Below are positions 1-64,000 of a stretch of DNA of 64,000 bases, piece by piece. The stretch is from positions 62,001 through 126,000 of the forward strand of contig MPCU01000005.1 in NCBI GenBank assembly GCA_001874305.1, read 5' to 3'. Source of the stretch: Bacteriovorax sp. MedPE-SWde (lineage in GTDB: Bacteria; Bdellovibrionota; Bacteriovoracia; Bacteriovoracales; Bacteriovoracaceae). Positions within the stretch are counted from its first letter, which is position 1; every line of letters begins with the position of its first letter. Made by a program: the position numbers and the translations under genes. The notes beneath the pieces were generated by a model. That model searched no databases, was not told the DNA's origin, and saw only the letters and a list, made by a program, of their open reading frames with translations.

Positions 1-3
1 AAA

Positions 4-20
4 GGGAGACAACGTCTCCC
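4..20 (-). terminator. Hairpin terminator after the mrp operon
   Basis: A 7-bp stem (GGGAGAC with GTCTCCC) closes a 3-nt loop just beyond the stop codon of the small gene at 27-218. On the minus strand it is followed by TTT before the window ends, so the full U-tract cannot be judged. It probably ends the mrp operon transcript. Confidence 0.7.
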
Positions 21-26
21 AAAATA

Positions 27-218
27 CTAGTCTAAAGAAATTGTTTTCTTCTCATAATCAGAGTGACTTGCTCTGAACCTTTTTAGTGCAATAACAACTA
101 GCTCGTTTAGAGAATAACCCGTGTTATTTGCCATACCTTCAATAGATTCAACTACGCCCTTCTCAATTTCTACTTTAAGCTCTTTTAGCTCACCTTGATT
201 GTGTACTTGTCCTTTCAT
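27..218 (-). CDS. Small ribbon-helix-helix-like protein (63 aa)
   Basis: I do not recognise a named gene. After a charged N-terminus there is a short strand-like stretch (LKVEIEKGVV, about residues 14-23), then two helices separated by NNTGYS, the second reading LNELVVIALKRFRA. This strand-helix-turn-helix layout and length are typical of ribbon-helix-helix DNA-binding proteins of the Arc/CopG type, which bind DNA as dimers. It is the last gene of an apparent three-gene minus-strand operon (Mrp ATPase, DUF4388-like protein, this gene), 13 bp after its neighbour, and ends at a hairpin. A regulatory role is inferred from fold resemblance only. Confidence 0.7.
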   Translation of the reverse strand: MKGQVHNQGELKELKVEIEKGVVESIEGMANNTGYSLNELVVIALKRFRASHSDYEKKTISLD

Positions 219-231
219 ATCTACTCCTTAA

Positions 232-765
232 TTACTTAAATACTTTTATTGCGCCTTTTTTTCTTAAGCTTACTAAACCTTTTGTAATTTCAAAATCAAA
301 TAAATCACAGTTTTTATAAATATCAGCCACTTTGTTGAACTCACTCATAACCTTAAGTATCGAAAACTCTAGACTAGTGGGCTTCTCACCTTTTTCAACA
401 AACCCTGGATTTATTAAAACTCTTAGGTTTTCAGGCGGCTTAAGTTTCTTAGATTTATTATGATCTTCATATATCGTCGTAACCTTTTTACGAAGATCAT
501 TTAGAGTAAGAGAGAACTCAACATCCTCTTCTTCAACAATTTCCGGCTCAACGACCAATTTAAAATCTTCCAAGTCCTCAAGATCACATATCACAAGAGA
601 GTACAGGGCCGTAGCCCCAGTCTTTTTAGCAAAATGTGAAGACACTACCTTTCCGTTCAAAAGTAGAATGACACCTAGGTACTGACGATCAACACTCTTT
701 AGTACGTTAATCCTTCCAGTAAACCCAAATGAGCACTGCTCTTCAATTGCTTCTAATACAGACAT
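232..765 (-). CDS. DUF4388 (PATAN)-like protein with C-terminal winged-helix-like part
   Basis: A 177-aa soluble protein. Residues 1-100 (starting MSVLEAIEEQCSFGFTGRIN, then LGVILLLNGKVVSSHF) resemble the DUF4388/PATAN domain, in which a short strand carries a GKV-type turn. Such domains occur in signalling and gliding-related proteins of delta-proteobacteria and related phyla. The last 60 residues (LEFSILKVMSEFN to ITKGLVSLRKKGAIKVFK) look like a winged helix. Its ATG lies 3 nt from the stop of the upstream mrp-like gene, so the two are probably translationally coupled. No catalytic residues are evident. The domain call is from pattern memory and the role is unknown. Confidence 0.72.
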   Translation of the reverse strand: MSVLEAIEEQCSFGFTGRINVLKSVDRQYLGVILLLNGKVVSSHFAKKTGATALYSLVICDLEDLEDFKLVVEPEIVEEEDVEFSLTLNDLRKKVTTIYEDHNKSKKLKPPENLRVLINPGFVEKGEKPTSLEFSILKVMSEFNKVADIYKNCDLFDFEITKGLVSLRKKGAIKVFK

Positions 766-768
766 TTA

Positions 769-1899
769 CTACCCTAATATTTTGCTAAAGAAACCTTTCT
801 TTTTTTCATCGGTATTATCAATTACTTTTTTAGCTATTTCCGTATAGGCATTCCAAACTGGTCGCCCTTCATAGTTTAGAGTATTCATGTATGGCTTTCC
901 ATTATCACAGCTCTCTCTAAGAGCTATCTCCATTGGAATATCTCCTAGGAAAGAAACGCCTAGTTCTTCAGCTGCTTTCTTGGCTCCACCCTCACCAAAG
1001 ATATGGTATTTCTTTTCAGGCATATCATCAGGAGAGAAGTAACTCATATTTTCAATAATACCAAGAACCGGTACATTTACTTGACCAAACATTTTAAGGC
1101 CTTTTCTTGAATCAAGTAGTGCTACATCTTGTGGAGTTGATACACCAATTATGCCGTCAACATCAGTTGCCTGAACCATTGATAGCTGAACATCCCCTGT
1201 CCCAGGAGGTAAATCAAGAATAAGGTAGTCCAACTCACCCCAGTCAACATCAAATAGGAATTGATTTAGTACTCCACCAAGCATTGGGCCACGCCATATT
1301 ACAGGATCTTGTTCGGAGATAAAAAGTCCAAAGCTAATAAATTTAATTCCATCCGCTTCAATTGGAAGTATTTTTTTGTCATCAGATGAAAGTGGTTTCG
1401 CATCTCTTTTACCGACAAGCATTGGTATTGATGGTCCATAAATATCCGCATCTAGTAGCCCTACCGTTTTCCCTTGATTCTTAAGAGCATAGGCTAAGTT
1501 TGTTGATACTGTAGACTTTCCAACACCACCTTTTCCAGATGAAACAGCAATAACTTTTTTAACGTTAGAAACTCTCTTTTTTTGTGGAAGAGGAGCTCCA
1601 TGGCCAACCTTAAGGTTTGCATTTTCTTTCTTCGTTTCTGGTTTCTTAGTCGTAACATCACTAGAATTAGTTGAAACTGTTTTGACCATAATGTTATTTT
1701 CATTAACTAGGTTTTTTAATTCATTTATAATAACATCTTCGATTTTTCTTTTTTGATCTGGATTAATTCCATCTCTATTGTAAACTAGAGTTAGTTGATC
1801 ATTTTCGTATGTTAACTGCTTTATTCGCCCTTCAGATGATAAAGTCTCATTTGAATTAGGGTTTTTAATAGAGTGAATAATATTTTTGATTTCTTCCAT
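769..1899 (-). CDS. mrp: Mrp/NBP35-family P-loop ATPase
   Basis: Mrp proteins are dimeric ATPases that carry or transfer Fe-S clusters; some relatives act as regulators. Residues 1-110 form a short MIP18-like N-terminal domain and linker. The deviant Walker A GKGGVGKST is at 122-130, followed by LLDADIYGPSIP and DLPPGTGD, both Mrp hallmarks. The family stretch starting IENMSYF usually carries a CxxC that bridges the cluster. Here it reads SPDDMPEKKYHIFG with no CxxC, as in the non-cysteine subgroup. At 376 aa it is normal length. It is first in a minus-strand operon and divergent from the HAMP protein at 2067. Fe-S loading is therefore uncertain, but the family call is secure. Confidence 0.93.
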   Translation of the reverse strand: MEEIKNIIHSIKNPNSNETLSSEGRIKQLTYENDQLTLVYNRDGINPDQKRKIEDVIINELKNLVNENNIMVKTVSTNSSDVTTKKPETKKENANLKVGHGAPLPQKKRVSNVKKVIAVSSGKGGVGKSTVSTNLAYALKNQGKTVGLLDADIYGPSIPMLVGKRDAKPLSSDDKKILPIEADGIKFISFGLFISEQDPVIWRGPMLGGVLNQFLFDVDWGELDYLILDLPPGTGDVQLSMVQATDVDGIIGVSTPQDVALLDSRKGLKMFGQVNVPVLGIIENMSYFSPDDMPEKKYHIFGEGGAKKAAEELGVSFLGDIPMEIALRESCDNGKPYMNTLNYEGRPVWNAYTEIAKKVIDNTDEKKKGFFSKILG

Positions 1900-2012
1900 A
1901 GTGCTCTCCGCGTCAATACTATACTAATCTGCTTGGATATTAGTAAAAAATGCCCATTCAGGCAATTGTTCCCTTAGAAAATTTTGCCCTACTATAAACT
2001 TCGATTAGGTCG

Positions 2013-2018
2013 TATAAT
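2013..2018 (+). promoter_or_regulatory. Possible -10 element for the HAMP-slt pair
   Basis: A perfect TATAAT lies 49 bp upstream of the GTG start at 2067, in the 167-bp divergent gap with mrp. No convincing -35 hexamer is seen at 16-18 bp, so this is only a half-supported promoter. The rest of the gap shows nothing else I recognise. Confidence 0.4.
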
Positions 2019-2066
2019 ATTAACATTACATTCCACTAATGGTCATAAAGAAAATGGAGTTTCATT

Positions 2067-2630
2067 GTGCCCAAAGCTTATAAAAGATCGATTTTTATCG
2101 TAGACCCAAAATTTCAAATCAAGTTTAGCTTGATGATTTGCCTTGTTATGCTTATTTCAAGTGCATTTTATCCACTTGTGATTTATCAACTTATCTCTAA
2201 TCTCACAGAGAAGTTTCCTGGTAGTGCAGGTCAACTCGAAGAAATGAAAGAAAGCCTCAAAATGGTTCTTATTCTTTGGCAGCTTGGCTTTGGACTAGTT
2301 ACTTTTATTATTTGTATATTGTTCACGCATAAAATTGCTGGCCCAATGTATAAGCTTAAAAAGTATCTTACAAATCTTAGAGATGGAAGAATTGAAGGAA
2401 GCCTATATTTTAGAGGTGGAGATTATTTTCAAGATGTAGCTGATGAAGTAAATGAAACTGTTTCTTCGTTCCAAGAACAATTTAAAGAAGACACTGTTTA
2501 TTTAAGTGAAGCTAGCTCTTACCTGAAAAATCTCAGCCAGACAGTACCTGATGACAAGAAAATTGTTATTGGAGAAATTGTTCATAAACTCGAAGATATC
2601 GAGGAAAGGTTCGAGGAGCTTATAGGCTAG
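2067..2630 (+). CDS. HAMP-domain membrane protein without output domain
   Basis: A 187-aa inner-membrane protein starting at GTG with GGAG nearby. A first membrane segment (about residues 19-45) is followed by a short periplasmic loop (about 46-67) and a second segment (about 68-92). A typical HAMP linker follows (HKIAGPMYKLKKYL to VADEVN), then a coiled-coil-like tail. HAMP domains relay signals in chemoreceptors and sensor kinases, but no kinase or methyl-accepting region is present. The stop codon overlaps the GTG of the lytic transglycosylase gene (TAGTG), so the two are translationally coupled. A role in regulating cell-wall work is conjecture from that pairing. Confidence 0.8.
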   Translation: MPKAYKRSIFIVDPKFQIKFSLMICLVMLISSAFYPLVIYQLISNLTEKFPGSAGQLEEMKESLKMVLILWQLGFGLVTFIICILFTHKIAGPMYKLKKYLTNLRDGRIEGSLYFRGGDYFQDVADEVNETVSSFQEQFKEDTVYLSEASSYLKNLSQTVPDDKKIVIGEIVHKLEDIEERFEELIG

Positions 2631-4660
2631 TGCTCAAGCTCCTTCTAATCTCAATATTTATTTCGTTTCAGGCCATGGCAAATCCCGTTTCACCTAAGGA
2701 TGTCAAGGCCGCGAAGTATATTGTTGAAATTGAGAGATCGTTTAGAAAATCTAAGGTTTATTTAAGTAAATTAAAACGTGCTAAAAAAGAGATTCTTAAA
2801 AGTAGTATTTACTCTCATTACGCTCATGATTTAGATAAGGTAATTTCTATTAAAAAGAGCCTAAGAAAGAATACTTATTTTTCTTGTAATCAAAATATTC
2901 AATTTAAGTATAAGAATAATGTTCACAAAAGATTCTTAAAGCATCTTAGTAATTATTGTTTGACTGCTTATAGTTATCTTATTAATGACGATTTTAATCT
3001 TAAAAATAAATCGATGCTCGTGGACTTGAATTCCGCTATCTTACATTATCTAAAAAGATCACCAAGTCTATTTGTTAGAAAGATTGAAAAGCTTGATAAA
3101 GAAAAGAATGCATATAAATATATTAAATCTCAAATAATCTTCCTTGTTCTTGAACATGGATTAACACCAAATAAAAAGCTCTTTGCACATATTGACTTTA
3201 ACAACGGTCTTACACATTTTATGCAAACGGGTCTTCACAACATAAAAAGAAACAAACTAGTTTTCACTCAAGAGTTTGTAAAATTATACAGACAGTTCAA
3301 AAGAAGTATTAGGAAGAACAAAATTAAAGAAGCCATTCAACTATCTGAGCAACTGTTATCTTTTCAAAATGAGAATACAAAGTATATCTATGGAAAAACA
3401 GCATGGAAAAGTCTTGTTGTGACAGGTAAGAAGTTACTTCGAAAGAATTATAATGAACGTGCTAGAAAAATTTTCTCTCATACTATTTCATTAAGCTATA
3501 ACTTTGAAACTTATAACGAGTCTTTATTTCAATTATTATGGAGTAGTATTCATAAGAAAGATTATAAGACGGCCCTTAAAGATATTGAAAAACGAAAGCT
3601 CATTGATTCCTTTCCAAAACTTAGCTCTAAAGTTAAATTTTGGATAGCTTACTCTCTTCATACAGAGGGTGACAGATCTATAGCAAAACATTTATTTAAG
3701 TTAATTATTAACAATAATCCACTAAGTTATTACTCAATCATTTCTCAAAAGTATCTTCCATCATACGGCGCTGAGAAGTCTAAAGATATTTATTTAAAAA
3801 ACCGCGAAATAGCTTCGGATTCATTAACACTCAATGATTTCAACAAGCCTTTTAAGTCATCTATTTATGAAATGTTTGTATGGAAGAAGCTAAACTATAT
3901 TTCTAAAGTAGATCTTTTACTTAAAGATTTTATTAAGGCTCAGCCGTCTAAGGTTGTACAAACTAAAGAGTTGTTGTCTGACTATGATGATGAAGAACTT
4001 AAGACGCTAAAGTTTAACTTCTTCATGAAGCTTTTTAAATCAAACTCAGACTTTCTATCTAGCTTTAAATTCATTTCTAAGGCAATTGATATGAATATGG
4101 TTTCGTCATCTCTAATTAATATTAGAAATCTATTTCCAACTCTATATGAGAAAGAAATACGAGCTTCTAAAACAGGTCTTGATCACAATTTAGTGCTTTC
4201 ACTAATTAGACAAGAGTCTGCTTTTAATCACGAAGCGAAGTCTCGTGTTGGTGCGAGAGGCCTAATGCAACTAATGCCAAATACGGCGAAAAGATTTGTT
4301 CGAGTAAAGAAACTCAATGATCTTTATGAGCCGATGAAGAATGTCCGTGCTGGCTCTCTATATCTTAAGAAATTATTGAAGAGATTTGATGGGAATCTAG
4401 TTCTAGCTCTAGGTTCATATAATGCAGGGCCAACTAAAGTTAAGAGGTGGATGAAAAATATATTCTCTACAGATGACCCAATTTTTATGGTTGAAGAGAT
4501 ACCTTATAGAGAAACAAGATTGTATGTTAAATTAATTTATAGAAATTTATTTTTCTACTCTCTTCAGAAGAATGAGTATCTTTTAGACGACAAATTAAAA
4601 GACACATTTACGATCACTTTCAATCAAAGTGACCGTAATATGAAAAAAATTATACGTTAA
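2630..4660 (+). CDS. Slt70-like soluble lytic transglycosylase
   Basis: Cleaves the MurNAc-GlcNAc bond of peptidoglycan, forming 1,6-anhydro ends, in the periplasm. A 17-residue signal peptide (starts MLKLLLISIFISF, ends near SFQAMA) is followed by a long helical-repeat region as in Slt70. The C-terminal SLT domain starts near residue 510 with LIRQESAFNHEAKSRVGA, where the Glu of RQESAF is the catalytic acid, then RGLMQLMPNTAKR and ALGSYNAGPTKV. At 676 aa it matches Slt70-type enzymes. The GTG start overlaps the upstream HAMP gene's stop. The 3' end overlaps convergent ychF by 11 bp, and no terminator is visible there. Confidence 0.92.
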   Translation: MLKLLLISIFISFQAMANPVSPKDVKAAKYIVEIERSFRKSKVYLSKLKRAKKEILKSSIYSHYAHDLDKVISIKKSLRKNTYFSCNQNIQFKYKNNVHKRFLKHLSNYCLTAYSYLINDDFNLKNKSMLVDLNSAILHYLKRSPSLFVRKIEKLDKEKNAYKYIKSQIIFLVLEHGLTPNKKLFAHIDFNNGLTHFMQTGLHNIKRNKLVFTQEFVKLYRQFKRSIRKNKIKEAIQLSEQLLSFQNENTKYIYGKTAWKSLVVTGKKLLRKNYNERARKIFSHTISLSYNFETYNESLFQLLWSSIHKKDYKTALKDIEKRKLIDSFPKLSSKVKFWIAYSLHTEGDRSIAKHLFKLIINNNPLSYYSIISQKYLPSYGAEKSKDIYLKNREIASDSLTLNDFNKPFKSSIYEMFVWKKLNYISKVDLLLKDFIKAQPSKVVQTKELLSDYDDEELKTLKFNFFMKLFKSNSDFLSSFKFISKAIDMNMVSSSLINIRNLFPTLYEKEIRASKTGLDHNLVLSLIRQESAFNHEAKSRVGARGLMQLMPNTAKRFVRVKKLNDLYEPMKNVRAGSLYLKKLLKRFDGNLVLALGSYNAGPTKVKRWMKNIFSTDDPIFMVEEIPYRETRLYVKLIYRNLFFYSLQKNEYLLDDKLKDTFTITFNQSDRNMKKIIR

Positions 4661-5759
4661 ATCTAAAGTGAATTACATCACCATCTTTAACTACGTACTC
4701 TTTACCTTCCATTTTTAATTTACCTGCTTCCTTAACTTTAGATTCAGATTTAAATTCAAATAGATCATCACAGTGGTAAATTTCAGCTTTAATAAATCCT
4801 CTTTCAAAGTCAGTATGGATAACACCAGCTGCCTCTGGAGCTTTAGCACCTGCTTTAAACGTCCATGCTCTCACTTCTTTTACACCTGCTGTAAAGTAAG
4901 TTCTTAGACCTAACATTTTATAAGCAGCATGAGTTAAAAGCTCTAGCCCAGAAACTTCAATTCCAGCCGCTTCCATAAAGTCTTTCTTATCTTCTTCAGA
5001 CTCTAGTGCAGCAATTTCAGATTCTAGCTTTCCGCATATTTTTAAAGTTTCAGAACCCTCCGATTTAGCAAACTCGATTACTTTCTTAACATACTCGTTA
5101 TCTTCATCAACAGAGTCTTCATCTACATTACATAGATATAATGTTTTCTTTAAAGTAATAAGATTCATATCACTAAGGAGCTCTACATCCTCTTCTTCTA
5201 GATCAAGAAGACGTGCAGCTTTTCCTTCTTCAAGGTGCTTAACAAGTTTCTCTAGAACAGGTACTAACATTTTTGCGTTACTTGATATTTCTTTGTTTTG
5301 ATTCTTCATTAACTTAGGAAGGTTAGCTTGCTTTCTTGCTGCTACTTCTAGATCTGCTAATGCAAGTTCCATATTAATTGTTTCGATATCATCTACTGGA
5401 TTTACTTCACCATGAACGTGAACAACATTAGGGTCATCAAAACATCTAACGACATGAACAATTGCATTTACCTGTCTAATATTTCCAAGGAACTGATTTC
5501 CAAGTCCTTCTCCTTTAGAAGCACCTTTTACTAGTCCTGCAATATCTACAAATTCAACAACTGTTGGAATAACCTTTTCCGGTCCCACAATATCTGCGAT
5601 TTGCTTAAGTCTTTCGTCTCCTACATTTACAATTCCAACATTTGGTTCGATTGTACAAAAAGGAAAGTTCGCTGCCTCAGCAGGTGCAGATGTTACTGCT
5701 TGAAAGATTGTTGATTTACCTACGTTTGGTAATCCTACGATTCCACAATTTAACGCCAT
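4650..5759 (-). CDS. ychF: YchF/Obg-family ATPase
   Basis: YchF (human OLA1) is a TRAFAC-class P-loop NTPase that prefers ATP and associates with ribosomes. Walker A GLPNVGKST is at residues 9-17 and the G3 motif is DIAG. The G4 position reads NVDE instead of NKxD, the usual basis for ATP preference. A coiled-coil region and a C-terminal TGS domain (FTAGVKEVRAWTF to GDVIHFRFNV) follow. Its 369 aa fit the family (about 363 in E. coli). It lies 8 bp after pth, a pairing conserved in many bacteria, in the prs-pth-ychF run. Confidence 0.97.
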   Translation of the reverse strand: MALNCGIVGLPNVGKSTIFQAVTSAPAEAANFPFCTIEPNVGIVNVGDERLKQIADIVGPEKVIPTVVEFVDIAGLVKGASKGEGLGNQFLGNIRQVNAIVHVVRCFDDPNVVHVHGEVNPVDDIETINMELALADLEVAARKQANLPKLMKNQNKEISSNAKMLVPVLEKLVKHLEEGKAARLLDLEEEDVELLSDMNLITLKKTLYLCNVDEDSVDEDNEYVKKVIEFAKSEGSETLKICGKLESEIAALESEEDKKDFMEAAGIEVSGLELLTHAAYKMLGLRTYFTAGVKEVRAWTFKAGAKAPEAAGVIHTDFERGFIKAEIYHCDDLFEFKSESKVKEAGKLKMEGKEYVVKDGDVIHFRFNV

Positions 5760-5767
5760 TTTATCCC

Positions 5768-6340
5768 CTAACTAATTAAATTTTTCTTACTGTATCTTTG
5801 AGCAGCTGTACCAAAACCATTCTTCATATATGATAGTATTGCAACTGCTGACTTATCTAAATATTGTTCTAAAGCAATTTCCTCGTCTCCATGAAAGCGA
5901 CCAAGTACCCAGTCACTAACACTTCCTCTAGGGGGTCTTCCAATCCCCATTCTTAATCGCTTAAAATTTTGATCACCCATTTGTGCCGCAATAGACTTTA
6001 GTCCATTGTGACCAGCAAGGCCTCCACCATTCTTGTAAGCAATCGTTCCATATGGAAGATCTAACTCATCATGAATGATTAGTATGTTTTCTTTTTGTAT
6101 TTTAAAGTAGTTTGCAAAAGGTATAACACTTTCACCACTTAAATTCATGTATGTTTGTGGTTTCAAGAAGTAAAACTTTTCACCTTCATAATCGACACTT
6201 GCAAAAAGTCCCTTAGATTTTTCTTTCCAAAAGAGATCTTTAAAAAAAGGAAGGCTTTCAAATACATCCCAACCAATATTGTGTCGTGTTCTATCGTATT
6301 CAGAACCAGGATTTCCTAAACCAACAATTAAATATGACAT
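5768..6340 (-). CDS. pth: Peptidyl-tRNA hydrolase
   Basis: Releases peptides from peptidyl-tRNAs that drop off ribosomes, in the cytoplasm. The N-terminus carries GLGNPGSEYDRTRHNIG with the catalytic His at residue 20. Other family signatures are LKPQTYMNLSGESV, IHDELDLPYG and GGGLAGHNGLKS. Its length of 190 aa is normal. It sits between prs (8 bp upstream) and ychF (8 bp downstream), the common prs-pth-ychF arrangement though without ctc/rplY. No regulatory signal is apparent in the tight gaps, so co-transcription is likely. Confidence 0.97.
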   Translation of the reverse strand: MSYLIVGLGNPGSEYDRTRHNIGWDVFESLPFFKDLFWKEKSKGLFASVDYEGEKFYFLKPQTYMNLSGESVIPFANYFKIQKENILIIHDELDLPYGTIAYKNGGGLAGHNGLKSIAAQMGDQNFKRLRMGIGRPPRGSVSDWVLGRFHGDEEIALEQYLDKSAVAILSYMKNGFGTAAQRYSKKNLIS

Positions 6341-6348
6341 TTTTTAAC

Positions 6349-7293
6349 CTATCTAAATAATGAACTAACTGAGTCGTTGTTAAATGTTCTGTGTATTGCC
6401 TTAGAAAGTATATCTGCTACAGATATGCATACTATCTTGTCTACACTCTCTGCTTCTTCACACAAAGGGATCGTATTAGTAACAATCATTTTATCCAGTG
6501 CTGCAGAAGCTCTAATTCTCTTTATTGCAGGGCCTGAAAACACAGGGTGTGTCGCACAAGCAACAACACTCTTAGCGCCCTTATCTTTTAATGCCTGGCA
6601 TGCTTCTATCAGAGTACCAGCTGTATCTACCATATCATCAATAATGACACAGTCTTTTCCATATACATCACCAACGACATTCATGGCCTTTGCAACATTC
6701 TTCCCTGTTCTACGCTTATCAATCATAGCGATCTCAGTCTTAGACTTCTTAGCGTAATGCCTAACCCTATCTACACCACCTGCGTCAGGTGATACAAAAA
6801 CAGTATTATCTGTTAGTAGGTTTTGTTGGATATATGTTGAAAGAACTGGTGAAGCATAGATGTTATCAAAAGGAATATTAAAGAATCCTTGAATCTGACC
6901 TGCGTGAAGATCCATTGTTATAACGCGAGATGCTCCAGCGACAGTAATTAAGTCCGAAACTAACTTTGCAGAAATAGGAGTTCTTGGTGATGCTTTTCTG
7001 TCTTGTCGACTATATCCATAATGTGGGATTACTGCTGTTATTGATGCCGCGGAAGCTCTCTTAAGAGCATCAATCATTATTAGCAACTCCATTAAATTGT
7101 CATTAACTGGAGGGCATGTTGATTGCAAGATGAAGACATCTGCACCACGAACATTCTTTTCTATCTCACAAAAGATTTCGCCGTTTGCAAATCTTACGAT
7201 TTGAGGATCTACCAGAGGTACATCTAATATATTGGAAATGTCATTTGATAATTTTGGGTTAGAAGTTCCGGATACTAGGACAATCCTTTTCAT
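6349..7293 (-). CDS. prs: Ribose-phosphate pyrophosphokinase (PRPP synthetase)
   Basis: Makes PRPP from ribose-5-phosphate and ATP for nucleotide, His and Trp synthesis. The ATP-site motif HYGYSRQDR is at residues 91-99. The divalent-cation and flexible-loop motif TMDLHAGQIQGFF begins near 126, and the PRPP-binding loop DDMVDTAGT is at 219-227. The 314-aa length is typical of class I enzymes. It starts only 20 bp downstream of tRNA-Gln, and may share a transcript with the tRNA and the upstream PBP gene. It leads the prs-pth-ychF run. Confidence 0.98.
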   Translation of the reverse strand: MKRIVLVSGTSNPKLSNDISNILDVPLVDPQIVRFANGEIFCEIEKNVRGADVFILQSTCPPVNDNLMELLIMIDALKRASAASITAVIPHYGYSRQDRKASPRTPISAKLVSDLITVAGASRVITMDLHAGQIQGFFNIPFDNIYASPVLSTYIQQNLLTDNTVFVSPDAGGVDRVRHYAKKSKTEIAMIDKRRTGKNVAKAMNVVGDVYGKDCVIIDDMVDTAGTLIEACQALKDKGAKSVVACATHPVFSGPAIKRIRASAALDKMIVTNTIPLCEEAESVDKIVCISVADILSKAIHRTFNNDSVSSLFR

Positions 7294-7313
7294 GAAGCTT
7301 CCCCACTAAAAAA

Positions 7314-7389
7314 TGGCTGGGGTGGAAGGACTCGAACCTTCGAATGACAGAATCAAAATCTGTTGACTTAGCCACTTGTCGACACCCCA
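7314..7389 (-). tRNA. tRNA-Gln (anticodon TTG)
   Basis: On the minus strand a complete cloverleaf of 76 nt can be folded. The acceptor stem TGGGGTG pairs with CACCCCA, the discriminator base is G and CCA is encoded. The anticodon stem CAGA/TCTG carries loop TTTTGAT (anticodon TTG), and the T-arm contains GGTTCGAGTCC. The gene lies between the PBP gene and prs with short gaps. Confidence 0.97.
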
Positions 7390-7449
7390 ACAATGTATTG
7401 AGTTTTATGAAATATAATAAATTTTGCTCTATTTGACAAGTAATTTTTG

Positions 7450-9354
7450 TCAAAATTGGCAATTTCTCGACCCTATTCTCTTACCCGAATGGAGAATAAC
7501 ATCTTGAAAAATTTGAAATGATGTATTTGAGCCATATAAGGGTAGCTTCTTTAGTCCTTTTCGAACGCCTTCATACCCTGTCCATATCACAAAAAGGTCA
7601 TGACCATCATGCCCAACGAACCAATTATCGTATCCGTTATTAGTTGTCCCTGTCTTACCAAAGAACTCCTGTTTAGATAGCTGCTTATTAACGGCTCTTT
7701 TTATCGTAGTTCTATTCGGATTAGAAAGAACCCTAAGTATGTCACCCTTGCCACTACACTCCTTCGATAAGAAGTCTCCATACACCTGAAATAATCCTGC
7801 AACACTTAACTCTATTGCTCCAAGAAGTTGTGATGGATATTCAGATAATGGTATCTTCAAACTCGGTATAATCTTTTTTAAATCTGCTTCAACCTTGTTA
7901 TATCCTATTTCTTTTACTGCTTTTATAATTGGAATATTAAGTGACTCTCTTAGCGCTCGCTCAAAACTTATTTTCTCTTCTTCCACCTTATGTGATTCTC
8001 GTGGTGTCCATTTACCAGATAACAGATTTAAAGTAATCGGTGCAGGAGATATTAACTCGTCCAATTCTAGTCCGTGATCCATTGTAATCCTGTATATCAG
8101 CGGTTTTATGGTACTCCCAATCTGGTGTCTCTCTTCGAATATTGCTTTTTTCTTATCCCTTTCAAACCTTGAATAATATGTATTCCATTTATTTTTACTT
8201 CCAAAAACACTCTTTACAGATAAGTTTTTACTGACTTTTGATTTCGATTTTAACAACTGTTTAGAGCTTAGTATTAACTTATAACTACGATATTCACTTG
8301 TTCCTTTGTCGCTGTTCGATGTCAGGTATATTGCCTCAAGATAAGGGTTCTCTTGTAAATGAACTAGTCGCTTTTTCCATTTGGACCAATCCTCATCGCT
8401 CCACCGATCTCTTGCACCAGAATAGAGCTTTAAATCCCTTAATCTATCATAGATAAATTCAGCCCTTTTCCTTAGTCTACTTTGACGTCTGATTGGATGA
8501 TAATACCCAGGCCCCTTAAGCATTGATACTAATATAGATACTTCGTATGGTTTTAAGGCCTCAACATCTTTTCCAAAATATATAATTGAGGCGGATTGAA
8601 CGCCTTTTATTCTTATACCGTTCAAACTTCCCCAGAAGACCTCATTAAAATAGGTTTGCAGGATGTCAGATTTTTCAAAATTTAATTCAAGATATATTGC
8701 TGTAATCGCCTCTTTAACTTTTCGTAAAAATGATTTTTCATTACTATAGAATAAGTTTTTTGCAAGTTGCTGAGTAAGTGTTGAGCCTCCTTGAACTAGC
8801 TTTCTGGCTTTAAGATCATGGTATATGGCCCTAACAATTGAAACAGGATCAACACCATGATGTTCCAAAAATCGATAATCTTCGATACCAATTAAGCCCT
8901 TGGTGAGTATTAGAGGTATTTTTGAAAAGGGTACTTTATATTGTAGGCATCTAGATCGCTTACAATCATTTAATCTTAGAATTCTTAAATCAAAATTTTT
9001 ATTTACCTCGTATACTCCGTTACTCTCTTCAGATAAGTTTTGATATATGTACTTATTAAATCTCTTGTCTTCACTAAACTCTCTGAAGTAATCAAAGTCT
9101 ACTTTCTTAACTAGTCCACCGGCCTCAAAATCTACTTTTGCGCTACTGTCAGACTTAGGAAAGAATTTTAGTGCAGAGTCAATTTCACTACTTGATATGA
9201 CGCTATAGATAAATGGAATACTAATTATTAGAGACACTAAGATAGATATTGATAAATATTTAAGTATTGCTTTTAACACTGTGTCCCACACTTCTATATA
9301 AGATTTTGACTTTAGTACTAGTAATCTTATATTATTTCGATGCAGATTATCCAT
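7450..9354 (-). CDS. Class A penicillin-binding protein (PBP1B-like)
   Basis: Bifunctional peptidoglycan synthase. Counting from the ATG at 9354, one membrane anchor spans residues 30-52. The GT51 transglycosylase motifs EDYRFLEHHG (158-167) and GGSTLTQQLAKN (189-200) follow. The transpeptidase has STIK (414-417, active Ser), SLN (471-473) and KTGT (567-570). At 634 aa it is at the short end for class A PBPs. The open frame reaches 9426, but that would cover the promoter and start of the divergent porin gene. A GTG at 9279 with an upstream GGGA, just before the anchor, is a serious alternative start. tRNA-Gln lies 60 bp downstream. Confidence 0.93.
   Translation of the reverse strand: MDNLHRNNIRLLVLKSKSYIEVWDTVLKAILKYLSISILVSLIISIPFIYSVISSSEIDSALKFFPKSDSSAKVDFEAGGLVKKVDFDYFREFSEDKRFNKYIYQNLSEESNGVYEVNKNFDLRILRLNDCKRSRCLQYKVPFSKIPLILTKGLIGIEDYRFLEHHGVDPVSIVRAIYHDLKARKLVQGGSTLTQQLAKNLFYSNEKSFLRKVKEAITAIYLELNFEKSDILQTYFNEVFWGSLNGIRIKGVQSASIIYFGKDVEALKPYEVSILVSMLKGPGYYHPIRRQSRLRKRAEFIYDRLRDLKLYSGARDRWSDEDWSKWKKRLVHLQENPYLEAIYLTSNSDKGTSEYRSYKLILSSKQLLKSKSKVSKNLSVKSVFGSKNKWNTYYSRFERDKKKAIFEERHQIGSTIKPLIYRITMDHGLELDELISPAPITLNLLSGKWTPRESHKVEEEKISFERALRESLNIPIIKAVKEIGYNKVEADLKKIIPSLKIPLSEYPSQLLGAIELSVAGLFQVYGDFLSKECSGKGDILRVLSNPNRTTIKRAVNKQLSKQEFFGKTGTTNNGYDNWFVGHDGHDLFVIWTGYEGVRKGLKKLPLYGSNTSFQIFQDVILHSGKRIGSRNCQF
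9306..9333 (+). promoter_or_regulatory. Sigma70-type promoter of the porin-like gene
   Basis: TTGACT (9306-9311), a 16-bp spacer and TATATT (9328-9333) give a predicted start near 9340. This leaves a leader of about 34 nt that holds an AAGGTGA ribosome site before the ATG at 9374. The element overlaps the N-terminal codons of the longer PBP frame, which helps to decide against that start. Confidence 0.7.
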
Positions 9355-9373
9355 AAAAGAAGGTGAACAACAC

Positions 9374-10837
9374 ATGAAAAAACTTATACCTGTAACACTT
9401 GCTGTCGCTTCAGCAAACTTTGCCACTGCACTACCTATTGATTGGCATGGTGAATTTCAAGTAGATACTAATAGAATTGAAGAATTTAGAAGAATAGAAA
9501 GCACAGATGATAACTCTGCTGCTAACGCTGGTACTCAAGAGGTAGCTCTTGGTTCTGGACAAAAATCTAATGCTAGTTTTCAGTCTTATATCTTTAAATT
9601 AATGCCAGAAATTATTGTTAATGACTCAACAACACTAAAAGCAGTTCTTACTTCAGGGTATGGAAATGGTGGAGTATGGGGAGATTCAAGTCAAAAGAAG
9701 AAAGTCCCTACTACAGCTGGAACTGAGTTTGCCAATGCACTCTATTCTCATAATACTGTTTCAGATAACTCTATTAACCTAACTCAGGCTTATGCTACTT
9801 TTTATTCAGATGCAGCAACATACCAATTAGGTCGCTTTGCTACAAACTGGGGTCTAGGAGCTATTCACAATGACGGAAGTGAACTAGGAAGTCATCACGC
9901 AACAATTAGAGATGGTCTAAAAGTTAACTTCAAAATTGGTAACTTTATGATCTCTCCATATACTGCTAAGATTTCATCTGGAGATTCTCTAACAAAGTCT
10001 ACGAGAATTAAAGAATCTGGTATTTCTTTACTATATAATAACCTTGATCAAGAAATGAGCTTTGGTATTCTATATGCTAAGAATAAGGCTTCTAACTTTG
10101 CCAATCTATCTGAAGATATCGATGGAGACAATACTGCTAAAGTTAATCTTGGAAAGACTGATGTTAAAATCACAGATTTATATTTTAAGAAGTCATTCGG
10201 AAAATTTTCTACAGAGATTGAAGTTCCAATTATGTCTGGTGAACTTGGTAAGCTCTATTCAGCAACAGGTAATGCGAACTATAAAGCTAAAGCAATTTTA
10301 GTTCACAGTACTTATGCACATAATAGTAACCATATTTTCAATTTCAATGTTGGTAAAGTAAGTGGAGATGCTGGTAATCAAGATTCTTATGAAGCACTAT
10401 TCTTAAACCCAAACTTTCAAATTGCAAATGTACTATTTAGATATAATACAGCTGCTGTTTCTGACACTAACCAAAATATCTATGACTCTTATGTAACAAA
10501 TACTTTCTATCTAAAATTTGCTCATACTTATGAAGCTGGGAAGTGGAACTGGACTAATAGTGTAATCTGGGCAAAAGCTGAAGAAGTAGCAAAGGCCGGA
10601 GAAAATGGTTATAACCATCAGACAAATAAAACATTTACTGCTACATTCAACCAAGAAGATGATCTAGGGATTGAGATAGATTCTGATTTTACTTACAAGT
10701 GGAATACTTCTGTAACTCTTGGTGGTAGTTTCGGTTATTTGATGACTGGTGATTATTACGCCTATACTAATACTGCAGCTAAGAACACTGTAAAAGATAG
10801 TTATGTCTTAAAAGCATTTGCGAACGTTAAGTTCTAA
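9374..10837 (+). CDS. Porin-like outer-membrane beta-barrel protein
   Basis: A 19-residue signal peptide (MKKLIPVTLAVASANFATA) precedes a mature protein of alternating hydrophobic and polar strands rich in Asn, Ser, Thr, Gly and aromatics. It ends with a terminal Phe (AFANVKF), the usual C-terminal signature for BAM-mediated insertion. Its length (487 aa) suits a 16-18 strand porin. It has its own strong promoter and ribosome site and a strong terminator, so it is probably an abundant monocistronic major outer-membrane protein. The specific family was not identified; general diffusion or maltoporin-like function is only a guess. Confidence 0.85.
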   Translation: MKKLIPVTLAVASANFATALPIDWHGEFQVDTNRIEEFRRIESTDDNSAANAGTQEVALGSGQKSNASFQSYIFKLMPEIIVNDSTTLKAVLTSGYGNGGVWGDSSQKKKVPTTAGTEFANALYSHNTVSDNSINLTQAYATFYSDAATYQLGRFATNWGLGAIHNDGSELGSHHATIRDGLKVNFKIGNFMISPYTAKISSGDSLTKSTRIKESGISLLYNNLDQEMSFGILYAKNKASNFANLSEDIDGDNTAKVNLGKTDVKITDLYFKKSFGKFSTEIEVPIMSGELGKLYSATGNANYKAKAILVHSTYAHNSNHIFNFNVGKVSGDAGNQDSYEALFLNPNFQIANVLFRYNTAAVSDTNQNIYDSYVTNTFYLKFAHTYEAGKWNWTNSVIWAKAEEVAKAGENGYNHQTNKTFTATFNQEDDLGIEIDSDFTYKWNTSVTLGGSFGYLMTGDYYAYTNTAAKNTVKDSYVLKAFANVKF

Positions 10838-10846
10838 AAAAATATA

Positions 10847-10874
10847 AAGCCCGCGTTAAGCGGGCTTTTTTTTT
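10847..10874. terminator. Strong intrinsic terminator after the porin gene
   Basis: An 8-bp GC-rich stem (AAGCCCGC/GCGGGCTT) with loop GTTAA is followed by nine T residues on the plus strand. The T-run touches the stop codon of the convergent gene at 10873. It mainly serves the plus strand. Confidence 0.92.
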
Positions 10875-12894
10875 ATCTTCCTCTATAATAAGGGTTTGAA
10901 AACATTCCACTGCCACTTTGGTTTCCCGAAGCCGGTGATCTCATATCATAAGGAACGGCTTGTTGCGGCCCTCCTCCAGGATTGAATTGAGGTGGCTGCA
11001 TACTAAAGTCGTTACCAAAATTAAATCCAGTACTCGATGAGTAATCGTCATTTACCCAAAATTCAAAATCACTTCCAGAGTTAGATCCAAAGCTATTCGA
11101 AAAGTCGTTATCCATTTTTCTTTGCATTATATCAAACTGTGCTTGCTGATGAATACCTTCATACTTTCTAAGAATAGAGTCTTGTTGTGACATAGCCTTT
11201 CCATATTTATTACTCCAATATTGACCATAGTTTTGAGATTTCTTACTCTTGTATTGGTTATATTGATTCATTAAGTATGGTGCATATTGCTGTTGCATAT
11301 ACTGACATTTCTGCATGTCCCCACCAGAAGTACAATAGTGCTTAATCATACGGTTAGTATAATCAGACATATACTTATCATACTGACCTAAGTTAGCCTG
11401 AAATTTCGTATAATCTTTCTTTCCTCTATTTTGTATTTCTCTCGCTATTTTCTGACGTCTCTTGATCGGAGCATCACTTCCACTTCTAAGTGCTTTCTCA
11501 TCATCCCATCTTGCAAAGACTTCTCGAGATAACTTCTTATTAGAATCTGATGCTTTTTTGACTGCTACTGATAGCTTGAGAGGTTTACCTCTCTCGTCCT
11601 CATCACCGACGTAAACTTTGGAGAGATATTTTGCTTTTGTTACAGCTTTAAATATTGAACGTGCAGATGACTTAAGACCATTCTTTTCTAAACCACGAAC
11701 AAGTACTTTAAAATTCTCTTGTCCATCTCCACTTTGTCTAGAAAAACCAGATGTTATCTCATTTAGTTTTGCTATTCTCTTATCTATTACCTCAACTCTC
11801 TTATCCGTTGCATCTGATCTTTCTTTTAATAATGCTTCTAACTCATTCGTGATTGCGGGAGACATTTCTTCAGAGAATTTCTTCATTAGTCCTGCATACT
11901 CTTTGGCTAATTTCTTTGCCTCTGACTTACTAACACCAATATTTCTCCCTTCTTCTAAATCTTCATCGGATGGCGCAAACTCCTCTTCTATTTCTGCAAG
12001 CCTTGCAACCATTTTATCTGCATCTTCTTCAAGTAGTTTATCTTTTATTTCTTCTAAAAGCTTAATGAGATATTGATAGTTTCCGGCCGTATCTTCATCT
12101 CTAAGCTTTGCTAACTGAGCATCGACATCAGCAAGTGATGGATTGTCAGATTGGCAAAGAAGAACAGCCTCTTCTCTAAGTTGATATGTTTTAGTTTTAT
12201 TTGCCATCACTGGTGTAGTACTAGGGTCTTCAAACCTCATACAATTCCATTCAGAGTCACTTGACGATGGTAAACTCATTAATGAGCCGCTAAATACTTG
12301 CTGATCGTATCCGTATACTTTATTTGGAGAAGCAATAATAACTTCTGAATCTCTTTTACTGTCTACATTCTCAAGAGATATTCTTTTTCTGAATTTATTT
12401 CTTGAAATAAGTCCTGCTTTATCAGCATCTTCCCAACTTTTAATATTACCGTAGTTTGTTTTAATACAATTTTCGTACTTATGCTCTAGAGATGAACCTT
12501 CAGCATTCTTCATTGCTTCAGTTGGCTCGATTTCAAATTTCACATAGACGTTATTATATGGTCCGACATTTGAGTCTATACCTATATTTCCAATACATGC
12601 TTCAAAGTATTCAGGTATAGATACAATCAAACCTCCATCCTCTTCGGTATAGGTAATTTCTCCACCTGAAATAGCGCTTATGAAGTCATAAGTAACACTG
12701 TTTCCTTTATCGCATGATACATTTTGTACATCTGCAGTTTGTGCAGGCTTGGCAGAGTAGTCTCTTCCGCTCGAGCTAGACTGACTACTTCTTTGTACTG
12801 GCTTTGGTTTAGAACCCAATCTAAATCCTGCTAAAGAAGTGCTCGGTGCCAGTAAAGATAAGACTACACCTGTAATTCCAAAATACTTTTTCAT
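10873..12894 (-). CDS. Secreted protein of unknown function, coiled-coil and Gln/Gly/Ser-rich tail
   Basis: I do not recognise this gene. The frame opens with TTG at 12912, but ATG at 12894 directly begins a signal peptide (MKKYFGITGVVLSLLAPSTS, cleavage near SLAG). The first half holds a mixed domain with cysteines (VSCDKGNS, EACIGNIG, ENCIKTN). The middle is Lys/Glu-rich, predicted helical, possibly coiled-coil. The last 150 residues are low-complexity Gln, Tyr, Asn, Ser and Gly, ending NPYYRGR. About 673 aa, exported. It is separated by 106 bp from another secreted unknown upstream. The tail could form an extended or self-associating surface segment, but nothing in the sequence proves this. 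Confidence 0.75.
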   Translation of the reverse strand: MKKYFGITGVVLSLLAPSTSLAGFRLGSKPKPVQRSSQSSSSGRDYSAKPAQTADVQNVSCDKGNSVTYDFISAISGGEITYTEEDGGLIVSIPEYFEACIGNIGIDSNVGPYNNVYVKFEIEPTEAMKNAEGSSLEHKYENCIKTNYGNIKSWEDADKAGLISRNKFRKRISLENVDSKRDSEVIIASPNKVYGYDQQVFSGSLMSLPSSSDSEWNCMRFEDPSTTPVMANKTKTYQLREEAVLLCQSDNPSLADVDAQLAKLRDEDTAGNYQYLIKLLEEIKDKLLEEDADKMVARLAEIEEEFAPSDEDLEEGRNIGVSKSEAKKLAKEYAGLMKKFSEEMSPAITNELEALLKERSDATDKRVEVIDKRIAKLNEITSGFSRQSGDGQENFKVLVRGLEKNGLKSSARSIFKAVTKAKYLSKVYVGDEDERGKPLKLSVAVKKASDSNKKLSREVFARWDDEKALRSGSDAPIKRRQKIAREIQNRGKKDYTKFQANLGQYDKYMSDYTNRMIKHYCTSGGDMQKCQYMQQQYAPYLMNQYNQYKSKKSQNYGQYWSNKYGKAMSQQDSILRKYEGIHQQAQFDIMQRKMDNDFSNSFGSNSGSDFEFWVNDDYSSSTGFNFGNDFSMQPPQFNPGGGPQQAVPYDMRSPASGNQSGSGMFSNPYYRGR

Positions 12895-13000
12895 AGTTCT
12901 AATTCCCGTCAATTATAAAACGTTCTCGAATACCTATTCGGTAGAGAACATAAATACTTGACATGAATTATTGAACTTTAAGTAAAAACAGTTACTTAAC

Positions 13001-14074
13001 TTAGAATAAATAGTCAGAGATTTGAGGAGATACCTGCTCCTGAACTTCTGGTTCTACGGTAGCTTCTACTTTTTTCTTCTTTCGTGCGCTACTTTCTTCG
13101 AAGTACTTTTTGTACTCGGCCGCTCTTTGCTCATAACTCTTCTTTTTACTTTTAAGAGTATAGTAATTTAATATTTCTAAAGTAATTTGTTTATCATCTA
13201 TTAATACTTCTATATTTTTTGGCATCTTATACTTTCCAGCAAAAGTTACTGCCTCATGTGGAATAACTTCAATAACTTTATCTAGTGCTGTTAACTTGAG
13301 GTGCTTTAATCTATGGTCTTCATTTGTAAACTTAGCCCATATATTAGACATATCCATTATCCAAAAGTAGTCCTTTCCCTCTTTTGCTAATCTCACCTGA
13401 CTACTTTTCTTATACATAGAGTCACTAATTAACTTTGAGATTCTTTCCTTCTCCGTCTCTTCTTCCGCTGTTAAAGGAGATTTTGGCTCATCTGCAATTT
13501 CAATATCAGAGCCGTCTTCAACCGCACCACTCTTTTTTAAGTTCTTTAATTTTTTGTCGTATTCATTCTTTATGACAAGGTACTCTTTATACTTATTCAG
13601 AAGTTCTTTTTTTTCTGAGTTTAATACTTCTTCATTTGTCATATATTCTGAACTATAAGTTTTAAAAACATCACTCATTAATACTGACGAGTTCATTGCA
13701 TACATGCCAATAATGGCATTTATTATTCTCTTATTTGAGTTTGCTTCATTTGCCTCTAATTGAATGTCTTTTGAAATTTGCAGATCTTTAATTTCCGAAA
13801 ATCCCATAGATGAACTTTCGTACTTACTTTTAATTACTCTTTTAATTTTCTTATTAGAGTTATCAAAAATAAATTTGTAATAGGCCTCTGTATAAATTGG
13901 TTCTTTATCCTCTGAGCTTTCTTCATCCTGTACTTTTAGAACCTTCCCCTTCAACGTCAAAACAACAAGACTATCGTCTAGCTCCGGGTTAATAGAATTT
14001 CTAAATAGACCTTCTACAGTTGGAACTGATGCAAAGGAATATGTACAAGCAAGTATTAATAAAATATATTTCAT
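13001..14074 (-). CDS. Exported protein of unknown function (357 aa)
   Basis: I do not recognise the family. A 16-residue signal peptide (MKYILLILACTYSFAS) precedes a charged protein. Its strand-rich first part (LVVLTLKGKVLKVQDEE, AYYKFIFDNSNKKIKRV) faintly recalls LolA-like folds that handle lipoproteins, but the similarity is too weak to name. A Lys/Glu helical central region follows, then the Lys/Glu-rich C-terminus with SARKKKKVEATVEPEV. It is divergent from the barrel protein at 14223 and upstream of the other secreted unknown on the same strand. The cell location (periplasm or outer membrane) is inferred only from the signal peptide. Confidence 0.72.
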   Translation of the reverse strand: MKYILLILACTYSFASVPTVEGLFRNSINPELDDSLVVLTLKGKVLKVQDEESSEDKEPIYTEAYYKFIFDNSNKKIKRVIKSKYESSSMGFSEIKDLQISKDIQLEANEANSNKRIINAIIGMYAMNSSVLMSDVFKTYSSEYMTNEEVLNSEKKELLNKYKEYLVIKNEYDKKLKNLKKSGAVEDGSDIEIADEPKSPLTAEEETEKERISKLISDSMYKKSSQVRLAKEGKDYFWIMDMSNIWAKFTNEDHRLKHLKLTALDKVIEVIPHEAVTFAGKYKMPKNIEVLIDDKQITLEILNYYTLKSKKKSYEQRAAEYKKYFEESSARKKKKVEATVEPEVQEQVSPQISDYLF

Positions 14075-14165
14075 AGTTTCTCCAAATTTCTCATTATTTT
14101 ACCTCAATGCTTAATCTCTCTCCACTACTTAATAACCGAGTGTTTTCATCAGCAACTATCCAATG

Positions 14166-14194
14166 ATGACGTGCGAATATATTTATTCTATAAT
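14166..14194 (+). promoter_or_regulatory. Promoter deciding the start of the barrel gene
   Basis: ATGACG (14166-14171), a 17-bp spacer and a perfect TATAAT (14189-14194) predict transcription from about 14201. The longer frame's ATG at 14163 would then lie upstream of the mRNA start, so the ATG at 14223, which has TTGGAG before it, is preferred. Confidence 0.6.
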
Positions 14195-14222
14195 ATTGAG
14201 TATCTTATTTTTGGAGCTATAT

Positions 14223-15092
14223 ATGAAAATTCTTCTGGTATTACTTTTTGCACTTACGACACAAGCAAAGGTTTTAAATTTTGAAACTGCAAGACTTAAA
14301 TCTACAGGTGGTGCTGGTGTTGCATCACTTTTAATGAATGAAGCAACGATATCAAACCCTGCCCCATTAGCATTTTTTAATATGGGTGCAATTTATTTTG
14401 AAAAATTCTCAGCGGACCATAAAGTTACAACAAAAGGAAGCGAGACTCAATTTGATTCAGAAAATTACGCTTTTATAGCCTCTGACTCTAGTAGAAATTT
14501 AAAAGGGTCTATAGCTTATATAAAATCAAAGAATGGTATTCAAAAGCAAAAACTATTTAATCTTGCATTTGCTTCAAACCTAGGTAAACAAACGGCAGGT
14601 GGTATATCTTACAGAAAAGTTCTTAAGGAATACGACTACAATGGCAAGAGAGTTAAAGAAGAGTATAAGCAATTAGTCCCTGGAATTTATCATGCAATTT
14701 CAAGAGAGTTTGCACTAGGAGTCGTTGCTATCGACCCTTTAAGAAAGAACCCAAAAGAATCTAAGGTAATAGTAGGTATGCAATATCAATTTTTAAGATA
14801 TATATCTCTAATGCTTGATGCAGGTGCTGATTACAAAGAAGAACTATCTGAAACATCTGTTCTACGTGCTGCTTCACAAGTTAAGATATTTTCTGATTTT
14901 TACATGAGATTTGGAGCTTTTGAAGATAAAGCACTTAAAGAAAGAGGTTCTGGCTTTGGTATAGGATGGGTGCAGCCAAGACTCGTAATAGATTTCGCAA
15001 TTAAAAACACTAAAGTTAATGAAGACGAAATTTTACAACAAAACAAAGAAGATATTAAAGAAACTTCTTTCTCTCTAGCATATAGATTTTAA
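14223..15092 (+). CDS. Outer-membrane beta-barrel protein (PorV/FadL-like N-terminus)
   Basis: A signal peptide (MKILLVLLFALTTQAK) is followed by STGGAGVASLLMNEATISNP, reminiscent of the hatch segment of PorV, FadL and UPF0164 barrels. Amphipathic strands continue to a C-terminal SLAYRF with terminal Phe. 289 aa from the chosen start. The ATG at 14223 is chosen because a TATAAT lies at 14189-14194 and a ribosome site immediately precedes it. It leads a long plus-strand series (CFI-box protein, LptF/G permease, GT-C enzyme), so it may act in envelope assembly. The substrate is unknown. Confidence 0.78.
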   Translation: MKILLVLLFALTTQAKVLNFETARLKSTGGAGVASLLMNEATISNPAPLAFFNMGAIYFEKFSADHKVTTKGSETQFDSENYAFIASDSSRNLKGSIAYIKSKNGIQKQKLFNLAFASNLGKQTAGGISYRKVLKEYDYNGKRVKEEYKQLVPGIYHAISREFALGVVAIDPLRKNPKESKVIVGMQYQFLRYISLMLDAGADYKEELSETSVLRAASQVKIFSDFYMRFGAFEDKALKERGSGFGIGWVQPRLVIDFAIKNTKVNEDEILQQNKEDIKETSFSLAYRF

Positions 15093-15094
15093 CG

Positions 15095-15796
15095 ATGAGT
15101 GATGAAACAGAAAACCCAGAAGAACAGATCCCGGAAAATGTCGCAAATGCGTATAAGGATAGACTTAAAATCCTACGCCATGCTCAAGAATATTCTCATG
15201 CCGGAGAGATTCCAAAAGCCGTTGAGAAATACACTCATTATTTAGGTATACTCGCAACATACTACAGAACCGAAGAAGCAAGACTATCTCCAAAGCTATT
15301 TGATCAAGATAAGAACTTAACTGAAATGCTTTTGATTAGTAATGTCTATTGGGACCTTGCAAAGTCCTATGATAGAAGTCCAAGGCTACAGGGTGAATGT
15401 GTAAGATGCCTACAGCAATTCGTTTCATTCTCTCTTGGATATAAGTATCAGCATGTAAATGCTCAAATGCTTAAGAAGTTTTTAAGAAGTAAGAAGGCCC
15501 ATAATAAAAAAGCATTTCAACAGGCGCTAGATCGCTTAAATGTCGAATCAAAAGCTTGCTACATAGCAACACATGCATTCCCAAACGATGAGTATTTAGT
15601 ATTAACTACTCTTAGAAAATTTAAAGTAGATATCTACAGGTATAAACTCGGTAAGTTATTCGTACAAAACTATTACCATTATTCACCAAAGTTTTTAGCA
15701 CTACTAAGCAATTACAGCAGAACTAATAACTTTATTAATAAGTTTGTAATAAGACCTTTTGTTTATACTTTTGCAAAAATAGTAGAGCTTTTCTAA
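15095..15796 (+). CDS. CFI-box C-terminal domain protein with TPR-like N-terminus
   Basis: A 233-aa protein without a signal peptide. Residues 20-130 look like helical repeats (AQEYSHAGEIPKAVEKYTHY, then ECVRCLQQFVSF). The C-terminus has CYIATHAFPNDEYLVLTTLR, then KLGKLFVQNYYHYSPKFL and a hydrophobic end. This matches the CFI-box layout as I recall it: Cys-Phe/Tyr-Ile-Ala-Thr, a short helix, then Gly-x-x-Phe-Val-x-x-Tyr-Tyr-x-x-Ser-Pro. The family's function is unknown to me. The gene starts 2 bp after the barrel gene, and its stop overlaps the permease start (TAATG), so translation is coupled with lipid-export genes. Confidence 0.75.
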   Translation: MSDETENPEEQIPENVANAYKDRLKILRHAQEYSHAGEIPKAVEKYTHYLGILATYYRTEEARLSPKLFDQDKNLTEMLLISNVYWDLAKSYDRSPRLQGECVRCLQQFVSFSLGYKYQHVNAQMLKKFLRSKKAHNKKAFQQALDRLNVESKACYIATHAFPNDEYLVLTTLRKFKVDIYRYKLGKLFVQNYYHYSPKFLALLSNYSRTNNFINKFVIRPFVYTFAKIVELF

Positions 15797-16902
15797 TGGC
15801 AATTATTAGGCAATTAATTACAAGAGAATGGCTTCGCTTTTTCTTTTCTTCATTACTTGTTTTGTTACTACTGCTAACAGTTGGTAATCTAGTATCAGGA
15901 CTATTGCGAGGAAATGTTTCTCACAAAGAAGTTCTATTAAGTTATTTAATTCAGTTACCAACATTTATTACACAAGTTACCCCTGTCTCATGTCTCATTG
16001 CTAGTCTTTTTAGTATCAATAAGCTTAAAAACAGAAACGAACTAACTGCTATCTTTGCTTCAGGTTACTCAAGGCAAACTTTTTTTACAGACTTGTTACA
16101 GGTTGCTACCTATGTAGCGATATTTCAATTTTTAATGAGTGCCTACATTACTCCATTATTTAAGGCACAACGACACAACCTACTCCAAGACTCGATAGGA
16201 AAGTTTAGAAGTTTGAATAGCCAAGGCTTGAGTTCTTCTACTATTGGTTCAGGAAAGATTTGGTACAAGAGTAATGATTATTACTTTTCTTTTTCACATT
16301 TTGATTCAAAAAAAGAAGAACTTCATAATGTTAGTATTTATAACTATGATAATACTTATAAACTCAAATCTATTGATCAGTTTAAATCTCTTACATATAT
16401 TAAAGAAGCAAAGTCATGGAAACCCAATCAACATATTGACTATAAGGGACTAAACCAACCCTCTTTCCCAGACATATTAAAGAAAGTACAGCCAATTAAA
16501 ATTAACGAGCAAATTTCAGACTTCAAACAAATTGAAGCAGATATTACCACTCTCAGCTTTATGAGGCTTTATAGCTATATCTCTCAGTTGAATGAAAGTG
16601 GTATTAATGTTGGTGAATACCTTGTTATGTTTTACAAACATATTTCAGATAGTGTTATTTGTATTATTTTTGCCTTACTCGCAGCAACATCAATATTTAA
16701 TCCAAATAGAAGAAATAGCTCTTTTGGAAAAAGTGCTACATTCGTTTTCATATTTACACTTCTCTATTGGTTAGTTCAAAGTTACTTTATCGAGCTTGGT
16801 AGAAACTTAAAAATTTCAGCTCTTGTCGCTTGTTTTAGTGTACCTATGTTATTTGTATTATTTATTTCAGCTGTATTTTATAAGAATAGGAAGCTTGCAT
16901 AG
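15796..16902 (+). CDS. LptF/LptG-family permease (YjgP/YjgQ)
   Basis: Inner-membrane half of the LPS exporter: LptF and LptG pair with the ATPase LptB to extract LPS towards LptC-LptA. The N-terminus starts ITREWLRFFFSSLLVLLLLL. Three N-terminal helices are followed by a roughly 150-residue periplasmic jellyroll (about 130-270), then three C-terminal helices (ICIIFALLAATSIFNP and following). The motif NRNELTAIFASGYSR near residues 75-95 is the cytoplasmic coupling loop. 368 aa, normal. I cannot say whether it is LptF or LptG, and no partner is adjacent. It overlaps its upstream neighbour and shares the G of TAGTG with the glycosyltransferase gene downstream. Confidence 0.9.
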   Translation: MAIIRQLITREWLRFFFSSLLVLLLLLTVGNLVSGLLRGNVSHKEVLLSYLIQLPTFITQVTPVSCLIASLFSINKLKNRNELTAIFASGYSRQTFFTDLLQVATYVAIFQFLMSAYITPLFKAQRHNLLQDSIGKFRSLNSQGLSSSTIGSGKIWYKSNDYYFSFSHFDSKKEELHNVSIYNYDNTYKLKSIDQFKSLTYIKEAKSWKPNQHIDYKGLNQPSFPDILKKVQPIKINEQISDFKQIEADITTLSFMRLYSYISQLNESGINVGEYLVMFYKHISDSVICIIFALLAATSIFNPNRRNSSFGKSATFVFIFTLLYWLVQSYFIELGRNLKISALVACFSVPMLFVLFISAVFYKNRKLA

Positions 16903-18530
16903 TGAACAATCTCAAAAAGTATTTCTTTGCTATAGCTATAGTGCTAGTAGCGTTTTTTTACATTTTCGACCTCTCTAACCTAGATGCTTTAAGGCAGGGA
17001 ACTGAAGGATTCTACCTTCAAGTTTCTAAAGAAATGTCGGCAAAAGACTCTTACCTAACTCCTTACTATAGAGATGTAAGACATTGGTCAAAACCACCAC
17101 TTCACTTTGTTCTTCCATTTCCATTCTATTCTACTGGTTTATTTTCAACAATTTTTTCAGCACGCCTTTCAATTGCACTATTGGCCATCTTTCTGCTAAT
17201 CATGACTGCTAACTGGATTAAGCGTCACTTTAATATTGAGAAACATACTTCATTTCTTTTTCTTGCATCTTCTGTTGGACTAATAAAGTATGCACGTATT
17301 TATATGATGGAGATCCCCCTCTCACTTCTTACTTTTGTAGGCTGTTTATACTTTTATGATTATTACAAATCTCGAAAGCTTAAAGACTTAGTTATACCTT
17401 CTTTGCTTATTGCAGCTTCAATTCTAATAAAAGGTCCTGTCTCATATATTTTAGCAATGGCTTCCATAGGGTGCTTTTTTATCTATGACTACTTAAAGAA
17501 TAAACAACTCAATCTAAGGCCAGTTGTTTTGGTTGCTTCTATTTCTTTAGCGCTCGGATCAATTTGGTTTTTTATAAGTTACATTAATTATGGACGCGAA
17601 TTCTTTGATTATTTCTTTCTCAGAGAAAATGTTGGTAAGTTCACAGCAAAGAGTTACCCTATTAGACATGTTTTCCAAGGGCTAATCATCTTCGCGCTTC
17701 CCTGGAGCCTCTATCTTCCATTTTCTTACCTTAATTTTAGAGACTACTTCATTAGCACTAAAGGTATTAACACGGATAAGAAAGACCTAATTATCTTTCT
17801 CATGATACATGCTTTTATTTTCTTCGTTGTTTGGTTAATACCTTCGCAGAGATCACACCATTATGCAGTTCCTGCACTACCGTTCTTCCTTACCCTACTA
17901 CTTGTGAGTATGGTTAAGTCTGTTGAAAATACAAAGAGGAAGAGCTTTCTAATCTTCTCAAATATAGTGGTATCTATAGGGGCATTCTTACTTCTTATAG
18001 TATTTAGTTTAATCACTTACTACATAGATACGATTTCTCCGGGTAAAGACTTGGCCTTCTTTATGATATTAACTCTAATCATTTTATTTAGTTCAATTAC
18101 TATCTATCTGAAATCTCATAATATTACACTCAAGGCACTCTCTTCGCTTGTTTTTATAGGATGGATTTGGGTAGTAGTGGCACCAAAGTTTATCCCTGCT
18201 TTTATCCCTAACAAAGTTGTTGAACTTTCTTCTGACAAGAAAGTTTATGCTAATGTTAGAAAGCCATTCTTCGTTGAAGAAGCACTCAATAAAGAGATTA
18301 CGCTCATAGGACCTAATAAAATCAACTCCTTACTAAAAGATAACAATAATGCTTATATCTTGCGATATGAGGACTATATTAATCATGTCGATAAAAAAAG
18401 AACAAAGATTATTCATAAATGGTCTATCTGGAGAAGAAGAACAAGGGTTTCGCAAATTATCGAAGCCTTAAATGCTGATAATATCAACTCTCTAAGACAA
18501 GAGTATGTACTCTTTGTAAGTGCAAGATAA
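16902..18530 (+). CDS. ArnT-like GT-C (family 39/PMT) glycosyltransferase
   Basis: A polytopic inner-membrane protein (542 aa) with about ten or more membrane segments. The first periplasmic loop has QGTEGFYLQVSKEMSAKDSY and RHWSKPPLHF. The acidic residue in this loop and the KPPL signature are typical of ArnT/PMT enzymes, which move sugars from polyprenyl-phosphate carriers onto lipid A, other lipids or proteins. A non-membrane C-terminal domain follows (about residues 430-542). It starts at GTG overlapping the permease stop. Its neighbour, an LPS exporter half, suggests lipid A or LPS decoration, but the acceptor is not shown by sequence. Confidence 0.85.
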   Translation: MNNLKKYFFAIAIVLVAFFYIFDLSNLDALRQGTEGFYLQVSKEMSAKDSYLTPYYRDVRHWSKPPLHFVLPFPFYSTGLFSTIFSARLSIALLAIFLLIMTANWIKRHFNIEKHTSFLFLASSVGLIKYARIYMMEIPLSLLTFVGCLYFYDYYKSRKLKDLVIPSLLIAASILIKGPVSYILAMASIGCFFIYDYLKNKQLNLRPVVLVASISLALGSIWFFISYINYGREFFDYFFLRENVGKFTAKSYPIRHVFQGLIIFALPWSLYLPFSYLNFRDYFISTKGINTDKKDLIIFLMIHAFIFFVVWLIPSQRSHHYAVPALPFFLTLLLVSMVKSVENTKRKSFLIFSNIVVSIGAFLLLIVFSLITYYIDTISPGKDLAFFMILTLIILFSSITIYLKSHNITLKALSSLVFIGWIWVVVAPKFIPAFIPNKVVELSSDKKVYANVRKPFFVEEALNKEITLIGPNKINSLLKDNNNAYILRYEDYINHVDKKRTKIIHKWSIWRRRTRVSQIIEALNADNINSLRQEYVLFVSAR

Positions 18531-18547
18531 TATACTAGACTAACGCA

Positions 18548-19165
18548 ATGCGCACATGCTATAAGTTGGCCATGTCAAATTCAAATAATCTAATAGAAAA
18601 CTACTCTCTCGAAGGAGAGAATTTAGAAATTGTTACCTTCCCAGCACCTGTTCTAAAACAAGTAGCAAAGCCTGTTGAAACATTCGATGAAGAGCTTAAG
18701 CTACTTTGTAAGAATATGCTTTATACAATGTACCACGCACCAGGAATTGGCCTAGCGGCCCCACAAGTTGGTGAATCGCTTAGAATCTTTGTCATGGACA
18801 TAGATTTTAACAGAGAAGAGGTTACTAAAGCAGACGGTTCTACAGACTATGAACTTTCAAACTTTCAACCAAAGATTTTTATCAATCCTGTAATTGAAAA
18901 AGTTGATGGTGAAATCCTATACGAAGAAGGCTGTTTATCTGTGCCAGGAATCTTTGAAGAAGTTAAAAGAACTGAACACATTAAAGTAACTTATCAGAAT
19001 GTAGACGGGGAAAAACAAACGCTTGATGTTGATGGATTACTTTCTGTTTGTATTCAACATGAGAATGATCACCTTGATGGAATCGTATTTCTTGAAAGAC
19101 TTAGCGGATTAAAACGTAATTTTCTCACAAAGAAATATTTAAAGGCAAAGAAGAAACGAGGATAA
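18548..19165 (+). CDS. def: Peptide deformylase
   Basis: Removes the formyl group from nascent N-terminal fMet. All three motifs are present: GIGLAAPQVG, EGCLSVPG (metal-binding Cys) and QHENDHLDG (the HExxH-type metal and catalytic site). Two starts are possible, ATG at 18548 or ATG at 18572 (197 aa). Neither has a strong ribosome site, and a TATACT at 18531-18536 would put an mRNA start close to the first. The enzyme core is unaffected. It is followed 4 bp later by fmt, the classic def-fmt pair that installs and removes the formyl group. Confidence 0.97.
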   Translation: MRTCYKLAMSNSNNLIENYSLEGENLEIVTFPAPVLKQVAKPVETFDEELKLLCKNMLYTMYHAPGIGLAAPQVGESLRIFVMDIDFNREEVTKADGSTDYELSNFQPKIFINPVIEKVDGEILYEEGCLSVPGIFEEVKRTEHIKVTYQNVDGEKQTLDVDGLLSVCIQHENDHLDGIVFLERLSGLKRNFLTKKYLKAKKKRG

Positions 19166-19169
19166 GACT

Positions 19170-20114
19170 ATGAAGAAGTTTAACGTTGTATTTTGTGGAA
19201 CTCCTGACTTCTCTGTTCCTACACTCGAATTACTGAACAACCATCCACATATAAATTTAAAATACGTAATTAGTATGCCTGATAGACCAGCAGGAAGAGG
19301 GCAAAAATTAAAATCTCCTCCTGTTGTTGAGTATGCTAACTCTAATAAGATAAAAGTATTCCAAACAGAAAATATTAATAAAGAGCCAGAGTTTATTTCT
19401 CAACTAGAGAGTGAAAAAATTGACTTCTTTGTTGTACTAGCATTTGCACAATTCCTTGGCTCAAAAGTTCTAAATCTGCCAAAGCAAGGTTGTTACAATA
19501 TTCATACATCTCTACTTCCAAAGTATAGAGGTGCAGCTCCAATACAGTATGCTTTACTTAATGGTGATGAAACGACAGGTGTTTCTATTCAAAAAATGGT
19601 TAAGAAAATGGACGCTGGAGATCTTGTAAAAGATTCACCTATTGCCATTTCTAGAACTGAAACTGGTGGACAACTCTACACTCGCTTAAAGCTACAAGCT
19701 GCTCTTACTTTAAATGATCTTATAACTGATTTAATAAATGACAATGTTACAGTAACTCCTCAAAACGAGGATGAAGTATCATTTGCTCCTACTCTTAAAA
19801 AAGAAGATGGGCATATTAAATTTAGTGAAGATAGCTTTGATAAGATATGGAATAAAGTTCGTGCTTTAAAGCCATGGCCAGGAACTTTTTGTTTTTTAAA
19901 TGAAAAGAGAGTTAAGATAATAGAAATTGAAGAATACCCAACAGTTAAATTAAACCCAGGCGAATTTAAACTAATGGATCAAAAAATCTTAATTGGAAGT
20001 CTCGACAAGACTGTTCGCCTAACTCTTCTTCAACTTGAAGGTAAGAAACCTTGCTCAGACGTAAAGTTAGCAAATGGTTTAAAACAAATCGAAGACACAA
20101 TAGTAATAAAATAA
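19170..20114 (+). CDS. fmt: Methionyl-tRNA formyltransferase
   Basis: Formylates initiator Met-tRNA using 10-formyl-tetrahydrofolate. It begins with VVFCGTPDFSVPTLELL. The formyl-folate/tRNA loop reads DRPAGRGQKLKSPPV, and the catalytic core has NIHTSLLPKYRGAAPIQ. A C-terminal OB-like domain starts with WNKVRALKPWPGTF. 314 aa is typical. It lies in the def-fmt-rpe series with short gaps (4 bp upstream, 9 bp downstream), indicating one transcript. Confidence 0.98.
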   Translation: MKKFNVVFCGTPDFSVPTLELLNNHPHINLKYVISMPDRPAGRGQKLKSPPVVEYANSNKIKVFQTENINKEPEFISQLESEKIDFFVVLAFAQFLGSKVLNLPKQGCYNIHTSLLPKYRGAAPIQYALLNGDETTGVSIQKMVKKMDAGDLVKDSPIAISRTETGGQLYTRLKLQAALTLNDLITDLINDNVTVTPQNEDEVSFAPTLKKEDGHIKFSEDSFDKIWNKVRALKPWPGTFCFLNEKRVKIIEIEEYPTVKLNPGEFKLMDQKILIGSLDKTVRLTLLQLEGKKPCSDVKLANGLKQIEDTIVIK

Positions 20115-20123
20115 AGGATTGTT

Positions 20124-20774
20124 ATGACTACTATTTCTCCTAGTATTTTAGCTGCAGACTTCATGGATCTTAAGTCAGACGTTGATGCTTTAAGTGGAAT
20201 CAATGATCTATGGTTACACCTTGATGTTATGGACGGACACTTTGTTCCTAATATGACTTTTGGTATTCCGATTATAAAACAACTTTCAAATATTACTTCT
20301 ATTCCTTTGGATGTTCACCTTATGGTAACAAATCCAAACTTTCACATAATTGAACTTAAAGATATAAATATTCAAAATATAACATTCCACTTAGAAGCGG
20401 AGTCTAACCCTTTAAAGCTTGTAGAGCTAGCAAAGCAGTTCTATCCAAGTGTTGGTATCTCAATTAAGCCTGGAACATCTGTTTCTGAAATTGATATAGA
20501 TTTATTATCTCATGTAGATTTGGTTCTCGTCATGTCAGTTGAGCCAGGGTTTGGTGGTCAAAAGTTTATGGACTCAAGCCTCGAGAAGATGAAAGAATTA
20601 ACAGAGCTCAGAGACCTTCATTCACTCGATTTTAAGATTCAGATTGATGGTGGTGTAAACCTTGAGACTTCTAAGAAAGCAATAGCAGCAGGGGCAGACA
20701 ATCTTGTTGCTGGTTCATATATTTTCAAAAACTCAAAAGAATCATATTCAGAAATTATTAATACTCTAAGATAA
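20124..20774 (+). CDS. rpe: Ribulose-phosphate 3-epimerase
   Basis: Interconverts ribulose-5-phosphate and xylulose-5-phosphate in the pentose phosphate pathway, with a TIM barrel and a bound metal. SPSILAADF at the N-terminus, LDVMDGHFVPNMTFG (metal His and Asp), DVHLMV, VMSVEPGFGGQKF and QIDGGV (catalytic Asp region) are all present. 216 aa is normal. It follows fmt by 9 bp and precedes hutH by 12 bp. This places a housekeeping enzyme in the same run as histidine-degradation genes. Confidence 0.97.
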   Translation: MTTISPSILAADFMDLKSDVDALSGINDLWLHLDVMDGHFVPNMTFGIPIIKQLSNITSIPLDVHLMVTNPNFHIIELKDINIQNITFHLEAESNPLKLVELAKQFYPSVGISIKPGTSVSEIDIDLLSHVDLVLVMSVEPGFGGQKFMDSSLEKMKELTELRDLHSLDFKIQIDGGVNLETSKKAIAAGADNLVAGSYIFKNSKESYSEIINTLR

Positions 20775-20786
20775 ATTGAGGTTAAC

Positions 20787-22328
20787 ATGACAAAAGAAAT
20801 TATCATCGATGGCCATGGGCTAACAGTAAAAGATATATACAATGTAGCATACGCTAAAAAAGGTGAATTAACTTTAAAGCTATCAGACATATCACGACAG
20901 TCAGTTTTAAATGCAAAAGATTACGTTACTAAAATCGTAGAGAAGGGTGAACCTGTCTACGGAATTAATACAGGATTTGGAGCACTATCAAGTGTCCACA
21001 TCAAGAAAGAAGACCTTTCAACTTTACAGGTTAACCTTATTAGATCTCACTGTACTGGAGTAGGAAGCCCTTTCTCTAGAGAAATAACAAGAGCAATCAT
21101 GCTCCTTCGTGCAAACTGTTTAGCCTCTGGTTTTTCAGGTGTTTCACTTAGTGCAATTGAATTAATTCTAAAATTCATAAATCATGACATTACTCCCGTT
21201 GTTCCAGAAAAGGGTTCAGTTGGTGCATCAGGTGACCTTGCTCCTTTATCACATATTGCTCTAGCATTAATTGGAGAAGGAGAAGTTATTTATGATGGAA
21301 AGTTGGTTCGTTCTGACTTTGCCATTAGAGACATAGGTGAAGAGCCTGTAGTTTTAGGGCCGAAGGATGGACTTGCACTAATTAATGGTACTGCCGTAAT
21401 GGCCGCACTAGGTGCCTTAGCTGTTCATAGAGCAGAGAGACTTGTTAAGCTTGCAGATATTGCAGCAGCTTGTACAGTTGATGGTGTTAGAGGTACGAGT
21501 AATGCCTATGATCATAAAATTCATGGACTTAAGCCTCATCCAGGACAACTTGCTTCTTCAATAAACTTAAATAAACTTTTAGATGACTCTGATATTCTTA
21601 AATCACACCCTGAATGTGGAAAAGTACAAGATCCATATTCTTTAAGATGTGTTCCACAAGTACACGGTGCTTCTAGACAAACTCTTGCACATACAAGAGA
21701 CGTTATAACTCTTGAGTTAAATGCTGTAACAGATAATCCACTAATCTTTATTGGTGAAGACGAAGTTATCTCAGGTGGTAACTTTCACGGTGAAGCTATT
21801 TCAATGGCGATGGATTACTTAGCAATTGGTTTAGCAGAATTATGTAATATTTCTGAAAGAAGAGTTGAGAAAATGATGAACCCAACTTTCTCTGATCTAC
21901 CTGCGTTTTTAACACCAAACTCAGGTCTTAATAGTGGTCTTATGATTGCTCATGTTACTGCAGCAGCATTAACTTCGGAAAATAAATTTCTATGTCATCC
22001 TGCATCTGTTGACTCTGTACCAACATCAACTGATAAAGAAGATCACGTATCTATGGGTGTAACTGCAGGTAGAAAATTACATGAAGTTTTAACGAATCTA
22101 ACGACATGTTTATCAATTGAGTTTCTATGTAATACACAAGCATTAGAGTTCCATAGACCTCTTAAATCATCACCTGCTATTGAAGCTGTTTTTGATCATG
22201 TAAGAAAGACAGTACCTAAGATCGAAGACGACAGAGTATTTTATAAAGATATAAACAGTATCGAATCCCTTATTAACAATAATGAGTTACTATCTAAGGT
22301 AGAAGAAGTTATTGGAGAACTAAGATAA
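20787..22328 (+). CDS. hutH: Histidine ammonia-lyase
   Basis: Converts histidine to urocanate and ammonia, step one of histidine degradation. The triad Ala147-Ser148-Gly149 (within GSVGASGDLAPLSHIAL) forms the electrophilic MIO cofactor. YGINTGFGALS (residues 58-68) supplies the catalytic Tyr, and QDPYSLRCVPQVHGA is the conserved core. 513 aa, as expected. Its stop overlaps the hutI start (TAATG). hutU and hutG, the intermediate and last steps, are not in this window, so the pathway must be completed elsewhere or be partial. Confidence 0.97.
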   Translation: MTKEIIIDGHGLTVKDIYNVAYAKKGELTLKLSDISRQSVLNAKDYVTKIVEKGEPVYGINTGFGALSSVHIKKEDLSTLQVNLIRSHCTGVGSPFSREITRAIMLLRANCLASGFSGVSLSAIELILKFINHDITPVVPEKGSVGASGDLAPLSHIALALIGEGEVIYDGKLVRSDFAIRDIGEEPVVLGPKDGLALINGTAVMAALGALAVHRAERLVKLADIAAACTVDGVRGTSNAYDHKIHGLKPHPGQLASSINLNKLLDDSDILKSHPECGKVQDPYSLRCVPQVHGASRQTLAHTRDVITLELNAVTDNPLIFIGEDEVISGGNFHGEAISMAMDYLAIGLAELCNISERRVEKMMNPTFSDLPAFLTPNSGLNSGLMIAHVTAAALTSENKFLCHPASVDSVPTSTDKEDHVSMGVTAGRKLHEVLTNLTTCLSIEFLCNTQALEFHRPLKSSPAIEAVFDHVRKTVPKIEDDRVFYKDINSIESLINNNELLSKVEEVIGELR

Positions 22329-23545
22329 TGAATACTGTATATAGAAATATCTCAGAAGTATTAACACTATCCTCAGCAGCTAAAAAAGATGGTAGAAACT
22401 TGCTTCCTGAAGATTGTTCTATATTAAAGAATGCCACTGTTGTTTTTAACAGTGAAGAAGTTCTTTGGGTTGGTCATGATGGTGATCTTCCCTCTAACCT
22501 GCTCGAAGGTTCTAAAGTCATTGATCTTTCAAATAAAGTTTTAACACCTGAGATGGTTGATTCTCATACTCACGCTATCTTTGGTGGCAACCGCGCTGAA
22601 GAATATTCAATGCGTCTAAATGGTGCTGACTATCAAGCAATAGCAAAAGCTGGTGGAGGTATTCTTTCAACTTCAAAGGGTACAAACTCACTATCTGCTG
22701 ATGAGCTATTTAATATTACTTCAGAGAGAATTGAGAGAATCGCTTCTTATGGTGTTGGAACTATTGAAATTAAATCTGGATATGCTCTTAACTACGAATC
22801 AGAAAAGATTTGTTCAGAAGTTATCGACAGATTAAAAAAGCACTTCCATCCTAGAGTTAATATTTTTAATACATTCCTAGCTGCTCATGCAGTACCAAAA
22901 GAGTTTGAAACATCAACTGACTACTTAACCTCTGTTGTGATACCTCTGCTCAAAGAGCTAGCACCAAAGAAGATTATAGATGCAGTTGATATCTTTCATG
23001 AAGAAGGATACTTCACTCTTGAAGATACAAGACTACTATTTGAAGAGAGCAAAAAGCTTAACCTAGAAGTTAAGATACATGCTGATGAATTTGGAGATAA
23101 TGGCGGTGCCATAATCGCTTCTAAGTTTGGTGCATTAAGTGCTGATCATCTTCTATGCACTGGAGATGAAGGCATCAAGACCTTAGCAAAATCTTCAACA
23201 GTAGCAACTGTACTTCCAGGTACTGGTTGGTTTCTAGGGAAACCTCAGGCAAATGCCAAGAGAATGCTCGATTCTGGATGTAAGGTGTCTATTGCTTCTG
23301 ACTATAACCCAGGTTCATGTCATTGTGATAATCTCCTACTTATAGCATCTATGGCGGCGCCTATGTATCCAATGAATATGGCACAGATGTGGTCTGCGAT
23401 TACACTTAACGCTGCAGCTTCTTTAGGAATATCTAATCAAGGTTCAATTGAAGTAGGAAAAGCTCCGCGTTTTACAATCTTCGATGTAAAGTCGGTTTCA
23501 GAAATTACTTATAACTGGGGTCGAAACTTGGCTGTTTCTATTTAA
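22328..23545 (+). CDS. hutI: Imidazolonepropionase
   Basis: Hydrolyses imidazolone propionate to formiminoglutamate, step three of histidine degradation. It belongs to the amidohydrolase superfamily: the metal pair is His80 and His82 in VDSHTHAIFGG, with IEIKSGYAL, KIHADEFGD (further metal His) and ASDYNPGSCHCDNL (catalytic Asp loop) downstream. 405 aa is normal. It is coupled to hutH by overlapping stop and start. Its 3' end overlaps the convergent thioredoxin-like gene by 8 bp with no visible terminator. Confidence 0.97.
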   Translation: MNTVYRNISEVLTLSSAAKKDGRNLLPEDCSILKNATVVFNSEEVLWVGHDGDLPSNLLEGSKVIDLSNKVLTPEMVDSHTHAIFGGNRAEEYSMRLNGADYQAIAKAGGGILSTSKGTNSLSADELFNITSERIERIASYGVGTIEIKSGYALNYESEKICSEVIDRLKKHFHPRVNIFNTFLAAHAVPKEFETSTDYLTSVVIPLLKELAPKKIIDAVDIFHEEGYFTLEDTRLLFEESKKLNLEVKIHADEFGDNGGAIIASKFGALSADHLLCTGDEGIKTLAKSSTVATVLPGTGWFLGKPQANAKRMLDSGCKVSIASDYNPGSCHCDNLLLIASMAAPMYPMNMAQMWSAITLNAAASLGISNQGSIEVGKAPRFTIFDVKSVSEITYNWGRNLAVSI

Positions 23546-24089
23546 GCATCTTTTCGATGGTTTCTTGAAATTCTTCTGAATAAAAGTCTTTAGCGCCCTG
23601 AGACTCTTCAATAACTTTTCCATTATAATATATAATTGAGACTGGTATAGCAGACACCATGAACCTGTCAGTTAATATACCATCTTTGTCAGACACTATA
23701 TCGAAATTCAAATTATACTTTTTTGTAATCCTTTTAATATTTTTCTTTATATTCTCTTCATCAGAGTTAACTGTAATTATTTTGAGTTTATCTGTTTTGT
23801 ATTTCTTTCTAAGATTTACCAGTGATGGAAATTCCTCTAAACAAGGACGACACCATGATGCCCAAAAGTTCAAGATAACAACACCTTTAGAAAAATCTTT
23901 ATTCTCAAAAGACTTACCTTTCATCGTTTTAAAATCTACATCCTTAAGAACAGCTTCATAATGCTTGTATTTCTTGTTAGTTACATCACTTTTCTTTGCT
24001 GAAAGGTATCCTGTTTCTGGAAACAGTAAAGTAGTCGCAATAATTGAGATAGCAAGAAGTGTATATTTTAATGGAAATTTTTTCTTCAT
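23538..24089 (-). CDS. TlpA/ResA-like membrane-anchored thioredoxin
   Basis: A thiol-disulfide oxidoreductase of the periplasm. One N-terminal anchor or signal (about residues 7-24, LKYTLLAISIIATTLLF) is followed by a thioredoxin fold with NFWASWCRPCLEEFP, the redox pair being the Cys residues of CRPC. The cis-proline loop is SAIPVS. 183 aa fits the TlpA/ResA/DsbE group, which reduces apo-cytochrome c or other exported proteins. No cytochrome maturation gene is adjacent, so the client is unknown. Its start is 54 bp from the divergent small pilin-like gene. Confidence 0.88.
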   Translation of the reverse strand: MKKKFPLKYTLLAISIIATTLLFPETGYLSAKKSDVTNKKYKHYEAVLKDVDFKTMKGKSFENKDFSKGVVILNFWASWCRPCLEEFPSLVNLRKKYKTDKLKIITVNSDEENIKKNIKRITKKYNLNFDIVSDKDGILTDRFMVSAIPVSIIYYNGKVIEESQGAKDFYSEEFQETIEKMLK

Positions 24090-24143
24090 TGAGGCCTTTG
24101 CGCTTCACTAATAACATGTAAGTATACAAGGATCGAACTTAAT

Positions 24144-24374
24144 ATGAAACAGTGCAGAGTTTTCCGACTAATTAGGTTTACTATTCTAAGGCATAAACGA
24201 AGAATTGTAAAAGAAGATGGCCAAACTCTTATTGAGTTTTTAATGCTTTTCTTTGTTATGATTTCACTTTCGTTTCTTCTTTTAACCCAATCAAATCGAT
24301 TCATTGCTGATCGATGGCAAGCCTTTGTAACTGTCATTGCAAAACCATCAGCAACAACTATAGAATTACCATAA
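24144..24374 (+). CDS. Small Flp/TadE-like prepilin protein
   Basis: 76 aa. A basic N-terminus (about residues 1-25) leads to EDGQTLIEFLMLFFVMISLS. A Gly is followed by Gln, with Glu at position +5 of the would-be mature protein (Q-T-L-I-E-F), then a single hydrophobic helix. This is the class III/type IV prepilin cleavage pattern seen in Flp pilins and TadE-like minor pilins. The rest is short and polar. It stands alone: no Tad ATPase, secretin or prepilin peptidase is adjacent in the window. The call rests on this motif alone, and a simple single-span membrane protein remains possible. Confidence 0.65.
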   Translation: MKQCRVFRLIRFTILRHKRRIVKEDGQTLIEFLMLFFVMISLSFLLLTQSNRFIADRWQAFVTVIAKPSATTIELP

Positions 24375-24395
24375 AAAATAATTATAGGAGTCACT

Positions 24396-25889
24396 GTGTA
24401 TATTCTCTCAATTGATCAAGGGACAACGGGTACAACCGCAGTCCTAGTAGATGCTAAATCTTTACAAATAGTTGGTAAGGTCAATGAAGAGTATCCGCAA
24501 ATATACCCACACCCGGGATGGGTAGAGCATAACTTAGAAGATATATGGAATACCGTTAAGAATACAGTAACTAAAGTTTTAGCAGTTAATAAAGTATCTA
24601 CAGACCTTATCAAAACTATTGGTATAACGAATCAAAGAGAGACAACTTGTGCTTTCACAAAAGATGGTGAGCCCCTGGCTAACGCTATTGTTTGGCAAGA
24701 CAGAAGAACACACGATTTCTGTAAGGACCTTGTTTCAAAAGGGCACAGTGAAGAATTTAAAAAGAAAACAGGACTACCTTTAGATCCTTATTTTTCTGGT
24801 ACAAAAATAAACTGGTTACTTAATAATAATGAAAATGTGATGAAGGCGCATGAGGCAAACAATCTCCTTTTTGGAACAATTGACACTTATCTCCTTTATA
24901 AACTAACTGGAAATATTTCTCATAAGACTGATGCAACAAATGCTTCAAGAACTTTATTGATGAATCTTGAAACAAGCCAATGGGATAAGACTCTCATAAA
25001 TATCCTCGATATTGATAAAGAAACACTTCCTACAATTTGCAATAGTATTGATAGTTTTGGTTTAACAAAGAACCTTTCTTTTTTACCAGATGGTATTTCA
25101 ATTAATGGAATTCTTGGTGATCAACAATCGGCCTTATTTGGACAAGCTTGTTTTAATAAAGGTGAAGGGAAATGTACCTACGGTACAGGTGCTTTCATGC
25201 TGGTTAATACTGGTAGTGAAATAAAGTATTCTGATAATGGACTTCTTACTACTGTAGCATTTAGGCATAATAATCAAACGACCTATGCACTTGAAGGCTC
25301 ATGCTATATTGCAGGAGCGTGTGTTCAATGGTTAAGAGATAATTTACAGTTTTTTGAATCATCTCCAGAGATAGAAGCTCTAGCTCTTAAAGTTGATGAT
25401 TTATCAAAAGTAAGAGACCTTTTACTCTTACCATTTTTTACTGGCTTAGGTTCACCTCACTGGATCGCTGATGCTAAAGCAGCACTAGTTGGAATTACTA
25501 GAGACACTGGTAAAGAAGAGATTTCTAGAGTTGCCCTAGAAGGGATTTGTTTTTCGATAAACGATCTTATTAAGGCAATGAGAAAAGACATGGGTTCAGA
25601 CTTAGACATATTCAAAGTTGATGGTGGAGCTGTATCCAATGATCTCTTAATGCAAATACAAAGTGAAATTTCTAAAATTCCTATTGTGCGTCCTACTGTC
25701 ATAGAGACTACTGCATACGGCGCAGCCCTAGCCGCGGCCATTGGCGCCAATCTCATTACGATGGATTCTATTAGAACGATATGGAAAGAAGATAAGAAGT
25801 TTATTTCATCTAATGATAATACTAATTCCAATTACTTCTCATATAAAGAACAACAATGGGATAGCTATATTAATAAGCTGTTTAAATAA
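24396..25889 (+). CDS. glpK: Glycerol kinase
   Basis: Phosphorylates glycerol to sn-glycerol 3-phosphate (FGGY kinase family). It starts at GTG with an AGGAG ribosome site. The ATP/phosphate-1 motif is DQGTTGTTAVL at residues 7-17. Substrate motifs QEYPQIYPHPGWVEH-like and TNQRETT are present, as are GDQQSALFGQACF, YGTGAFML and the C-terminal VDGGAVSNDLLMQ. 497 aa is normal. No glpF, glpD or glpT lies beside it. It is convergent with radA across an 11-bp gap that leaves no room for a terminator. Confidence 0.97.
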   Translation: MYILSIDQGTTGTTAVLVDAKSLQIVGKVNEEYPQIYPHPGWVEHNLEDIWNTVKNTVTKVLAVNKVSTDLIKTIGITNQRETTCAFTKDGEPLANAIVWQDRRTHDFCKDLVSKGHSEEFKKKTGLPLDPYFSGTKINWLLNNNENVMKAHEANNLLFGTIDTYLLYKLTGNISHKTDATNASRTLLMNLETSQWDKTLINILDIDKETLPTICNSIDSFGLTKNLSFLPDGISINGILGDQQSALFGQACFNKGEGKCTYGTGAFMLVNTGSEIKYSDNGLLTTVAFRHNNQTTYALEGSCYIAGACVQWLRDNLQFFESSPEIEALALKVDDLSKVRDLLLLPFFTGLGSPHWIADAKAALVGITRDTGKEEISRVALEGICFSINDLIKAMRKDMGSDLDIFKVDGGAVSNDLLMQIQSEISKIPIVRPTVIETTAYGAALAAAIGANLITMDSIRTIWKEDKKFISSNDNTNSNYFSYKEQQWDSYINKLFK

Positions 25890-25900
25890 AACTACCTTTT

Positions 25901-27238
25901 CTATATATGATGAAGTAGTTCATTAATATTTTTTAGTCCAATCATTTTAATATTATAGTTAGTACTAATTTTTTTTGAGATTTCTCTATTTAGGATAACC
26001 TTTTTATATCTCTTTACATCTATGTGATTAAGCTTTTCCTCAATTCTTCTAGAGCTTTTGATATCACCATTTAAAGCTACTTCTCCAATAAATAGTGTAT
26101 CGGAGCTTAGCTTCTTAATACTATAACTACTAATGATTGATGCTATAATCGACAAATCCATATCTGAATCATCTGTTTTTACATAGTCTTTTAATTTTAG
26201 ATAAAGATCATTATATTCAAAGCTAATCGATAAGTTTCTCTCTATAACAGCTAGTAACATTTGTACTCTGCTATTATCTACCCCTTTACATACTCTTTTC
26301 ACATGTCCAGATTTGTTCTTATTCACTAACGATTCACACTCTATATAAAAGTATCTGGATCCTTTATTAACTAGTGTTCTTGAGCTCCCAACTGAGCTAA
26401 TTAGTGTATTGGTGGAGTCGTCGCCATGAGCTTCTTTTTTTAGTCCTTCTTTATCCATTACATAGAGACCTACTTCTCCCGTTTTTCCAAATCTATTTTT
26501 TACAGTTCGTATTATCCGATGGCCTTCTTCAATGGAATTCTCAAAGTAAAGAACAGTATCAACCATATGTTCTAATACTTTAGGTCCAGCAACCGATCCC
26601 TCTTTGTTTATATGACCAATTACTATACATGAAATATTTTTTTTCTTTATATGCTCTATTAGTTCAGAGGTCACTTCTTTGATTTGGGAAACAGATCCAG
26701 CACTGCCTGACATTTCTTCAATTTTCATAGTTTGTATTGAATCGATAATGATGATTTCTGGCTTAATGAACTTGATCTTATCTAAGACTTCGTGCCACTT
26801 ATTATCGGTAATTATATAGGTATCATTGATATTTAGCTTAAGCCTTTTGGCCCTTTGTGCGACTTGTGATTTTGATTCTTCACCTGATACATACAGAGTT
26901 TTTTTCTTATTCAACTTTTCGAGAATAGAAAGAATTAAGGTTGATTTACCAACACCTGGCTCACCTGCCAATAGAGTTAAGGAGCCAGGAACTATTCCAC
27001 CACCAGTTACTCTATTAAACTCAGTACAACCAGTATTTAGCCTAGTGTATTCTTCAATATCAATATCAGAGATTTTTGTTATTTCGGTTTCATCAAAAGA
27101 TAAAGTGCTATTCTTTTGATGTTCACTGATAGGTATAAAACTATTCCATTCGCTACATTTGTGACATTTACCTATCCACTTAGCAATTGTGCTCTCACAG
27201 TTACTACAAACGTACATTACAGAATTTCTCTTTACCAT
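25901..27238 (-). CDS. radA: DNA repair protein RadA
   Basis: A RecA-like branch-migration ATPase acting in recombination. An N-terminal C4 zinc finger (CSNC at 11-14 and CHKC at 25-28) is followed by Walker A GEPGVGKST, the RadA-specific KNRFGKTGEVG motif and a C-terminal Lon-protease-like domain (FIGEVALNGDIKSSRRIEEK). 445 aa is typical. Its start is 2 bp after the ligA stop, giving a ligA-radA repair pair on the minus strand. Convergent with glpK. Confidence 0.96.
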   Translation of the reverse strand: MVKRNSVMYVCSNCESTIAKWIGKCHKCSEWNSFIPISEHQKNSTLSFDETEITKISDIDIEEYTRLNTGCTEFNRVTGGGIVPGSLTLLAGEPGVGKSTLILSILEKLNKKKTLYVSGEESKSQVAQRAKRLKLNINDTYIITDNKWHEVLDKIKFIKPEIIIIDSIQTMKIEEMSGSAGSVSQIKEVTSELIEHIKKKNISCIVIGHINKEGSVAGPKVLEHMVDTVLYFENSIEEGHRIIRTVKNRFGKTGEVGLYVMDKEGLKKEAHGDDSTNTLISSVGSSRTLVNKGSRYFYIECESLVNKNKSGHVKRVCKGVDNSRVQMLLAVIERNLSISFEYNDLYLKLKDYVKTDDSDMDLSIIASIISSYSIKKLSSDTLFIGEVALNGDIKSSRRIEEKLNHIDVKRYKKVILNREISKKISTNYNIKMIGLKNINELLHHI

Positions 27239-27240
27239 GA

Positions 27241-29118
27241 TTACCCATCAATTAATGAATTTAGCTTCTCCTCATTAATGATATCGATACCAAGATCTAT
27301 AGCTTTTTTATACTTCGATGACTTAGCTTCAGTTTCATTAGTGAGAAGAATATTTGTATTCTTACTCACTGAACCTACTACCGCTCCACCTAGCTGTCTT
27401 ATTTTGGATTCTACATTACTTCTTTTTTCCGATAGTGAACCAGTAATACAAATTTTCAAACCTGAAAGTGCTAAATCACTTTGTTCTATCTTTTCAAAGC
27501 TAAATCCTCTTTTTATAAGAGAGTCCACAATTTCTTTTTTTGATTTTAAAGAGTTTATAAAATCTGTTGCGGATTTTTCTGCAAAACCTTCTGTATGTGC
27601 GAGTTCTTCAGCTGTCATTGAAAAAAGTTTTTCAATACTATCAAATCCAGCGGTAACAACTTTCTCACACTTATTGTAGGCGCCTCCACTAATCCCAAGT
27701 GCAGACAAAAAAGTAACAAGATCAGCTGACTTTGACTTATTGATTGATTCTATAAGTTTAGTCGCTAACTTTTCTTTTACTTTATCTAGTTCTAAAAGAC
27801 TTTCCATTGTTAACTTATAGATATCATCTATATTTGTGACCATTTTGACTCTTAACATTTCATCAAGTCTCTTTGAGCTTAAATCATCTATTCCAATTTT
27901 CTGAATAAAGTTAAGAATATTTTCTTTTACCTGAGCTGGACATACGTCATTTTTACAAACTAATCGAATATCATCTTCAATAACTGATTCATTACACGAT
28001 GGACATTCAGATGGTACCTTAAATTCTGCTTCAGATTCCTTTATAACCTGCAAGAACTTGGGAATAACCTCTCCAGATCTAACAATTTCAATTTGGTCTC
28101 CACATTTTAAATTATACTGTTTAACCATTCCAAAATTATGTAGTGTTACTCTAGATATTTTTGCACCACTTATATCTATCGGTTCAACTTCTCCAACAGG
28201 AGTTAAATAACCATTACGTGACACTTGCCAGGTAATAGAGTTAATCGTTGTTACCTTAGTCTCACCTTGGAATTTAAATGCCATTTTATATCTAGGGTGA
28301 TGTGCTGTTTCACCTAATTCATTATGTAGACTAATTTCGTTATACACAAATACAAGACCATCAATGAGATAGTCTCCTTCACTCATGAATGATTTTGCTT
28401 CATCAATCAATTGATTATATTCTTCTTTATTTTTTGGTAATTTATACTCTAATGATTCAAAGTGACTTGATATTAAAAAGTCATATTTTTCTGTTTCTTT
28501 TTTATATTCTAAACCTATTACATCAAAAGCTTTAAAGTTTAAAAATCTACATAGATCAATATTTTCTTTTCTTCCAACGAGACCGGCCACTATATTTCTT
28601 TGTGATGATGGCTTATCCATTCCATTCTCTACCATAGTATTTGAAAGCTTTATAAATTGAGATTCATCACAATATATTTCCCCTCGTACTTCAATTCTTT
28701 CCTTAGTTTGAATTGTCTGTGGTATTCCGGCCATCCACTTTACTTTATTAGTAATGTTCTCACCATATTGTCCATCACCCCTTGTCTTCGCCAACTCTAA
28801 TACACCTTGATCATAAACTAGAGAACAGCTAACCCCATCGACTTTGTAGATAGCAAGTACCTCTTTGCCTTCAGCCCATTTTAGTAACTCATCTACAACA
28901 TAGGTTTTACCAAGAGATAGCATTTTACTGTCATGCTTAACTTTGTCATGAGAGACTAATTCGTTTCCAACTAAAGATAAAATAGGGTTGTCTGGGGCAA
29001 TACTTTTTAGTTCTTCTTCTAATTTATCAAATTCAAAATCTGATATTTCTGGAGTACCTGCATAATACAAAGCTTTGTGCTGCTTGATTAATATCTCAAG
29101 TTCTTTTACTCTTTCCAT
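27241..29118 (-). CDS. ligA: NAD-dependent DNA ligase
   Basis: Seals nicks during replication and repair using NAD. The Ia-like N-terminal domain has KALYYAGTPEISDFEFD. The adenylated lysine lies in the KVDG motif (IYKVDGVSCSLV), followed by the OB fold, a four-Cys zinc finger (CPSC...CKNDVC), helix-hairpin-helix repeats and a C-terminal BRCT domain (LKICITGSLSEKRSNV). At 625 aa it is about 45 residues shorter than E. coli LigA, with no domain obviously lost. It is followed immediately by radA. Confidence 0.96.
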   Translation of the reverse strand: MERVKELEILIKQHKALYYAGTPEISDFEFDKLEEELKSIAPDNPILSLVGNELVSHDKVKHDSKMLSLGKTYVVDELLKWAEGKEVLAIYKVDGVSCSLVYDQGVLELAKTRGDGQYGENITNKVKWMAGIPQTIQTKERIEVRGEIYCDESQFIKLSNTMVENGMDKPSSQRNIVAGLVGRKENIDLCRFLNFKAFDVIGLEYKKETEKYDFLISSHFESLEYKLPKNKEEYNQLIDEAKSFMSEGDYLIDGLVFVYNEISLHNELGETAHHPRYKMAFKFQGETKVTTINSITWQVSRNGYLTPVGEVEPIDISGAKISRVTLHNFGMVKQYNLKCGDQIEIVRSGEVIPKFLQVIKESEAEFKVPSECPSCNESVIEDDIRLVCKNDVCPAQVKENILNFIQKIGIDDLSSKRLDEMLRVKMVTNIDDIYKLTMESLLELDKVKEKLATKLIESINKSKSADLVTFLSALGISGGAYNKCEKVVTAGFDSIEKLFSMTAEELAHTEGFAEKSATDFINSLKSKKEIVDSLIKRGFSFEKIEQSDLALSGLKICITGSLSEKRSNVESKIRQLGGAVVGSVSKNTNILLTNETEAKSSKYKKAIDLGIDIINEEKLNSLIDG

Positions 29119-29136
29119 TTTATTCCTCGAATCTTC

Positions 29137-30636
29137 TTAGAAGTTGAACTTTGCCCCAACTTTAATATTCGTATTAGATAGACTTACTTCTCTTTCAGGA
29201 CTTTCAAATTTTGCTTTATTACTTACAAAACTGAGTCCTCCATCAAAGTACATATTTGGACTATATTTATAGTTTCCACCAACTTCAAGATTGAAGTTAC
29301 TAGTTGAGTCGGCATCTCCAAAAATTGTTATCTCCTCAGAGTAACCAGGCTTAAAGATGAAGTCTAATAACATATATATTCTTGTATCCTTAACTAGAGG
29401 CATACTACCTCTAACTCCAACCATTAGACCCTTAAACTTAACGGCAGTTATTTCATCTGACTCCTGAGTATCAAATCCATATGAATAACTAGCGTATCCA
29501 ACATAACCATCAACTTGTGGTCCATAGAAAAATCCTAGAGGAAGATACTTATAGCCGACTTTCATTTTAAATGCTGAATAGCTTAATGAATTAGAATCAT
29601 TTTCAAATGTACCTTCTTTCTTAGAGAAGCTTCCAAAGTGCTTATCTATATCCATCCCTATCCAGTAATTTCTAGTGGCCCAAATCTCACCTGTTAATCC
29701 GATGCCGCCAGTAAAACCGCCAATCTTTTTTAAACTACCACCAGAGATTGTATTTGAACCTGAACCTAAGTTTAAGAATAACCCAAGCTGACCTAGTTTC
29801 CCGAAAGAAAATTTATCATTCATACTATCTTTTATTGGCGCGTATTTTAATTTTTCTATTGTCGCGTTTGAATTTGTTTTAGAAATTAAAACCCAATCTT
29901 CAGGTTGAATCAAAGTCTCTCTATCATACTTAACAACTTTAGCTTGTGCCTGAGTTTTTCCAACATGGAAGATTTTTGCTTCCGCAACGGGCATCGTTCT
30001 CCACTCTACAATTTCTTTTAATAAGGGATGTCTTTGCTTTCTAACTGGCCTTACAATTTTTATAGTGTAGTCATTATAAATTCCTGTTTGCTCTCCAATA
30101 TCAATTGTAAATTGCTGACCTAGAACTCCAATAACTCTCGCATCATATGGTATATTTTTTTCATAAACATCAAGCCAGTTATTTACTGTTTGTGCAATTA
30201 CTCCAATTTCATCAGAATTAATCTCTGTTTGTTGATTAAAGTATATATCTTTTCCATTTGGTCCTATAACTTTGACATCAACTTTCATACCTTTTGGTAG
30301 TGACTGTAGGTTTACTTTTATTAAAGACCCTGCCCTAGTTTTATCAGAGACAATTTTAAGTACATCTGTACTTTCCAATGCTTTATCTAAGCTATTCTTG
30401 TAATTACCAAGAATATTTATAATCTCAGAATTAGATTTGTAGTAGCACCATTTGCTACCCTTTAAATATCTCTCAACTCTATTAAAAACTTTATAACCAA
30501 TTGCACCACCAACAGAATCTTTTATTGGTAGAATCATACATCTTCTCATACTCGGAGACGCACTTACTTGAGACGATAAGATTACAAGCAGAGTTAAACT
30601 AGTTAAAAGGAATTTCAGGAAGTTCATTTTTTTCAT
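29137..30636 (-). CDS. Exported protein with C-terminal outer-membrane barrel
   Basis: The family is unrecognised. A signal peptide (MKKMNFLKFLLTSLTLLVIL, cleavage near SQVSA) precedes an N-terminal half with mixed strands (CMILPIKDSVGGAIGYKVFN, ARVIGVLGQQFTIDIGEQTG). This half faintly recalls FlgT/CsgG-like periplasmic assembly domains. From about residue 270 (LGQLGLFLNLGSGSN) onward the pattern is an outer-membrane beta-barrel ending with NIKVGAKFNF, terminal Phe. The frame opens at GTG 30645; ATG 30636 or 30627 are equally plausible. It overlaps the upstream HTH gene, so the two are probably co-expressed. Confidence 0.78.
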   Translation of the reverse strand: MKKMNFLKFLLTSLTLLVILSSQVSASPSMRRCMILPIKDSVGGAIGYKVFNRVERYLKGSKWCYYKSNSEIINILGNYKNSLDKALESTDVLKIVSDKTRAGSLIKVNLQSLPKGMKVDVKVIGPNGKDIYFNQQTEINSDEIGVIAQTVNNWLDVYEKNIPYDARVIGVLGQQFTIDIGEQTGIYNDYTIKIVRPVRKQRHPLLKEIVEWRTMPVAEAKIFHVGKTQAQAKVVKYDRETLIQPEDWVLISKTNSNATIEKLKYAPIKDSMNDKFSFGKLGQLGLFLNLGSGSNTISGGSLKKIGGFTGGIGLTGEIWATRNYWIGMDIDKHFGSFSKKEGTFENDSNSLSYSAFKMKVGYKYLPLGFFYGPQVDGYVGYASYSYGFDTQESDEITAVKFKGLMVGVRGSMPLVKDTRIYMLLDFIFKPGYSEEITIFGDADSTSNFNLEVGGNYKYSPNMYFDGGLSFVSNKAKFESPEREVSLSNTNIKVGAKFNF

Positions 30637-30922
30637 TTTTATCACTTTCGTAGAGTTTTACTAACATTTTTAATTCGTTGTTCTCTTCTTGAACAACTCT
30701 TAATTGTTGATATAGCTTTTCTACTTCTTGACGTAGAAGGCCTACTGTTAAGTTTTGAGACTGGTCATCATTAGAGACTTTTACTTCGGTAAGAGGTACT
30801 TGAATAAAGTATTTCCCCTCTTCTTTTTTCCAAATCACTTTATGATTTTTGATATATCTACGTATTGTAGATATCGATATATTTTTAAGACTTGAATAGT
30901 CATTAATTGTAAGCCATTTCAT
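30599..30922 (-). CDS. Small helix-turn-helix plus coiled-coil protein (107 aa)
   Basis: Residues 1-45 (MKWLTINDYSSLKNISISTI, then RRYIKNHKVIWKKEEGKYFI) match the layout of excisionase/MerR-type winged helix-turn-helix domains: an aromatic and threonine start, a helix, STIRRYI as recognition helix, and a strand pair. Residues 60-95 form a heptad-like coiled coil (LLRQEVEKLYQQLRVVQEEN). It resembles small DNA-binding proteins common in Bdellovibrio-like genomes. It overlaps the downstream surface-protein gene by about 38 bp and may regulate it. Divergent from the patatin gene, with an 88-bp gap. Confidence 0.78.
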   Translation of the reverse strand: MKWLTINDYSSLKNISISTIRRYIKNHKVIWKKEEGKYFIQVPLTEVKVSNDDQSQNLTVGLLRQEVEKLYQQLRVVQEENNELKMLVKLYESDKNEKNELPEIPFN

Positions 30923-30995
30923 TACTAGATATTACCTTGTTATTCTATTTTTGCCAAAGTTACTTACAAATATTTCCTCTCACCCTTTTATTTGA

Positions 30996-31004
30996 TGTTA
31001 TAAT
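30996..31004 (+). promoter_or_regulatory. Extended -10 promoter for a leaderless patatin mRNA
   Basis: TGT followed by TATAAT (30999-31004) is an extended -10 element. Its predicted start, 6-7 nt downstream, falls on the ATG at 31011. No Shine-Dalgarno sequence precedes that ATG. No good -35 is seen, which suits an extended -10 promoter. Confidence 0.55.
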
Positions 31005-31010
31005 TTATAA

Positions 31011-32189
31011 ATGCAAAGAGTAGATATAGAAAATTTCAAGAATAAGAAGACAGCGTTGGTTCTTTCTGGTGGTGTGGTTAAAGCAGCAGCTTGGCATTTA
31101 GGTGTTGCTTGGGCCCTTGAGGATATTGGCTTCTCACTCAAGAATAACTCTTCAGATCCTAATGCAGAACTTGAGATATCTACTTATGTTGGATCAAGCG
31201 CTGGAGCACTCATATCTTTGTATTTAGCTGCTGGTTTTTCTCCACTTGATGTTATTGACTCTTTTGTTCACAAGAACGATTCGAAATTAAGACCTATCGG
31301 TTATAAAGAGATGCTTAGCTTGAAAAAACCGCATATTAAGCATACTCCTAGTGGAATTTATGATCCTTTTGAAGGCTACCCCAGCCTTCTCAAGAAATTA
31401 CTTAAACCCGTAACTAGTATGTCTGGCCTCTTTTCTACTCAAGGGCTACATGACTATATGTTAGAATATATAATCAAATCTAACGACTTTTCAGAGTATG
31501 ATGCTGACTTGTTTGTTGTTGCAACACAACTTGATCACTCTAGAAAAGTTATTTTTTCAAAATATAATTATCCTAACCCAGGCCATGACTCTACGGCACA
31601 CTATTATACAGGTATCCCTGTCTCAGAAGCAGTTACTGCAAGTATGAGTGTTCCGCCATTTTATTCCCCATACCCGGTCAAAAATGATTATACGGGCGCA
31701 ACAGACTTCTATATTGATGGAGAAATTCGTGAAACTCTATCAACTCATGTTGCTATTGATAATAAATGTGATTTTATCATTTCGAGTTGGACTCACACTC
31801 CATATCACTTTCAAGATGAGATTGGATCACTAGTAAATTACGGTCTACCAGCTATTTGTGTTCAGGCCATCTATCTTATGATTCAAAAGAAAATTGTAGG
31901 AGCTAGGGCTAGAAGGATCGCATCTCAAGACATCTTAGACACTGTAAACAGTTACTTAAAAACGCATAAATTTGATGAAGTACACAGAAAGAATATTACT
32001 TCTATTTTAGAAAGAAAGCTGTCTTATAAATCAAATGTCCACTTAGTTGATATTTTTCCAAGTCATGATCAACATGAAACGTTTTTTACTAATTCATTCA
32101 CTTTGAATCCAGATAAGACTTCGAAAATGGTTAAGGCTGGTTATAAACGTACTTTGGAAATTTTTAATAGACACGAGTGGGAAGCATAG
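31011..32189 (+). CDS. Patatin-like phospholipase
   Basis: A Ser-Asp dyad lipid acyl hydrolase. The oxyanion-hole motif SGGVVKAAAWHLG (near residues 19-31) is slightly variant from the usual GGGxRG. The nucleophile elbow is YVGSSAGALISL (Ser of GSSAG), and the catalytic Asp is in YIDGEIRE. 392 aa, no signal peptide seen. The ATG at 31011 is the only start before the domain and has no ribosome site, with TATAAT ending 6 nt upstream, so translation may be leaderless. In predatory bacteria such enzymes could act on prey or own membranes. That is inference. Confidence 0.9.
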   Translation: MQRVDIENFKNKKTALVLSGGVVKAAAWHLGVAWALEDIGFSLKNNSSDPNAELEISTYVGSSAGALISLYLAAGFSPLDVIDSFVHKNDSKLRPIGYKEMLSLKKPHIKHTPSGIYDPFEGYPSLLKKLLKPVTSMSGLFSTQGLHDYMLEYIIKSNDFSEYDADLFVVATQLDHSRKVIFSKYNYPNPGHDSTAHYYTGIPVSEAVTASMSVPPFYSPYPVKNDYTGATDFYIDGEIRETLSTHVAIDNKCDFIISSWTHTPYHFQDEIGSLVNYGLPAICVQAIYLMIQKKIVGARARRIASQDILDTVNSYLKTHKFDEVHRKNITSILERKLSYKSNVHLVDIFPSHDQHETFFTNSFTLNPDKTSKMVKAGYKRTLEIFNRHEWEA

Positions 32190-32205
32190 TGCCCCCGTAG
32201 GGGCA
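32190..32205. terminator. Compact hairpin between convergent genes
   Basis: A 6-bp stem TGCCCC/GGGGCA with tetraloop CGTA begins directly after the patatin stop and before the stop of the convergent barrel gene. T-tracts on either side are weak, so termination efficiency is unsure. Confidence 0.55.
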
Positions 32206-32210
32206 ATATC

Positions 32211-32738
32211 TTATAAATTCAGTGGTAAGCTTACACCAAATTGAATTTCACTTCCGTCATATTTTGCTTTACCCGTAGGTGCTTCATCATATGATAGCTT
32301 CTTATACTCTAAATTTAGAGATACAAATGGAAGTCCAGTAAAACCAACACCAAGACCGATTCCATCACCTTTCCATTCATTGTTATTACTACTGTTTTCA
32401 AAATTCGCACTCAAGTAATATGTTGCCCAAGCTCTCAATAGTATTGGCAGCTCTATTCCTGCAAAGATTCCTAATTGAGTTGTATCAAGATCTACGTCTG
32501 TGCTACCACCCTTTGTTTGATCCGCACTTAGACTTCCCATGCTATAATCAATTCCGGCCATAAACATTGTAAATGTCCCACCAAGACGTGCTCCAATTGA
32601 ATGTCCTGACGTATCATATGCGATAGTTCCACCTGATGTTGACTCAAGATCCCCAACTCTATACCCAAGATATGGTTCTACTAGAAAGCCGGCTGAAGCT
32701 GTAGTTGCCAACATAAGTACTATTAGTAACTTTTTCAT
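32211..32738 (-). CDS. Small outer-membrane beta-barrel protein (175 aa)
   Basis: A signal peptide (MKKLLIVLMLATTASAG) is followed by a short barrel of about eight strands: LVEPYLGYRVGD, SIGARLGGTFTMFMAGIDYS, LGIFAGIELPILL, YLSANFEN, GIGLGVGF, ISLNLEYKK-like, and the C-terminal IQFGVSLPLNL. This is the size of OmpX/OmpW/OmpA-transmembrane-type barrels, which are adhesive or structural. It starts 9 bp downstream of the large secreted unknown at 32748 on the same strand, so they are likely co-transcribed. The specific family was not recognised. Confidence 0.82.
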   Translation of the reverse strand: MKKLLIVLMLATTASAGFLVEPYLGYRVGDLESTSGGTIAYDTSGHSIGARLGGTFTMFMAGIDYSMGSLSADQTKGGSTDVDLDTTQLGIFAGIELPILLRAWATYYLSANFENSSNNNEWKGDGIGLGVGFTGLPFVSLNLEYKKLSYDEAPTGKAKYDGSEIQFGVSLPLNL

Positions 32739-32747
32739 ATATTCTCC

Positions 32748-34286
32748 TTAAATTTGTTCCACCAGATATAAGTTTTCTGTGCAGAAACTTTGTAAATACT
32801 TTGTTTCACCATTAGTGAAGTCTATTCTCGCATTTATTACTCCAAAGTCATGACTAACCACAAAAGCTCGCTCGGAGATACCCGTCATCTCCCTACTAAA
32901 TGTACCGTCTTTATCCATGAAATAAATGTCATACGAGCCCGTCTCCTGGGCTGAAGACACATTTGCCCGAAAGTCCTTTAAATTCTTATCCAAATTAATC
33001 TGTATTACGCAGGAGTTCGCTCCCTCCATTATATTAAAAAGTCTTTTAATATAATTTACGTATTCACTTGATGGAATTACGGCCTTTTTTGACTTTCTAA
33101 AACCTAGATACACAACTTCTTCATCACCTATCGCAAGATAATTCCTAAACGAAGCCTCTCTTATCGGCAACTTTACCTTATATCTATTAAGCGCAAGCTT
33201 CTTTGAGGTCTGACCACGATTAAAAAAGCTTACGAACTTCTGATCGATATCTATTTTAGCCAGTGTTTTTGCAACAATATTCTCTTCAAATAGATCAACT
33301 GCCACATACTTAGATTTTATTAGATGAGGTTCATCATATGTGACCTCGCCTTGAGTGATATGCAGAATTTTTTGCGCAACTCTGCCCTTAAAGTCCATAT
33401 ATTTAATCATATGATTACCTGGTATAACATCAAGGTAAAGCTCAAAACGGTATCTACTACCCTCATCAACCACTTTATATCTTTCATTAAGGTAAATTTT
33501 CTTTTTAAACTTACCCTCGATGGTGGTGGAATCAACATCACTACCTAAGTCTATCAATAGATGTGATCCATACTCTTCAGATACATTCTGACTATCCAAG
33601 ATTTGTGAAAAGGCATCAGTCTGAAACACAGGAATATTAAAAAGTAGGTCTTTTTGAGCACTTACCTCAAAATTTGTGCGTACCAATCCACGAGATGCCA
33701 CAGAAGCTCGAAAGGTTGAATAGTCACTACCATGACTAGTCACTGGAATACTTATACTACCTGTCCCATTATCACTAACAACACTATTTAAATCATAATA
33801 GGGAACTAAATCAAAGTCTGATATAGTTACGATCTGTTTTCCCTTAATTCCTATACTTGTTAGCTGAACTTTGAATTGTCCTTTAGACTTTTTGGAATAA
33901 GCTGATTGTATTATCTTACTATAATCAATTACGGGCGCTGCTGGCTTCTTTGAAGGGTCAAAACCTAGCTTTTTTAGCTCAGGTAGCGATACCACAGGCC
34001 GCTTTGTCTTTAATTTCTTTTTATTACTTTCGTATGAAAAGAAGACCATTTCTTCTTGTTTGGCTTTTTTCTTAGTAGCAGATAACTGACTACTCACCTT
34101 ATCTGTCTTTTCTAAAATAGCATTGGTTTTATTCCAATCAATGAGCTCTATCTTACTTTCTATACTGATACCACGAAGCTCAATACGATCTTTAGCTGTA
34201 AACAAAGAAGCTCCTGCACTAAGAGGCAGTAGAGTAGTCATTATAAATATAAGTGTGAGAAATAGCTTTCTCAGGGAATATAGCAT
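32748..34286 (-). CDS. Exported protein of unknown function (512 aa)
   Basis: I do not recognise the family. An N-terminal signal (MLYSLRKLFLTLIFIMTTLL, cleavage after SAGA) is followed by a Lys-rich helical linker (about residues 60-110), then strand-rich domains with Ser/Thr/Asp-rich turns (about 130-300) and a C-terminal part with two Cys (SCVIQINLDKN and QSFCTEN) that could pair. No catalytic motif is visible. It precedes the small barrel gene by 9 bp and is probably periplasmic or surface exposed. The upstream gap to the ATP synthase terminator is short, and no clear promoter was identified. Confidence 0.72.
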   Translation of the reverse strand: MLYSLRKLFLTLIFIMTTLLPLSAGASLFTAKDRIELRGISIESKIELIDWNKTNAILEKTDKVSSQLSATKKKAKQEEMVFFSYESNKKKLKTKRPVVSLPELKKLGFDPSKKPAAPVIDYSKIIQSAYSKKSKGQFKVQLTSIGIKGKQIVTISDFDLVPYYDLNSVVSDNGTGSISIPVTSHGSDYSTFRASVASRGLVRTNFEVSAQKDLLFNIPVFQTDAFSQILDSQNVSEEYGSHLLIDLGSDVDSTTIEGKFKKKIYLNERYKVVDEGSRYRFELYLDVIPGNHMIKYMDFKGRVAQKILHITQGEVTYDEPHLIKSKYVAVDLFEENIVAKTLAKIDIDQKFVSFFNRGQTSKKLALNRYKVKLPIREASFRNYLAIGDEEVVYLGFRKSKKAVIPSSEYVNYIKRLFNIMEGANSCVIQINLDKNLKDFRANVSSAQETGSYDIYFMDKDGTFSREMTGISERAFVVSHDFGVINARIDFTNGETKYLQSFCTENLYLVEQI

Positions 34287-34361
34287 TCTCTACTATTTTC
34301 ACCTGTTTACTTGCTATCAGATAGGTAGGCAAATACTGCCTAGTCAAAAAAATGGCAAAAA

Positions 34362-34385
34362 AAAAGGAGACCGAAGTCTCCTTTT
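34362..34385 (-). terminator. UUCG-loop terminator of the ATP synthase operon
   Basis: On the minus strand AAAAGGAGAC, loop TTCG and GTCTCCTTTT form a 10-bp stem closed by the very stable C(UUCG)G tetraloop, followed by nine T residues. It lies directly after the atpC stop and ends the long rpmH-to-atpC minus-strand block. Confidence 0.95.
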
Positions 34386-34387
34386 AA

Positions 34388-34804
34388 TTATTTTTTAGCT
34401 GTTTTTGCTAATTGTAATCTAAGTTGAGCTCTCTCAACTTTTCTGCGGTACTTAACAAGCTCGTCGTCAGATAGAGTCTGTGAAAGCATCTCTTGTGCGT
34501 TATCAAGTGATAACTGAGCTCTCTCAACATCTACTTCAACCCCACTAGTAGCAACGTTTGAAAGTATTGTAATCTTATCATTTAAGATCTTACATACTCC
34601 AGTTGTTACAACAAAGTGCTTATCCGCATCATCAGATCCACCAAATATAGAAATAATTCCTGTACTTAGTTTTTCCACAACATGTGTGTGATCTTTTTTA
34701 ACTTCTATTTGTCCACGAAGAGTAGGGATAAGAACGTTCTCAGCTGGAACGTTCTTAGCAATAACTCTACTTGGTGTAAGGATATCAACTGTAAAGTTGT
34801 TCAT
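34388..34804 (-). CDS. atpC: ATP synthase F1 epsilon subunit
   Basis: Central-stalk subunit that links gamma to the c-ring and can inhibit ATP hydrolysis. The N-terminal beta-sandwich starts FTVDILTPSRVIAKNVPAEN and includes a TLRGQIEVKKDHTHVV segment. The C-terminal helical hairpin (VERAQLSLDNAQEML to RAQLRLQLAKTAKK) is complete, so regulatory inhibition is possible. 138 aa is normal. It is the last gene of the F1 block, 12 bp after atpD and followed at once by a strong terminator. Confidence 0.96.
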   Translation of the reverse strand: MNNFTVDILTPSRVIAKNVPAENVLIPTLRGQIEVKKDHTHVVEKLSTGIISIFGGSDDADKHFVVTTGVCKILNDKITILSNVATSGVEVDVERAQLSLDNAQEMLSQTLSDDELVKYRRKVERAQLRLQLAKTAKK

Positions 34805-34816
34805 CTTAACCGCCTA

Positions 34817-36247
<1,431 letters not shown>

Positions 36248-37114
36248 TTAACCATTGAGAGATTCTGCACCAGATACAACTTCGATTAACTCAGTTGTAA
36301 TTGCCGCTTGTCTCAATTTGTTCATTTTAATTGTTAGTGTTTTAATTGCTTCTTTACAGTTTCCAACAGCACTATCCATGGCAGTCATACGTGATCCATG
36401 CTCAGCTGCAGTTGCATCAAGCAAAGCAGTCCAAACAGCACTTGTATATGCTTCTGGTATTAGTGAATCAAGAATTACTTCTGGAGATGGATCGTATTTA
36501 AAGTCAAATGGGAACTTTTCTTGAAGTTCTTCTTTAACTGATGCATCTAAAGAAAGTGGTAATATCTGCTTTACAGTAGGTATTATCGACATTGCTGATT
36601 CAAAAATATTATATGCAATATGAATTTTTCCAGCTTCACCAGAAGTGAAGAGAGAAGAAAGTTCACTTGCAACCTTTTGCATTTCATCAAAAGAAGCGTC
36701 AGACTTTTCAAATGTATATGATTTACCAACATTTGCTTCTTTCTCTACAAGTTCGCGTACTTTTTTTCCAATGAAATAAACTTTTAGATTCTCACCTTTA
36801 GAAGCTATGAAGTTTTTAACTACTCTTGAAAGTTGAGAGTTATAACCACCACATAGTCCTTTATTAGAAGAGATTACAAGTAGGATTTCCTGCTCGCTTT
36901 CTTTCTCCTCTAGATATGAATGAGAGTATCCCTGCACTAAAGCAGAAATCGTCTTAATAGACTCATCAAGTTCATCAGCGTATGGACGTGCACCTTGAAT
37001 ACTCAATTGTGCTCTGTTTAGCTTTGCAGCTGAAACAAGTTTCATCGCTTGTGTAATCTTTAAAGTACCTTTGGTACTCTTGATTTGTTTTTTAAGATCC
37101 TTAATATTTGCCAT
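36248..37114 (-). CDS. atpG: ATP synthase F1 gamma subunit
   Basis: Rotating central shaft. The frame opens at 37126, but the conserved start MANIKDLKKQIKSTKGTLKI corresponds to ATG 37114. The N-terminal helix contains ITQAMKLVSAAKLNRAQ. The Rossmann-like middle has LLVISSNKGLCGGYNSQL, and the C-terminal helix ends NKLRQAAITTELIEVVSGAE. About 288 aa is normal. It lies between atpA and atpD in the minus-strand b'-b-delta-alpha-gamma-beta-epsilon block. Confidence 0.97.
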   Translation of the reverse strand: MANIKDLKKQIKSTKGTLKITQAMKLVSAAKLNRAQLSIQGARPYADELDESIKTISALVQGYSHSYLEEKESEQEILLVISSNKGLCGGYNSQLSRVVKNFIASKGENLKVYFIGKKVRELVEKEANVGKSYTFEKSDASFDEMQKVASELSSLFTSGEAGKIHIAYNIFESAMSIIPTVKQILPLSLDASVKEELQEKFPFDFKYDPSPEVILDSLIPEAYTSAVWTALLDATAAEHGSRMTAMDSAVGNCKEAIKTLTIKMNKLRQAAITTELIEVVSGAESLNG

Positions 37115-37160
37115 AAGGTGCCTCAATATCTAGTTGGCGGCCGAAGCCACCATCTATTAA

Positions 37161-38669
37161 TTAGTAATTCTTACTTACAATAAGTTCTTTAACAATGTTA
37201 GTAAGCTTAACCTCATTGTCCTTAGACATAGCATTTGCTTTTCTAATTTCATCCATAAGATCTTTATGAGAAGTGTTTAAGTGATCAATAAGATCTTTTT
37301 CACACTCTTTAATCTTACTTACTGGAACATCTGAAAGTAGTCCTTTCGTACCAGCGTAAATTACTACAACTTGGTCAATAACACCAAATGGTGAGTACTG
37401 ATCTTGCTTTAATAATTCAACAAGTCTCTCACCTTTTGAAAGCTGAGCTTGTGTCGCTTCATCAAGGTCAGAACCAAACGCTGCGAATGCTGCAAGTTCT
37501 CTGTACTGAGCTAGGTCTAGTCTTAAAGTACCAGCAACTTTTTTCATTGCTTTTACCTGAGCTGAACCACCAACTCTTGATACTGAGATACCAACGTTTA
37601 CTGCTGGTCTAATACCAGAGTTGAAAAGGTCACCTTCTAAGAAGATCTGACCATCAGTAATTGAAATTACGTTTGTTGGAACATATGCAGATACGTCACC
37701 TTCTTGAGTTTCAATAACTGGAAGAGCTGTTAAAGACCCTCCACCTTCAGCATCAGAAAGTTTCGCCGCACGCTCAAGTAGTCTTGAGTGAATATAGAAT
37801 ACATCCCCTGGGAATGCTTCACGACCTGGTGGACGTCTTAAAAGAAGTGAAAGCTGTCTATAAGCTTGTGCTTGCTTTGTAAGATCATCAAAAACGATAA
37901 GAGCATGTTGCCCGTTATCTCTATAGTGCTCACCCATTGTTGCACCAGTATATGGAGCAAGGTATTGAAGTGGAGCTGAATCAGATGCAGTTGCAGATAC
38001 AATAGTTGTATACTCAAGAGCACCAGCTTCTTTTAGTTTTTGTTGTACTTGTCTAACTGTAGACTGCTTTTGTCCGATAGCTACATAAATACATTTAACG
38101 TCTTTACCTTTTTGGTTGATAATCGTATCGATCGCAACAGCTGTTTTACCAGTCTTACGGTCACCGATAATAAGCTCACGTTGCCCTCTACCAATTGGAA
38201 TCATAGAGTCAATTGCTTTGATCCCTGTTTGAAGTGGCTCATGAACAGATTTTCTAGCAAGAATACCTGGAGCTTTAATCTCTACTCTTCTTGCAGAATC
38301 AGTTTTGATTTCACCTTGTCCATCAATTGGCTCACCAATCGCGTTTACAACACGACCAAGTAGAGCTTCACCTACTGGAACTTCTACGATTTTTTCAGTT
38401 CTTTTTACAGTTGAACCTTCTGTTATTTTTGGATCATCACCAAGAATAACAACACCAACGTTGTTAGCTTCAAGGTTAAGAACCATACCTTTAGTACCTG
38501 AATGGAACTCAACAAGTTCTCCGGCCATTACGTTCTTAAGACCGAAAACACGAGCAACACCGTCACCAACAGTAAGAACAGTTCCTACTTCATCAACTTG
38601 TAATCTAGTTTCGAAGTTAGAAATTCTTTCCTTAATAATGCTGGTAATTTCTTCTGGATTCATTGACAT
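37161..38669 (-). CDS. atpA: ATP synthase F1 alpha subunit
   Basis: Non-catalytic nucleotide-binding F1 subunit. Walker A is [15 protein letters not shown] (near residue 170), and the alpha signature [17 protein letters not shown] is present. The N-terminal beta-barrel has [20 protein letters not shown]. The frame opens with GTG ATG TCA ATG; the ATG at 38669 has an AGAGG ribosome site six bases away and is chosen. 502 aa is normal. It follows atpH by 25 bp. Confidence 0.98.
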
Positions 38670-38694
38670 CACTTACCTCTACAGTATTAGTCTA

Positions 38695-39234
38695 TTAGTT
38701 ATTTATAATAGATTCTTTAAATTCTTTAAGTTGTTTATCGATTGAAGCATCGATTTGATAATCTTCTACAGTGATTCTTACACCAGCTGAGATAGCTTCA
38801 TTCTTCTTGTAATCTAGTTCAGGATTCAGACCTAACTTGTCTTGAAGGTATGACTTAATTTTAGTCATCATAACTTCATCAACACTGTCTGCTGAACCTT
38901 CAATTGTTCCTCTCATGAATCCTTTATTGTGATCATCGATAACAATGATTTCTTTAAAGATTAATGGAAGTAAACCAAGTCTTGTTTCACCAATTAGATA
39001 CTTCATAGAAGAAATAACAATTGGAGATAGAGCTAATTTAGCAACAATGTCGTTTAGTACTAGAAGTTTTTCTTCTACAGTAAATACATCTAGAAAAAGT
39101 ACATTTTCTAAATCATTACTCATATTGATAACTTCTGTAAGCTTAGTAAGTTCGTCTGCAACATTTACGTTATTAGATGTACCTAATTCGAAAATAGCTT
39201 TTGCGTACGCCTTTGCAATAATTTTTTCTTTCAT
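38695..39234 (-). CDS. atpH: ATP synthase delta subunit (OSCP)
   Basis: Peripheral-stalk cap that joins the b subunits to the top of F1. The N-terminal helical bundle begins IIAKAYAKAIFELGTSNNV. The C-terminal portion has AGVRITVEDYQIDASIDKQL, the family's conserved strand-helix ending. 179 aa is normal. It lies between atpF and atpA, 10 bp after the b gene. Sequence conservation is low as usual in this family, but position and ends agree. Confidence 0.95.
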   Translation of the reverse strand: MKEKIIAKAYAKAIFELGTSNNVNVADELTKLTEVINMSNDLENVLFLDVFTVEEKLLVLNDIVAKLALSPIVISSMKYLIGETRLGLLPLIFKEIIVIDDHNKGFMRGTIEGSADSVDEVMMTKIKSYLQDKLGLNPELDYKKNEAISAGVRITVEDYQIDASIDKQLKEFKESIINN

Positions 39235-39244
39235 TATGTACCTA

Positions 39245-39766
39245 CTACAGTTTAGCTAGAATATTTTCAGTTGTTTTCTTATTAAGTGAACTATCAGAAG
39301 TTAGCTTGCTTTTAGCTTTTGCTATTACTTCATCTAGTAAAGATGTATTAAGCATCTTTATCATATTGTTCTTTTCACTTTCTAGTTTTGAATCTGTATC
39401 TCTAGAGATCTTAACCATTGTTTCTTTTACTTCTTCTAAGTATGAAGCTTCAAAGTTCTGACCATCTTTCTGAGCATTTTCCATAATGGTATTTACTTCA
39501 GAAGTTAGACCACTCATCTTCTTCTCATACATATCAAGTTTGATTTGAGCTTCTTTGTCTCTTTCTTGTGCAAGCTCTACAAGCTCTTTAACTTTTACAG
39601 AGTTCTCATCAAACATTCTTTTAACTGGTCCCTTCATTTTAAAAGCGATGAAACCAAATACTATTAAAAAGTTTCCTGCAGGTACAATTAGATCAGAGAT
39701 GTGTCCATGTCCACCACCAGCTGCGAGAGCTGTTCCTTGTAGGATTAAAAGCGCTAAATACTTCAT
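39245..39766 (-). CDS. atpF: ATP synthase b-type subunit with N-terminal signal
   Basis: Peripheral-stalk subunit: one membrane helix followed by a long cytoplasmic right-handed coiled coil. The first 16 residues (MKYLALLILQGTALAA) look like a cleavable signal peptide, then GGGHGHISDLIVPAGN, a membrane helix (about residues 28-44) and a charged helix to the end. 173 aa. It follows a second b-like gene, so the stalk is probably a b/b' heterodimer as in photosynthetic bacteria and several delta-type groups. It could equally be labelled b or b'. The gap to atpH is 10 bp. Confidence 0.9.
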   Translation of the reverse strand: MKYLALLILQGTALAAGGGHGHISDLIVPAGNFLIVFGFIAFKMKGPVKRMFDENSVKVKELVELAQERDKEAQIKLDMYEKKMSGLTSEVNTIMENAQKDGQNFEASYLEEVKETMVKISRDTDSKLESEKNNMIKMLNTSLLDEVIAKAKSKLTSDSSLNKKTTENILAKL

Positions 39767-39778
39767 AGTAATTTCCTA

Positions 39779-40222
39779 TTATTGAACGATTTTTGTTACG
39801 AGTTCTTGTGATAAGCTATCAGCTTCTTTCATGATCGCATCTTTCTTGCTCTCAATCTCTTTTTCAAATTCAGATCTTTTTGAATTTGCTTCAGCTTCTA
39901 GTTTTGCTTCATGCTCTTTGACCTTTGTAGTCTCTCTAGCAATTACTGTGTCCTTGTGACTAGTGATTACTTTAAAAGCTTCAGATCTAGCATTATCAAT
40001 CTTCTCTTTATACTCTTTTGCAAGCTTCTCAGCCTTAGTAAGCTTATCAGCTGCTCCATCTTCCATCTTAGTAGTTCTTTCTTCTCTAAGGTCTAGAACT
40101 TCTTGAAGCTTTCCAAACAGTAAAGATCTCATTACTAAATAAAGGATTGAAATAAGTGCAAATTGGATAAAAAATGTCTGATTGATATCCAGAGATTTAA
40201 AAATATTAAGAATAGCATCCAT
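39779..40222 (-). CDS. ATP synthase b'-type subunit
   Basis: First gene of the F1/peripheral-stalk block. A membrane helix (about residues 15-33, TFFIQFALISILYLVMRSLL) is followed by VLDLREERTTKMEDGAADKL, the conserved post-membrane motif of b and b' subunits, and a Lys/Glu helix to the end. 147 aa, no cleavable signal, unlike the following b gene. Two different b-type genes imply a heterodimeric stator stalk. It lies 119 bp downstream of the bactofilin gene. A TTGACT at 40305-40300 (minus strand) lacks a matching -10 and is not called. Confidence 0.9.
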   Translation of the reverse strand: MDAILNIFKSLDINQTFFIQFALISILYLVMRSLLFGKLQEVLDLREERTTKMEDGAADKLTKAEKLAKEYKEKIDNARSEAFKVITSHKDTVIARETTKVKEHEAKLEAEANSKRSEFEKEIESKKDAIMKEADSLSQELVTKIVQ

Positions 40223-40341
40223 TGACTATCTACTCCACGGTAGGGTTAAAAATTATTTCGAAATAAAGTTCATTAATAATTAATATCTGGGGAGCTTTTA
40301 GTCAAGATAAACCGACACTACTTCTACGATAACACTCTGTA

Positions 40342-40674
40342 TTAATTATGTTCGTGCATCTTTGTAGTACCGTGGAAGATTACTCCATCTTCTACAACAA
40401 GTGATGGTGTTGTGATTGTACCTTCGAATCTTGCTGGTTTGATTATTTCTACTCTAGATGAAGCTTTGATATTACCTTTTACGACGCCACTAATCAAAAT
40501 AACGTCTGCAATAATGTCAGCATTTACCACAGCGGCTTCAGAGATTATAACTGTGTCATTTGAGAATATACTACCATTAACTAAGCCTGCAATTCTTGCG
40601 ACGCCATTAAACGAAAGGTTTCCCTCAAGCTTGCACCCCTCTTCAATAATTGCGGCCATGTTACTGTGTGTCAT
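40342..40674 (-). CDS. Bactofilin (polymer-forming cytoskeletal protein)
   Basis: Bactofilins (DUF583) self-assemble into nucleotide-free filaments. The 110-aa protein is a right-handed beta-helix of short repeats: EGCKLEGNLSFNGVARIAGL, VNGSIFSND, VNADIIADVILISGVVKGNI, ASSRVEIIKPARFEGTI, TPSLVVEDGVIFHGT. It has a good GGAGAATAT ribosome site. It lies directly after parA-parB. In Myxococcus xanthus bactofilins (BacNOP, with PadC) position ParA and ParB-parS, so this neighbour relation suggests a role in origin anchoring. Between it and parB lies an 18-bp inverted repeat made of two copies of the 16-bp palindrome found in mnmE. Confidence 0.95.
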   Translation of the reverse strand: MTHSNMAAIIEEGCKLEGNLSFNGVARIAGLVNGSIFSNDTVIISEAAVVNADIIADVILISGVVKGNIKASSRVEIIKPARFEGTITTPSLVVEDGVIFHGTTKMHEHN

Positions 40675-40695
40675 ATATTCTCCGTCGACTTCAGT

Positions 40696-40742
40696 AGTGG
40701 TCCCATAGGACCAAAAAATTAAAGTGGTCCTATGGGACCACT
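40696..40742. repeat. Inverted pair of the TGGTCCYATRGGACCA palindrome after parB
   Basis: TGGTCCCATAGGACCA (40698-40713) and TGGTCCTATGGGACCA (40725-40740) are each near-palindromic and are exact reverse complements of each other. With flanking bases they form an 18-bp stem with an 11-nt AT-rich loop. The start-to-start distance is 27 bp. The pair begins four bases after the parB stop. Neither side has a proper T-tract for an intrinsic terminator. The same 16-mer is found six times in mnmE. Confidence 0.95.
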
Positions 40743-40746
40743 CTTT

Positions 40747-41682
40747 TTATCTGTTACTTAGTAGGAATTCGTAGATGTCATTGAACTCAGCTTCGTTAGA
40801 AAAATTAAGAGAAACTTGTCCTCCACCTTTCTTGTTAGATTTCATTGCGAAATGAAAACCAGTTCTCTGCTCTAGTTTTTGCTTGTATGTATCAAGCTTA
40901 TCTTCAAAGAATGAATTTGTTGGCTCAACTTCTTCTTTGGCCACTTTCTTTTTTGCTTTGATTAGTTTTTCTGTTTCTCTAATAGAAAGTTTTTTTGCAA
41001 CGGCCTCGTTAGCAACTCTCATACAGTGTTCTCTATCTTTTACAGCCGCAAGAATTTTAGCATGACCAAATGACAGAAGCTCTTTTTGAAGTAATTCTAC
41101 AACATCTCTTGGAAGCTTTAGAATTCTTAAAAAGTTTGCAACAGTAGATCTTTCTTTACCTACTTTTTTCGCAACTTCTTCTTGAGTAAGTTTAAAGTCT
41201 TCCATTAATTGAAAATATGCTAATGCTTCTTCAACACAGTTCAGATCACTTCTCTGTACGTTTTCAATGATCGACATAACCATTTTTTCACGGTCAGTTG
41301 CTCTTTTAACAACCACTGGTACAGAAGTTAAGCCAGCTAATTTTGAAGCACGTAATCTTCTCTCACCTGCTACTAACTCAAAACCTTTTTCAACTTTTAC
41401 TACAATCAAAGGTTGGATAACTCCGTTCTCTTTAATTGAATTTGAAAGTTCTTGAAGTTGCTCTTCTTTAAATATTTTTCTTGGTTGATTAGGATTAGTT
41501 ATAATTTGAGAAACATCTACCATTGATGGATTTGTTTCAATTGTCGGTTTTGATATTGTTTGTGCAGGTTTAGCTACATCTCCCATATCCATTGCCGCTT
41601 TAGCTTTATTTAAAACAGAATTATTAACACCATTATCTAGTAGTGATGCCATTCCTTTTCCAAGTGCCATTTTCTTAGCCAT
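40747..41682 (-). CDS. parB: Chromosome-partitioning protein ParB
   Basis: A CTP-dependent DNA clamp that loads at parS and spreads to organise the origin region. The flexible N-terminus has a ParA-stimulating basic start (MAKKMALGKGMASLL). The CTPase motifs include GERRLR (residues 106-111) and IENVQRSDLN. The helix-turn-helix reads LTQEEVAKKVGKERSTVANF. The C-terminal dimer domain (VSLNFSNEAEFNDIYEFLL) is complete. 311 aa is typical of chromosomal ParB. It follows parA by 12 bp. A perfect parS lies about 3.4 kb away, between mnmG and mnmE. Confidence 0.98.
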   Translation of the reverse strand: MAKKMALGKGMASLLDNGVNNSVLNKAKAAMDMGDVAKPAQTISKPTIETNPSMVDVSQIITNPNQPRKIFKEEQLQELSNSIKENGVIQPLIVVKVEKGFELVAGERRLRASKLAGLTSVPVVVKRATDREKMVMSIIENVQRSDLNCVEEALAYFQLMEDFKLTQEEVAKKVGKERSTVANFLRILKLPRDVVELLQKELLSFGHAKILAAVKDREHCMRVANEAVAKKLSIRETEKLIKAKKKVAKEEVEPTNSFFEDKLDTYKQKLEQRTGFHFAMKSNKKGGGQVSLNFSNEAEFNDIYEFLLSNR

Positions 41683-41694
41683 GATATCCCCTTA

Positions 41695-42543
41695 CTATTG
41701 TAGTTGTTGTGTTACTGAATTATCTATCTGACTTGCATTAGGTACTGCAGGAATTTGATCCTGATCTACCTGTGCAGCTCTTTCTTTTAGAATTACTTCT
41801 TTTGCTAAAGCAAGGTATGCTTCACTACCCTTAGACTCAATATCGTAAAGAATAATTGGTTTACCGAAACTTGGACACTCTGCTAGTTTTACATTTCTTG
41901 GGATAACAGTTTCAAAAACTTTATCTTCGAAGTGTCTTCTAATTTCTGCAGAAACCTGCTTATGTAAACTTGCTCTACCATCAAACATTGTTAAAAGAAT
42001 TCCTTCCATCTCTAATGCAGGATTGAGATTATTCTTGATTAGTTTTACAGTATTTACTAATTGCGCCAGACCTTCCATTGCAAGATATTCTGTCTGCATT
42101 GGTACTAAGAATGAGTTTGCTGCATTTAAAGCATTAACTGTTAGTAGGCCTAGTGATGGTGGACAATCGATTAGGATGTAATCGTAATCATCCTGAATTG
42201 AAACAAAAGCATTCTTTAGTTTCGCTTCTCTTGCGAATTCAGAAACTAACTCAATTTCAGCACCAGATAAATTATTATCAGATGGACATATGTGAAGGTT
42301 AGGAAGTTCTGTTTCATAGATCGCTTCTCTAATGTCAGCGTTTCCAATCATTGCGTGATAAATATTACAAGCCGTATGCTGCGACGAGTCTAAACCTAAA
42401 CTAACTGAACCGTTCCCCTGTGGGTCAAGATCAATTACTAGAGTTCTTTTCTCGGCTACTGCTAAACATGCTGCTAGGTTTATAGTGGAAGTTGTCTTAC
42501 CAACACCACCTTTCTGGTTCATCAATGCTATGATTTTAGCCAC
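41695..42543 (-). CDS. parA: Chromosome-partitioning ATPase ParA (Soj)
   Basis: A Walker-type ATPase that binds DNA non-specifically as an ATP dimer and moves the ParB-parS complex. The deviant Walker A KGGVGKTT is at residues 11-18 with DLDPQGNGS as switch and DCPPSLGLLTVNAL as Walker B. 282 aa, with a Gln/Asp-rich extra tail of about 25 residues after the core (AAQVDQDQIPAVPNASQIDN). It starts at GTG with an AGGGAG ribosome site. It lies between rsmG and parB in the conserved rnpA-yidC-mnmE-mnmG-rsmG-parAB order. Confidence 0.98.
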   Translation of the reverse strand: MAKIIALMNQKGGVGKTTSTINLAACLAVAEKRTLVIDLDPQGNGSVSLGLDSSQHTACNIYHAMIGNADIREAIYETELPNLHICPSDNNLSGAEIELVSEFAREAKLKNAFVSIQDDYDYILIDCPPSLGLLTVNALNAANSFLVPMQTEYLAMEGLAQLVNTVKLIKNNLNPALEMEGILLTMFDGRASLHKQVSAEIRRHFEDKVFETVIPRNVKLAECPSFGKPIILYDIESKGSEAYLALAKEVILKERAAQVDQDQIPAVPNASQIDNSVTQQLQ

Positions 42544-42580
42544 TTATGTCTCCCTGAGATTCCGTTGTGTCTATATAGTT

Positions 42581-43240
42581 TTAGAGGAATTCAGAAAGAC
42601 TGACAAGATTTTTATTGGTTTTTTTCTTTGCTTGTCTAACCATTGTTCCATGTAGAACTTTTTTATTCTTTAAAACGATGATCATTCTACCGTCTGTTTC
42701 AGGCATATCAACAAGGGTCTCATCGACTATTTCCCAGTCCTTTGATAGATCATCTAAGTCCTCTAATTCATAAAAGTTAGGACCTTTATAGAATACAACA
42801 TACAAAGTCTTGTCTGTTATAAATAGTGGAAGAAGTTTTTCAATTGTACTTACTGCTTTAAATGTAACAACTGCATCTCTATCGAAGTACACATTTTCAT
42901 ATCTTTGGTGATAAGTTTTTACGTTGTCTAATTCAAGTGCTTCAGCAATTTGATTTACTACTTTTGACTTCTTCCCTCTTGCTTCAAATCCGATATACCT
43001 TTTTTCCGGATTTATACTAGCAAGTGGTAATAAAGGGAAACCACCTCCAAATCCTATATCAACATGGATCTTTGATTTCGCGTATATCTTCTTTAGACTG
43101 TCTAGTTCATTAAATGGTTTAATACTATCTAAGTACTGCTTGTAGTAAAACTCTTCCGCAGAGTTTATTCTTGTTAGGTTAATCCCAGCAAAAGGACCAT
43201 TTATCTGTTCTAGGTATTTATCACAAAATTCATTTTTCAA
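42581..43240 (-). CDS. rsmG: 16S rRNA G527 methyltransferase RsmG
   Basis: Methylates N7 of G527 of 16S rRNA with SAM. The SAM-binding motif reads VDIGFGGGFPLLPLA, and the substrate segment has GFEARGKKSKVVNQIAEAL. The open frame extends to an ATG at 43345, deep inside mnmG, but a TTG at 43240 with GGGA upstream overlaps the mnmG stop as TTGA. It gives a 219-aa protein of normal RsmG length, so this start is preferred. It lies between mnmG and parA as in many genomes. Translation is probably coupled to mnmG. Confidence 0.9.
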   Translation of the reverse strand: MKNEFCDKYLEQINGPFAGINLTRINSAEEFYYKQYLDSIKPFNELDSLKKIYAKSKIHVDIGFGGGFPLLPLASINPEKRYIGFEARGKKSKVVNQIAEALELDNVKTYHQRYENVYFDRDAVVTFKAVSTIEKLLPLFITDKTLYVVFYKGPNFYELEDLDDLSKDWEIVDETLVDMPETDGRMIIVLKNKKVLHGTMVRQAKKKTNKNLVSLSEFL

Positions 43241-45090
43241 ACTAAGTTCCCTGCTACATATGCTAAGGTTGCTGGCCTGATGCCAGTTATCCTTTGTAAT
43301 TGACCAAATGTTTCTGGTCTTATTTCTGTTATTCTTTGCTTGCACTCATATGATACATTTTCAGAAGATACTATCTTATTCCAATTAATACTTTTCTTAG
43401 CTAGACGTAGTATTTTCTGGTTCTCAATATCTGCTCTATTTATATATCCCTCATACTTTAGAGAAATTGCCGTTGTTCTAATAACCTTCTCATCGAACAG
43501 TAGTCCGTTAGCTTTCAACTCTTTAGTTATTGTTTCAACAGGATCTAGTTGTGCTCTTTTTATGAGTTCAGACAATGTTATGTTCGCAGTTAATGGACCA
43601 TAATTCATACTCTTAAAGTATTCTTTATTTTTTGGGTTCGCTTTATATGTAGTGTTCTTACATAGATCAGTTAATACACTAAAAGCTAGTTCAAACTTAT
43701 CCATATACTTATCTAGGTCTGAATCTAGTCCCAATGCTTTTCTAAAAGGAAGAATTCGAAGTAATGTATTGTCTTCTCTTACATAAAGTCTGTTTTCAGA
43801 TCTTGCAGTAAAGAGTCTGTATGGTTCATCCCTTTTGTCTGAGACAAGATCTTCAACCATAACACCAATGTATGATACTTCTCTATCCAGGATTAAAGGT
43901 TCTTTTTCCAATAAGGCCAATGCTGCATTAGTACCGGCAACTAATCCTTGCCCCGCGGCTTCTTCATAACCTGAAGTACCATTAACTTGACCTGCAAAAT
44001 ACAACCCAGGGACATCTTGTGACTGTAAACTTCTGTCTAATGTTGTTGTGTCGACTACATCATATTCAACTGCATATCCATATATTTCAATTTCTGCTTT
44101 TTCCAGTCCTGGAATAGTTCTTATAAAGTCTAGTTGTATCTCTTTTGGTAGTGATGTAGAGATACCATTTGGATAAAACGTGTCTAATTCCAAGCTTTCT
44201 GGCTCTACAAAGACGTGGTGACTATTCTTATCTTCATATCTGTAGGCTTTATCTTCAATACTAGGACAATATCTAGGTCCAACAGCTTTAATTTGTCCGT
44301 TAAATATAGGAGATCTTTCTTTGTTATCTCTTATTATTCCAAGTGTATTATCATTAGTTCTGGTTAGGTGGCATGATACTTGTTCAACAAATCTTTCTTT
44401 AGAGTCGTGAGAATAATGAAAGTTCATCGTCAATGGATCACTTTCTTGCTCATCCATTTGAGAAAAGTCTATTGTTTGTCTTTTAAGTCTAGGAGGTGTT
44501 CCAGTTTTGAATTTTTTGGGAAGTGCTTTTACACCTTCAAATACATCATCTAGCGAACCCGCTGTATCACAATCTACCCTACCTCCAGTAGACTGTTCTT
44601 CGCCCACATGCATTTTGCCGCTAAGAAATGTACCTGTTGTTACAACGACTTTCTTAGACTTTACAATCTCACCATCTGTTACGATCTCGAAACATCCTTC
44701 TTTTAATGATGTTTTATTAACCTTCTTTCTTATGACGGTAATATTTGGGTTATCAGAAACCATCTGTTCTGCTTCACGCGTATAAACCTCTTTGTCGATT
44801 TGTACTCTAGTAGATTGAACTGCGTAACCTTTTGACTCATTAAGGATTCTGTACTGTATAGCAGATCTATCAGCCAGTTTACCCATTATTCCACCAAGAG
44901 CATCAATTTCTCTTACGACTTGTCCTTTACCTACTCCACCAACTGCTGGGTTACATGGAGCTGAAGCAATGGATACTTCTGGCATTGTTATGATCGCAAC
45001 ATTTAAACCAAACTGAGCCGAAGTCCATGCTGCTTCAAGACCAGCGTGTCCACCACCAATAATGGCTATATCGAAAATTTTATTATCCAT
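43237..45090 (-). CDS. mnmG: tRNA uridine-5-carboxymethylaminomethyl enzyme MnmG (GidA)
   Basis: The FAD partner of MnmE in making cmnm5U34 of certain tRNAs. The FAD dinucleotide motif GGGHAG is at residues 12-17, followed by APCNPAVGGVGKGQVVREID, TGTFLSGKMHVG with the GRVDCD-type region, the catalytic Cys in RYCPSIEDK, and ASGYEEAAGQGLVAG-like helices. 617 aa is normal. It lies downstream of mnmE, separated by a 128-bp gap that carries parS sites, and overlaps rsmG at its stop. Confidence 0.97.
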   Translation of the reverse strand: MDNKIFDIAIIGGGHAGLEAAWTSAQFGLNVAIITMPEVSIASAPCNPAVGGVGKGQVVREIDALGGIMGKLADRSAIQYRILNESKGYAVQSTRVQIDKEVYTREAEQMVSDNPNITVIRKKVNKTSLKEGCFEIVTDGEIVKSKKVVVTTGTFLSGKMHVGEEQSTGGRVDCDTAGSLDDVFEGVKALPKKFKTGTPPRLKRQTIDFSQMDEQESDPLTMNFHYSHDSKERFVEQVSCHLTRTNDNTLGIIRDNKERSPIFNGQIKAVGPRYCPSIEDKAYRYEDKNSHHVFVEPESLELDTFYPNGISTSLPKEIQLDFIRTIPGLEKAEIEIYGYAVEYDVVDTTTLDRSLQSQDVPGLYFAGQVNGTSGYEEAAGQGLVAGTNAALALLEKEPLILDREVSYIGVMVEDLVSDKRDEPYRLFTARSENRLYVREDNTLLRILPFRKALGLDSDLDKYMDKFELAFSVLTDLCKNTTYKANPKNKEYFKSMNYGPLTANITLSELIKRAQLDPVETITKELKANGLLFDEKVIRTTAISLKYEGYINRADIENQKILRLAKKSINWNKIVSSENVSYECKQRITEIRPETFGQLQRITGIRPATLAYVAGNLV

Positions 45091-45103
45091 AGTTCACTCT
45101 TGT

Positions 45104-45119
45104 TGTTCCACGTGGAACA
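45104..45119. promoter_or_regulatory. parS site (perfect)
   Basis: TGTTCCACGTGGAACA is a perfect 16-bp palindrome identical to a common form of the bacterial parS consensus, the loading site for ParB. It lies in the gap between mnmE and mnmG, about 3.4 kb from parB and 5.5 kb from oriC. Confidence 0.93.
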
Positions 45120-45142
45120 AACACATTAAGTTTTTTAATAAA

Positions 45143-45158
45143 AGTTCTACGTGGAACA
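45143..45158. promoter_or_regulatory. Second, degenerate parS-like site
   Basis: AGTTCTACGTGGAACA differs from the perfect site 24 bp before it at two positions of the left half. The right half is intact and the ACGTGG core is retained, so it probably still binds ParB, more weakly. The 39-bp start-to-start distance puts the two sites close together. Confidence 0.7.
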
Positions 45159-45218
45159 ATTATTCCAAATAGACATTTAAGTCCAGTATATTCATTAAAA
45201 GTGAATAGTTTTCAGGGG

Positions 45219-46775
45219 TTACTTACCTATACAGAAATTAGAAAAAATATTATTTAGAACATCATCAGGTGACACAACACCAATAAGTTCTGAAATCTTT
45301 CCTTCTAGAATCCGAGATTCTGAGGAGATGATACCTATATCGCTTAAGTTATTGATATTATGATGAAACTCACTAAATACCTGAGTGATTTCCTCAATCT
45401 TTATCCTATGCCTACTAATTAGAATTGGATCAGAGGACTTAAGTAATTGATATTTCGAAACAACATTCTTTGTTAACTCAGAAACAATACAGAGACCTGC
45501 AACTGGTTCTATAGGACCAGTTTGAGATTGTGGTTCTATAGGACCAAGAAATTTTGCCCCCATAGGACCAGATTCAGAAACTGAACTAAGTGGTTCTATA
45601 GGACCAGAATTATCTGCCCCTGTAGGACCATTATTAAGTGGTCCCATAGGACCAACTTCTAATAATTCACTATTATTGTTTTTACTAGAAGTATTAGAAA
45701 CATAGTAATGTGTAGCTTGTGGCAGCTTTGAGCTTAATTCATTTACACTAACTTTATTCGTCAATTGATCAACATGAGTAAAAATTATCATGTCAAAAGA
45801 TGTATCTTTTATAGCAGAAAACTTAAAATCATCGACTTCATTAACATTAACAAGAAGTACTTTAAAGAAACCTTCATCAAGAAGATTTACAGATCTCTTT
45901 ATCCCCTCTTCTTCGATAACATCAGTTGTTTCTCTTAGACCTGCAGTATCCACTAACCTAAAGGTATTTGTCCCTAAGCTTATATACTCAGTAATAAAAT
46001 CTCGAGTTGTTCCAGCAATGTCAGAAACAATTGATCTCGAATCATTCAAAATAAGATTAAATAAACTACTCTTACCAGCATTAGGCTCACCTACTAGAAC
46101 AACGTCTGGAGACATGAGACTTTTACTTGATATCGAAACAGACTTATTAAGTGACTCAATTATTGATGAAAGCTTAGATACTGAATCTTTTAAAAGTTTT
46201 TCAGACTCTTCTTCGCCAACATCTTCCATAAAGTCTATATTCATCTCAATGGCGGACTTAAGCTTTAGATATGAGGCCGAAAGTTCCTTATATCGCTTAT
46301 AAAGCTTTCCATTCAGCAAATCTAAGCCTTGATCAAGCATAAGAGATGAGGAGGCATTTAATAATGCATCTAGGCCCTCAACTTGTGCCAAAGTAAGCTT
46401 CTTGTTAAGCAATGCTCTATAAGTGAATTCACCCTGGCTAGCTAAACGAAATAATCCACTAGCGACAAATGATTCAATAATTCTCTTTAAGTTAAAAATA
46501 TTCCCATGGGCAGATATCTCTAAGATATTCTCACCGTTATAACTTCTAGGGCCCTTAAAAAAAGTTATTACAACTTCATCTAAAACTATTTCATTAAAAT
46601 AGAGATTACAAAACGTAGCTTTACGCTCTTCAAGTTCTGAAATATTTATTTTAAAAAAATCTTTAAGGTAATCGAGAGAAGGGAATCCAGATAAACGGAT
46701 GATCCCTATCGCTGTATTTTCAGACAGGCCTGTCGAACATGCAACAATAGGAAGATCATCAGTTATATAATTCAT
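45219..46775 (-). CDS. mnmE: tRNA modification GTPase MnmE (TrmE) with a repeat insertion
   Basis: Potassium-activated GTPase that works with MnmG on U34 of tRNAs. The N-terminal folate-binding domain (GIIRLSG, FKGPRSYNGENILEISAHGN) is complete. The G domain has P-loop GEPNAGKSS (229-237), G2 IAGTTRD, G3 DTAG (276-279) and an unusual G4, THVD at 333-336 instead of NKxD. The C-terminal FCIGK with the functional Cys is intact. At 518 aa it is over 60 residues longer than E. coli MnmE. The excess is mostly residues 375-424, directly after the G5 region: six GPxxP/A peptides, each encoded by a 16-bp palindrome. It begins at the yidC stop (TAATG). Confidence 0.95.
   Translation of the reverse strand: MNYITDDLPIVACSTGLSENTAIGIIRLSGFPSLDYLKDFFKINISELEERKATFCNLYFNEIVLDEVVITFFKGPRSYNGENILEISAHGNIFNLKRIIESFVASGLFRLASQGEFTYRALLNKKLTLAQVEGLDALLNASSSLMLDQGLDLLNGKLYKRYKELSASYLKLKSAIEMNIDFMEDVGEEESEKLLKDSVSKLSSIIESLNKSVSISSKSLMSPDVVLVGEPNAGKSSLFNLILNDSRSIVSDIAGTTRDFITEYISLGTNTFRLVDTAGLRETTDVIEEEGIKRSVNLLDEGFFKVLLVNVNEVDDFKFSAIKDTSFDMIIFTHVDQLTNKVSVNELSSKLPQATHYYVSNTSSKNNNSELLEVGPMGPLNNGPTGADNSGPIEPLSSVSESGPMGAKFLGPIEPQSQTGPIEPVAGLCIVSELTKNVVSKYQLLKSSDPILISRHRIKIEEITQVFSEFHHNINNLSDIGIISSESRILEGKISELIGVVSPDDVLNNIFSNFCIGK
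45504..45654. repeat. Six in-frame 16-bp palindromic repeats inside mnmE
   Basis: Copies start at 45504, 45531, 45555, 45591, 45615 and 45639, spaced 27, 24, 36, 24 and 24 bp, all multiples of three. On the coding strand each begins TGGTCCTA and ends GGACCA, GAACCA or GGGGCA. The copy at 45639 is identical to one in the parB-bactofilin gap. Intervening codons differ between copies. The encoded peptides are GPMGP, GPTGA, GPIEP, GPMGA, GPIEP and GPIEP. Confidence 0.95.
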
Positions 46776-48244
46776 TAATCAACCGTTTTATATACAAATA
46801 ATTGTTGTGCTATACCTAGTACATTGGAAACACAAAAGTATAAGTTAAGACCAGCAGGTAGGTCTTTCATAATAAAACAAAAAACAAGTGGCATAATATA
46901 CATAATTTTTTGCTGGTTTGGATCTGCTGTAGTCGAAGGATTTAACTTCGTTTGAGCAAGCATTGTTAATCCCATAAGAACAGGAAGAACATAGTATGGA
47001 TCTTTAGAACTTAGATCAAAAATCCAACCATAAAATGGTGAACCTACAAGCTCTACAGAGTTATTAATAGACTGATAGAAAGCGATAAAAATAGGAACTT
47101 GTAAAAGCATTGGAAGACAACCACCTAAAGGGTTTGCGCCTGCTCTTTTAAAAAGTTCCATTGTTTCTTTTTGAACTCTTGCTGGATCGTCCTTATATTT
47201 CTCTTTTACTTTAGCAAGTTCAGGTTGAACAACTTGCATCTTCTTCATACTTTTAAAAGACTTGTACTGAAGAGGAAAAGTTAAGAAACGAATGATAAAT
47301 GTAAGGATAATAATCGCAAGACCGTAGTTTCCTACATAGTTATAAACATACTTAAGACCTTTTAAGATTGGAACTGCTAGTATTCCAAATAGTCCAAAAT
47401 CAATCGAAAGATCAGTCTTATTTTTTAAGCTACTTAAATAGTCAAAGTTCTTTAAAGCATATAGAAAGTGACCATTGTACTCATTAGAAGCATTAATAGT
47501 CTGAACAAAGAAACTACCAGATTCAGTAGAAACATATTTCATAGAAACTTTTTTAGAGAATACATTTGCAAATAAATGGTGATCAAAATCAACACCTAAC
47601 CAACCAGTTTTTCCTTCACCACGATCATCACTCTCAATATCAATTCTTTCAACGTCTTTTTGGAATATTACATATTGTCTGTAAGTTCTGTTTGCTGATG
47701 TCTTCTCAGTTGAGTTTAAATGGAAAGCTAATTTAACTGGGTTCTGTGAAGATAAGTTATAACTAAGTCTACCATCATCTAAAATATCAAAGATAATTTT
47801 AATACCTTTAGAGTTATCATAAGCAGTTATTGAAGAAGAATTTGCAATCTCTTCAAATTGTAAATTAAAGGCCTCAAGAGTATTTTGAGAATTAACTGTT
47901 CGTACTTTAAAAAAGTTTTCAGCTCCAGAGAACTCGAAAAGATTAAAGTTTGTTTCATGACCTTTAGCTTCTTTAATTGAAAAGTCAGAGTTAATTGTAA
48001 AAGAATAACCATTTCTAGAAATAGTTACATCTTGAAGATCTTGAAGTTTAACAGGTGCTGTTTTTACTTTTGCAACTGGTGCAGTTGCTTGAGTAGTTGT
48101 ACCAGTAACTTCTACTTTTTCAGTTGTTGTAACAGGTGCACTTTCTTCGAAAGCTTTCTCTGGTGTAAAGAATGCTTGCCAAGTAAATAGAACAATACCA
48201 GATAGCACTAACGCTAAGACTGTTCGCTTTTGATCGTTATTCAT
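46775..48244 (-). CDS. yidC: Membrane protein insertase YidC
   Basis: Inserts inner-membrane proteins with or without SecYEG; its clients include the ATP synthase c subunit. An N-terminal membrane anchor (VLALVLSGIVLFTWQAFF) is followed by a periplasmic domain of about 250 residues typical of Gram-negative YidC. The conserved insertase core runs from about residue 290 (GNYGLAIIILTFIIRFLTFP, with the hydrophilic-groove Arg) to GCLPMLLQVPIFIAFYQSI and AGLNLYFCVSNVLGIAQQ. 489 aa. It follows rnpA after 62 bp; yidD, often found between the two, is absent. Confidence 0.97.
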   Translation of the reverse strand: MNNDQKRTVLALVLSGIVLFTWQAFFTPEKAFEESAPVTTTEKVEVTGTTTQATAPVAKVKTAPVKLQDLQDVTISRNGYSFTINSDFSIKEAKGHETNFNLFEFSGAENFFKVRTVNSQNTLEAFNLQFEEIANSSSITAYDNSKGIKIIFDILDDGRLSYNLSSQNPVKLAFHLNSTEKTSANRTYRQYVIFQKDVERIDIESDDRGEGKTGWLGVDFDHHLFANVFSKKVSMKYVSTESGSFFVQTINASNEYNGHFLYALKNFDYLSSLKNKTDLSIDFGLFGILAVPILKGLKYVYNYVGNYGLAIIILTFIIRFLTFPLQYKSFKSMKKMQVVQPELAKVKEKYKDDPARVQKETMELFKRAGANPLGGCLPMLLQVPIFIAFYQSINNSVELVGSPFYGWIFDLSSKDPYYVLPVLMGLTMLAQTKLNPSTTADPNQQKIMYIMPLVFCFIMKDLPAGLNLYFCVSNVLGIAQQLFVYKTVD

Positions 48245-48306
48245 TTGAATAAACTCCTAGTAGGAAAATATTAGTTCATACTATCTATCATGGAGTATTT
48301 GAGTTG

Positions 48307-48693
48307 TTAATTATCTTTTGTATTAAAGGTACGTTTATCTATATTTGAAAAAGAGTGTTCTAAGGCACTGTTTAAGTCCCCTTTTACATCCTTGGAGTTT
48401 TTAAATAAACGTGGAGAAACTAGAACCAACATATCTAGTCCGAGAGACTTATATTCTGACTGTCTAAAAAACTCACGAATAGTCCGCTTACAAATACTAC
48501 GTTTGTTAGCCTTACCTACTTTTTTAGTTACAGTGATTCCGATTCGAGTTTTACTTGAATTGATTTTGGATGGCTTATAATAAACGCGCATCCATTTATT
48601 TGAGAAATTTTTTGAATCTTTTCTTAAATAAGAAAAGTCTTCAGCTGACAATAATCGATATGATTTATCAAAGCCATTGTCAGCTGTAGGCAT
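48307..48693 (-). CDS. rnpA: Ribonuclease P protein component
   Basis: Basic protein subunit that helps the RNase P RNA bind pre-tRNA. It starts near the conserved YRLLSAEDFSYL, then has the positively charged RNR-type helix IGITVTKKVGKANKRSICKR followed by TIREFFRQ. 128 aa is normal. Its ATG overlaps the rpmH stop (TAATG), so the two are coupled. Order rpmH-rnpA-yidC as in most bacteria. Confidence 0.96.
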   Translation of the reverse strand: MPTADNGFDKSYRLLSAEDFSYLRKDSKNFSNKWMRVYYKPSKINSSKTRIGITVTKKVGKANKRSICKRTIREFFRQSEYKSLGLDMLVLVSPRLFKNSKDVKGDLNSALEHSFSNIDKRTFNTKDN

Positions 48694-48845
48694 TACTTCT
48701 TACCGACAGAAACTGTTAGGTTCTTTCTACCTTTAGCTCTTCTTGCCTTGATTACATTTTTTCCACCTGGAGAAGCCATTCTCTTTAGGAATCCGTGTAC
48801 TCTTAATCTTTTCTTTCTTTTTGGCTGCCAAGTTCTCTTAGACAT
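48693..48845 (-). CDS. rpmH: 50S ribosomal protein L34
   Basis: A 50-aa, very basic ribosomal protein. Translating the minus strand gives [20 protein letters not shown], then [20 protein letters not shown] and [10 protein letters not shown], an excellent match to L34, which usually starts MKRTYQPS and contains GFLxRM and RRxKGR. It is the first gene of the long minus-strand block. Its stop overlaps the rnpA start. Its promoter must lie in the 230-bp gap shared with dnaA; I could not define it. Confidence 0.98.
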
Positions 48846-48916
48846 ATTAACCTACCTATCTATAACGTTAATGCTTATTGTTAAAAATTACTTTGAAAGT
48901 TATTAATATACTCTCT

Positions 48917-49022
48917 GGCCCACAAGGTCAATGGCCCATAAAATTTTTTGTCGATATAAATTGTGAGAATATATGGCCATGCGTAAAAAACCAGTTTTTT
49001 TAATGGCCTTCATTCTGAGGCC
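48917..49022. promoter_or_regulatory. GGCC cluster upstream of dnaA
   Basis: Five GGCC tetramers (48917, 48933, 48975, 49005, 49019) lie within 106 bp of the rpmH-dnaA gap, ahead of the chosen dnaA ATG at 49077. No clear DnaA box or confident -10/-35 pair was found here. The cluster mirrors the one in oriC. Confidence 0.7.
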
Positions 49023-49076
49023 GTGCTAAAAATTTCCACCACACAACACAACAACACTTTTTGGGAGAAACACGCG

Positions 49077-50648
49077 ATGCAGGGGAACTTTCCTTTTGAT
49101 CAGTTTTTCAAAACTGACAGTTCAAACCAAAATAATATCAATAATATAGCTCAAGATACAGTTACAGAACCTGTTCAAGAGCCAATGAATAATCAATCAT
49201 TTACAGAGTCTTTCTTCAGCGAAGAAGAAATTGCTATGATGAACACTGAAATTCATAAGTCTTTGATATCACTTATAGCACCTCAGAAGTACTCAGCGTT
49301 CTTTGAGGGCTCATTTAACCTAAAAAATATTGAGGAAACAAAAGCTGTATTCTCAACAACAACTACCTTTATTAAGACAATGATTGAAAAGAATCTAGAG
49401 CAAATATCTGATTCTATTATCAATACCTTAGGTAAGGCTTATGAGATTGAGATAATTACTGAACCAAGTAATAACAGTACTTTACCTCAAAACACTCATA
49501 TTCCATCAATGAAGCCCACAAGAGCTTCTGAAGTAACTTTTTCACTAGACTTAGAGCCAAAGAAGAATGAACTAAGATCTAAAGTTGAATCTAAGTACAT
49601 TGACCATATGGAAGCCGAATATTCAGGCATTCTTATTGACCCATCTAAGAGATTTACAAATTTCGTTGTTGGTCCATCAAATAACTTGGCCAATGCAGCG
49701 GCAATAGCTATTAGCAAAAACCCTGGAAAATCAGGGAAATACCCTTCTCTTTATATGCATTCAAATTCTGGACTTGGTAAGACTCACCTACTCCACGCAA
49801 TGGCGAATGGTATTAAAGACAATTACCCACATTTTGTAATCTGTCTTATTACGGCTAGAGATTTCATGAAAGAAATGATCGACTCTATTAGAGAAGAAAG
49901 ACTTCACGATTTCAGAAAGAAGTATTCTGAAAAAGTAGATGTTCTTATGATCGATGATATTCATGAGCTTGGTGGTAAGGAAGGAACACAAAGAGAAATA
50001 TTCCATATCTTTAACGAGCTTTATAATCGTGGAAAACAGCTCATCTTCACGTCTGATAAGACTCCACAAGAAATAAAAGGACTTGAAGATAGAATTAGAA
50101 CAAGACTCCAATGGGGACTTGTTGTAGATATTCAAAGACCAGACTTTGAGACTAGACTAGCTATTATTAAAACAAAAGCTGATGAGCTAGACCTCTATCT
50201 AACAGACGATATTATCAATCTTATTGCATGTAATATAAAGACAAGCATTCGTGAACTAGAAGGTGCCCTAATCAAACTGAGCGCGTTTACAGACATCATG
50301 AGTGTAAGTATTGATGTAGAAATGGTTAGAGACGTTTTAGCGCTTAAAGAACATGAAGAAGAGAGAAAAGTAACACTTGAATCTGTTGCTAAAACAACAT
50401 CACAACACTTTAGAATTCCAATAGCAGATCTTAAGTCAAAATCACGAACTAAGGATATTGCAAACGCAAGATTCATAGCTATGTACCTATCAAGAAAGAT
50501 CGTAAATGCTACACATGAAGAAATTGGAAGATTCTATGGTGGCCGCGATCACTCTTCAGTTGTTCACGCTGAGCAAAAAATCACATTACGCTTAGCAACA
50601 GATGTAAATTTATCTAAAGACATCATGACAATCGAAAATACTTTATAG
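49077..50648 (+). CDS. dnaA: Replication initiator DnaA
   Basis: Binds DnaA boxes and melts oriC in its ATP form. The frame opens with GTG at 49023, but ATG 49077 has a GGGAG ribosome site and is preferred (523 aa). Domain I (KSLISLIAPQKYSAFFEGSF) is followed by a linker, then AAA+ domain III with FVVGPSNNLANAAA, Walker A NSGLGKTHLLHA and Walker B LMIDDIHELGGKEG. Domain IV contains the DnaA signature GGRDHSSVVHAEQKI. It ends at an intrinsic terminator, so dnaN must be transcribed separately from a start inside or near oriC. Confidence 0.97.
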   Translation: MQGNFPFDQFFKTDSSNQNNINNIAQDTVTEPVQEPMNNQSFTESFFSEEEIAMMNTEIHKSLISLIAPQKYSAFFEGSFNLKNIEETKAVFSTTTTFIKTMIEKNLEQISDSIINTLGKAYEIEIITEPSNNSTLPQNTHIPSMKPTRASEVTFSLDLEPKKNELRSKVESKYIDHMEAEYSGILIDPSKRFTNFVVGPSNNLANAAAIAISKNPGKSGKYPSLYMHSNSGLGKTHLLHAMANGIKDNYPHFVICLITARDFMKEMIDSIREERLHDFRKKYSEKVDVLMIDDIHELGGKEGTQREIFHIFNELYNRGKQLIFTSDKTPQEIKGLEDRIRTRLQWGLVVDIQRPDFETRLAIIKTKADELDLYLTDDIINLIACNIKTSIRELEGALIKLSAFTDIMSVSIDVEMVRDVLALKEHEEERKVTLESVAKTTSQHFRIPIADLKSKSRTKDIANARFIAMYLSRKIVNATHEEIGRFYGGRDHSSVVHAEQKITLRLATDVNLSKDIMTIENTL

Positions 50649-51244
50649 AAATACTCCGAAATAATGGCCGACTAATTCACAAGGCCTTTTGACTAGTCAC
50701 CCCGGCACTGTCCGGGGTTTTTTATTATCCACGGCCCAACTAACTTATCCACAAATTATGACTAGTCATGTGGATAATATGCTATGGCCCAGGGCCTCAT
50801 TTGCAGGTTTAATGGGCCATTCGTTGAAAACTAATCCACGGCCGGGGAAAATATATTGTTAACATTCCCCACATGTGAATAAAAAAGTTATCAACATGTT
50901 TAGAAGTTGTGAGTAAATGACTGGCCAAAACAATGAAAAGGCCAAACAAAATAACGCGGGCCTAAATTATCAACAAAAGGCCGTTGATAAGATTCTAATA
51001 AATGGGGCCATATGTTATGAACCACATAATATACGTATTAAGATATGCGTCGAAAAAAAAAGATCAACAGCTGCCAACAATGACAGAAATGGCTAGACAA
51101 GCATTACTAATAGGTGTTTGATAGTTTTCAACTTATCCACAGGATATATAATATATAATATAAATATAAAGAGAGAGAAACTAACTTGATTAGTTGTTCT
51201 TCGGATTATAAAAATTAGTAAATATAATTCATCAGGAATCTTGT
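50649..51244. other. Chromosomal origin oriC between dnaA and dnaN
   Basis: This 596-bp gap holds perfect DnaA boxes TTATCCACA at 50745-50753, 51133-51141 and, reversed, 50769-50777. Near-perfect ones are TTATCCACG 50725-50733, TTATCAACA 50888-50896 and 50967-50975, and reversed TTATCAACG 50982-50990. An almost pure A/T stretch (51144-51170, with TATATAATATATAATATAAA), next to the last perfect box, is the likely unwinding element. Twelve GGCC tetramers crowd 50666-51009. A 59-codon open frame at 50917-51096 overlaps the boxes and is not called as a gene. Confidence 0.93.
50699..50723 (+). terminator. Intrinsic terminator after dnaA
   Basis: Stem ACCCCGG/CCGGGGT (7 bp) with loop CACTGT is followed by a run of T to 50723. 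It ends dnaA transcription about 50 bp past the stop codon and isolates it from oriC and dnaN. Confidence 0.9.
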
Positions 51245-52357
51245 ATGAGAATAAAAATTGATACAGAAAATTTAAGAGATGCTTTAAATAAAATTCTAAC
51301 TGTAATTGATAAGAGAAATTCAAGACCAATATTAACATATACACTCTTCACTGTTAGCAATGAGAGAATATATTTATCAGCAACAGATCTTGAAGTATCA
51401 GCAAAGTATTCACTAAACGCTGAAACAGAAGGGAATGCTAGCTTTTGTATAAATGCTAAAAATCTATTCGATATATTAAAAGAACTTCCTAACACAGATA
51501 TCCACATGGAGTTGGAAGATGGTGAAAATCTCCTAAAAATAAATTGCAATGACATACATTACTCACTGTTAATTTATGAAAGTGAAGAATATCCTAATTT
51601 ACATTTTGGTTCTGATAACAAGTTCCAAATTGATTCAGATAATTTATCTAATCTAATAAGCAAAACTTCATATGCAATTTCTAATGATGAAACAAGACTT
51701 CACTTCAATGGAATTTTCCTACAAGAAGTTGAAACAAAACTTAGAGCAGTAGCAACTGATGGACATAGACTTTCATTAATTGAAACTGACTTATCAACAG
51801 AAAATAATGAAGCTCTTACAAATGGAGTAATCATTCCTAGAAAGGGTGTTTACGAAATTAAAAAAGTTGCTGAATCATATCCAAATACAACACTTGAAGT
51901 ATCAGTAGATGATTCATACATGTATATAAATGCAAAAGAAGAATACCATTTAGGTATTAGATTAATTGCAAGAGAATATCCTAAATACCAATCTGTTATT
52001 CCAGGTAAAACTACATTCACTTTAACAGCTGATAAAGATGCAATCTTCAACGCTGTTAAAAGAATTAAAATTATGTCGAATGAAAAATCAAACGGTGTAA
52101 AAGTTTTAATCAAAGATAATAGCTTAACAGTTATGGCCAACCACCCATCTCTTGGTGATGCTATGGAAACTATTCCAGTAGATTACGATGGTAAAGAAAT
52201 GGAAATAGGTTTTAATGCAAAATACTTAATGGATTCGTTTAGTATTTTAGAAGCCGAAGATGTGATCCTAGAGCTTAACAATGAGTTAAGTCCTGTCATC
52301 GTAAGATCAAATCAATTACAGAACTATATTGGTATTATTATGCCACTTAGAATCTGA
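51245..52357 (+). CDS. dnaN: DNA polymerase III beta sliding clamp
   Basis: Ring-shaped processivity factor of the replicative polymerase. Three repeated clamp folds span about residues 1-125, 126-250 and 251-370. Recognisable stretches include RNSRPILTYTLF, FNGIFLQEVETKLRAVATDG followed by HRLSLIE, and the C-terminal NYIGIIMPLRI with the hydrophobic pocket end. 370 aa is normal. It starts after AT-rich DNA with an AGGA-type ribosome site (CAGGAATCTTGT before ATG) and precedes recF by 9 bp. Confidence 0.98.
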   Translation: MRIKIDTENLRDALNKILTVIDKRNSRPILTYTLFTVSNERIYLSATDLEVSAKYSLNAETEGNASFCINAKNLFDILKELPNTDIHMELEDGENLLKINCNDIHYSLLIYESEEYPNLHFGSDNKFQIDSDNLSNLISKTSYAISNDETRLHFNGIFLQEVETKLRAVATDGHRLSLIETDLSTENNEALTNGVIIPRKGVYEIKKVAESYPNTTLEVSVDDSYMYINAKEEYHLGIRLIAREYPKYQSVIPGKTTFTLTADKDAIFNAVKRIKIMSNEKSNGVKVLIKDNSLTVMANHPSLGDAMETIPVDYDGKEMEIGFNAKYLMDSFSILEAEDVILELNNELSPVIVRSNQLQNYIGIIMPLRI

Positions 52358-52366
52358 TTTTAAATA

Positions 52367-55929
<3,563 letters not shown>

Positions 55930-55953
55930 GTCGTTTAATTTAGGGATTGAATA

Positions 55954-58455
55954 ATGACTGACGAGACAAATGCACCACAAAATAGCGGAAACATCACTAC
56001 GATTGGTATTCGCGATGAAATGAAAAGTTGTTACCTCGATTACGCAATGTCAGTAATCGTAGGTCGTGCTCTTCCAGATGTAAGAGACGGACTAAAGCCA
56101 GTTCACCGTAGAGTTTTATATGCGATGAACTCATTAGGTAACTATCATAATAAACCATTCTTAAAGTCTGCCCGTGTTGTTGGTGACGTTATTGGTAAGT
56201 ATCACCCACATGGTGACTCTGCTGTTTACAACACTATCGTACGTTTAGCGCAAGACTTCTCAATGAGATACCCACTTGTAGATGGACAAGGAAACTTTGG
56301 TTCTATTGATGGTGATAACGCTGCGGCGATGAGGTATACAGAGATCAGAATGAAGAAGCTTTCAGAAGAAATGCTTCGTGATCTTGATAAAGAAACAGTT
56401 GATTGGCAACCTAACTATGATGACTCTTTAAAAGAGCCAAAAGTTTTACCTACTAAAGTTCCAACACTTCTTGTGAACGGATCAGCTGGTATTGCCGTTG
56501 GTATGGCAACAAATATTCCTCCACATAATCTAACAGAAGTTATGACAGCTCTTATTACATTAATTGATAAGAGAGATATGTCGATTGCTGACATCATGGA
56601 AATCATTCCTGGGCCAGACTTTCCAACTGCTGCTTCTATTCATGGAACAGAGGGAATAAGATCTGCATACTACACTGGTAAAGGTGTAATTCAGACTCGT
56701 GGTAAAATGGATGTAGAAGCTTACGGTAAATCTCAAGATAGAGAAAGAATCGTAATTACAGAACTTCCGTACCAGGTTAACAAAGCAAAACTAATTGAAA
56801 AAATTGCAGCTCTAGTTAATGAGAAAAACCTTACAGGTATTTCTGATATTAGAGATGAATCATCACGTGAAGGTATCAGAGTTGCGATTGACTTAAAAAG
56901 AGGTGAAATTGCAAATGTAGTTATTAATAAACTATATAAGCAAACTTCTCTTCAATCATCATTTGGTATCATCTTCTTATCTATTGTAAATGGATCACCA
57001 AAAGTTCTTAATATTAAAGAACAACTAGAATGCTTCATTGATCACAGACGTGAAGTTGTAATTAGAAGAACTGTTTACGAATTAAAGAAAGCAAAAGAGA
57101 AAGCACATATCTTAGAAGGTTTAAAAATTGCTGTTGAAAACATCGACGCAGTTGTTGAGCTAGTTAAAAAGTCAGAAGGTCCAGCAGATGCAAAATCGAA
57201 GTTAATGTCGATATATGCACTATCACCTATTCAGGCACAAGCTATTCTAGACATGAGACTTCAACGTCTAACTGGTCTTGAAAGAGATAAGATTGTTGCA
57301 GACTATGAAGCTATTATGGCCGAAATCGGAAGATTAGAGTCTATCCTAAATAGTGAAGAACTTATTAAGAGTATCATTAAAGAGGAATTCAATGAAATCG
57401 TCGAAAAGTACGGTGATGAAAGAAGAACTGATATTGTTGCTAAAGCTGATGAAATTCAACTTGAAGATCTCGTTAAGCAGGAAGAAGTTATCGTTACTTT
57501 TACGCATAAGGGATACGTTAAAAGGATGCCAGTAGATACTTACCGTACACAGAAACGTGGTGGTAAAGGTGTTAAGGGTGCAGCTAACGATGATGATTTC
57601 TTCACAAACATCTTCACAGCTAATACTCATGATACGCTTCTATTCTTCACAAGCCGTGGACAAGTATTCTCTAAGAAAGTTTATACAATTCCTGAAGGAT
57701 CAAGAACTTCTAAAGGTAGAAACCTTGCTAACCTAATCCAGATTCCAAATGGAGATAAAGTTAATGAGATTATCTGTATTCCAAAAGATGCAGACATGAA
57801 AGAAAAGTATCTTATCTTTGCTACTAATAAAGGACTTGTTAAGAAATCAAGTTTAGAAGATTATTCAAATATTAAGCAATCAGGTCTAAAAGCTATTAAA
57901 CTTCAAGATGGTGATCATATTGTAAGTGTTAGAATCTCTGATGGAACTAAAGACGTTCTACTATGTTCTTCAGCTGGGAAAATTATTAGATTTGACGAAG
58001 GTGATGCAAGACCGATGGGACGTGTATCTCAAGGTGTTAAAGGTATAAATATTGATGATACTGAAAAGATCATTGGTATGGAGCTAATTGATGATAATGT
58101 TGAAATTCTTTCTGTAACTGATAGAGGTTACGGTAAGAGAACTTCTGCAAGTCAGTATCGTAAGCAAACTCGTGGTGGGAAAGGTATCCTAGCAATGAGA
58201 CTTACTGAGAAGAATGGTGAGATCATTCAGATTAAACCAGTTACTGAGAAAGATGACTTAATGGTTGTAACAGATCGTGGACAAGTTATTAGAACGAAAA
58301 TTTCTGGAATATCTCTAATGGGTAGAGCGACACAAGGTGTTCGTATACTAAATCCAAAAGATGATGAAAAAGTAGTTTCTGTAGAAAAAATTATCGAGCC
58401 TGAAGATACAATTGAAGGCACTGAAGAAACAAGTACAGATGAAAATAAAGAATAA
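55954..58455 (+). CDS. gyrA: DNA gyrase subunit A
   Basis: The DNA-cleaving subunit. The catalytic Tyr is residue 128 in AAMRYTE. The quinolone-resistance region reads [20 protein letters not shown], with Ser and Val-Tyr at the usual positions. The C-terminal beta-pinwheel has the GyrA-box QKRGGKG (in [13 protein letters not shown]), which identifies gyrase rather than topoisomerase IV. 833 aa. It lies 24 bp after gyrB, and its last codons overlap the start of the lipoprotein gene. Confidence 0.98.
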
Positions 58456-59236
58456 CTTTAAGGCCAGCTTATTGCTGGCCTTATTTCTTTTTACCTCATG
58501 TGATTTCACTCCGCGGATTCACCAGCAGATTCTCGTTGCTCAAAAATATATTACAGACCAAGAATATTCTAGAGCAGTAAAGCAGTACCACGAAATCTTA
58601 GAAGAAGTTCCTTCAAAAGATATTAAGATTAAAATCTATTATCAACTTGGAGAGCTCTATGCGATCTCTCTTGGACAATACCGTAAAGGTATCCACTACT
58701 ACGAAAAAATTAGAGAATTAACTAATAACCCAATTTGGCTTGTTAAAACGCAAGAAAGAGTTGGTGAAATAGCATTTACATATATTAAAGATTATAAAAA
58801 AAGTGAATCAATTTACGAAGAACTGATTTCATTCAGACCAAAGCTTAATAACTTTGATTTGTACGAATATCGTTATGTTTTCTCTCAACTAAGCAGAAAT
58901 AAATTTAAAGAGGTAGAAAAGAATCTAATTCCTCTCCAGAATAATGTTAATCACAAGTTCCATACCGATGCATTTTATCTTTACGGAAGACTATATTTTC
59001 ATAATCAAGAATGGCAAAAATCAGTAAGTTATTTAAGAGAATATATAAAACGCGAAAAAAGACGAGATAAGATTGTTAAGGCTAAATTTCTTATGGGGAA
59101 TGCATATGAAACAATGGAAAAGTTGAAAACTGCATATAATATTTATTATTCAATAATTAGTGAGTACCCAAACACTAAAGTTATTCAAGCTAGATTAAAA
59201 AGTGTTTACGAGCGAAGAATATCGAGAAGAAGGTAG
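58439..59236 (+). CDS. TPR lipoprotein
   Basis: ATG 58439, within the last codons of gyrA, begins [20 protein letters not shown] followed by Cys, a good type II signal with lipobox LFTSC. The earlier frame start at 58412 would put extra charged residues before the signal. The mature part is TPR-like helical repeats ([81 protein letters not shown]). It resembles outer-membrane assembly TPR lipoproteins such as BamD, but is not clearly one. It lies just ahead of the F0 genes. Confidence 0.82.
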
Positions 59237-59237
59237 T

Positions 59238-59450
59238 ATGATTTTCGATAAAAAATGGGTTAAACCAATGGCACTTGCCATGAGCCTCCCCTCTTCAGCA
59301 TTAATGACCGCATGGTTTTTGTGGACACTAGTCGATAAACAAGTTATTTCAAAGAACGTTGCGGTATTTATTTTTCTCGCGATCATAGGAAATATCCTAA
59401 TAGCAATGGTAGTTTATGCACTTAAGAACTCTGGAAAAGATAAACGCTAA
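59238..59450 (+). CDS. Small AtpI-like two-helix membrane protein (70 aa)
   Basis: ATG 59238 has AAGGTAGT directly upstream; the frame's earlier ATG at 59202 would overlap the TPR gene. Two membrane helices (about residues 9-28 ALAMSLPSSALMTAWFLWTL and 39-61 VFIFLAIIGNILIAMVVYAL) match the size and layout of the ATPase_gene1/AtpI-type assembly proteins found ahead of atpB, which help assemble the c-ring or handle Mg. It overlaps the next small membrane gene. The family call rests on position, size and topology rather than on a strong motif. Confidence 0.72.
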   Translation: MIFDKKWVKPMALAMSLPSSALMTAWFLWTLVDKQVISKNVAVFIFLAIIGNILIAMVVYALKNSGKDKR

Positions 59451-59790
59451 GGTTTTTATATCTCTGTCGATACCACCGACGGCCGTTTGCCTATATTTTT
59501 CAAACTATCCTGATGAGTGGATTGCTGTCTTAACAGTCTATGTAGCAACTGTAATTTATTTAATTATGTTTGCTGAGGCGGTTTATGAGTTAACGGCGCC
59601 TTATACTGAAGAGGGATATGTAAGCAATAAGCGAAAACTTGCATTTCTCTTCATAGGAAAGATAGTGATTCTCATTTCTGCTATAATATTTGGTCGACAA
59701 ATTATGGGAAGTAAGATAATTATACCTGTACTAAATTATTTTGTTCATATTTTTGTGCTGGGCGCAAGCCTCAGTAAAGCAAAAAAATAA
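59416..59790 (+). CDS. Four-helix membrane protein before atpB (AtpI-like)
   Basis: 124 aa. Hydrophobic segments at about residues 11-27, 35-58, 77-95 and 101-119 give the four-helix topology of ATP synthase subunit I, although no diagnostic motif is visible. The ATG at 59416 overlaps the preceding small gene by 35 bp. Starts further in cannot be excluded, as the first helix begins only at about residue 12. It is followed 9 bp later by atpB. With the preceding 70-aa gene it probably forms an AtpI/AtpQ-like pair, inferred from position. Confidence 0.7.
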   Translation: MHLRTLEKINAKVFISLSIPPTAVCLYFSNYPDEWIAVLTVYVATVIYLIMFAEAVYELTAPYTEEGYVSNKRKLAFLFIGKIVILISAIIFGRQIMGSKIIIPVLNYFVHIFVLGASLSKAKK

Positions 59791-59799
59791 GGGTTTTTA

Positions 59800-60600
59800 A
59801 TGAAAAAAATTGCTCTAATGCTTTTAACACTACTATCAACAAGCGCTCACGCGGCTGGTTTTGAATGGTTGGGTGTCATAGCTCATAAATTCCACCTACA
59901 TTTTCCAACTTATATTCTAACGACAGGACTTGTTGGGCTTCTACTTTTAATTGTTGGTCTTGCTTATAGAGCAAAGATCTCAAAACTATCTGTAGAAAAT
60001 AGAGTTATCCCTGAAAAAGGAATCACTCTTAGAAACCTAGTAGAAGCTTACGGAAGCTTTATCTACTCTCAATGTAGAGCAGTATTAGGTGAAGACATAG
60101 CTCCAAAATATTTTAAATTTATTTCATTCCTTTTCATTATGATTTTTATTTCAAATGTAATTGGTCTGGTTCCAGGATTTTTACCTCCTACTGAATTCAT
60201 CAACACGACGCTTGCTCTTGGTATGATGTCTTTTGTTTATTACAACATTAAAGGATGTAAAGAGTTAGGAACAATGAATTACTTAGCTCACTTTGCTGGT
60301 CCACTTTGGTACATGGCAATCTTAATTTTCCCAATTGAGATTCTTTCAAACCTTATTAGACCTCTTTCTCTAGCACTACGTCTTAGAGGAAATATGATGG
60401 GTGACCACCACGTTCTTACAACATTCTTAAACCTTGAGATTCTTGGTGTTAATGTTGGAGCATTTGGTGCTGCACTACCATTCTATATTCTTGGATTACT
60501 AGTTTGTTTCATCCAAGCATATGTATTTACAATGTTATCAATGGTTTATATTAGTCTTGCTACTGCACATCACGATCATGATGAGCACGCTGCACACTAA
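59800..60600 (+). CDS. atpB: ATP synthase F0 a subunit
   Basis: Stator channel of F0. It starts with a signal-like MKKIALMLLTLLSTSAHAAG, then several membrane helices. The key helix is EILSNLIRPLSLALRLRGNM, where the Arg of the LALRLRGN stretch is the essential proton or sodium path residue. The C-terminus is His-rich (TAHHDHDEHAAH). 266 aa is typical. It lies with atpE on the opposite side of oriC from the other ATP synthase genes, so F0 a and c are expressed from a separate plus-strand operon. Confidence 0.97.
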   Translation: MKKIALMLLTLLSTSAHAAGFEWLGVIAHKFHLHFPTYILTTGLVGLLLLIVGLAYRAKISKLSVENRVIPEKGITLRNLVEAYGSFIYSQCRAVLGEDIAPKYFKFISFLFIMIFISNVIGLVPGFLPPTEFINTTLALGMMSFVYYNIKGCKELGTMNYLAHFAGPLWYMAILIFPIEILSNLIRPLSLALRLRGNMMGDHHVLTTFLNLEILGVNVGAFGAALPFYILGLLVCFIQAYVFTMLSMVYISLATAHHDHDEHAAH

Positions 60601-60644
60601 GATAAACTAAATTCTTAATAGTCGGAAAACGACAGGAGAAAATT

Positions 60645-60893
60645 ATGGAAAACACTATCGCATCATGGACTGCTAACACAGCTGCAGTTAAGTACATGTT
60701 CTACTTCCTAGCAATGGCTATCGCTGCATACGGTGGAACTGCTGCACAATCAAAAGCTGCTTCTGTAGCTCTAGAAGGTATCGCAAGAAACCCATCTGCT
60801 GCTGACAAGATTCAAACACCAATGATTCTTGGTCTTGCACTTATGGAATCACTTGTAATCTTCGTACTTATCTCTGTATTCCTAGTAGGTTAA
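60645..60893 (+). CDS. atpE: ATP synthase F0 c subunit
   Basis: An 82-aa hairpin that forms the rotating c-ring. Helix 1 carries [20 protein letters not shown] with the conserved loop ARNP, and helix 2 carries [15 protein letters not shown] with the ion-binding Glu. The combination Gln in helix 1 plus Glu-Ser in helix 2 matches three main sodium ligands of Na-type c-rings (Gln32, Glu65, Ser66 in Ilyobacter), although proton-coupled rings can share part of it. The ribosome site is AGGAG. It ends in a strong terminator. Confidence 0.97.
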
Positions 60894-60941
60894 TCCCCAC
60901 TAAATTACAAAGATACTCGAATTTTAATTCAAGTAAAGATT

Positions 60942-60969
60942 AGGAAGCTCTCGAGCTTCCTTTTTTTTT
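60942..60969 (+). terminator. Terminator of the atpB-atpE operon
   Basis: Stem AGGAAGCT/AGCTTCCT (8 bp) with loop CTCG is followed by nine T residues (60961-60969). It separates atpE from the sulfatase-like gene, whose AGGTGG ribosome site begins on the next base. Confidence 0.95.
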
Positions 60970-60980
60970 AGGTGGAATAC

Positions 60981-62735
60981 ATGTGGATAACAACTAAGAT
61001 TCTTTGGACGTTATATAGTTTCTTTAATATTTGGTTCTATATCAAATGGAGATTCTATAATTCATATGATTTAGTTGATTATCTAATTTTCACTTTAGGT
61101 TACCTTCTAATTTTCCTATATTCAGAATCCTTTAATAAGCTTGTTAAGAATACAATAGCAAGAGCAGCATTCTCAATAATCATCATAGTAACTTATCTTT
61201 TAGCAGCGAAGTATCACTACAGAGTTAAAACGAATTTTGATTACATGATCTTTATTGAAAACTTTAATGAGTTATTTAATAAGGAAAGTGCAGATGTCAT
61301 ACTTTCAACATTTAAAGCAAAAGATATCTATCAAGCCTTAATGGCCATACCATTATTAATCTTGGCCCATATCAAGTGGAAAATTTTTAAGATTAAAACG
61401 GCTAATATAAAAATGGGTTTAGCCAAGTTAATTACATATATAATTCTAATAATAATATCTCCATTTTCTTTTGGAGAGATATCATATATTGCCAAATCAG
61501 CTTATGAGTTTCACTTTGGTGGTTTTAGAAAGTCAGATAATTACCTAGTTCTTGAAAAGAATAAGAATCTATTTAAAAAAGTTATTGAGTCAAAATTTGA
61601 ATCATCAAAACCTAATATATTCTTAGTTGCAATGGAATCATTTAACGGTCTCTATGTTGAAAAGAAGATAAATGGAAAATTTGTTACACCAGTTTTTAAC
61701 AGTCTCATTAATGAAGGGCTCTATGTTGAAAACTTCTATGGAAACTCAGTTCAAACCATAAAGGGACACTATTCTATACTTTGTTCAAGAATTCCTTATA
61801 TAAAAGGAAAGGCCAGTTATAAGGCGGACTTAAGCAAGCTGGATTGCGCACCAAAGAAATTAAAAGAGTTAGGATATACTTCATTCTACCACTCTTCTTT
61901 TCATAACCTTGATTTTGATAACACGAAAAAATTTATGAAAGGTATTGGTTTTGATCTATTAACTAGAAGTGAAGGTTCTAAACTTACAAAAAAACAACAG
62001 GTCGAAAATATCTGGGGATGGGGAATACAAGACAATCTATCTTATATTCAATATGTACAAAACTTTAAAGAAATAGAAAAAAGTAAGAAACCAGTCTTTT
62101 CTATGATGAGCACGATAAGTCATCACATGAAGTTTAACAAAGTTCCTAACTCTCAAAAATATATTTTCAAAAACAAATCGGGAAAAAAAGAAGATTTTAT
62201 AAATTCACTACATCTCTCCGACAAGTATCTATCTTCATTTATAAATGAGTTGAAGAAAAATAACCTCTATCAAAGTAGTATTATAATAATAACTGGAGAC
62301 CATAGCTACCCAGGTGGAGAGCATGGGCTATATGACAATCAGGTTGGCCACTATGAGGAATTTTTTAGAACTCCCCTACTTGTGATATGGAAAGATAAAC
62401 TTTCAGCTCAGAGGCTAAAATATAAGACGTCATCGCAGGTTGATATCTTGCCAACAATTTTAGATCTTATAGGTGAAAGCGGTATTTATAATTTTGTTGG
62501 TGATTCAATATTAAGGGAAGAAAATAACTTCGCGCATCTCGTTCAGCCATATAATGGACAGTTTCTTAGTGTGGTAAAGTGGCCGTACAAATATGTCTGG
62601 GCCAAGAGAAAAAATCGTGGGTTTTTATATGATTTAATGACTGATCCAAATGAGCTGAGTCCTATTAATAACGATGAAATCGAAGATAAGTATAGGAAGC
62701 AGCTTGATTATATTTATTTGGATAACCTTAGATAA
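60981..62735 (+). CDS. LtaS/OpgB-like membrane sulfatase-fold phosphotransferase
   Basis: About five N-terminal membrane helices (residues 1-180) carry a large extracytoplasmic sulfatase-type domain. It opens with NIFLVAMESFNGLYV (metal-binding Glu). The nucleophile is likely the Thr of GNSVQTIKGHYSIL, and the C-terminal metal site is IIITGDHSYPGGEHG. This family includes lipoteichoic acid synthase LtaS, OpgB and phosphoethanolamine transferases, which transfer phosphoglycerol or phosphoethanolamine to envelope glycans. ATG 60981 has AGGTGG five bases upstream, so it is chosen over GTG 60972. The acceptor is unknown. Convergent with the GT-C gene. Confidence 0.87.
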   Translation: MWITTKILWTLYSFFNIWFYIKWRFYNSYDLVDYLIFTLGYLLIFLYSESFNKLVKNTIARAAFSIIIIVTYLLAAKYHYRVKTNFDYMIFIENFNELFNKESADVILSTFKAKDIYQALMAIPLLILAHIKWKIFKIKTANIKMGLAKLITYIILIIISPFSFGEISYIAKSAYEFHFGGFRKSDNYLVLEKNKNLFKKVIESKFESSKPNIFLVAMESFNGLYVEKKINGKFVTPVFNSLINEGLYVENFYGNSVQTIKGHYSILCSRIPYIKGKASYKADLSKLDCAPKKLKELGYTSFYHSSFHNLDFDNTKKFMKGIGFDLLTRSEGSKLTKKQQVENIWGWGIQDNLSYIQYVQNFKEIEKSKKPVFSMMSTISHHMKFNKVPNSQKYIFKNKSGKKEDFINSLHLSDKYLSSFINELKKNNLYQSSIIIITGDHSYPGGEHGLYDNQVGHYEEFFRTPLLVIWKDKLSAQRLKYKTSSQVDILPTILDLIGESGIYNFVGDSILREENNFAHLVQPYNGQFLSVVKWPYKYVWAKRKNRGFLYDLMTDPNELSPINNDEIEDKYRKQLDYIYLDNLR

Positions 62736-62744
62736 CCTTAAAGG

Positions 62745-64000
62745 CTACCTAAGTTTATATAAGCTATATTCATTAATTGTTGAAAGCTTTTGAGAGTTTA
62801 AAATTAATGAATAACATGGATTATCAATATCAGCTCTTATAAGAGCATACTTAAACATTTTAAACTCTTCTAAATTTTCATCGCTTGAACAGCTTTTAGT
62901 AAAATAAGCAGCAGGATTATGCTGATATTGAATTACTCGCATATTCAAAGGCGCATAGTACTGTTGTGACAAATTATCAGAATATAAGAGAGATTTAGAT
63001 GAAGGGTCTATATGCTTCCAAAAAGCAGTTAGAGGTATAACTTTCTTGATAACTTCATCTTCACTTAGATTAATATAATTCTTAGTCATCTTCTTAATTC
63101 TACTAAATGATTTATCTATCTTAGAATCTACCAGGCAGAGTATGAGTAGGATAATTGGCACATAGGTCTTCTTTGGAAGGACATTGCTAATATTACTAAA
63201 GATGTAATAAACCAATACAAAATATGCTGGAAATAAGAATCTAACTGCAGTTACACCACCATTTAGAAACATCATTATAGCGAAACTTGAAAATAAAAAG
63301 TACATAACCTTATTAGAATCATTTCTCTTATCAAGTATATTTTTAACAAAACATACCAAGGATAAAAGAAAAACAACTTTGCCTAGAAATAAGCTTTTAA
63401 TGTTCATCATAATAGAAACAAAAGTAGGCTTTGAAGACATATGATGTGAATAATAATCAATCATTGCTTGAGAAGCTGATCCTGGGATTTGTTCGATGAG
63501 ACCAGGAAAAAGAGGATTTCCAATATAATAGTAATTTCTAAAAAGTATAGGGCCCCAAGTTAATAGAGCAATAAGTGCAACAGATAGAACTTGAAGAGGT
63601 TTCTTTAAATGTAAATAAGTAAAAGTTAATGCAATTGGTATTATGTAGAGAATACCTGAACCCTTAATTGAAGGCGCTAAACCTAATAGAAACCCAAGTG
63701 TAATAAGCTCTTTTTTGCTAAGGGAATCTTTAACTCTTACTCTTTCGAAAAAGATATAGAGTAAGAGGATTGATAGGGCCAAAGGGCCATCGTTTTTAGC
63801 ATAAAGAAAGAAAGAAGATCCTTTAGCGATAGTTAGCAATGAAATACCTGCTAAAGCGGCATATACCTTGTCTTTATTCTTAATAGAATTAAAGACGAGA
63901 ATTGAGCCAATTCCTAGAGAGAAGAAATAATGTAGGAATTGAGAAGATACATGAGCTTTAAGCCCATAATCAAAAATATAATGTGGAATAACATATAAGA
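62745..64000 (-). CDS. GT-C-like polytopic membrane glycosyltransferase (5' truncated by window)
   Basis: The reading frame stays open from the stop at 62745 to the window edge, so the N-terminus is missing; at least 418 residues are present. Many hydrophobic segments (SILLLYIFFERV, LGLAPSIKGSGILYIIPIAL, LLTWGPILFRNYYYIGNPLF and others) precede a soluble C-terminal end of about 110 residues with DPSSKSLLYSDNLSQQYYAP. The NPLFPG-like loop and overall pattern resemble PMT/GT39 or similar polyprenyl-phosphate-sugar glycosyltransferases. The DxD/ExD-containing first loop lies outside the window, so the call is by general likeness. Confidence 0.7.
   Translation of the reverse strand, partial: LYVIPHYIFDYGLKAHVSSQFLHYFFSLGIGSILVFNSIKNKDKVYAALAGISLLTIAKGSSFFLYAKNDGPLALSILLLYIFFERVRVKDSLSKKELITLGFLLGLAPSIKGSGILYIIPIALTFTYLHLKKPLQVLSVALIALLTWGPILFRNYYYIGNPLFPGLIEQIPGSASQAMIDYYSHHMSSKPTFVSIMMNIKSLFLGKVVFLLSLVCFVKNILDKRNDSNKVMYFLFSSFAIMMFLNGGVTAVRFLFPAYFVLVYYIFSNISNVLPKKTYVPIILLILCLVDSKIDKSFSRIKKMTKNYINLSEDEVIKKVIPLTAFWKHIDPSSKSLLYSDNLSQQYYAPLNMRVIQYQHNPAAYFTKSCSSDENLEEFKMFKYALIRADIDNPCYSLILNSQKLSTINEYSLYKLR

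Follow-up and report, generated by a model that had tools for sequence, protein, structure and literature searches.

Why should twelve copies of a four-letter palindrome, GGCC, be crowded into 344 bp at the replication origin of an AT-rich genome? The question is posed by the intergenic region between dnaA and dnaN of Bacteriovorax sp. MedPE-SWde, and it was addressed here through the surrounding 64,000 nucleotides (the window), the remainder of the genome, and the corresponding loci of relatives. The reading that we favor, at a probability of roughly 60%, is that the GGCC cluster constitutes an origin methylation array, that an orphan C5-cytosine methyltransferase, termed P0001, serves it, and that the array acts in the control of DnaA.

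The Origin Region and Its GGCC Palindromes

The dnaA-dnaN gap is regarded as oriC because it is flanked by these two genes, contains several DnaA boxes, and coincides with a change in the sign of the GC skew (at 48-52 kb of the window). Its features are collected in Table 1. The boxes are followed by an AT-rich stretch that is free of GGCC and probably serves as the DNA unwinding element. The dnaA gene probably starts at ATG 49077 rather than at GTG 49023, since homologues align from residue ~15-21.

Table 1. Features of the origin region (window positions) and the candidate methyltransferase gene of the same genome (G000).
Feature	Position	Strand	Basis or remark
oriC (dnaA-dnaN intergenic region)	50649..51244	+	dnaA/dnaN flanks, GC-skew switch, DnaA boxes
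GGCC palindromes, n = 12	50666..51009	none	starts 50666, 50683, 50733, 50786, 50793, 50815, 50840, 50923, 50940, 50959, 50979, 51006
Composite DnaA box-GGCC, TTATCCAC then GGCC	50725..50736	+	sequence; aligned place kept in 5/5 origins
GGCC with box-like sequence on both sides, TAATCCAC then GGCC then GGGGAAAA	50832..50851	none	sequence
Composite DnaA box-GGCC, TTATCAAC then GGCC	50979..50990	-	sequence
DnaA box TTATCCACA without GGCC	50745..50753	+	box scan
DnaA box TTATCCACA without GGCC	50769..50777	-	box scan
DnaA box-like TTATCAACA	50888..50896	+	box scan
DnaA box-like TTATCAACA	50967..50975	+	box scan
DnaA box TTATCCACA without GGCC, adjoining the AT-rich stretch	51133..51141	+	box scan
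AT-rich stretch without GGCC, probable DNA unwinding element	51142..51185	+	sequence; inferred from neighboring DnaA box
Intrinsic-terminator-like hairpin 3' of dnaA	50699..50718	+	
dnaA, probable ATG start	49077..50648	+	ORF open from GTG 49023
dnaN	51245..52357	+	
Second GGCC cluster, 5 in 106 bp, divergent rpmH-dnaA gap, putative dnaA promoter region	48917..49022	none	starts 48917, 48933, 48975, 49005, 49019
10-bp palindrome TGACTAGTCA, two copies	50690..50699, 50759..50768 (oriC)		second origin-linked element of the genus
Candidate GGCC METHYLTRANSFERASE P0001, C5-cytosine type, 397 aa	G000 contig 4:128202-129392	-	PF00145

The positions of all twelve GGCC in the original prediction are exact. 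Twelve copies lie between 50660 and 51015, whereas 2000 dinucleotide-preserving shuffles contain 1.98 on average and never more than 7. The expectation is therefore about two copies and not, as had been supposed, fewer than one; GGCC is 2.63-fold over-represented genome-wide, so that its background is not low despite the AT-rich genome. Across the genome (3.76 Mb in 15 contigs), this background amounts to 2.6 GGCC per kb, as estimated from a 464-kb sample in which the densest other 344 bp has 6. Density in the dnaA-dnaN gap is ~20 per kb versus 3.1 per kb in intergenic DNA outside the origin. Places where three GGCC occur within ~70 bp number 51 on the forward strand genome-wide; five of these overlap one another in the dnaA-dnaN gap, and another is located immediately upstream of dnaA. 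Among the places listed in this whole-genome scan, only the dnaA-dnaN gap has more than two overlapping matches. Neither the scan nor the 464-kb sample revealed a similar density at many unrelated intergenic regions. The prediction had also counted "only two" GGCC in the other intergenic gaps, a number to which the five of the rpmH-dnaA gap must be added. This dnaA-upstream cluster recurs in four relatives, with 4-5 GGCC in the matching 500 bp.

Two side observations concern the same neighborhood. Besides its copies at the origin, the palindrome TGACTAGTCA has an additional copy in the window at 33733-33742, outside oriC. At the origin lie all three genome copies of one congener (G057) and three of the four copies of another (G012), and the palindrome is probably bound there by a further protein of the genus. 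In addition, the predicted MnmE (45219-46775, minus strand) bears, beyond its GTPase region, a long insert in which GPxGP/GPIEP repeats abound; such an insert seems unusual for a conserved protein.

Conservation of the Cluster in the Family

The comparison was centered on the family in its wide sense (Bacteriovoracaceae/Halobacteriovoraceae, Bdellovibrionota), with placement deduced from named methyltransferase matches among public genomes. Forty dnaA-dnaN gaps of the family contain 146 GGCC versus 25.4 expected, so that GGCC ranks first in enrichment among the 256 tetramers, ahead even of the words of the DnaA box; these totals are slightly low, as the gap of G012 entered them as 407 of ~758 bp with 13 of its 17 GGCC. 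The 18 gaps sampled from the phylum outside this family are enriched in DnaA-box words alone, and no GGCC cluster was found among them.

When a cluster is defined as at least four GGCC in the gap, it occurs in 18 of the 40 family genomes. These include all nine members of the nearest clade, comprising three genera in the DnaA tree, together with further scattered lineages, while none of the ten deep lineages of the family in that tree has one. Conservation in relatives, one of the checks proposed with the original prediction, thus holds throughout the near clade (9/9). Every family genome that was searched encodes an ortholog of P0001, and the cluster is missing from more than half of them; no cluster was seen outside the family.

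Fusion of GGCC to DnaA Boxes

It had been stated that the origin GGCC have no longer context in common. This does not hold, as a DnaA box directly abuts about a third of them. With an abutting box defined as a sequence directly beside GGCC that agrees with TTATCCAC at 6 or more of 8 positions, 52 of the 146 sites in the 40 family gaps are fused in this way, versus 4.5 expected from random placement. Similarly, CAC immediately followed by GGCC is found at 43 origin sites versus 2.5 expected, and at 48 of 1324 GGCC elsewhere. One composite place, reading TTWTCCACGGCC or TTATTCACGGCC, is kept throughout an alignment of five origins from the two nearest genera. Most of the other GGCC positions turn over between these five origins and their density persists, which is the mode of evolution of a regulatory word array and not of a fixed multi-site sequence. 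The first G of GGCC doubles as the ninth base of the fused boxes, and boxes with a G at this position are probably weaker for DnaA.

These fusions raise the prospect that DnaA, or a partner, reads TTATCCACGGCC as one longer site and that methylation has no role. The in-register abutment at about a third of the origin sites and the composite place kept in 5/5 origins would both be natural outcomes of such an extended site. However, 94 of the 146 origin GGCC have no abutting box, and these origins also contain many boxes with a terminal A and no GGCC. The five GGCC of the rpmH-dnaA gap include only one with a weak box-like flank, and synonymous sites throughout the genome, remote from DnaA boxes, also show the drive toward GGCC (see below). 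On balance, an extended DnaA site is an unlikely account of the cluster, albeit the strongest of its competitors.

Some members of the family have origins of another appearance. Those of G052, G037, and G046 (loci L116, L099, and L101) have 19, 16, and 15 box matches in the gap, respectively, and box-GGCC fusions of the TCCAC type are absent from these three dense-box gaps. From the dense-box origins, it looks as if origin design differs between lineages.

A Genome-Wide Drive toward GGCC

The over-representation of GGCC in this genome is specific to the word, with CCGG, GCGC, and CGCG at 0.91-1.11 in the same 464-kb sample. It is most evident at synonymous positions. Among GCC and GCT alanine codons, GCC accounts for 86% when the preceding codon has G as its last base, for 22-23% when that base is T or C, and for 10% when it is A. 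The odds ratio of GC(C/T) preceded by G versus A is 58.6, versus 0.9-1.7 in the 15 other pyrimidine-ending codon boxes, ruling out general codon-pair context as the cause. Taken by itself, so nearly complete a synonymous preference for GGCC is a remarkable feature of the genome and calls for explanation. Based on ~18 kb per genome, the odds ratio exceeds 2 in 32 of 40 family genomes versus 1 of 20 outside (p = 7e-9), and a drive limited to the family in this manner indicates that a GGCC-recognizing process acts on the whole genome in the enzyme-bearing family. The family, the enzyme, and the drive go back to a common ancestor, and their association therefore counts as a single evolutionary event.

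The direction of the drive may offer a clue to its origin. At synonymous sites, AGCC/GGCT is depleted to 0.55 and GACC/GGTC is not, placing the bias at the outer base pair. The pattern resembles the trace expected if deaminated 5-methylcytosine at the outer position underwent T:G repair, by analogy with Dcm/Vsr. Vsr itself (PF03852) was detected in 1 of 59 family genomes and is absent from the other 58, ruling it out as the T:G repair enzyme. A uniform drive at the outer C, acting at the level of DNA, is only partly supported. Leucine codons respond weakly, the value being 0.65 after GGC, 0.57-0.61 after the remaining GGN codons, and 0.21 after AGC; in intergenic DNA, moreover, the inner C and the outer C are both raised.

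A bias in mutation or repair toward GGCC, for example through very-short-patch-like T:G repair linked to a methyltransferase, could conceivably have produced the origin cluster as a functionless by-product. The 2.6-fold genome-wide excess of GGCC and the synonymous excess at the outer base pair are what such a bias would generate. Nevertheless, it would leave unexplained the fusion to DnaA boxes (52 sites versus 4.5 expected), and it does not fit the difference between 3.1 GGCC per kb of intergenic DNA outside the origin and 20 per kb in the gap. Moreover, clusters are absent from family genomes that have the same bias, including G029 and G052. A by-product of this kind is accordingly improbable.

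The Candidate Methyltransferase P0001

As GGCC lacks adenine, a methylation mark on it must sit on cytosine, and adenine methylation is ruled out by the word itself. Two C5-cytosine methyltransferases, P0001 and P0002, are encoded by this genome. P0001 matches the C5-methyltransferase profiles PF00145 (E 1.2e-72) and TIGR00675 (above the cut-off). An ortholog is present in 59/59 family genomes at 45-79% identity, as is a PF00145 protein, and none was found outside the family in the phylum sample, where the best match has 35% identity. It neighbors Ppx/GppA, a ~210-aa protein, and an MnmA-like gene, and this arrangement is conserved, with the MnmA-like gene in 33 and the ~210-aa gene in 28 of 45 family loci. 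No endonuclease family was recognized among the neighbors at either the G000 locus or the 45 family loci. For the nuclease-less GGCC methyltransferase sought by the original prediction, a C5-cytosine candidate is thus present as a core gene in 59/59 family genomes. The ~210-aa gene (L011 2615-3247, on contig 4 of G000), located just upstream of P0001, has no Pfam or NCBIfam match and is a candidate partner.

Comparison of genomes narrows the choice of enzyme. In the congeners G012 and G057, with 17 and 9 origin GGCC, respectively, the P0001 ortholog is the sole PF00145 protein. N4/N6-type enzymes of PF01555 are absent from G012, G057, and G010, all of which bear clusters, ruling out this type as the family-wide GGCC enzyme. 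P0001 is therefore the only recognized candidate if GGCC is methylated in G012 and G057. P0002 has no close counterpart in relatives and is ruled out as the cause of a cluster shared with them. Its gene (L012 765-2631, on contig 9 of G000) lies downstream of a small HTH protein and looks like part of an acquired restriction-modification locus.

An AlphaFold model of P0001 (mean pLDDT 87.5) has the C5-methyltransferase fold, with DNMT1 (Z 33.6) and M.HaeIII (1dct; Z 30.3) as structural matches; P0001 and M.HaeIII share 32% identity over 283 aligned residues. The target-recognition region of P0001 is strongly conserved in the family and falls into two main subtypes, one in cluster-bearing lineages and the other in the cluster-free deep lineages. 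In an hhalign alignment, where this region is of low certainty, R305 of P0001 faces R243 of M.HaeIII and GRFRQ (NRFRQ in the family form) faces NRVRQ, and an invariant Glu of the P0001 family faces M.HaeIII R225. The latter residue is needed for reading the first G (PMC11879396). PDB searches, hhalign, and fold comparison yield a fold that is DNMT1- or HaeIII-like, and not the target word. P0001 thus resembles M.HaeIII (GGm5CC) in its C5-methyltransferase fold and motifs; unlike it, the rest of the target-recognition region diverges, M.HaeIII belongs to a restriction-modification system, and the methylated C (inner or outer) may differ. It is quite likely, on the indirect grounds of elimination in G012 and G057 and of the family-only GGCC drive, that P0001 recognizes GGCC.

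The closest relative of P0001 outside the family, at 49% identity, is a methyltransferase of Phormidium tenue adjoined by a convergent 220-aa ORF (L151 2998-4971). This ORF matches no family and therefore did not disclose a target word by way of a neighboring nuclease. The ORF may encode a restriction endonuclease that has yet to be described, and in that case its target would indicate the specificity of the methyltransferase family.

C5-methyltransferases are most often restriction-modification enzymes, and GGCC could accordingly be a restriction site with P0001 as the modification half of the system. The Phormidium ORF, which could be a nuclease, lends itself to this view, as does the occurrence in G000 of a second, unrelated C5-methyltransferase, P0002, with an adjoining small HTH protein. 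On the other hand, restriction sites are usually avoided in genomes, whereas GGCC is enriched 2.6-fold. The core locus, whose neighbors are kept over much of the family, has no endonuclease family; presence in 59/59 genomes is unlike that of mobile restriction-modification genes, and P0002 is without a close counterpart in relatives. A role in restriction is, as a result, the least credible of the alternatives.

A Possible Mechanism of Origin Control

The GGCC arrays, their fusion to DnaA boxes, the core orphan enzyme, and the family-only drive toward GGCC are direct observations, around which a mechanism can be envisaged. P0001, a vertically inherited orphan C5-cytosine methyltransferase, would recognize and methylate GGCC, and its targets would be concentrated in oriC and the dnaA promoter region, about a third of the origin sites lying against a DnaA box. 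Passage of the replication fork would leave these sites hemimethylated. The methylation state at the edge of the box may then alter DnaA occupancy, either directly or through a competing reader, such that a newly fired origin and dnaA expression would be held back until remethylation. The target word of P0001, the base that it methylates, and the effects on DnaA and on timing are what we infer in this scheme, and an effect of methylation on initiation is judged somewhat more probable than its absence.

The original prediction envisioned methylation-dependent origin control by a GGCC methyltransferase together with a reader protein. Its first half is borne out in part by the nuclease-less core methyltransferase and by the cluster of the near clade, even though the cluster is missing in over half of the enzyme-bearing genomes. 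Its second half fares less well, as SeqA (PF03925) was detected in 0/59 family genomes and was found in the E. coli control. As a DnaA box directly adjoins about one in three sites, the system may do without a separate reader, and a dedicated reader protein is rather doubtful. Box fusion also favors, as the simpler starting hypothesis, that DnaA is affected directly, and methylation of the origin GGCC probably tunes DnaA binding.

It is tempting to extend this scheme to licensing by 5-methylcytosine, in which GGCC methylation at DnaA boxes would pick the origin copy that fires and a dedicated T:G repair would keep the mark. The outer-pair bias of the GGCC drive suggests both a dedicated repair and the outer C as the methylated base (GGC-m5C), as opposed to the inner C of M.HaeIII. 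This extended version is speculative and is thought more likely wrong than right.

Relation to Known Systems and Significance

A close parallel is with E. coli, where SeqA blocks the R5, I2, I3, and tau sites that overlap GATC (PMC4285127). The two systems share a short palindrome that is dense in oriC and at dnaA, its placement at DnaA sites, and a clade-wide orphan methyltransferase. They differ in that the word is GGCC and not GATC, the enzyme is of the C5-cytosine and not the adenine type, GGCC directly abuts TTATCCAC, no SeqA homologue is found in 59 genomes, and methylation of GGCC is here proposed. GATC occurs once in the dnaA-dnaN gap and forms no cluster.

Origin clusters of this general kind have been described for other orphan enzymes. 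Blow et al. 2016 reported conserved origin clusters for four of them, with the words GATC, TTAA (Arthrobacter), CTCGAG (Nocardia), and CTAG (m4C, Haloarchaea) (PMC4752239). The present case is like these in having a conserved, non-coding cluster of one palindrome at dnaA-dnaN (there also at orc1/cdc6) and a clade-conserved orphan methyltransferase. It is unlike them in its C5-cytosine candidate enzyme and the fusion of the word to DnaA boxes, and methylation is predicted here and was mostly measured there. The text of Blow et al. 2016 mentions neither GGCC nor Bdellovibrio or Bacteriovorax (PMC4752239). In Synechocystis, M.Ssp6803II performs orphan-type GGm4CC methylation that has been linked to replication and repair (PMC6560206). 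Unlike P0001, it is an N4-cytosine enzyme of another class, and its paper mentions neither oriC nor dnaA (PMC6560206).

Nearer to the family, the oriC of Bdellovibrio bacteriovorus, from the same phylum, likewise has DnaA boxes and an AT-rich unwinding element beside dnaA (PMC5124646, PMC11318664); unlike the family origins that carry a GGCC cluster, the sampled non-family origins of the phylum yielded none. A 2023 review on Bdellovibrio states that no initiation regulator is known, leaves methylation unmentioned, and asks whether an oriC licensing system explains the firing of a single origin in the growing filament (PMC11318664). A literature search on methylation in Bacteriovorax and Halobacteriovorax returned nothing relevant, and no case of an origin cluster with 5-methylcytosine was found in the literature searched. 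The kind of system is thus known; novelty, within the literature searched, lies in the word, the C5-cytosine class of the enzyme, the joining of the word to DnaA boxes, and the host group.

Adenine methylation is an established means of controlling initiation (GATC/SeqA), and the remaining origin clusters reported for orphan enzymes have adenine or N4-cytosine marks, the CTCGAG mark being taken as adenine methylation. If the proposal is true, the family would provide a 5-methylcytosine case of origin control, with a simple physical link between the mark and the initiator. The family is sister to Bdellovibrio, for which the above review raises the question of an oriC licensing system (PMC11318664), and cytosine methylation may set the timing of its replication in much the way that adenine methylation does in E. 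coli.
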